22,722 nt of DNA from a virus, in IMG/VR virus record IMGVR_UViG_3300005432_000331, positions 1-22,722 of that record; one strand, given 5' to 3'. Under the pieces are notes generated by a model. It ran no database searches. It was not told the origin of the DNA and worked only from the letters and a program-made list of their open reading frames with translations. Position numbers and translations under genes: made by a program. Shown here in pieces: positions 1-22,722 of the stretch. Position 1 is the first letter of the stretch, and each line of letters starts with the position of its first letter.

Positions 1-2
1 TA

Positions 3-491
3 GAAGCGTTTGATACTTGTGACAAGTTGGGTATACCGGTGTTCATAGATGCTTGTTGGTTCGGCTGTTGTAGTGGATTGGACTTTGACTTCGCAAGAGA
101 ATGTATACAGGCAGTTGCATTTAGCACAACAAAAAGTTTGAAAACAGATGCATGGCGTAATGGAATGATATTCAGCAAACACAGGGTTGGTGGCATTCAG
201 AAACTATACGAATGGCGTTGGTTAAGCAGTTTTAATTTGGCAATAGGACTACACCAGATGGAAAAATTTAGTCCTGACTATATGTACAACAAGTACAAGG
301 ACACGTACGACTGGGTATGCCACAAACTGAAACTAACACCAACCAACACAATATTCATAGCACTAGGTGAAGGTGAACAGTACAAGGATAAGGAATTTGA
401 TAGGTACTGGAGAGATGACACGTACTGTAGAATAAATGTGCGTAATCATCTCAAATATTTTCATAAGGTCAAACAGAATTTAGATAATTAA
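3..491 (+). CDS. PLP-dependent aminotransferase, C-terminal part (5' end outside window)
   Basis: The reading frame is open from base 3, so the gene starts upstream of the window and only its last 162 codons or so are visible. The visible part has the layout of a fold-type I PLP enzyme. A buried Asp in IPVFIDACW would contact the pyridine nitrogen. About 30 residues later, the segment AFSTTKSLKT carries the Lys expected to form the Schiff base with PLP. A small C-terminal domain follows. An internal TTG at 27 is not needed as a start, because the conserved Asp region lies right after it and the frame continues upstream. Substrate cannot be told. In the same phage, sugar-modifying genes make a sugar aminotransferase one possibility. 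Family assignment is fairly confident, function open. Confidence 0.6.
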   Translation, partial: EAFDTCDKLGIPVFIDACWFGCCSGLDFDFARECIQAVAFSTTKSLKTDAWRNGMIFSKHRVGGIQKLYEWRWLSSFNLAIGLHQMEKFSPDYMYNKYKDTYDWVCHKLKLTPTNTIFIALGEGEQYKDKEFDRYWRDDTYCRINVRNHLKYFHKVKQNLDN

Positions 492-495
492 GTGT

Positions 496-612
496 ATGTT
501 TTATATTTGGCACACATTAATCATAGTCACGTTTATAGCAGTGGCATACCACATGGGATATCAATATGGCAAAGGACAAAGCAAAGTCAAAAAAACCATA
601 CGCAAAGGTTAG
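496..612 (+). CDS. Small single-span membrane protein candidate (38 aa)
   Basis: ATG at 496 opens a 38-residue frame just after the preceding stop. Residues 2-18 are hydrophobic (TLIIVTFIAVAYHMG region) and could form one membrane helix, followed by a short Gly/Lys-rich tail. It overlaps the first 47 bases of the bL33-like gene in another frame. No clear Shine-Dalgarno sequence is visible, so translation would rely on coupling to the upstream stop codon. The hydrophobic-then-basic pattern is what one expects of a tiny phage membrane protein, but a frame this short can arise by chance. No function is proposed. Confidence 0.35.
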   Translation: MFYIWHTLIIVTFIAVAYHMGYQYGKGQSKVKKTIRKG

Positions 613-781
613 ATTAGTTCCCGAAGATTCTAAGATGAAGGATCACGGATTCTATTACTACGCCATGAAACCCACTAAAGGTGAAAAGAAAAATAACAAA
701 CTACGACTTCGTAAGTTTGATCCTATTACCCAAAAACATATTTGGTGGGTAGAAAAAAAATTACCACCGCATTCTAAGTAA
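566..781 (+). CDS. rpmG: Ribosomal protein bL33 homologue
   Basis: The 71-residue product has the features of large-subunit protein bL33. It opens with a basic MAKDKAK-type N-terminus, then AKVRLVPEDS (compare EKIKLVSS in E. coli RpmG), an aromatic strand GFYYYAMKPTKG, and the diagnostic end KLRLRKFDPITQKHIWW followed by VEKKL (compare KLELKKFDPVVRQHVIY and KEAKIK). It has no zinc-binding cysteines, so it is of the C-minus type. It is about 15 residues longer than the usual ~55, mainly from an insertion near residues 20-27 and a short tail. The stop codon touches the ATG of the DUF1289 gene, so the two are probably co-translated. A phage copy may exchange into host 50S subunits to favour phage translation; that role is inferred. 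Confidence 0.85.
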   Translation: MAKDKAKSKKPYAKVRLVPEDSKMKDHGFYYYAMKPTKGEKKNNKLRLRKFDPITQKHIWWVEKKLPPHSK

Positions 782-1033
782 ATGATTCTATCACCTTGCA
801 TCAGTATCTGCAGATGGGATCCGGTAACCAATAACTGTTACGGCTGTGGCAGAACCACAGAAGAGAAATTCAAATGGAAGGACCCGGAAACAACAGATGA
901 ATGGAAACTAAACAATCTAAAAGAATGTATAGATAGATTATCTGGTTGGCAGAAAGAAAGTTTTCTAGAATCTTACGAGTACAAAAAACAAAACGGTGTT
1001 TCTCTTTTCAAAGCAAAGAATTTAAAAAAATAA
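782..1033 (+). CDS. DUF1289 family protein (four-Cys N-terminal motif)
   Basis: The 83-residue protein begins with the DUF1289 signature SPCISICRWDP, then CYGCGRT and an acidic/Trp segment (EEKFKWKD). Cysteines 6, 10, 19 and 22 form a CxxxC...CxxC arrangement that could bind a metal or an Fe-S cluster. Most proteobacterial DUF1289 proteins are of similar or smaller size and have no firmly assigned function. The charged tail (residues 40-83) is less conserved. The ATG directly follows the stop of the bL33 gene (TAAATG) and has no strong ribosome-binding site of its own, which suggests translational coupling. It ends back to back with a minus-strand ORF at 1034. Confidence 0.75.
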   Translation: MILSPCISICRWDPVTNNCYGCGRTTEEKFKWKDPETTDEWKLNNLKECIDRLSGWQKESFLESYEYKKQNGVSLFKAKNLKK

Positions 1034-1042
1034 TTATTTTTT
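1025..1042. repeat. 18-bp perfect AT-only palindrome between converging genes
   Basis: AAAAAATAATTATTTTTT is a perfect dyad whose centre falls exactly between the TAA stop of the DUF1289 gene and the TTA (minus-strand stop) of the converging ORF. It could act as a weak bidirectional terminator, because each strand ends in a run of T. The stem has no G-C pair, and part of the symmetry simply comes from two facing TAA stops after Lys codons. Confidence 0.4.
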
Positions 1043-1081
1043 AGAAAGGTATTCTGCTTCTTCGTCCGTGTAGGGCCACAT
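1034..1081 (-). CDS. Micro-ORF candidate (15 aa), coupled to upstream gene
   Basis: ATG at 1081 overlaps the TAA of the 52-codon gene (TAATG) and encodes MWPYTDEEAEYLSKK before TAA. The coupling geometry matches real gene junctions elsewhere in this window, and the frame ends exactly where the converging DUF1289 gene ends. At 15 codons it is too short to judge from composition, and it may be only a leftover of a formerly longer reading frame. Confidence 0.22.
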   Translation of the reverse strand: MWPYTDEEAEYLSKK

Positions 1082-1239
1082 TATTGTATTACTTTCCAGT
1101 GTTCAGGCCACTGTTGTTCTGATTGTTCATTTACAGTAACGTATTCCGTATTAGGTGTTTCATCCCAACAACAGTCGTCACGAGAAACACATTTGCTTTC
1201 TACATAAACCTTTTGGCTTTTCTTTTTGTCTGCGTACAT
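1081..1239 (-). CDS. Unknown small acidic protein (52 aa)
   Basis: ATG at 1239 is preceded by AAGGAAACAAA, a usable Shine-Dalgarno site, and gives a 52-residue hydrophilic protein with a Lys-rich start (residues 5-10). It has a Cys cluster (CVSRDDCCW, residues 17-25) and a Trp-containing C-terminus (QWPEHWKVIQ). There is no membrane segment or recognisable domain. Its upstream region is the repeat-rich block 1250-1373, which also holds a perfect TATAAT -10 box on this strand at 1286-1291. The opposite-strand reading frame here (starting at 1123) is low-complexity and is taken as a shadow. Function unknown. Confidence 0.6.
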   Translation of the reverse strand: MYADKKKSQKVYVESKCVSRDDCCWDETPNTEYVTVNEQSEQQWPEHWKVIQ

Positions 1240-1249
1240 TTTGTTTCCT

Positions 1250-1373
1250 TTTGTAAATTAATGTTTGTAAATTTACTTATTGTAAATTATACACGGAAAA
1301 CCGTAAATTCCTAGTCGTACGCTGTAAACGATGTAAATTTTTTGTAAATTAAAATTTACAAAATTTACAAATA
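1250..1373. repeat. Cluster of TTGTAAATT repeats with an 11-bp dyad
   Basis: The heptamer GTAAATT occurs six times in one orientation (starting at 1253, 1267, 1282, 1303, 1333 and 1344), and its complement AATTTAC at least three times (1270, 1353, 1362). Copies at 1340-1350 and 1353-1363 form a perfect 11-bp inverted repeat with a 2-bp spacer, and 1267-1276 is itself the palindrome GTAAATTTAC. ACGGAAAACCGT at 1293-1304 adds a small G+C-containing hairpin. The block lies between two minus-strand small genes. A repressor/activator operator array, an iteron-like origin element or a terminator-plus-promoter region are all possible. Confidence 0.7.
1286..1291 (-). promoter_or_regulatory. Candidate -10 box (TATAAT) for the 52-aa gene
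   Basis: A perfect TATAAT lies on the minus strand 47 bases upstream of the ATG at 1239, inside the repeat block. The expected -35 position reads CTAGGA, which is a poor match, so activity would depend on an activator or on the surrounding repeats. Confidence 0.3.
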
Positions 1374-1378
1374 GCAAA

Positions 1379-1528
1379 CTAGTTGATTGTTGTGATTTCT
1401 ACTGGTATAACAGGATATGCTTCTAGTACGTGTCTTTCTTCCGGATATGTTTTGGCAACAGGCATAACGAATGTGTCGTTTGGTTTATTAGTTTCCAAAA
1501 GCAATAACAAAAACAATATATCTAACAT
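1379..1528 (-). CDS. Small exported or membrane-anchored protein (49 aa)
   Basis: ATG at 1528 gives a 49-residue protein. The N-terminus (LDILFLLLLLE) is strongly hydrophobic over about nine residues. A polar, Pro/Glu-containing tail follows (residues 12-49, with VMPVAKTYPEE and VIPVEITTIN). The hydrophobic stretch is short for a full membrane helix and has no basic residue before it. The start lies 3 bases after the stop of the upstream 54-aa gene, so the two are probably one transcript. The downstream flank is the repeat cluster at 1250-1373. Nothing identifies a family. Confidence 0.55.
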   Translation of the reverse strand: MLDILFLLLLLETNKPNDTFVMPVAKTYPEERHVLEAYPVIPVEITTIN

Positions 1529-1531
1529 TGA

Positions 1532-1696
1532 TTATTTCTCGTAAGGACCTCGCTGACCTTTTGGTCTGTTGAGTCGTTTTACTTTGATGTATCTCTTATT
1601 TCCTAATTTGTAGACAGTGGGTCGTTTCTTAGGATCATAGGAGTCAAACAAAAATTCTCCATATCGCTTGGCCATTCGTCTGAACCATCGGAACAT
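1532..1696 (-). CDS. Unknown small basic protein (54 aa)
   Basis: ATG at 1696 is preceded by AGGGGG at a good distance. The 54-residue product is very basic: MFRWFRRMAKRYG at the start, then a YDPKKRPTVYKLG segment and a tail of KVKRLNRPKGQRG. There is no membrane helix. The Arg/Lys/Tyr composition suggests a nucleic-acid- or virion-associated protein, but this is only compositional. It lies between the Lys-rich 50-aa gene and the 49-aa gene in the same minus-strand run of tiny genes, with spacings of 20 and 3 bases. Confidence 0.6.
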   Translation of the reverse strand: MFRWFRRMAKRYGEFLFDSYDPKKRPTVYKLGNKRYIKVKRLNRPKGQRGPYEK

Positions 1697-1716
1697 AACA
1701 AACCCCCTGTCATAAA

Positions 1717-1869
1717 TTATTTCTTGAAAGGATTTAAGCCTTTAAGACCTTTTACTGCGCCTTTAGTTTTACCGCCAACTTCTTTGCAGATTGTCCCGCC
1801 AAGTTTCTTGACATTACCAACTACATCTGGCATCTTTACTTTAGGCATTTTTGGCATTTTAAATTTCAT
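1717..1869 (-). CDS. Small Lys/Met/Pro-repeat protein (50 aa)
   Basis: ATG at 1869 follows the stop of the upstream membrane protein by one base, with GAGAAG as ribosome-binding site; a longer upstream start at 1902 would overlap that gene and is less likely. Residues 3-14 consist of a degenerate K-M-P repeat (KMPKMPKVKMP), followed by a Gly/Lys-rich segment with one Cys (GGTICKEVGGKTKGAVKG) and the end LNPFKK. It is highly positively charged and probably unstructured. Such proteins in phages are often virion or DNA-binding components, but no family is recognised. Confidence 0.6.
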   Translation of the reverse strand: MKFKMPKMPKVKMPDVVGNVKKLGGTICKEVGGKTKGAVKGLKGLNPFKK

Positions 1870-1870
1870 A

Positions 1871-2041
1871 TTACTTCTCTCTTTTCCATAGAGTCCAAGC
1901 ACCGTATCCGATTGCTCCCCAGGCCGCTAGTTTTGCCAATGGTCCTGCAATCAACACGACAACGCCACATAATATTAGCACTGCGCCATCCCACGATGTT
2001 CTTTCGTCTACTCTATCTTTTACCCATTTAATCGGATTCAT
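1871..2041 (-). CDS. Small membrane protein (56 aa)
   Basis: The start at 2041 is fixed by a strong GGAGG ribosome-binding site 6 bases upstream. The 56-residue protein has a charged N-terminus (WVKDRVDERTSWDG) and then a hydrophobic region from about 19 to 50. That region can form two short helices (AVLILCGVVVLIAGPLA and AAWGAIGYGAWTLW) separated by a Lys, and the protein ends KREK. It is the first gene behind the candidate late promoter at 2065-2072. Small two-helix proteins in such clusters can be holins or virion membrane proteins, but there is no lysis enzyme next to it to support a holin call. Confidence 0.7.
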   Translation of the reverse strand: MNPIKWVKDRVDERTSWDGAVLILCGVVVLIAGPLAKLAAWGAIGYGAWTLWKREK

Positions 2042-2064
2042 ATTATCCTCCTGTTTGTTTTCTA

Positions 2065-2072
2065 TATTTATA
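2065..2072 (-). promoter_or_regulatory. Candidate T4-type late promoter (TATAAATA)
   Basis: The minus strand carries an exact TATAAATA. If it sits at -13 to -6 as in T4, transcription would start near 2059 and give an 18-base leader containing GGAGG before the ATG at 2041. That spacing is right for a phage late gene. It would drive the minus-strand run of tiny genes down to about 1034. Confidence 0.55.
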
Positions 2073-2075
2073 TGG

Positions 2076-2103
2076 TTGACTATAGGTAGGAATGTGTTAT
2101 TAT
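2076..2103 (+). promoter_or_regulatory. Candidate sigma70-like promoter for the lipoprotein genes
   Basis: TTGACT at 2076-2081 and TATTAT at 2098-2103 are separated by 16 bases and lie 27 bases upstream of the lipoprotein ATG at 2130. It is divergent from the TATAAATA element on the other strand. The hexamers match the consensus in 5 of 6 positions each, but the AT-rich surroundings make chance matches common. Confidence 0.45.
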
Positions 2104-2129
2104 ATACGTATATAAAGGTAAATACCAAC

Positions 2130-2327
2130 ATGAAAACAATTTTAACAATAGCAATAGCATCAATCTTACTTGCTGGCTGTTCTATTCCAAAGAATCCTAA
2201 AGTATCTTGGGGAAAGAAATGTGCTGTGCAAGGCAATCAGGTTGTTTGGTCACACTTATGGATATATGATAAGAACCAAGGGTTAGATGCTACCGAAGAA
2301 AACTGTAAACTAATAGCAGACAAGTAA
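2130..2327 (+). CDS. Small lipoprotein (65 aa)
   Basis: ATG at 2130 gives a typical lipoprotein signal: MKT, a hydrophobic stretch (ILTIAIASIL) and a lipobox LAGC with the lipidated Cys at residue 17. The mature part of 49 residues is polar, with two further cysteines (CAVQGN and ENCKL) that could form a disulfide, and a WSHLWIYDKN segment. An in-frame start at 2055 would bury the signal peptide and is rejected. A second lipoprotein gene starts one base after the stop. The protein should end up in the host cell envelope. A superinfection-exclusion or lysis role is possible but not shown. Confidence 0.75.
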   Translation: MKTILTIAIASILLAGCSIPKNPKVSWGKKCAVQGNQVVWSHLWIYDKNQGLDATEENCKLIADK

Positions 2328-2328
2328 T

Positions 2329-2562
2329 ATGAAAAATATCATACTTTGCCTTACGCTACTATTCGGCCTTACGGCTTGTAACGTTCCGTTACTCAGCAGT
2401 TTGACTTCTAGTGGTATCACAGGAGCAACTACAGGCAAATATCAACAGAGTCTTGCCAACACTGCTCTAGACATGATGGTGCATCACAAAACAGGACACA
2501 CACCTACTGAATTGTTATTGAAAAAATTGCAGACTAAAAAGAAACCAGCACCACATTCATAA
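2329..2562 (+). CDS. Small lipoprotein (77 aa)
   Basis: The N-terminus is a clear type II signal peptide (MKNIILCLTLLFGLTAC) with lipobox LTAC and the lipidated Cys at 17. The mature part begins NVPLLSSL, continues with a Ser/Thr/Gly-rich spacer, then the segment TGKYQQSLANTALDMMVHHKTG with helical periodicity, and ends in a Lys-rich tail. The TGKYQQSLANT pattern resembles small lipoproteins I associate with T4-like marine phages; that recall is not checked. The stop overlaps the start of the next gene (TAATG), and the first lipoprotein lies one base upstream. An outer-membrane spanin is one alternative, but no inner-membrane partner or endolysin is adjacent. Confidence 0.75.
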   Translation: MKNIILCLTLLFGLTACNVPLLSSLTSSGITGATTGKYQQSLANTALDMMVHHKTGHTPTELLLKKLQTKKKPAPHS

Positions 2563-2876
2563 TGTATAAAATTTTAATATTGGCCTATCTTATCACACAG
2601 GATCCAATCGCAACACAACAAACATTTCAAATGCAAAGAACATTTGACTCCATGGAGGAGTGCAAAAAAGAACTATTACTTCAAACTAGAGGTAACGGAA
2701 CCTATGATGTACTATGGGAGTTTGTAAATGATGGGGACTTCAAATGGGATTGGTTGGTAGCAGGTTGTAAGAATGACAAGACAGGTGAGGAGTTCAGAAT
2801 AGAACCAACCTATCCAAAAGGCAAACCGCAAGAGTTGATGGGATTGGATTTCTCAGAAGACAGGTTAGAAGTTTAG
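2562..2876 (+). CDS. Unknown protein with N-terminal export-like segment (104 aa)
   Basis: The start overlaps the preceding stop (TAATG). The first ten residues (MYKILILAYL) are hydrophobic but the stretch is short. The rest is soluble and acidic, with cysteines at 34 and 70 that could pair, and a Trp-rich strand (LWEFVNDGDFKWDWLVAGC). If exported, it would work in the periplasm together with the two lipoproteins encoded immediately upstream. No domain is recognised. The gene converges with the Cys-rich micro-protein gene, whose stop is 2 bases away. Confidence 0.6.
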   Translation: MYKILILAYLITQDPIATQQTFQMQRTFDSMEECKKELLLQTRGNGTYDVLWEFVNDGDFKWDWLVAGCKNDKTGEEFRIEPTYPKGKPQELMGLDFSEDRLEV

Positions 2877-2877
2877 A

Positions 2878-2997
2878 TTATTTGCCGAAAGGCTTAAAAC
2901 ATTTCTTGCAAGTACAATCCTTACATTTCATACATTCATTGCACTCTTTGCCGCAGTGACTTTCACAGCCACACTCTCTACAAATTTCTTCTATCAT
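2878..2997 (-). CDS. Ten-cysteine micro-protein, metallothionein- or zinc-knuckle-like (39 aa)
   Basis: ATG at 2997 overlaps the TGA of the upstream lipoprotein gene (ATGA), which fixes the start. The 39-residue product has cysteines at 6, 9, 11, 15, 19, 22, 25, 28, 30 and 33 plus His14, so more than a quarter of residues could bind metal. The spacing is CxxC/CxC-rich (CRECGCESHC, then CNECMKCKDCTCKKC), followed by the short tail FKPFGK. There is no signal peptide or hydrophobic segment, so it should stay in the cytoplasm. Metal sequestration, redox buffering or a multi-zinc RNA/DNA-binding knuckle are all compatible. It does not match a canonical bacterial SmtA length (~55) or pattern. Confidence 0.7.
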   Translation of the reverse strand: MIEEICRECGCESHCGKECNECMKCKDCTCKKCFKPFGK

Positions 2998-3224
2998 TCT
3001 TTATTTTCCTTCTTGTTGACTATGTCAGAACATTGTTCAGGTGCAAACATGCAACCTAAAGCAAATACTATGCCCTCCATTTTTCCTATAGTTTCTAAAG
3101 TGGTCGGAGCCTTGCTGTCTTCTTGTACCACAATAGTTTTAGTGCCACAACCAGAGAGCGACACAAATATTATTACAGCAAGTAATAAAAATATAAACTT
3201 ATAAGAATTAAAAAAATTATCCAT
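2994..3224 (-). CDS. Small lipoprotein (76 aa)
   Basis: Residues 1-9 are polar with a Lys, residues 10-22 are hydrophobic (FIFLLLAVIIFVS), and LSGC provides a lipobox with Cys26 as the lipidation site. The mature part starts GTKTIVVQEDSKAPTT, contains a hydrophobic helix-like segment with two cysteines (GIVFALGCMFAPEQC), and ends in a Lys/Glu tail. The start overlaps the end of the upstream membrane protein by 8 bases, and its stop overlaps the start of the Cys-rich gene. The plus-strand reading frame across this region is a shadow. The envelope role is unknown. Confidence 0.75.
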   Translation of the reverse strand: MDNFFNSYKFIFLLLAVIIFVSLSGCGTKTIVVQEDSKAPTTLETIGKMEGIVFALGCMFAPEQCSDIVNKKENKE

Positions 3225-3375
3225 TGCAACAACTTAATACATCCATCATGAAATAATGGTAAATTAAGATTCCAATAATTATTCCTTCCAGCCATGCTAT
3301 GATTGAGCAGGCAACTGGATACTGTCTAATGATCGCAAGTTTCCAGTCGTAGATTTTCTTCAACATGTTTTTCAT
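3217..3375 (-). CDS. Small single-span membrane protein (52 aa)
   Basis: ATG at 3375 gives 52 residues with a basic N-terminus (MKNMLKKIYDWK) and a hydrophobic region from about 20 to 45 (VACSIIAWLEGIIIGILIYHYF). The middle glutamate in the helix (Glu30) is unusual and could mark an oligomeric channel-like or protein-contacting helix. It ends in a CC pair. A second ATG three codons later is possible. The last 8 bases overlap the lipoprotein gene, pointing to translational coupling within this minus-strand set. Confidence 0.6.
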   Translation of the reverse strand: MKNMLKKIYDWKLAIIRQYPVACSIIAWLEGIIIGILIYHYFMMDVLSCCNG

Positions 3376-3417
3376 ACACTTATTTAGGTATACCAAAGTG
3401 TGTGTAATATGATGATA

Positions 3418-3615
3418 TTATATTTTGCTGTTTTGATGTATCACAGACACATGACCGGCTACTTTATCTTTGTTGACGCCTTCTTTGATCCTGTATCCTG
3501 ATGTACCATTTCCATTCACAGCAATTACTGGTCTCGAACTTCTTAAAGAGTTATTAGCTCTTTCTTTCAGTCTTTGCTCACGGAATGTTTTATGTAAATG
3601 ATCGAATCGTCCCAT
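3418..3615 (-). CDS. Unknown small basic protein (65 aa)
   Basis: The start at 3615 is supported by GGAGG eight bases upstream. The 65-residue protein opens with a charged helix (FDHLHKTFREQRLKERAN), then a Ser/Arg turn (SLRSSRPVIAVNGNG) and a C-terminal basic strand region. The first half resembles a nucleic-acid-contacting helix, but no family is recognised. The gene is the first one behind the candidate late promoter at 3689-3696. Its 5' leader is unusually organised (see the leader entry), so its expression may be regulated after transcription initiation. Confidence 0.65.
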   Translation of the reverse strand: MGRFDHLHKTFREQRLKERANNSLRSSRPVIAVNGNGTSGYRIKEGVNKDKVAGHVSVIHQNSKI

Positions 3616-3683
3616 GACACCCTCCTTCGTAAGTTAGGTGCGTTCCTTCGGCATAAGCCTACTTCCGTCCCGTAGGATGAACG
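3616..3683 (-). promoter_or_regulatory. Structured 5' leader with six-codon upstream ORF
   Basis: From the predicted late start near 3683, the RNA begins with CGUUC (3683-3679), which can pair with GAACG (3645-3641). Inside, CCUAC (3676-3672) pairs with GUAGG (3662-3658), and a small GGC-UUAU-GCC hairpin can compete for part of the second strand. A mini-ORF, ATG at 3654 to TAA at 3634, encodes MPKERT and is preceded by GGAAG. Its stop lies 18 bases before the ATG of the 65-aa gene, with GGAGG in between. This could be a ribosome-controlled or protein-bound leader; no known RNA family is asserted. Confidence 0.45.
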
Positions 3684-3688
3684 TAAAT

Positions 3689-3696
3689 TATTTATA
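3689..3696 (-). promoter_or_regulatory. Candidate T4-type late promoter (TATAAATA)
   Basis: An exact TATAAATA on the minus strand lies 74 bases upstream of the ATG at 3615. With T4 spacing the transcript would start at about 3683, which is the first base of the CGUUC arm that can close the leader structure. That coincidence strengthens the call. Confidence 0.5.
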
Positions 3697-3816
3697 CAAT
3701 TATAGCATACCTGACCTGCAAAATACACATATATTAATGGTAATATTCTAATATGTACAACTACTCCTGAACTGCTTTTACCATGCGTGTACGTGCATCT
3801 GTGTGCGTTTAAAGGG

Positions 3817-3845
3817 TAGACTAAAGGTGTTTTATCGTGTACTAT
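3817..3845 (+). promoter_or_regulatory. Weak candidate promoter for the tRNA array
   Basis: TAGACT at 3817-3822 and TACTAT at 3840-3845 are 17 bases apart and end 12 bases before the first tRNA. Each matches the sigma70 hexamers at only 4 of 6 positions; TATATT at 3844-3849 is a better -10 but at a 21-base distance. The remaining 3697-3816 stretch shows no gene and no clear signal. Confidence 0.28.
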
Positions 3846-3857
3846 ATTAACTGTAAT

Positions 3858-3933
3858 GCCGCTTTAGCTCAGCCGGTAGAGCAACTGATTTGTAATCAGT
3901 AGGTCCGCGGTTCGAATCCGTGAAGCGGCACCA
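3858..3933 (+). tRNA. tRNA-Thr (anticodon UGU)
   Basis: A full 76-base cloverleaf is present: acceptor GCCGCTT/AAGCGGC, D arm with AGCTCAGCCGGTAGAGC, anticodon stem ACTGA/TCAGT around loop TTTGTAA (anticodon TGT), T arm with GGTTCGAATCC, discriminator A and an encoded CCA. It reads ACA and other Thr NNA-type codons, which are frequent in this AT-rich DNA. It is the first of three tRNAs. Confidence 0.95.
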
Positions 3934-4010
3934 AAAAACTGTCACATGCAAGACCAATGACTTTTTTGGTAATAAAGGCGAACTTGGTGCTTTTGGTATC
4001 ACAGGTTCAC

Positions 4011-4086
4011 GGGGGATTAGCTCATCTGGGAGAGCGCCTGATTTGCATTCAGGAGGTGGCTGGTTCGAGTCCAGTATCCTCCACCA
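4011..4086 (+). tRNA. tRNA-Ala (anticodon UGC)
   Basis: Acceptor GGGGGAT pairs with ATCCTCC (one G-T wobble). The anticodon stem CCTGA/TCAGG encloses TTTGCAT with anticodon TGC. The T arm contains GGTTCGAGTCC, and the discriminator A is followed by an encoded CCA. A 77-base spacer separates it from tRNA-Thr; I see no further tRNA or gene in that spacer. Confidence 0.95.
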
Positions 4087-4089
4087 TAC

Positions 4090-4164
4090 GGTCCCTTCGT
4101 CTATCGGTTAGGACACATGGTTTTCATCCATGAAAGAGGAGTTCGATTCTCCTAGGGACCGCCA
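4090..4164 (+). tRNA. tRNA-Glu (anticodon UUC)
   Basis: Acceptor GGTCCCT pairs with AGGGACC. The anticodon stem CATGG/CCATG encloses TTTTCAT (anticodon TTC), and the T arm contains AGTTCGATTCT. The discriminator is G, typical for Glu, with CCA encoded. Only three bases separate it from tRNA-Ala, so the two are certainly cut from a common precursor. The G+C-richer island starts 23 bases downstream. Confidence 0.95.
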
Positions 4165-4187
4165 ACATCACCCAATAATTACAGTAA

Positions 4188-5297
4188 ATGAATTCAATAC
4201 ACACTGTCGAGCCTCATCCTTCTCCTAAACACAAAATGGGTTTCCTATTGGACTGGTTGCTTACATTGAAGTGCAACTATGATTGCACCTACTGTGGTCC
4301 GGGTGGTAACGGTTGGTTGCCTGGACACGACAACACTCAGGCACACCCAGACAAGGACGTGTGCGAAAAGATGCTGGAGCAAGGTCTCCGGTACGTTGAC
4401 ATGTACATGGAGATCAAGAGACCAAACATGCGATCAACATCTCTCAACATATATGGTGGAGAAGCAGTGTATCGAAAGGACATAGAATACCTATTGGAAA
4501 AGAGCAGTGAACTCTATGACGGTTACAAGGACAGTTGGTCTCTGAACAGGATGTTGACCTCCAATGCCTCTTGTAGCCTGGACAAATGGAAGAACGTGAC
4601 AGACCACGTGGAAACAATAACTTTCAGTTATCATTCAGAAGGTCCGGCCAAACTGCAAGATAATTTCATTACAAACTTGGAATACACACATGCCCAAAAG
4701 AAAAATTACAGTGCCATTGTGCTGATGTACCCAAAGCAGTGGGAAAGGTGCATGTACATGTTGGACTACATGCAAAGGAAAGGATACAATGTGAGACCAA
4801 AGATACTTGACGGCATCCAAGGTGTGTACACCAAAGAACAACTGAAACAGGTGTTTGACGTAATGAAAGAAAAAGATTACAGTCTACTGGAAAACATTGA
4901 GGGCAAGGAAGTGCTTACAAAATTCAGAGCATGTTGTGGAGGCAGACCTCTTTGCACGAATAGAAACTTCAAAGAACCAAAGAGTGTTGTGCCGCGGGAT
5001 AACTGGCTTGGATGGAAATGTTCTGCCAACCAATTCTTCTTGATGATGAACAGCCATGACAAAAATTTTTACACCAACAAGGACTGCCATGTGAGACACG
5101 ACGGAACAAGAGGACCGCTCGCAAACATAGACACCATGGATCAGTACATAGAGCAAACAAAAGAACAGTTGAAACAATCATCAAGCCACTTCCTGACCTG
5201 TGTGCAGAAGAGATGTGTGTGCGGAACTTGTGCACCTAAGTCTCTGACCAATCAAGGTCTCACAGATGTGATGAAGTCATATAATATATCAGTATGA
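4188..5297 (+). CDS. Radical SAM protein with C-terminal Cys cluster (369 aa)
   Basis: The N-terminal motif CNYDCTYCG (Cys29, 33, 36) is the CxxxCxxC site that binds the [4Fe-4S] cluster used to cleave S-adenosylmethionine. LNIYGGEAVYR near residue 90 corresponds to the GGEP-type SAM-contacting strand. The C-terminal third holds extra cysteines (CCGG...C near 247-255 and CVQKRCVCGTC near 346-356), suggesting one or two auxiliary clusters of SPASM/twitch type. Substrate unknown; such enzymes modify peptides, sugars or tRNA. No Shine-Dalgarno is visible before ATG 4188. The next gene overlaps by 4 bases (ATGA), so it is the first of a three-gene operon with the unknown 100-aa protein and the SGNH-like hydrolase. 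Its base composition is moderately richer in G+C than the bulk of the window. Confidence 0.85.
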   Translation: MNSIHTVEPHPSPKHKMGFLLDWLLTLKCNYDCTYCGPGGNGWLPGHDNTQAHPDKDVCEKMLEQGLRYVDMYMEIKRPNMRSTSLNIYGGEAVYRKDIEYLLEKSSELYDGYKDSWSLNRMLTSNASCSLDKWKNVTDHVETITFSYHSEGPAKLQDNFITNLEYTHAQKKNYSAIVLMYPKQWERCMYMLDYMQRKGYNVRPKILDGIQGVYTKEQLKQVFDVMKEKDYSLLENIEGKEVLTKFRACCGGRPLCTNRNFKEPKSVVPRDNWLGWKCSANQFFLMMNSHDKNFYTNKDCHVRHDGTRGPLANIDTMDQYIEQTKEQLKQSSSHFLTCVQKRCVCGTCAPKSLTNQGLTDVMKSYNISV

Positions 5298-5596
5298 AGA
5301 AATTTTATTCAGTAAAGTTGAAAGAAAGAAATGAACAGATACCACCATTCGTGGCAAAGCACTTGCTCAGGAGAGAGTCTCCATTGATCAACTATCTCGC
5401 AGAGAACAAGGCGCTGAAGTTTGTGCATCGTAAAAAGACCGACACTCTGGACTGCTTTGGTGAGGAGAAACACCTAATGGTGGGCAAGTTGAAGTATCCA
5501 GACATGTGGGGTCGCAAGACCAGGATGGGATTCATGGAACTGTACATTAACATGCGTATACAACAACAGATGAGCCTTTCGAAAGGAAGCACCTAA
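5294..5596 (+). CDS. Unknown protein (100 aa) between radical SAM and hydrolase genes
   Basis: The start overlaps the radical SAM stop (ATGA) and the stop overlaps the hydrolase start (TAATG), so this is a firmly real gene in a tight operon. The protein is basic and soluble (KKFYSVKLKERNEQ start, FVHRKKTDTLDCFG middle, KYPDMWGRKTRMGF and an amphipathic end LYINMRIQQQM). It has one Cys and no obvious signal or membrane segment. It could be the substrate or a partner of the radical SAM enzyme; its size is larger than usual for a RiPP precursor. No family recognised. Confidence 0.7.
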   Translation: MKKFYSVKLKERNEQIPPFVAKHLLRRESPLINYLAENKALKFVHRKKTDTLDCFGEEKHLMVGKLKYPDMWGRKTRMGFMELYINMRIQQQMSLSKGST

Positions 5597-6279
5597 TGAA
5601 GTACGGCTACTACTCAGACAACAATCTAAAAGGATCGGAGAAGTATCCATTCAGATGTCCGTCATGGGATCCTATGCCCGATGGCAAGAAGAACGTGGTC
5701 ATAATGGGTTGCTCTCACACGTGGGGAGTGGGATTGGAACCGGACGAAACATGGGCACACCATGTCAGCCAGCACAACACCAAGTTGTTGAGATATTGGA
5801 ATCTCGGACAGCCGGGTGCAAGTGCCGACTCTATAGTTCGTATGCTGTATTCGTGCGAGAAAGTGCTGTTCCCCAAAATCATTATTGTGATGTGGCCCGG
5901 CATGGCAAGACGAGAAAGGTTGGACAAGTTCCCCCAGAATCTTCTAGGCACACACAAGACATTGAAGCACGAGAACGCCGACACCGACATCAACAATTTC
6001 CTCAAGGGCGTCTTCTTCGTTGAGAAGTTCGCAGAGAAGAACGGTTGCAAGACATTCCACTGTTTCAGTGACCTGTTCTATGATTTCTCCAGTCCAGGAA
6101 ACTCTCCTCCGATACTGGCCAAGTACACACTTCGGAACTGTTGGCCATACTGGGACACATTCACCCAACGGCAACTGCATGGCCCCAGCGTGGCCAGAGA
6201 CGGTGTACACTACGGTGTGGAGAACCACAAAAGGTTTGCGGAAATCTTTTTGGAAGCGTTTGGTTCCAGACTGAAGTAG
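5596..6279 (+). CDS. SGNH/GDSL-like hydrolase (227 aa)
   Basis: Block I appears as VVIMGCSHTWG (residues 34-44) with the nucleophile Ser40; the usual Asp of GDS is Cys here. NLGQPGAS (69-76) supplies the block II Gly. Block III is modified (VMWPG instead of a GxND-type sequence). DGVHYG (202-207) supplies the Asp-His pair of block V. The length and order fit an SGNH esterase/acyltransferase acting on acetylated or acylated glycans or other esters. There is no signal peptide, so the protein probably acts in the cytoplasm. The start overlaps the preceding stop (TAATG). It ends one base before the stop of the converging radical SAM gene. With the Asp-to-Cys and block III changes, activity is likely but not certain. 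Confidence 0.7.
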   Translation: MKYGYYSDNNLKGSEKYPFRCPSWDPMPDGKKNVVIMGCSHTWGVGLEPDETWAHHVSQHNTKLLRYWNLGQPGASADSIVRMLYSCEKVLFPKIIIVMWPGMARRERLDKFPQNLLGTHKTLKHENADTDINNFLKGVFFVEKFAEKNGCKTFHCFSDLFYDFSSPGNSPPILAKYTLRNCWPYWDTFTQRQLHGPSVARDGVHYGVENHKRFAEIFLEAFGSRLK

Positions 6280-6280
6280 T

Positions 6281-7270
6281 CTATGTCAGCAACCAGGTGT
6301 TGCCGATGTCTGACCTACTGCACCTCTCCAGCATCTCCTTGAACGCGGGGTCATCCAATGGTGGCAGTTTGGACTTGAAGTCGGGCATGGTGCCCCAGTC
6401 CTCTATCAGTGAGAAGTTCACCCTGTCAGCGCCATAGCGTTCTCCCAATGACAGCATGTCATCCATCTCGTGATGGTTGTCCTTCTGCACCACGAAGTAC
6501 AGTATGAACTTGAAGCCGTGCTTCTGTTTGGCATCGGCTATGCTCTGCAGGTTCTCGTTGACCTTGTCCCAGCGTCCGCCCAGTCTCAGTTTCTCATAGG
6601 TCTCCCTGCTGGCGCCGTCTATGCTCACGCCCAGTTCGTTGAGGTTCCTCATCACGTATGGCACACGTGTGTGGAACTCGCGGAACATCAGTGCGTTGGT
6701 CAGTATCGAATATTTTATGTTGTCACGCTCGGGCGTCTGCTCCATGAAGTGCCTGTACACGTGCGATGCGAATGGGTCACCATCCGATCCTATGTGCACC
6801 TGTATGTCGTGGTCGTAGTCGTACAGCCATTCGTTGATCCTGTCCGCCAGCCTGATGCCCAGGTTGTACGCGGAACCCTCCTTGTGGAATATGAGGTTCT
6901 TCCTGCAACTGGGACACCTCAGATTGCAACTGTCGTCTATGGCCAACCTCAGGTGTCGGATGCCACCCGCGGGTCGATCGAACATGTTCTTCTTGATGTA
7001 GGTGCACTGATGGTTGTTGCAGTAACGGTACGTGCCGTCCGCGATGGAATCCTGTAGGTGTTTGTGCATGTCGGATCCCACGATCTCGGCCAGGCTCTTG
7101 ACCTGTAGGTTGCCAATGCTCTGTGGTAGCCACGCTGTGCATTCACAGGCGTAGCACGAACCCTGCTTGTCTATCAGCACAGTGTCGTAGGGCCTCGCAC
7201 ACCTGCTGGTAATCTTTAGGTCCTTGTTGGTGTCAATGCCGTAGTGTTCGAACAATCGCTTGTTTATCAT
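6281..7270 (-). CDS. Radical SAM protein with N-terminal SPASM-like domain (329 aa)
   Basis: The core motif CNLRCPSC (Cys115, 119, 122) is preceded, not followed, by a Cys-rich module that looks like a SPASM region: CYACECTAW (39-47), GNLQVKSLAEIV (53-64) and later CNNHQC (84-89). The core continues with a D/G-rich strand (VHIGSDGDPF), SILTNALMF, and VSIDGASRETYEK, the standard radical SAM barrel strands. So the domain order is the reverse of most SPASM enzymes. Coding DNA is near 57% G+C in the two 60-base stretches I counted, far above the rest of the window, which points to recent acquisition. The start overlaps the stop of the 57-aa gene (ATGA). Substrate unknown; peptide modification is typical for SPASM proteins. 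Confidence 0.85.
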   Translation of the reverse strand: MINKRLFEHYGIDTNKDLKITSRCARPYDTVLIDKQGSCYACECTAWLPQSIGNLQVKSLAEIVGSDMHKHLQDSIADGTYRYCNNHQCTYIKKNMFDRPAGGIRHLRLAIDDSCNLRCPSCRKNLIFHKEGSAYNLGIRLADRINEWLYDYDHDIQVHIGSDGDPFASHVYRHFMEQTPERDNIKYSILTNALMFREFHTRVPYVMRNLNELGVSIDGASRETYEKLRLGGRWDKVNENLQSIADAKQKHGFKFILYFVVQKDNHHEMDDMLSLGERYGADRVNFSLIEDWGTMPDFKSKLPPLDDPAFKEMLERCSRSDIGNTWLLT

Positions 7271-7440
7271 CTGTTGGGATCGGTGATCATGTCCAGAGTA
7301 AGGACTACGTCTTCGGGCACAGTGTTCTTGGGTGTGTTGGCGTTGTCTTTCTTCTTCCTACGCCTTCGTTCTTCACGTTCCTGTTGCTTCCGCAATTTTT
7401 TGTCACCTCGAGTGCTTTTGTAATCATAGTGTATGCCCAT
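7267..7440 (-). CDS. Unknown small, very basic protein (57 aa)
   Basis: ATG at 7440 is preceded by GGGAG. The 57-residue product begins MGIHYDYKSTRGDKK, continues with a strongly charged helix (QQEREERRRRKKK), and ends in a neutral tail (VVLTLDMITDPNR). The stop overlaps the start of the radical SAM gene (ATGA), so both are co-translated. It might be a substrate or adaptor of that enzyme; the conserved-looking C-terminal tail after a charged leader would fit, but no cleavage signature is visible. Codon use is G+C-rich like the radical SAM gene. No family recognised. Confidence 0.65.
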   Translation of the reverse strand: MGIHYDYKSTRGDKKLRKQQEREERRRRKKKDNANTPKNTVPEDVVLTLDMITDPNR

Positions 7441-7488
7441 CGTGGAACTCCCATTGTTACTGTTAATTATGGTTCAGGTCAGGCCGGC

Positions 7489-7547
7489 TTTACGCTTTTA
7501 CGCTTTCGCGTATTTTCTAAAAAACGCATTTTTGGTAATTTACGCTT
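7489..7547. repeat. Three TTTACGCTT copies with a small hairpin
   Basis: TTTACGCTT occurs at 7489-7497, 7497-7505 and 7539-7547. TACGCTTTCGCGTA at 7500-7513 adds a 5-bp inverted repeat with a 4-base loop. This intergenic stretch separates the FkbM gene from the 57-aa/radical SAM pair and must hold the latter's promoter; CATAAT on the minus strand at 7466-7471 is a weak -10 candidate. The rest of 7441-7545 shows nothing else. Confidence 0.4.
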
Positions 7548-8223
7548 ATAGGCCTGTGGGTAAAAATACTCGATCTACTACATTGATATTACCCAATGGC
7601 ATGTATTCCATCTTGATTAGATACTGTTCTAATTCATCTAGATTATAGCCAAATTTGCGTGTGAGGGCCTTGTTACTAAACTCCAACACAATAATTGGTC
7701 TGCTTTGTTTGATTGTCTGCTGGGCACCTTTAAGGACATTCAATTCGTATCCTTCGGTGTCTATCATCATGAGATCTACGTTACGCAGTTTCAGACTATC
7801 AACAGTTCTTATTGGATGTAGTCTACCTCCACCTGTTGGATCGACATGCATACCCAATGGTCCTCTACGCCTATTTTTTGCGGACCAGTCATTAGTTGCA
7901 ACTGATGTATTTGTATCTCCTATTCCGTAAGGATGTATTGTAACATTTTTATCATCTTTTAGATTCAGTTTACAGCATTCCAATATATCAGTTGGAAAAT
8001 CAAATGCATGTACCTGCTCGAAGTTAGCAGATAAGAATTTCGTAAAGAAACCATAATGGCACCCTATATCTAATGCTGTTCTCTTGCCGTAAGCATAATG
8101 CTTAAGGACCTCTGCCATATTTTTTTGATCTGCTTTAGTGATATCTTTATTTTTCTCAAGTAGTTTATCGTACATTGGATCATTTACAATGACATGCCAA
8201 CCGAAATAATCTCTAGTCTTCAT
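7546..8223 (-). CDS. FkbM-family SAM-dependent methyltransferase (225 aa)
   Basis: Motif I for SAM binding is TALDIGCHYGFFTKFL (49-64) and HAFDF (72-76) is the acidic strand end. The FkbM signature follows: RTVDSLKLRNVDLMMIDTEG, then YELNVLKGA and an IVLEF strand. FkbM enzymes O-methylate sugars or polyketides. The start at 8223 is chosen because the ATG overlaps the upstream stop (TAATG) and has GGGAG nearby; an in-frame ATG at 8259 would overlap that gene by 37 bases. It is the last gene of the minus-strand sugar cassette, consistent with a late capping methylation of a glycan. Length is within the family range. Confidence 0.85.
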   Translation of the reverse strand: MKTRDYFGWHVIVNDPMYDKLLEKNKDITKADQKNMAEVLKHYAYGKRTALDIGCHYGFFTKFLSANFEQVHAFDFPTDILECCKLNLKDDKNVTIHPYGIGDTNTSVATNDWSAKNRRRGPLGMHVDPTGGGRLHPIRTVDSLKLRNVDLMMIDTEGYELNVLKGAQQTIKQSRPIIVLEFSNKALTRKFGYNLDELEQYLIKMEYMPLGNINVVDRVFLPTGL

Positions 8224-8948
8224 TAGAAATTCTCCCATTGCAATGGACGTGTTGTGCATTTCAATAATGATTCACCGCCCACAATGTTTTTATACTTGTG
8301 ATCATTCCACTGATCCACGAGCAACTGATACCAACCCCACTCGGCACCAAGCAGTTTCTGTTCGTTTTTCAACTTGTAAACATTCTTTAATCTATCACGA
8401 GGATGAAATAGCAAATGGTCAAACAATCTCCATTTACATCTTGGACCGGTGTGATCATATTCTGTCAAGGTATGTCCAGGTGTTGGATTATCTTTTCCAC
8501 CCTGATAAAATCCAACGTTCCAGCCATCTAGTAACATTTCTATGTATGGTTTGAAATCCACTTTAGTTGAAACTAATGTATCAAAACGTGTCTTTATTAT
8601 GTGTGTGTATTCTTTAGGTAGGCTTTCAACTAGATCGGTATGAGAAATGATTTGATTGGCACTGTAAGTGAATTGCTTTGCCATTCCTTTCCGTTCTATC
8701 TTCCCGCCGGGTCTGGTATATCTTCTATAAATTTCACAGTCAGGTTTTTGTTTTGCTTCTAAAATGCAATGATAGTCCCACTCGGGTTCGGGACTGTACA
8801 GGCAATTAGCAACGTCTGGTTTTGGGTAACCTTCCCATTGTTGAAAGAAAAAATCATATTCCCCAAATACTCTACGTTGTAACTCCACAACTTTTTTATA
8901 CTCGGGTATTCTACTAGTGATACCACTTACACAAACTGCTATTTTCAT
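8223..8948 (-). CDS. Putative glycosyltransferase-like / WavE-like protein (241 aa)
   Basis: The N-terminal strand MKIAVCVSGITSRI looks like the first beta strand of a nucleotide-sugar enzyme. The central YTHIIKTRFDTLVST segment matches the 'hxxRxD' element found in WavE-type LPS synthesis proteins and related glycosyltransferases. The later segments (NVGFYQGGKDNPTPGH, FDHLLFHPRDRL, EWGWYQLLVDQW) would form the acceptor half. The ATG at 8948 overlaps the stop of the upstream gene (ATGA); a TTG two codons earlier is less likely. It and its upstream neighbour share the same general layout and may be paralogues working in succession on one glycan. The family call is based on a few motifs and is moderate. 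Confidence 0.5.
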   Translation of the reverse strand: MKIAVCVSGITSRIPEYKKVVELQRRVFGEYDFFFQQWEGYPKPDVANCLYSPEPEWDYHCILEAKQKPDCEIYRRYTRPGGKIERKGMAKQFTYSANQIISHTDLVESLPKEYTHIIKTRFDTLVSTKVDFKPYIEMLLDGWNVGFYQGGKDNPTPGHTLTEYDHTGPRCKWRLFDHLLFHPRDRLKNVYKLKNEQKLLGAEWGWYQLLVDQWNDHKYKNIVGGESLLKCTTRPLQWENF

Positions 8949-9742
8949 TGCCAATCCTTTTCAGTAGTTATTGTTCCCACTTTTGGTTTGGAATAAATCA
9001 AGTTACCGTCAGCGTCCCAGGTATGCCATTTTTGTTTACTCCCCCAAAGATGATTATGCCAATTGGGTAGGATGTTTTTCATAACACTTTCAATGTTTTG
9101 TGATACTTCATTCCAATTTTTCTGTAAACATATCCATTTCAAGTTGTATATGTCAACAAAACTGAGATTGTCTATGCAGGCATCGTGCCAGTCTTGCTCA
9201 CATTCTATTTGCTTATTAACCGTCGAAAGGAAATTCATTGCTAGACTTGTGATTCCAGTCTTGGTAGGATACCATGTATCGATGTTCCAACATTTTTTAA
9301 TGAACTGTAAGTCGCCATACATAAACAGGTCACCTATTTGTGGTCTGTCTATTGCGGTCTGCTGGGTAACTAGCAATTTTTTATTCCCTAACAGTTTGTT
9401 ACAGTAAGCGTCGATATTTTCTATTAGATGTATCGAATCTGCCCTCGTCTTTAAAATTTTCTCAAAGCCTCTAGATTCCGCATGGTCATAGGCTATATTG
9501 CAAAGTCTCGGATGTCCAACGTTGATATCTTTGGCATTTATCTGATCTTCCCAATGTATGAAATCACAAACTCCGTTATCAATATTCGGTTTCAATCCAT
9601 GTCCTGCTAATATAATGTAGGAGTTAGGATTGTTCTGCCTGGCATGTCTGGCCGCAAATTCTATAGGTTCCAATTTATATTTTTGGTCCTGCTCTACGTA
9701 GGCGTGTGTTAAAATAATACAATCAGTCAAACTTATCTCCAA
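8945..9742 (-). CDS. Putative WavE-like glycan biosynthesis protein (about 265 aa)
   Basis: The protein begins with a hydrophobic strand (CIILTHAYVEQDQ) and has YIILAGHG around residue 43. FEKILKTRADSIHLIENID (93-111) contains the same 'hxxRxD' element as the downstream gene. Next comes TQQTAIDRPQIGDLFMYGD, which resembles the RID...DxxxxG part of WavE-like proteins, and then a Trp-rich C-terminus. A role in LPS or capsule sugar addition is inferred from this and from the cassette. The start is uncertain: ATG at 9742 lies inside a GGAGAT sequence, which would instead be a ribosome-binding site for TTG at 9730. The gene overlaps the sulfotransferase end by 8-20 bases. Confidence 0.5.
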   Translation of the reverse strand: MEISLTDCIILTHAYVEQDQKYKLEPIEFAARHARQNNPNSYIILAGHGLKPNIDNGVCDFIHWEDQINAKDINVGHPRLCNIAYDHAESRGFEKILKTRADSIHLIENIDAYCNKLLGNKKLLVTQQTAIDRPQIGDLFMYGDLQFIKKCWNIDTWYPTKTGITSLAMNFLSTVNKQIECEQDWHDACIDNLSFVDIYNLKWICLQKNWNEVSQNIESVMKNILPNWHNHLWGSKQKWHTWDADGNLIYSKPKVGTITTEKDWQ

Positions 9743-10355
9743 ATAAATTTATGTCTTCTATAAATGCGTCAGCCACTGCTTGTATCATTTTTTCATTAGT
9801 ATAATATTTTTTGTAATTTTTTTCTCGTGGTGCTCTTCGTAATTTTTTTGTAGTTGAAAACTTTTCCGATGATAAGTTTATTTTTTCAAAACAAAACTTA
9901 ATATCATTTTCAAAGTTATCATACAAACAAATTTTATCAACCGCCTGTTTGCCGTCGATGTGTGTATACTCCACTGTCGGTTTGAAGTTTTTATGTTGCC
10001 TCCACTTGCTGTTTGCAAACTCTATCACAAAAGTTTCAAAATTTTTATAGTCTAACAGTTCTTTGGACCATGTGAGATGAAGTTGGTCTGTTGTATAATC
10101 ATGCCAGAACGAGACCATACGATCCCATGGATTCCTATGAAAGGCAAATTTAAAATATGATTGACTGTTTGTAATATTGTATTTTTCTAATATTTCATAA
10201 ATGCTCGAATGATAATCTCCGACTAGCCATTTACATTTCTTTGTGGCTAGTTCAGGAATCACGTGTTCACTACGCATAAAGTTTTGTATCGTGGTTGTGC
10301 CGGTTTTAGGCACCGCAACAAAAATGTATTGCGGATCTGAGTTATGAATGATCAT
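9723..10355 (-). CDS. Sulfotransferase (about 210 aa)
   Basis: The PAPS-binding loop is clear (IFVAVPKTGTTTIQNF, residues 11-26 from the chosen start), as is the 3'-phosphate-binding segment (FHRNPWDRMVSFW, 72-84). The end (AFIEDINLFGDKF) is typical of carbohydrate sulfotransferases. It should transfer sulfate from PAPS to a hydroxyl of a sugar, probably the glycan built by this cassette; the host must supply PAPS. The start at 10355, one base after the upstream stop, puts the PAPS loop at the usual distance from the N-terminus. ATG at 10400 would add 15 residues and overlap the upstream gene by 44 bases. The coding DNA is AT-rich, near 25% G+C in one counted line. Confidence 0.85.
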   Translation of the reverse strand: MIIHNSDPQYIFVAVPKTGTTTIQNFMRSEHVIPELATKKCKWLVGDYHSSIYEILEKYNITNSQSYFKFAFHRNPWDRMVSFWHDYTTDQLHLTWSKELLDYKNFETFVIEFANSKWRQHKNFKPTVEYTHIDGKQAVDKICLYDNFENDIKFCFEKINLSSEKFSTTKKLRRAPREKNYKKYYTNEKMIQAVADAFIEDINLFGDKFD

Positions 10356-10356
10356 A

Positions 10357-11517
10357 TTATAAAAGTTTTTGTAGTCTTGTAAAATGTCTACCGCCATCAA
10401 ATGATGTGTTCAACATTGTTTCAATTATTCTTTGCAGTTGTGCCTTGTCTACATATTTCGATGGTATAGAAAAATGGTTTGCACAGTTGTGTTTAATGGC
10501 ATGTTGTGCCATGTACTCATCAAAACAAAGTGCCGATATAACACCCTTTACTTTGTTTGCTGTAATATTTGCTCCCTGTCCTGATCTACAAAAACTTATC
10601 CCATGACTACATTCGTTATCCTGTATCAGTTTTGTAACCTGTAAAACATAGTCTGGATAATCACACGCCTTGTTTGTAAAAGTTCCAACATCTATGTAAG
10701 GTAAGGCCATTGTATCCAAAATATCTTTACATTGTTTTTTTATATCAAAACCAGAATGATCACTGGCAAGTGCAATTGGTTTATCACCAAATCTCGTGAT
10801 TACTTTTTTTACAAAAAATTCAAAATGATTCGGAGTGCCCAAAACGTGCATTTTTTCTGTATTGGCGGCTGTTACCTTTAATCCATCTCTAATCATCAAA
10901 TTGTACATAGGTGCGATATAAAATTCATTTTTTACAAGTATATTGTTTTCAATCATCTCGTCAGCATATTTTAGAAACATTTTTCCTGATTTGAAATGAT
11001 ACAATCCCACGTTTGCTTCTTTTGATATGACTTCCTTTTCTACAACATTTGTCACTATTCCGTCCTCACCATACTCAGAATAACTGTGGTCTGGACTGTT
11101 TGCTGTAAAAGTCAAAAGGAAACCATCACTGTCCTGTTGTATAGAGTCTGGATTGAAAGTTGGACCAAAATGAACATCTGGTGTATAAATTATTAATGGC
11201 AGGTCGTTATCTACATGTTCCCTGGCCAATGTACAAGTTTCTAAAGCACCCCTTGTAACCTTATTAACTTTAACAATTTTGATATCATCTCCGAACTTTT
11301 GTTTTAGAATTTTATCAATACTAAAATTATAGATGTGATCAACACGTACCATAAAAATCAAATTACAATCTTTTATATCTACAGATTCGAGAGCCCAATC
11401 TATCACGTGTTTATTTCTTGCCAGTATAAGTGGCTTCGGCATCGTATATCCTGCGTCAATGAAACGTTGAGCCTTACCGGCAATTGGTAATAAAAGATTA
11501 TATTTTTTCATTTGCAT
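10357..11517 (-). CDS. Fusion of sugar nucleotidyltransferase and RpiB-type sugar-phosphate isomerase (386 aa)
   Basis: Residues 4-240 form a nucleotidyltransferase: LLLPIAGKAQRF...GYTMPKPLI is the NTP-binding signature, TRGALET contacts the base, and YTPD (Asp114) should bind metal. Residues 246-386 are an RpiB/LacAB-type isomerase: IALASDHSGF, DYPDY, the catalytic-Cys loop GISFCRSGQG (Cys310), ANKVKG, the His-Asn pair at 343-344 and FDGGRHFTR at the end. In typical RpiB the loop reads CGTGIG, so the Gly-to-Arg change may alter substrate. The fusion would isomerise a sugar phosphate and later activate the product as an NDP-sugar. It overlaps the PfkB gene upstream by 20 bases (14 if Met3 is the start). 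No Shine-Dalgarno site is visible, so coupling is likely. Confidence 0.85.
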   Translation of the reverse strand: MQMKKYNLLLPIAGKAQRFIDAGYTMPKPLILARNKHVIDWALESVDIKDCNLIFMVRVDHIYNFSIDKILKQKFGDDIKIVKVNKVTRGALETCTLAREHVDNDLPLIIYTPDVHFGPTFNPDSIQQDSDGFLLTFTANSPDHSYSEYGEDGIVTNVVEKEVISKEANVGLYHFKSGKMFLKYADEMIENNILVKNEFYIAPMYNLMIRDGLKVTAANTEKMHVLGTPNHFEFFVKKVITRFGDKPIALASDHSGFDIKKQCKDILDTMALPYIDVGTFTNKACDYPDYVLQVTKLIQDNECSHGISFCRSGQGANITANKVKGVISALCFDEYMAQHAIKHNCANHFSIPSKYVDKAQLQRIIETMLNTSFDGGRHFTRLQKLL

Positions 11518-12175
11518 TTTTAATTAGTTTACTTGTAGTTTCGTGTGCGTATTTTTGTGTCTGATCTATTGGTAGGCCAAGATGAATTCCATATAAGAAA
11601 CTACTTGCGAACATGTCGCCCGCACCCAGAACATTGCTTTTTGAAATAAACATGTTATCTTCGATATTGAATTTTGTCTCATATCTTCCATCAGATACCA
11701 CACTGCTTTTATTGGTATGTAATATTACATATCCTTTGGTGTCCTTACACATGGTTGTAAGGTCTGCGTAAGCATCTTCATCTGCAATAAAAAAATAATC
11801 TAGATGTTGTAATAAGGAACTGTCTACCCTAGGACCTGCACAGACATCTGCAGATACAATACCTTTTAGATCTTTAAGCCAACTGATATCTTGTAATTTA
11901 TTAATGTACATGGCATGGGATATCTTGGATTCTTTTATTATTGGTGTTTGGGTTTTTAGATCTGGCACAAAGTTAGAATATCTAGTGCTGGAATCTCTGT
12001 CAATGTAAACTATGGCTTCACCTATTGATGTTGGACACATTCCGATATCTATATCACTACCAATAAGTTTGAATGTTCTCCACATGTTTGCCATAGCACC
12101 CAAGGTTTGTCTTTCTTCGAATCCGTCAAAAATTCTGTCAACGGTCATGTGCCCATATAAAGTTATATCATGCAT
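11498..12175 (-). CDS. PfkB-family sugar kinase, short form (225 aa)
   Basis: The N-terminus ITLYGHMTVDRI matches the first strand and the 'GxxxxD' substrate site of ribokinase/PfkB proteins. TLGAMANMWRTFKLIG corresponds to the GGxxxNxAxxLxxLG region. NVLGAGDMFASSFLYG (182-197) carries the anion-hole GAGD and the catalytic Asp187. At 225 residues it is about 70-80 shorter than usual, mainly in the middle lid and strand region. It should phosphorylate a sugar or sugar phosphate, which fits between the isomerase and phosphatase genes of this cassette. The start overlaps the stop of the KdsC-like gene (TAATG) and its end overlaps the fusion gene. Confidence 0.8.
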   Translation of the reverse strand: MHDITLYGHMTVDRIFDGFEERQTLGAMANMWRTFKLIGSDIDIGMCPTSIGEAIVYIDRDSSTRYSNFVPDLKTQTPIIKESKISHAMYINKLQDISWLKDLKGIVSADVCAGPRVDSSLLQHLDYFFIADEDAYADLTTMCKDTKGYVILHTNKSSVVSDGRYETKFNIEDNMFISKSNVLGAGDMFASSFLYGIHLGLPIDQTQKYAHETTSKLIKNANEKI

Positions 12176-12714
12176 TAAAATTTTTCCTTAATGTCAAGGT
12201 CATATACATTGTCTATATGTGCAGATAGTTTATATTTAGGTAGTAATTTTCTTTCTCTTAAAGTATCAAACAACGACATTACACAGTTATGGCCTCCCAC
12301 TTCAGGTAATATATCGTCTACTACTTCTTGAATTTCTTCAGGACAATCACACGGTGCATATTTGTATTTTACTTTTTCCATTATACCTATATCGAATATG
12401 TCGTCTCCTACAAATACTATTTCGTCTGTTGTTACTTTATATTTTTTACAAATTTCTTGAACATAATCACCCTTGTCACGATGTGTGCCATCTTTCCGGT
12501 TTATTATTATATCTATGTTCCTATTTTTTGCTATCTTCTCATTGAATGGATCGCCCGATAAGAATAAAACTTTTATACCCAGTGCTTTAAATCTTTTTAT
12601 TGCTGTCCAATCTTTGTCGCAAAAAGTTTTCATTACTACATCACCATCACGGTTGTAATATTTCTTGCCATCTGTTAACACGCCATCTACGTCTAGTATT
12701 AACAATTTAATCAT
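12175..12714 (-). CDS. KdsC-like HAD phosphatase (179 aa)
   Basis: All HAD motifs are visible: LDVDGVLTDG (nucleophile Asp8, acid/base Asp10), LSGD (Ser53), RDKGDYV (Lys81) and FVGDDIFD (Asp104-Asp105). The end has the KdsC/NeuA-type sequence ADxILPEVGGHN followed by a short helix. Length and order match cap-less tetrameric Kdo-8-phosphate phosphatases; related enzymes hydrolyse other sugar phosphates, so the exact substrate is open. The start at 12714 overlaps the upstream stop and has GGAG 8 bases away; the long N-terminal extension to 12810 reads through the GDPD gene in another frame and is rejected. It forms one operon with kinase and nucleotidyltransferase-isomerase. Confidence 0.85.
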   Translation of the reverse strand: MIKLLILDVDGVLTDGKKYYNRDGDVVMKTFCDKDWTAIKRFKALGIKVLFLSGDPFNEKIAKNRNIDIIINRKDGTHRDKGDYVQEICKKYKVTTDEIVFVGDDIFDIGIMEKVKYKYAPCDCPEEIQEVVDDILPEVGGHNCVMSLFDTLRERKLLPKYKLSAHIDNVYDLDIKEKF

Positions 12715-13141
12715 CAAACTTCTCCACGTAATCACTGCAAACACCTGCAAATTTATATACGTCCGCCGGATGTAGTTCTTCTGGGTGTACGGCGATTGTA
12801 TACTTGCCACCGGGTTGTCCTGGGTATGCCCATATCCAACCTTGTGAGGTTAGTGTGTATTTGTCGGACGTATGATAAAAACAATGTATTCCTGCCGCCA
12901 CCATTGCCTCTAGAGCATTAAAACTTTTAGCATGGCACCATAATAAATTATCTCTCAACCATTGCAAGGTTACCGCTTCCTGCGGTTCGTCGTGGCCAAG
13001 ATAAAACATCTTGCCGTCCCATTTGCAAACATCTATCTCACAATGATATCCTTTTTTAAGTGCGGCTTCTATGTACTCCACAGTGTTTTCCTTTTCGGGT
13101 TGCCTACCATTTGTATTGCCACGATGTGCTATGAGAATCAT
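12707..13141 (-). CDS. Compact glycerophosphodiester phosphodiesterase-like domain (144 aa)
   Basis: GDPD catalytic motifs are in order: AHRGN (His6, Arg7), KENT (Glu18), CEIDVCKW (Glu35, Asp37) and LGHDEP (His50). The C-terminal CSDYVEKF resembles the last barrel strand of GDPDs. At 144 residues, against about 240 usual, much of the TIM barrel between the HD motif and the end is missing, so either it is a minimal barrel or it acts on a different phosphodiester. There is no signal peptide, so action is cytoplasmic. ATG overlaps the stop of the upstream glycosyltransferase (ATGA). It may free glycerol phosphate from a glycan or scavenge phosphate from glycerophosphodiesters. Confidence 0.7.
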   Translation of the reverse strand: MILIAHRGNTNGRQPEKENTVEYIEAALKKGYHCEIDVCKWDGKMFYLGHDEPQEAVTLQWLRDNLLWCHAKSFNALEAMVAAGIHCFYHTSDKYTLTSQGWIWAYPGQPGGKYTIAVHPEELHPADVYKFAGVCSDYVEKFDD

Positions 13142-13857
13142 TTGATACCTTTGTCTGCGAGAAATGTTGTTATTTTTTCTTGTTCTTTCATTTTTTTATG
13201 TCCTGCGGCATGGAAAAAATAAATTTCTGGATGTCCTTTGAAATGGGCTCTTTTATAATTATAATATTGATGCATTCTAGTTAAAGGCACTTTACTCTTT
13301 ATGCAGGCCCATATCAAGATGTGCCCATCATGATCGTTTAGTTCTTTAAATTGTTCTATGTACGGTTTCATTATGTCTCTTGCAGTTTTTGTCAAAATAA
13401 AAACTCCCGGTTGGAATCCATACCATTTTACTTCATCTAGTTTGCACTTTTTCAGTAGTCCGTGATACACATGATCAATCTGATCCGGCTCTGTGGCCAT
13501 TTGGAATGCAGGATGATTGCAAACTTTAAAAGTGTCTAATGTTTTATAGTTTTGGAATATATCAGGTGCATCTGGCATTGCAAACACATCACAATCCACA
13601 TACATGATTTCGTCGTATTCTTCCCACCACGAATCGTCTAACCACAAATCAAATCTTTCAAACGTAGGATGTTTGAAATTAATTTTCTTTTCGCTGATTC
13701 TTTTGAAATCGTAACCGTACTTGTTTGCATATTGTTCAAAACTTTTTGTGCTTAATTCTACCAGTTTGTGTTGGTCCTTTTCTTGCAGGAGATTGTTGTA
13801 TCCTGGATCGGAATAGTCAGAACTTGGGATCCAATATTGAACTATGCATTTTTTCAT
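13138..13857 (-). CDS. GT8-like glycosyltransferase (239 aa)
   Basis: EIMYVDCDVFAMPDAPDIF (83-101) has the DxD motif (Asp88-Cys-Asp90) that binds the metal and nucleotide-sugar, in the 'YxDxDxxxxxxxxxLF' setting of GT8-type enzymes. GFQPGVFILTK is the next conserved strand (NSGxxLxN-like). A late FFHAAGHKKMK segment supplies the terminal metal-binding His. It is soluble, 239 residues, within the range for bacterial GT8-like proteins. It is the first gene of the glycan cassette, starting 14 bases after the polymerase gene ends, so the cassette may be read from the replication transcript. Donor and acceptor are unknown. Confidence 0.75.
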   Translation of the reverse strand: MKKCIVQYWIPSSDYSDPGYNNLLQEKDQHKLVELSTKSFEQYANKYGYDFKRISEKKINFKHPTFERFDLWLDDSWWEEYDEIMYVDCDVFAMPDAPDIFQNYKTLDTFKVCNHPAFQMATEPDQIDHVYHGLLKKCKLDEVKWYGFQPGVFILTKTARDIMKPYIEQFKELNDHDGHILIWACIKSKVPLTRMHQYYNYKRAHFKGHPEIYFFHAAGHKKMKEQEKITTFLADKGIK

Positions 13858-13870
13858 TAGTACTATTATA

Positions 13871-15562
13871 TTAGTTATTGATGAATTTTTCTAGCCTAAA
13901 TCCTTTAGAATCAAAACATTCAACGTAGTCTGAATTGTTAGAGTGCCGTATAGTTCCCTGTCCCCATACCACATCGTGATCACTGTATGCAAATGCTTTC
14001 TTTATGGTGACGTCTATGTATTGTCCATTACCAACTCCTAGTGTTAAGAACGTTACATATCTACCTTTGTCTCCACGGAACACTCTGCCGTTTGCTATCA
14101 TTCCTGCAAACTCTACCTTGTCAAGATAAAGTTCTTTCACGTACATACCTGGCATGAAGTTATCTTGACTCCACCAACCATATTTTCTATACTGGAATTC
14201 TGGTGTGTCCCACTTATCCGATTTGCTTGGTGTTACAACTTCTATACCCACACGCTTGGCTTCTGTTCTGTATACCCAGCGTTTGTATGAACCTTGGCAA
14301 TGTTTTAAACACGATTTCCAAAACTTTTCTGGGTTGTGTGCCTTCTGGTATGCAAGTGCCCATATCAGTCTACCTAAATTTACTGCGTGTGCTCTACACA
14401 AACCAAAACCAGATAATGATTGTAGCATGGTGATTATTTCATCTTTGCGTGGATGATTGCCAAGCCTTGAAATGAACTCCATAATCTTTTCTTCGTTCTT
14501 TTTGGCAAACGCTCTACGATACATGTCGGCTTCATACTTGTCTATGTCTAACACTTCTGATATCCTGTCTATGGCATCATCCTCATACACTATTGTGTCA
14601 CTTATACGTTCTTTGCTCCAATCATGGAACATGGTTGCTTTCTTACGTCCAGATATAGCAACAGGTCGTATCAGTGCTGTGCCAAAGACACAGTCACGTC
14701 TACCCTTTGGTTGTATCGCCCTGAACAATCTTCTCATGGCTGGACTCTCTGCCTGTGTCACTCCCAACACATCTCCTCTGCACAAAAGGTCCGAGGTAGC
14801 GGCATCTTCCTCCGGATAGTCTGTTAGTTTCATTGTTGGGTCTATCTCTATGAGTTGTGATAAACCACGATTGGCTAAAATGTCCACCTTGAGGTGTTCT
14901 AGGTCCTCCACTTCGTTTTTGTCTAGTAGTATTTGATTCTCCGCCGTGAACAGGCTTTTTGGTAGTTGTCTTTGAAACATTAGTATTCCTCCGCAGTGTT
15001 TTGATATGCATCTTTTCTTGCCTTTCAATTTGTTTTCGATCCTTTTGGCTTCTTTGGTATCGATGCCAAGAGAATCATATGTGAACCTGCGGGGTAGGTT
15101 ACCCTTTACACCCAAACGTTTGGCCGCCTCACGTCTTGCTGATTTATCTTGATAGAGCACGTAGTTAGATATCCTAGCACTGCGTCCGGGCCACTTCTTG
15201 AAGATCCTCTGCATGACCTCATCCTGTCTGTGATGGGGGAAATCTATGTCCACATCAGGTAGGTCGTCCCGGTTGGGATTGAGGAATCGTGCAACGGGTA
15301 TGTCCCACTCCACTGGGTCCACATCTGTTATGCCCAATAGGTAACAGACTAACGATGAACCAGCACTACCACGTGTCATGTGCGGTATGTCTCGGGTCAT
15401 TGCTATGATGTCACATATTTGTATGAAGTAGTCTACGAAACGTAGTCGAAGGATGATTTGAGTTTCCTCGGCGAGCCTTTGCGTGTATTTTTCTGTGCCT
15501 GGACATTGCCTAATGAATCTATCGTACAGCCTTGTTATGTCGTTTAGTTCTTTATCTTTCAT
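13871..15562 (-). CDS. Shortened DnaE-type DNA polymerase (PolIII alpha-like core, 563 aa)
   Basis: The protein keeps the catalytic core of family C polymerases. It has RGSAGSSLVCYLLGIT at 64-79 and LPDVDIDF at 101-108 (metal-binding Asp105 and Asp107). It then has LKVDIL with the third Asp at 227, GVTQAESPAMRRLF at 267-280 with RP at 299-300, and a LSGFGLCRAHA helix-hairpin-like segment near 383-392. It lacks the whole N-terminal PHP domain and most C-terminal domains of the ~1160-residue bacterial enzyme; residues 470-563 may be a reduced OB-like region. It is downstream of helicase and primase on the same strand, so it probably works at the phage fork or in repair. The 80-base gap to the helicase has no gene. 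Confidence 0.85.
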   Translation of the reverse strand: MKDKELNDITRLYDRFIRQCPGTEKYTQRLAEETQIILRLRFVDYFIQICDIIAMTRDIPHMTRGSAGSSLVCYLLGITDVDPVEWDIPVARFLNPNRDDLPDVDIDFPHHRQDEVMQRIFKKWPGRSARISNYVLYQDKSARREAAKRLGVKGNLPRRFTYDSLGIDTKEAKRIENKLKGKKRCISKHCGGILMFQRQLPKSLFTAENQILLDKNEVEDLEHLKVDILANRGLSQLIEIDPTMKLTDYPEEDAATSDLLCRGDVLGVTQAESPAMRRLFRAIQPKGRRDCVFGTALIRPVAISGRKKATMFHDWSKERISDTIVYEDDAIDRISEVLDIDKYEADMYRRAFAKKNEEKIMEFISRLGNHPRKDEIITMLQSLSGFGLCRAHAVNLGRLIWALAYQKAHNPEKFWKSCLKHCQGSYKRWVYRTEAKRVGIEVVTPSKSDKWDTPEFQYRKYGWWSQDNFMPGMYVKELYLDKVEFAGMIANGRVFRGDKGRYVTFLTLGVGNGQYIDVTIKKAFAYSDHDVVWGQGTIRHSNNSDYVECFDSKGFRLEKFINN

Positions 15563-15642
15563 TTGCCTATGCTTTTATATTTGCCTGTGTTGCCTTGAGC
15601 AAATATATTTATCTGCGTATATTATTTTGGATATTTTTTTGG

Positions 15643-17085
15643 TTATTGTTCTTCGTCTGAATGGAGTTCGTTTAGGAGTTGTCTTAGTTTTCCTCCCTCA
15701 ACAGTGGCTTTGACTTTGCCAATAGTATCTCCTTTACGAGGATCCGGAACATCGGTTCTGGCATCTTTGGGTGTGCCATCTGATGCTGACACTTTTGAAG
15801 TTTGTTTCAAAGAATCATATATTGTACTTCTCTGTTTGTCAAACTGTTTGTATTCCGGATCATCTGCTAGATCTCTTATTCTCAAACTGTCCACATCAAA
15901 CTCCAAGTCTACTTTTTGTCCAACACCAGAACTAGATCTGGTCTTCATGAACTGTATCTGATATCTGCCACGTTCCTTCATTGCCCTACTCGTGAATATA
16001 CCTATGACATTGTCAGCAGTTTGTATCTTAGATAGTCCACCTGATATGTGAGAGTGATCAAACTCTATCTCTTCTACAGATGCCCTGTTCAACTGTGATG
16101 CTGTTGCCAGTATACATTGTTTTTCCACAACCAAGTTTCTTAGTTCTTCTGACACATACTTGTCTTTGATGAATAAGTCTGCAGGAGAAATCCTTTTGCT
16201 TTTTGGCATCATTAAATCCAGATAGTCAATTAGTATGCAGTCTATTTTCTTTTTGTTTTTAAGTTCTAATTCTTTTAGATATGTCCGTATGTCCAAGACA
16301 GTGCTACCACTTGGTAGATATTTGATCTGCAAAGTTCCAGACTTCTTAGCCATCATCTTCACTTTCATCTCAACATTGTCTATCTCAGGAAAAACTTTAC
16401 GTGTTGGAATGTTAGTCATCATGGCATCTAATCTCATGGCAGTGAGTTGCTCACTCAATTCAAAAGATATGTAACAAACGTTCAGACCAGCAGTGGCCCA
16501 GTTAACCGCAAGATTCTGTAAGAACAAACTCTTACCTGCGCCTGATCCACCTGCAAAGATGTTTAGTTCTCCACGGTTGAAACCGCCAAACAGTTTCTTG
16601 TCTAAGTTAGCCCAGCCTGTGCTGATCTGTCCGTTGTTCGCCTTGAGTGCCTCTAGTCTTCCCTTTGGATCCTCAAAGTAGTCTGTACCAAGATCACGTG
16701 TCAGTCCTACATTGACTGCGTCCTTGACCATGTCCTCAACAGGTGCATAGTCTCCCTTCTCCAGCAAGTCTGCTGATTGAAGTATTGCATGTTCTAGTGC
16801 CTTGTGTCTTGAAAAAGTTTCAAATTCATCCAATAGCCAATTGAAGTGGCTTGGGTCTAAATCTTTTGCTGATTTTAATTTGATATCGTGTTTTGCATTC
16901 ACCTGTTCTACATCTGGCATAACTTTATACTCATCCATGTAGTCTTTTACAAATTTTGCAATTGGTTGTAGTTTACGATCAAAGGATTCAGGTTTGAATA
17001 TGTTCTGAGCTCTAGCAAATGATTCTGCATCTGCAAGAAGCATCTCTATGTATAGTTTCTGTACGTCAAAAGTATATTCAGCCAT
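15643..17085 (-). CDS. Replicative DNA helicase, T4 gp41/DnaB-like (480 aa)
   Basis: An N-terminal helical domain (1-130) is followed by a RecA-like motor with Walker A GGSGAGKS (179-186), H1a-type ISFELSEQ, Walker B KIDCILIDYLDLM (280-292), ASQLNR sensor-like sequence and an arginine-containing end (IQFMKTRSSS). This is the hexameric 5'-3' helicase of T4-like phages. The C-terminal ~70 residues are polar and low in order, ending HSDEEQ, possibly the primase or loader contact. The start overlaps the end of the upstream radical SAM gene by 8 bases. Orientation and order place it between primase (upstream) and DnaE-type polymerase (downstream), as part of the replication operon. Confidence 0.92.
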   Translation of the reverse strand: MAEYTFDVQKLYIEMLLADAESFARAQNIFKPESFDRKLQPIAKFVKDYMDEYKVMPDVEQVNAKHDIKLKSAKDLDPSHFNWLLDEFETFSRHKALEHAILQSADLLEKGDYAPVEDMVKDAVNVGLTRDLGTDYFEDPKGRLEALKANNGQISTGWANLDKKLFGGFNRGELNIFAGGSGAGKSLFLQNLAVNWATAGLNVCYISFELSEQLTAMRLDAMMTNIPTRKVFPEIDNVEMKVKMMAKKSGTLQIKYLPSGSTVLDIRTYLKELELKNKKKIDCILIDYLDLMMPKSKRISPADLFIKDKYVSEELRNLVVEKQCILATASQLNRASVEEIEFDHSHISGGLSKIQTADNVIGIFTSRAMKERGRYQIQFMKTRSSSGVGQKVDLEFDVDSLRIRDLADDPEYKQFDKQRSTIYDSLKQTSKVSASDGTPKDARTDVPDPRKGDTIGKVKATVEGGKLRQLLNELHSDEEQ

Positions 17086-17986
17086 TTTTTACTCCACATT
17101 GTATTTTACAACATTCATGAGCAGAAGTAAATTGTTTTGTTGTATCAAAGAACTCTTTTATTTCTTTGTTGTTTAATATATTTTCCAGTGTGTTGTTTTT
17201 TATGTTTAACTTATTTTTTCTTGGAGAAAAAACACTTTTATACTTGTATCTATAGGTGCCCATCCAACAACAAGGGTAGAAGTCCCCTTCGGCATCTATG
17301 TATAGTTGCCAACTTGGTAATTCATTTTTGATACACATTGGTTGCATTTTTGCTTGGTATTCCGGACTGATAAGAACTTGCTTTTGGTGTTTGTAATCAC
17401 TGTGGACATATTCACTGTCTGGCATTAGATCTTTGTTGCCCAGCCATCTATCACTGTGCTCAACAAGGAAGTCATTGAATCCAAGGTCTTTGCTCATTTG
17501 TTTTGCTTCATACATTTGATGTTGATTATGTTTGAAAACAATAAACTTCCATATTGTCTTGAACCTTCTGTCTCGCAAAGTGTTAATAGCAGTCATTATT
17601 GATTTCCATTTTGCATTTTTTCTATATAAATGATTTGTGTCTTCAAGGCCGTCTATTGCAAATGTTATGCAATCCTCCTCGCCTAGTATTTCTTTTAATT
17701 TGTTCCACCATGTTTTGGTTTTTGATGATCCATTTGTGTGAATGTGTAGTTTACAGTTATTGTCTTTTAATCTTTTACAAAGTTGTAGAAATTTTGAATG
17801 GTATATTGGATCGCCGTTGTTGCCACACATTTTAACCTCAGCGTTTGTTCCAACAAATTTTGCCACGTGATCAATATTAATCTCGTGTAGATTTCTTTTT
17901 TTGAATTTTTCATAGAACCACGTTCTATCGCACAATGGACATTCCAATGTACATTTACTTGTTGGTTCGATGTGAAAACTAACCAT
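17078..17986 (-). CDS. Radical SAM/SPASM protein inside the replication operon (302 aa)
   Basis: CTLECPLC (Cys12, 16, 19) starts the radical SAM core right at the N-terminus. MCGNNGDPIYH corresponds to the GGEP-like strand, IHTNGS and FAIDGLED to later barrel strands. The C-terminal region has LYIDAEGDFYPCCWMG and a final CCKIQCG, the expected SPASM-type auxiliary cluster ligands. Function unknown; SPASM enzymes usually modify peptides. It overlaps the primase end and the helicase start by 8 bases each, so it must be co-expressed with the replisome. No substrate-like small ORF lies directly beside it. G+C is as low as in the replication genes, so it has been here longer than the 6281-7270 enzyme. 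Confidence 0.85.
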   Translation of the reverse strand: MVSFHIEPTSKCTLECPLCDRTWFYEKFKKRNLHEINIDHVAKFVGTNAEVKMCGNNGDPIYHSKFLQLCKRLKDNNCKLHIHTNGSSKTKTWWNKLKEILGEEDCITFAIDGLEDTNHLYRKNAKWKSIMTAINTLRDRRFKTIWKFIVFKHNQHQMYEAKQMSKDLGFNDFLVEHSDRWLGNKDLMPDSEYVHSDYKHQKQVLISPEYQAKMQPMCIKNELPSWQLYIDAEGDFYPCCWMGTYRYKYKSVFSPRKNKLNIKNNTLENILNNKEIKEFFDTTKQFTSAHECCKIQCGVKNG

Positions 17987-18992
17987 ACATTTTCCTTTTC
18001 AAGTCTATCTTGAACTTGTTTGATTCTGTTGTTTTTAATATTGTTTGTATTGTAAACAATCTTCCATACTTCATAACTGCGTCGGCAATATCATTTATAT
18101 TGTCTTCCCATTCTGGAAAAGCAACACTCCATCCAAATTCTATTGCTTGATTAATAAGTTTTTCGCCTGGAGCATCTCTATCTGGTACAACAATAACTTT
18201 TTTGCCCAATCCATTTATAAGTTCTCTTTGTATATCATTTATCTCCGATCCAAGGATACTCACACCAGAAATGGTAATTGCATCGAATGGACCTTCTGTA
18301 ACTATTACAAATTTCCTCGTCCAGTCCTGTGCATCCATATTGAACACATATCCTGGTTGCACATCTGTGTAGTATTTCACCTTGTCAGACTGTTCAAAAA
18401 TTCTACCTGTGAATCCTACTATGTCTCCACGCCAATAAAACGGAATCAATAATCTTTTATCAATGTCCCAGTGTTTGTCAGACGAGTACATGAAGTCATA
18501 CCAGTCTGCTCCTATACCCCTTCCTGCTAGATAGTTTAATAGATTATCAATTTTATTTTGTTGTTCTGTTGGCATCGTTCCCACTGTATATTCTTCTAGC
18601 CATTCACCTAGTGATCTTGTATGCTTTGGCAATTCTCTTTTCTTGAATGTAACAAATTTTTTCTTTTCAAATTTTACATCACCCTCTTCTTCTCGCATGG
18701 CTTCGATAGCCAGTTTACGTATGGTATCATCGGGAATGCCAATATATCCCATAAACTGTCTCATCTTATATGTAAGTTTTCTACCTATCACATAACTTGC
18801 CTTGAACCCACAGTTGAAACAATGATAACTTACTGTGCCATCCGCACTTGTCATTATACCACCACGTTTTTTCTTGTCTGCCGTTTCGCCATTATGTACA
18901 CAACAGGGTGCATTGAAAGATGTCCAGCCACTGGGTGTTTTTTTCCTACCCGCAGGCAGGCTCGTCAGAATAGTAGATTGGATCAGGTTCAT
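17979..18992 (-). CDS. DNA primase, DnaG/T4 gp61-like (337 aa)
   Basis: The N-terminal zinc-binding region uses CCVH (Cys30/31, His33) and CFNC (Cys58, Cys61). The TOPRIM core shows VIVTEGPFDAIT (Glu233) and VIVVPDRDAPG (Asp271, Asp273), the metal-binding residues for primer synthesis. Length agrees with phage gp61-like primases. The C-terminus (residues 310-337) is basic and probably contacts the helicase. Translation continues into the radical SAM gene, which overlaps its last 8 bases. Primer synthesis for lagging-strand replication together with the gp41-like helicase is established for the family. Confidence 0.88.
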   Translation of the reverse strand: MNLIQSTILTSLPAGRKKTPSGWTSFNAPCCVHNGETADKKKRGGIMTSADGTVSYHCFNCGFKASYVIGRKLTYKMRQFMGYIGIPDDTIRKLAIEAMREEEGDVKFEKKKFVTFKKRELPKHTRSLGEWLEEYTVGTMPTEQQNKIDNLLNYLAGRGIGADWYDFMYSSDKHWDIDKRLLIPFYWRGDIVGFTGRIFEQSDKVKYYTDVQPGYVFNMDAQDWTRKFVIVTEGPFDAITISGVSILGSEINDIQRELINGLGKKVIVVPDRDAPGEKLINQAIEFGWSVAFPEWEDNINDIADAVMKYGRLFTIQTILKTTESNKFKIDLKRKMYG

Positions 18993-19002
18993 ACCCTATA
19001 TT

Positions 19003-19704
19003 TTACTGTCTATAAAGGATTTTGTCAATACGGCCTGTGGTACCAGTTGTTCTTACCGCTTTGAATCTTACATTTTGGAAAACACCAGTAAAATTCAAAG
19101 TAGACACGCTTGAAGAATTGTCCAAATTTGAACTGGTAATATCAAAATAGTCATCGTCAGTTTCAGGGTCACTCTCCATTGTGCCCTGCACTGTGACTGT
19201 GCCAGAGAATGATTTAGGATATATTGCAATGGTATGTAAAGCCTTGTTGTTATTGATTCCTGGTTTTCCATCTATTGCACCTGAAGTAAAAGTATCGCTA
19301 GAAAGTGTAAACGCAGAAACGGATGTACTTGCTATAAACTGCGGATAGGCATTATCTAAAAGTTCTATTGTGCCTGATGCCGCATAACCGGTATCCGCAT
19401 ATGTAACTTCTCTGCTACCATCCGATTTCACTTCACGCACTGCAAAGTTGTAAAATTTTGCATCTAAAGGCAAAAGGTCCCCCTCAGTAATAGTACAAGA
19501 AGCATCACCCTTGGTGCTGACTGTAGAACCATCATCTACAATAGTTAGGGTTTTGGTGATTACGGACTTTTTGGACTCAGAATCAATAATATTCAACTCG
19601 TACTCTTTGCCCACAATGTCCTGTGCTTTCTGATCCTCGTTCTTAAAGGTAAAATTTAGCGGATTTGACACCCCTCTGTGTAATGTTATACGTCTATCGT
19701 ACAC
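19003..19704 (-). CDS. Virion structural protein, beta-rich (233 aa)
   Basis: The start is taken as GTG at 19704 because GGGAGG lies 9 bases upstream; the ATG at 19782 would add 26 residues and has no ribosome-binding site. The protein begins VYDRRITLHRGVSNPLNF, continues with short beta strands rich in Thr, Ser, Asp and Val, and contains two repeated-looking sandwich units (TLTIVDDGSTV and FSGTVTVQGTMESD). It ends with RFKAVRTTGTTGRIDKILYRQ, a common ending of phage baseplate or decoration proteins. There is no enzyme motif. It is preceded by a candidate late promoter, as expected for a structural gene, and sits just upstream of the primase. Exact position in the virion unknown. Confidence 0.7.
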   Translation of the reverse strand: MYDRRITLHRGVSNPLNFTFKNEDQKAQDIVGKEYELNIIDSESKKSVITKTLTIVDDGSTVSTKGDASCTITEGDLLPLDAKFYNFAVREVKSDGSREVTYADTGYAASGTIELLDNAYPQFIASTSVSAFTLSSDTFTSGAIDGKPGINNNKALHTIAIYPKSFSGTVTVQGTMESDPETDDDYFDITSSNLDNSSSVSTLNFTGVFQNVRFKAVRTTGTTGRIDKILYRQ

Positions 19705-19798
19705 TTGCGAATTCCTCCCGTGGTAACCACTTACGTAGGCTATTACCAACTGTGATAGTAAATACCTTGATACTGTTTGCATAATACATATTTAACAG

Positions 19799-19806
19799 TA
19801 TTTATA
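19799..19806 (-). promoter_or_regulatory. Candidate T4-type late promoter (TATAAATA)
   Basis: An exact TATAAATA on the minus strand precedes the structural gene. With T4 spacing the transcript would begin near 19793, giving about 88 bases before the GTG at 19704. It lies in the short divergent gap in front of the plus-strand gene at 19815. Confidence 0.45.
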
Positions 19807-19814
19807 GATAGAGC

Positions 19815-20189
19815 ATGAACGAAATTTTTAACACATTAAGGGATAAATTCCCTTTTTTATCCCTGATTCGTAAGGGCGAGTTGGAATACGTTGGTATTGT
19901 ACAAAATGAGGATAACAACGTAATCAGTTTTTATGATTATGGCAGGCTCATGTTACCAGCAGACAAGATGAGATTTCTTAAATGTGGAGAGACTTGGTGG
20001 CACGAGTCCAACAGGAAGTTACCAATCAATATTTTCCTAAAGGGTGATTTCAGATATTTCCGTACCACACTGGTTACTCTCAATTCTAAAGACATAGAAA
20101 TTGTTCACGGCCCAACCGTCAAACTGTCTGAAATTTCAAAGAAACGGGTGAAGAGACGGACTATCCAATTAGTTAGGAGACCTACCTAG
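19815..20189 (+). CDS. Conserved-looking unknown phage protein (124 aa)
   Basis: The 124-residue basic protein has a beta-rich middle (YVGIVQNEDNNVISFYDYGRL) and a Trp-rich stretch (GETWWHESNRKLPINIFLKG). It continues FRYFRTTLVTLNSKDIEIVHGP and ends in an Arg/Lys cluster (KKRVKRRTIQLVRRP). The compact layout and clean ending suggest a real, folded small protein; the basic end may bind nucleic acid. It is alone on the plus strand, divergent from the structural gene and converging with the 52-aa gene, whose stop overlaps by 8 bases. No clear Shine-Dalgarno site is visible. I do not recognise its family. Confidence 0.65.
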   Translation: MNEIFNTLRDKFPFLSLIRKGELEYVGIVQNEDNNVISFYDYGRLMLPADKMRFLKCGETWWHESNRKLPINIFLKGDFRYFRTTLVTLNSKDIEIVHGPTVKLSEISKKRVKRRTIQLVRRPT

Positions 20190-20340
20190 TCTTCTTTATT
20201 TCAGGAAGTATAGCACCTGTTGTAAGATAGTGTTGTGTTAAGGGACTATCTGGTTGGTAGCCATATGGATCCTTTTTAGAAGCGGTGGATTTTTTAGTAC
20301 GTGATTTGGATTTTTTCTTTCTAGTTTTTTGATATCGCAT
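20182..20340 (-). CDS. Unknown small protein with Lys/Arg-rich start (52 aa)
   Basis: ATG at 20340 gives 52 residues: a very basic leader (KTRKKKSKSRTKKSTASKK, residues 5-23) and a neutral C-terminal part with several Tyr and Pro (DPYGYQPDSPLTQHYLTTG). The sequence ends IKKTR, and its stop overlaps that of the converging 124-aa gene. CATAAATA on the minus strand at 20349-20356 is one base off a late-promoter sequence, but it would leave almost no leader. Nucleic-acid or capsid association is suggested by composition only. Confidence 0.6.
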   Translation of the reverse strand: MRYQKTRKKKSKSRTKKSTASKKDPYGYQPDSPLTQHYLTTGAILPEIKKTR

Positions 20341-20351
20341 CAAAACTATAT

Positions 20352-21074
20352 TTATGATGTTTCATCTGTTTTACCCTTGTAGTATCCTTTATCGGACCAC
20401 TTCTCATTCTTCCTGAATAACGGTATAGGAATTGTGAGGTTTTTGATGAACTGTGCTCTCATGGTTTCTATGTAATCCATATTGTGTATCTTTAGATCTA
20501 GCCATTTGCAAAGCCTAATAATTTCCGCAGAAAATTTTTGTCCTTCCCAAAAAGAAGAAGCATCAAACATAAAAGGATTGTCAGACTGCAATAATCTTTC
20601 CTCATATCCCGTATAAAATTTTTCTGCTCCCTTGGTCCTAATATCCAATATTTTTTTATCATTTACCATCATCACATGCTTTGCATTTGTAAAGTGAGAA
20701 ATATTTTTCCTATACTCGTTGTAATGGGCAATAAGAAAAAACTTGAAGCGTGTTTGGTTTGTAAGGTCAATAAAGAATTGATTGGTCTTATTTTTTTGTT
20801 TTTCAAAGTCGTCTTGTGATGAAAATCCATATACAACATTTCCGTGATCAAATTCTATATGACTTTGGTGCTTATCAGACAAACGCAATAGACTCATACT
20901 TGCTTTGAAACTTTGTTCTTCTGTCCAATCGTTTTGAAATTTATTTTTAGCATACACTTCTAATGGATGTAGGCAGTTGGTATCCAAGGCTAAACAACTT
21001 TGTAAAAATTTACCACCTGCTCCGGGGTTGAATGCAATTATTATTAAATTTTCGGTGTCCGTATTGAATGACAT
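20352..21074 (-). CDS. P-loop-like protein, possibly sulfotransferase-related (240 aa)
   Basis: NLIIIAFNPGAGGKFLQSCLAL (9-30) has a strand followed by a Gly-rich loop (NPGAGGKF) that could bind phosphate, reminiscent of P-loop or sulfotransferase-type nucleotide binding. VVYGFSSQDDFEKQ, KFFLIAHYN and KHVMMVNDKKIL look like later strands of an alpha/beta fold, and FSAEIIRLCKWLDLKI resembles the C-terminal helix of sulfotransferases. Proof of a PAPS 3'-phosphate site is missing. It lies just downstream of the mini-DnaE gene (7 bases), on the same strand. Family assignment is weak; the protein itself is clearly real. Confidence 0.5.
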   Translation of the reverse strand: MSFNTDTENLIIIAFNPGAGGKFLQSCLALDTNCLHPLEVYAKNKFQNDWTEEQSFKASMSLLRLSDKHQSHIEFDHGNVVYGFSSQDDFEKQKNKTNQFFIDLTNQTRFKFFLIAHYNEYRKNISHFTNAKHVMMVNDKKILDIRTKGAEKFYTGYEERLLQSDNPFMFDASSFWEGQKFSAEIIRLCKWLDLKIHNMDYIETMRAQFIKNLTIPIPLFRKNEKWSDKGYYKGKTDETS

Positions 21075-21081
21075 AAAAACA

Positions 21082-21654
21082 TTATACGCTAAAAGTTTTA
21101 CGTTTTATTAAATTCATTTGTACAACAATAGCCTGTGCGTATGCAACTGCGTGAGACTTCTTGAAGAAATAACTGCCATCGGATGGTTTGATCCATACAT
21201 CTTTCATGATGTCTACCCATTGCTTGTCAACAAGATATCTTTTTGCAGGCCTTATTATTGCAAGTACAGCCGCTAGTTGTTCAATACTTTTTGGTTGAAG
21301 TTTTGATACAATATTGAAATGACCGTTAAGATGAAATAGATCATCAACAGTTTTTTGATCTTTCAGCATGTCCCAATCTGGTTCCTGTATCATCAGTTCA
21401 ACTAGTTCCTGCTCTGATTTGACTTCTTTGTATATGTTTACATTTAAACAATCGATTTTAAAGTATCCTCTGTCCTCTGCCTGTTTGTAATCAAGCGATG
21501 AGTGTCCTGTCACAGGATGTTCCGGAACAGCATGAAAGTACACGCCTGTCTTGTGCTTCTCAGTTTTGTCCTCTTTGATTATCGATGCAGGAGTGTGCCT
21601 AAATAATTTTAGCACTCCGTCTCTGTCATAAAAATCTATATCTACATCAGGCAT
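21082..21654 (-). CDS. Mini-DnaE: reduced PolIII alpha-like protein (190 aa)
   Basis: The ATG at 21654 overlaps the upstream stop (TAATG), and the protein starts directly at the catalytic motif MPDVDIDF (Asp5, Asp7). YFKIDCLN (64-71) provides the third Asp68. LFHLNGHFNIVSKLQPKS (106-123) and IEQLAAVLAIIRPAK (124-138) correspond to the FQxES and PxxxxDLxAxxALxRPGP regions of DnaE, and FFKKSHAVAYAQAI (163-176) to the FNKSHAxxYA helix. So the catalytic triad and the end of the fingers survive, while PHP, most fingers and the C-terminal half are gone. In the FQxES motif Q, E and S are replaced by H, N and G. It may be a polymerase remnant, regulator or small nucleotidyltransferase. Confidence 0.75.
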   Translation of the reverse strand: MPDVDIDFYDRDGVLKLFRHTPASIIKEDKTEKHKTGVYFHAVPEHPVTGHSSLDYKQAEDRGYFKIDCLNVNIYKEVKSEQELVELMIQEPDWDMLKDQKTVDDLFHLNGHFNIVSKLQPKSIEQLAAVLAIIRPAKRYLVDKQWVDIMKDVWIKPSDGSYFFKKSHAVAYAQAIVVQMNLIKRKTFSV

Positions 21655-21887
21655 TAGTGTACACTTCCTTTTTGGTTTTTATTGTGTTCAATTAATTTGT
21701 CACGTGATCCTGGTTGTAACACTTCTAACACGTCAAGTAATTTTCTATATCCCTCTGTTTTCAATATTGCCTGATTCATTTGCGGCATTATCACTCGTCC
21801 TATCGAGCCATCTGGTTTTATTATTACTGCACAATCTCCCTCGTCAAATTCTAGATTATCTGATATCTCTAAATCTATCTTAGACAA
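21654..21887 (-). CDS. Unknown small protein (77 aa), TTG start
   Basis: No ATG fits; TTG at 21887 has GGGAGG seven bases upstream, so it is taken as the start, overlapping the zinc-finger gene by 8 bases. The product begins with an acidic segment (LEISDNLEFDEGDCA), then a hairpin-like VIIKPDGSIGRVIMP, and an alpha-helical half (AILKTEGYRKLLDVLEVLQPGSRDKLIEH). The stop overlaps the mini-DnaE start. The 'IIKPDGSIG' strand and its steady place between the zinc-finger and mini-DnaE genes suggest a partner in replication or transcription control. No family recognised. Confidence 0.65.
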   Translation of the reverse strand: MSKIDLEISDNLEFDEGDCAVIIKPDGSIGRVIMPQMNQAILKTEGYRKLLDVLEVLQPGSRDKLIEHNKNQKGSVH

Positions 21888-22569
21888 TTTTGGCCTCCCT
21901 TGCTGTGTCCTGTACTAGCATATGGTCAGCAGGATAACTCTTTAGTTTGCTTGGCCAAAAACTTGGGTTTATAAATCTTTCTATCATTTGTAATTGTTCG
22001 TCATTAAATGATTTTAACATCCTTTTGCCTGCGTTGCAACCTAACAACAGCCACGGACTTATCTTACCTTGCTGGATGTGTTGCACTGCTCTGTTTGTGT
22101 TGACCAATCGAAAGTAATCACTCCATTGTGCATTTTGTTCTTGTGCCCAATCCATCATGGTTGTAATACTTCTTTGTAGTGCGGCTTCCACTGGTTCTGT
22201 TTTAATTGCTTCTATCAAATATGTTTCGTACAAATCATCTCTTGCCCAGTGATCTAATTTTATTTTAGATTTCAAAACAAAGTCTATGTACTTCTCTGGA
22301 TACAATGGATTAATATGCATAATAAATCTACCGAATTTTACAAACGCATTGTAGTAAGGACTTTTAACAAATTCATCATATGTTTTTATTTTTGAATTTT
22401 TTTGGTGTATTTGATAGAAACGTTGGAATACCATAAACGCATTAACTACCCATTTCTCATCTTTTTGTAGATATCTTCTTTTTGGTTCACACATATGAAC
22501 TTGTAAAGTTCTTTCTCTTGTAAATTCTTTACCGCAATAAGGACATTTATATTTTTTTGTCGATGCCAT
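21880..22569 (-). CDS. Zinc-finger protein with unknown helical C-terminus (229 aa)
   Basis: Residues 8-28 form a single C2H2/C2HC-type finger: CPYC (Cys9, Cys12), 12 residues, then His25 and Cys27. The remaining ~200 residues are mostly helical, rich in aromatic and charged residues (AFMVFQRFYQIHQ, KFGRFIMHINPLYPEK, TTMMDWAQEQNAQWSDYF), with no enzyme motif seen. It should bind DNA or RNA through the finger; the C-terminal part probably contacts proteins. The start overlaps the preceding gene by 23 bases and its stop overlaps the TTG-started gene, so it is part of the run leading into mini-DnaE. Real gene, function unknown. Confidence 0.7.
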   Translation of the reverse strand: MASTKKYKCPYCGKEFTRERTLQVHMCEPKRRYLQKDEKWVVNAFMVFQRFYQIHQKNSKIKTYDEFVKSPYYNAFVKFGRFIMHINPLYPEKYIDFVLKSKIKLDHWARDDLYETYLIEAIKTEPVEAALQRSITTMMDWAQEQNAQWSDYFRLVNTNRAVQHIQQGKISPWLLLGCNAGKRMLKSFNDEQLQMIERFINPSFWPSKLKSYPADHMLVQDTAREAKIV

Positions 22570-22722
22570 GTGCTTCTAGTAACTCCTCTAGTTCTCGATC
22601 TGATATTACAGTGTCTAATGTTTCCAGATCTGATTCTTTCCAGTTTGGATATATTTCTTGTAGTTTTTTTAAACTTTTATTTGGCACCCGCTTCATTGGT
22701 TTGATCCAAGGATGGAATTGTT
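22547..22722 (-). CDS. Unknown protein, C-terminal part (5' end outside window)
   Basis: The frame is open to the window edge and ends at TAA (22547). The visible 57 residues include FHPWIKPMKRVPNKSLKKL, then two acidic amphipathic helices (IYPNWKESDLETLDTVISD and ELEELLEAHGID) and the end KKI. The helix pair looks like a small interaction module. It overlaps the zinc-finger gene by 23 bases and so belongs to the same minus-strand run. The rest of the protein is not visible, so no function is proposed. Confidence 0.6.
   Translation of the reverse strand, partial: QFHPWIKPMKRVPNKSLKKLQEIYPNWKESDLETLDTVISDRELEELLEAHGIDKKI

Follow-up and report, generated by a model that had tools for sequence, protein, structure and literature searches.

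The open reading frame at 21082-21654 of the analysed viral DNA (the window, a single stretch of 22,722 nucleotides) most probably encodes the C-terminal half of a two-chain minimal PolIII alpha, a form of the polymerase that occurs in RaK2-like jumbo phages and their marine relatives. This half, referred to as the C-unit, is a real gene and belongs to a kind already described, split PolIII; a new minimal polymerase that works alone is not supported. Iyer et al. (2021) reported jumbo phages with a minimal PolIII alpha that is split into two distantly encoded proteins, and described phages with the split form as having none of the other PolIII domains (PMC7824862). In view of that account, the protein named in the preliminary description of this DNA does not represent a new protein family. 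The C half of the ‘group 2.2’ jumbo phages has the same length, motifs and neighbourhood as that of the window, and a separate N half is likewise present in relatives of the window. The two protein families concerned, PHROG 11778 and PHROG 11127, are equated with the split PolIII of Iyer et al. by description, phage group and sequences rather than by the accessions in the figures of that paper. A PolIII alpha-like gene was also noted in the paper on phage Atu_ph07. No biochemistry on the halves of split PolIII was found in the open-access literature.

Sequence, structure and conservation of the C-unit

The C-unit and the features that define it are as follows.

21082-21654, minus strand: C-unit, probable C-terminal half of a split minimal PolIII alpha, 190 aa (PHROG 11778, 63 phage records, AlphaFold2, Foldseek)
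21631-21651, minus strand: PDVDIDF with the first two catalytic aspartates, Asp5 and Asp7 (Asp invariant in 209/209 homologues; DnaE1 alignment)
21451-21459, minus strand: KID (Lys66-x-Asp68), third catalytic aspartate and the preceding lysine (invariant in 209/209)
21241-21252, minus strand: RPAK (135-138), fingers segment (Arg135, Pro136 and Lys138 invariant in 209/209)
21136-21162, minus strand: KKSHAVAYA helix (165-173), fingers (His168 and Tyr172 invariant in 209/209)
21652-21656, minus strand: TAATG, in which the stop codon of the 77-aa ORF overlaps the start codon of the C-unit (sequence)
21654-21887, minus strand: 77-aa ORF upstream of the C-unit, without a family match (PHROG and Pfam comparison)

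The preliminary description had set out a 190-residue protein that opens with MPDVDIDF, keeps the KxD, RPAK and KSHAxAYA motifs in the order of PolIII alpha, and starts at a TAATG overlap; the sequence bears out the coordinates, the start and the order of the motifs. The absence of the other PolIII domains, also claimed there, holds for a chain of 190 aa in which Pfam gives a sub-threshold match to the fingers and nothing else, with neither a PHP domain nor a C-terminal HhH/OB/clamp-binding region. PHROG 11778 (‘DNA polymerase’, 197 positions) matches residues 3-187 over profile positions 8-195 with an E-value of 1.8e-65.

In a collinear profile alignment with DnaE1 of M. tuberculosis, residues 1-13, 54-137 and 160-175 of the C-unit correspond to residues 413-425, 567-663 and 773-788, respectively, and the PDVDIDF strand is equivalent to MPDIDIDF at 413-420. 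The DxD strand and the KxD region are separated by 141 residues in DnaE, a part that includes the thumb, versus 40 residues in the C-unit; a later fingers segment comprises 109 residues in DnaE versus 22. Bacterial DnaE proteins (E. coli 2HNH, Taq 2HPI, M. tuberculosis 5LEW) share with the C-unit the collinear DxD, KxD, RP and KSHA motifs and the fold. In contrast to these proteins of ~1,160 aa, the C-unit has a shortened thumb segment, lacks the PHP domain and the HhH/OB/clamp-binding tail, and does not contain the GS motif in its chain; the motif is carried by a separate protein, the N-unit, in relatives.

The AlphaFold2 model of the C-unit (pLDDT 91.8, alignment of 40 sequences) has strands at residues 4-8, 21-27, 30-39 and 67-71, after which the fingers are formed by helices. 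The twelve best Foldseek matches are bacterial DNA polymerases, the first ten of them PolIII alpha, and the best PDB matches are PolIII alpha of M. tuberculosis, Taq and E. coli with probabilities of up to 1.00 and TM-scores of 0.3-0.44. TM-scores are modest overall (0.3-0.5), and with this qualification the predicted structure agrees with the proposed relationship to DnaE, including that of E. coli.

A tblastn search of 50,697 phage records located the C-unit in 63, in every case with a match over 80% of the query or more. Nearly all are jumbo phages, of the RaK2, 121Q/PBECO4, GAP32/CBB, PA5oct/Paride, XacN1, SCTP-2 and Atu_ph07/Phosso types; two 141-kb Alishewanella phages have it as well. 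In IMG/VR, 557 relatives were identified among 596 candidate stretches of viral contigs. A pattern scan of bacterial and archaeal genome assemblies gave two C-units among the matches listed, both in archaeal MAGs, which are probably mis-binned phage contigs.

Conservation was assessed in 209 homologues, 76 of which are less than 80% identical to each other, and which extend down to ~36% identity. Asp3, Asp5, Asp7, His34, Gly37, Pro44, Lys66, Asp68, Trp94, Pro121, Arg135, Pro136, Lys138, His168 and Tyr172 are invariant in all of them, so that the three aspartates named in the preliminary description are kept throughout the homologues. Three additional C-units from near-complete contigs also keep the motifs. 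Compared with 80 close relatives, the C-unit has a median dN of 0.086 and a pS of 0.76, the synonymous sites being near saturation; 19 pairs with unsaturated dS give a dN/dS of ~0.04. Together with the PHROG 11778 match and the 557 viral relatives, these values lie well outside what chance would give. The C-unit is under purifying selection.

This record bears on the question of whether the ORF could be a broken fragment, a pseudogene or a spurious reading frame. The protein is far shorter than any cellular PolIII alpha, and the genome paper of phage CBB calls its 172-aa PolIII alpha-like protein ‘truncated’ (PMC5259590). Against this stand a frame that stays open and hardly varies in length across more than 200 homologues, the low dN/dS and conserved synteny, which refute a fragment or pseudogene and leave such an origin with a negligible probability. 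The earlier statement that the protein is not a broken fragment is accordingly upheld: it is an intact, conserved derivative of PolIII alpha. An N-terminal part encoded in frame upstream was looked for in relatives, and none is encoded. The open frame in the window amounts to 198 aa in total and, in a near-identical contig, just eight in-frame codons (KPKRKCTL) precede the ATG, which leaves no room for such a part; the short lead and the frames of relatives together rule out an in-frame extension. None of the 209 homologues is a fused N+C chain, the listed open frames being shorter than 230 aa.

The separate N-terminal half

The N-unit is a protein of ~171 aa (PHROG 11127) with a GRGS motif. 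Each of the nine complete relatives searched with PHROG 11127 has a single copy, encoded on its own at a distance of ~15 to 224 kb from the C-unit. Its model (pLDDT 91.3) also has PolIII alpha as the best PDB match, and its consensus C-terminus reads ..WGVGRGSSVASYVLYLIGVHKINSIxYxLDIxEFLK. On the solved structures, the N-unit profile ends at residue 392 of E. coli DnaE, 454 of Taq and 406 of M. tuberculosis, and the C-unit profile starts at Taq 461 and M. tuberculosis 413; the E. coli counterpart of this start is the MPDFDVDF strand near residue 397. Since the N-unit ends just before the point in DnaE where the C-unit begins, the two chains are complementary almost to the residue. The start codon of the C-unit corresponds to the internal methionine of the MPDFDVDF-type motif of DnaE.

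The two halves also occur together. All 60 phage records with an N-unit have a C-unit, and the three C-unit records without an N-unit match in that collection are the Alishewanella phage Slicko01, its sister Slickus01, and an unverified 109-kb fragment; the N-unit of Slicko01 was recovered by profile. Many long IMG/VR contigs have both halves, always apart, and other contigs, which are incomplete, have one only. GRGS is present in 155 of 155 N-units compared, a count that is not an independent test because the extraction itself required the motif; it is also retained in the nine complete relatives, whose N-units were identified by profile. The N-unit is part of a conserved gene block other than that of the C-unit, in which a clamp-loader subunit and ‘NARGD’, GroES-like and MazG-like proteins, named by reading their sequences, are encoded as well. 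We also note that a 117.7-kb contig (3300032288_004815) has two N-unit copies in opposite orientation, ~70 kb apart, which reflects either a long inverted repeat or an assembly artefact.

The separate N-unit weighs heavily on the idea that the C-unit alone is a 190-aa minimal family-C nucleotidyltransferase. With all three aspartates in one chain and a fixed start, the C-unit would appear to qualify; nevertheless, its chain is without the helix bearing the GS motif, which serves family-C enzymes in handling the incoming triphosphate, and the GS segment is a separate protein in every complete relative tested. An enzyme of one chain is hence very improbable. Of the minimal family-C enzyme put forward in the preliminary description, the derivation from PolIII alpha is genuine, and the self-sufficiency is not retained, the GRGS palm being a separate ~171-aa protein in relatives.

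Gene neighbourhood and the single-chain polymerase core

The following genes of the window surround the C-unit or belong to the same replication neighbourhood.

21880-22569, minus strand: C2H2 zinc-finger protein, PHROG 11058, next to the C-unit in the shared gene order of marine relatives (PHROG/Pfam, synteny)
19815-20189, plus strand: opposite-strand ORF of ~124 aa, directly downstream of the C-unit in most relatives (synteny, annotated counterparts)
17979-18992, minus strand: primase, PHROG 47, in the cluster of the C-unit, with the same gene order in most relatives (profile match)
15643-17085, minus strand: DnaB-like replicative helicase, PHROG 19, also in the cluster of the C-unit, 61-79% identical across marine relatives (profile match)
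13871-15562, minus strand: separate PolIII alpha core of 563 aa, PHP-less and in a single chain, which has RGSAG, PDVDIDF and KVD motifs of its own (PF07733 1e-43, PF17657 8.4e-14)

RaK2-like phages and the marine relatives have a common order of zinc-finger protein, C-unit, opposite-strand ORF, structural protein, primase and DnaB-like helicase. In the window, an inserted ORF without an assigned family (20352-21074, minus strand) separates the C-unit from the opposite-strand ORF that normally adjoins it. Long contigs with an N-unit encode an ORF of ~890 aa with SLYPS and YGDTDS, a family-B polymerase by motif search only; these motifs come from the long contigs of relatives, the window being a 22.7-kb fragment.

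Several other genes of the window deserve mention. A weak nucleotidyltransferase-like domain fused to a LacAB/RpiB-type isomerase (10357-11517, minus strand) adjoins a HAD phosphatase (12175-12711), and together they have the appearance of a phage pathway for an activated sugar. Radical SAM/SPASM proteins, two of them assigned by Pfam and a possible third recognised by eye, with no Pfam match, are encoded at 6281-7270 (minus strand), 17078-17986 (minus strand) and 4188-5297 (plus strand), a high number for a 22-kb phage stretch; one of them is situated between the primase and the helicase. A Sulfotransfer_2 protein by Pfam (9723-10400, minus strand) and a cluster of three tRNAs, Thr(TGT), Ala(TGC) and Glu(TTC), at 3858-4164 (plus strand) are also present.

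The 563-aa polymerase is located downstream of the helicase and is 84-100% identical in many marine contigs. It matches residues 332-461 and 606-838 of DnaE1, and RGSAG, PDVDIDF and KVD are invariant within its family. Profile comparison aligns His34, Lys66, Asp68 and Arg135-Pro136 of the C-unit with His189, Lys225, Asp227 and Arg299-Pro300 of the 563-aa protein, so that KID coincides with KVD at 225-227, and the end of the N-unit aligns to its residue 97, just before PDVDIDF. Single-chain DnaE-like polymerases of phages (such as those of Streptomyces and Gordonia phages and the 563-aa protein of the window) have the family-C core in common with the C-unit; unlike the C-unit, they hold the GS motif, palm and fingers in one chain. 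The lineage of the window differs from the ‘group 2.2’ phages, as these are described by Iyer et al., in that it also encodes this single-chain core (PMC7824862).

The distribution of the two systems raises the possibility that the partner of the C-unit in the marine lineage, or the protein under its control, is the 563-aa core instead of an N-unit. Contigs selected for the 563-aa polymerase have a C-unit nearby in 22 of 22 cases and an N-unit in none, and 79 N-unit contigs are without a 563-type polymerase, the weak matches on them being the N-units themselves. The N-unit was not found on the window or on contigs of its close clade, which do not cover its expected location; genes of the N-unit block are missing from 563-positive contigs, except for one ferredoxin-like gene and a handful of matches that are weak or distant, and no N-unit contig overlaps any contig of the window clade at high DNA identity. 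Because the 563-positive contigs do not include the neighbourhood of the N-unit, its absence from them is uninformative. Moreover, most phages with a C-unit have no 563-type polymerase, the 563-aa protein has a full motif set of its own, and two near-complete contigs (328 and 320 kb) carry an N-unit, a C-unit and a 563-type polymerase of 59-63% identity. A pairing with the 563-aa core is therefore quite improbable. The suggestion from contig exclusivity that the single-chain polymerase has replaced the N-unit likewise fails as a general rule on these two contigs of ~320 kb. The megaphage sequence LR756508.1 (484 kb) has a 563-type gene of 39% identity and neither split half, which together with the ~320-kb contigs indicates that the split enzyme and the single-chain enzyme may be present side by side or one without the other. 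Measured against the description of the split form by Iyer et al., their coexistence is apparently unreported (PMC7824862). The first part of one N-unit contig (G098) shares 73-77% identity with DNA that, in other contigs, directly precedes the 563-type gene; the gene itself was not found on that contig despite the matching flank, an apparent empty site for the single-chain polymerase.

Proposed two-chain enzyme and its significance

The observations comprise homology to PolIII alpha, complementarity and co-occurrence of the halves, invariant catalytic residues and purifying selection; we infer that the halves associate physically, act as a polymerase and have the biological role described below. 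The C-unit would supply the Asp5/Asp7 dyad, Asp68 with Lys66, and the part of the fingers that contacts nucleotide and template (Arg135-Pro136, Lys138, His168 and Tyr172), and the N-unit would supply the N-terminal palm with the triphosphate-binding GRGS motif. The associated chains may then form one Pol-beta-type site for metal-dependent nucleotidyl transfer, devoid of PHP, thumb, OB domain and clamp-binding tail. Such an enzyme should be weakly processive because it lacks the thumb and the clamp-binding tail, and its polymerase activity is not assured, since loss of the thumb should weaken DNA binding. Split PolIII would probably be a short-patch or auxiliary polymerase beside the family-B replicase of the phage, and its probable tasks, close to the primase and helicase, are gap filling, repair or primer hand-off.

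The missing domains can also be taken as a sign that the C-unit is a non-polymerising accessory or regulatory subunit, whose fold is kept for binding DNA, nucleotides or a partner. It has no PHP, thumb or most of the DNA-binding domains, it adjoins the primase and helicase, and synthesis could be left to a family-B polymerase and, in the lineage of the window, to the entire PolIII core in one chain. Inactive polymerase paralogues, however, usually lose exactly the catalytic residues, and here the catalytic positions are all invariant in 209 homologues down to ~36% identity and GRGS is kept in the partner. An accessory function is for this reason considered unlikely, and half of a two-chain PolIII alpha is the preferred identity of the C-unit.

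Whatever its role, it concerns an abundant phage group, as marine viral contigs frequently carry the gene (557 places). There is about an even chance that two chains of ~170-190 aa with one active site and no thumb or PHP represent the smallest PolIII known, and that the abundant marine phage lineage, with a family-B replicase and a single-chain PolIII core besides, possesses three polymerases with divided labour. The single-chain core beside the split PolIII qualifies the 2021 statement, as worded for the phages treated there, that no other PolIII domains are present (PMC7824862). Should the two halves prove to be an active enzyme, they would represent a naturally bipartite family-C polymerase reduced to its nucleotidyl-transfer core. 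Such an enzyme would help to reveal the contributions of the thumb, the PHP domain and the clamp-binding parts, and would be relevant to the view that ancestral polymerase modules are preserved in phages.
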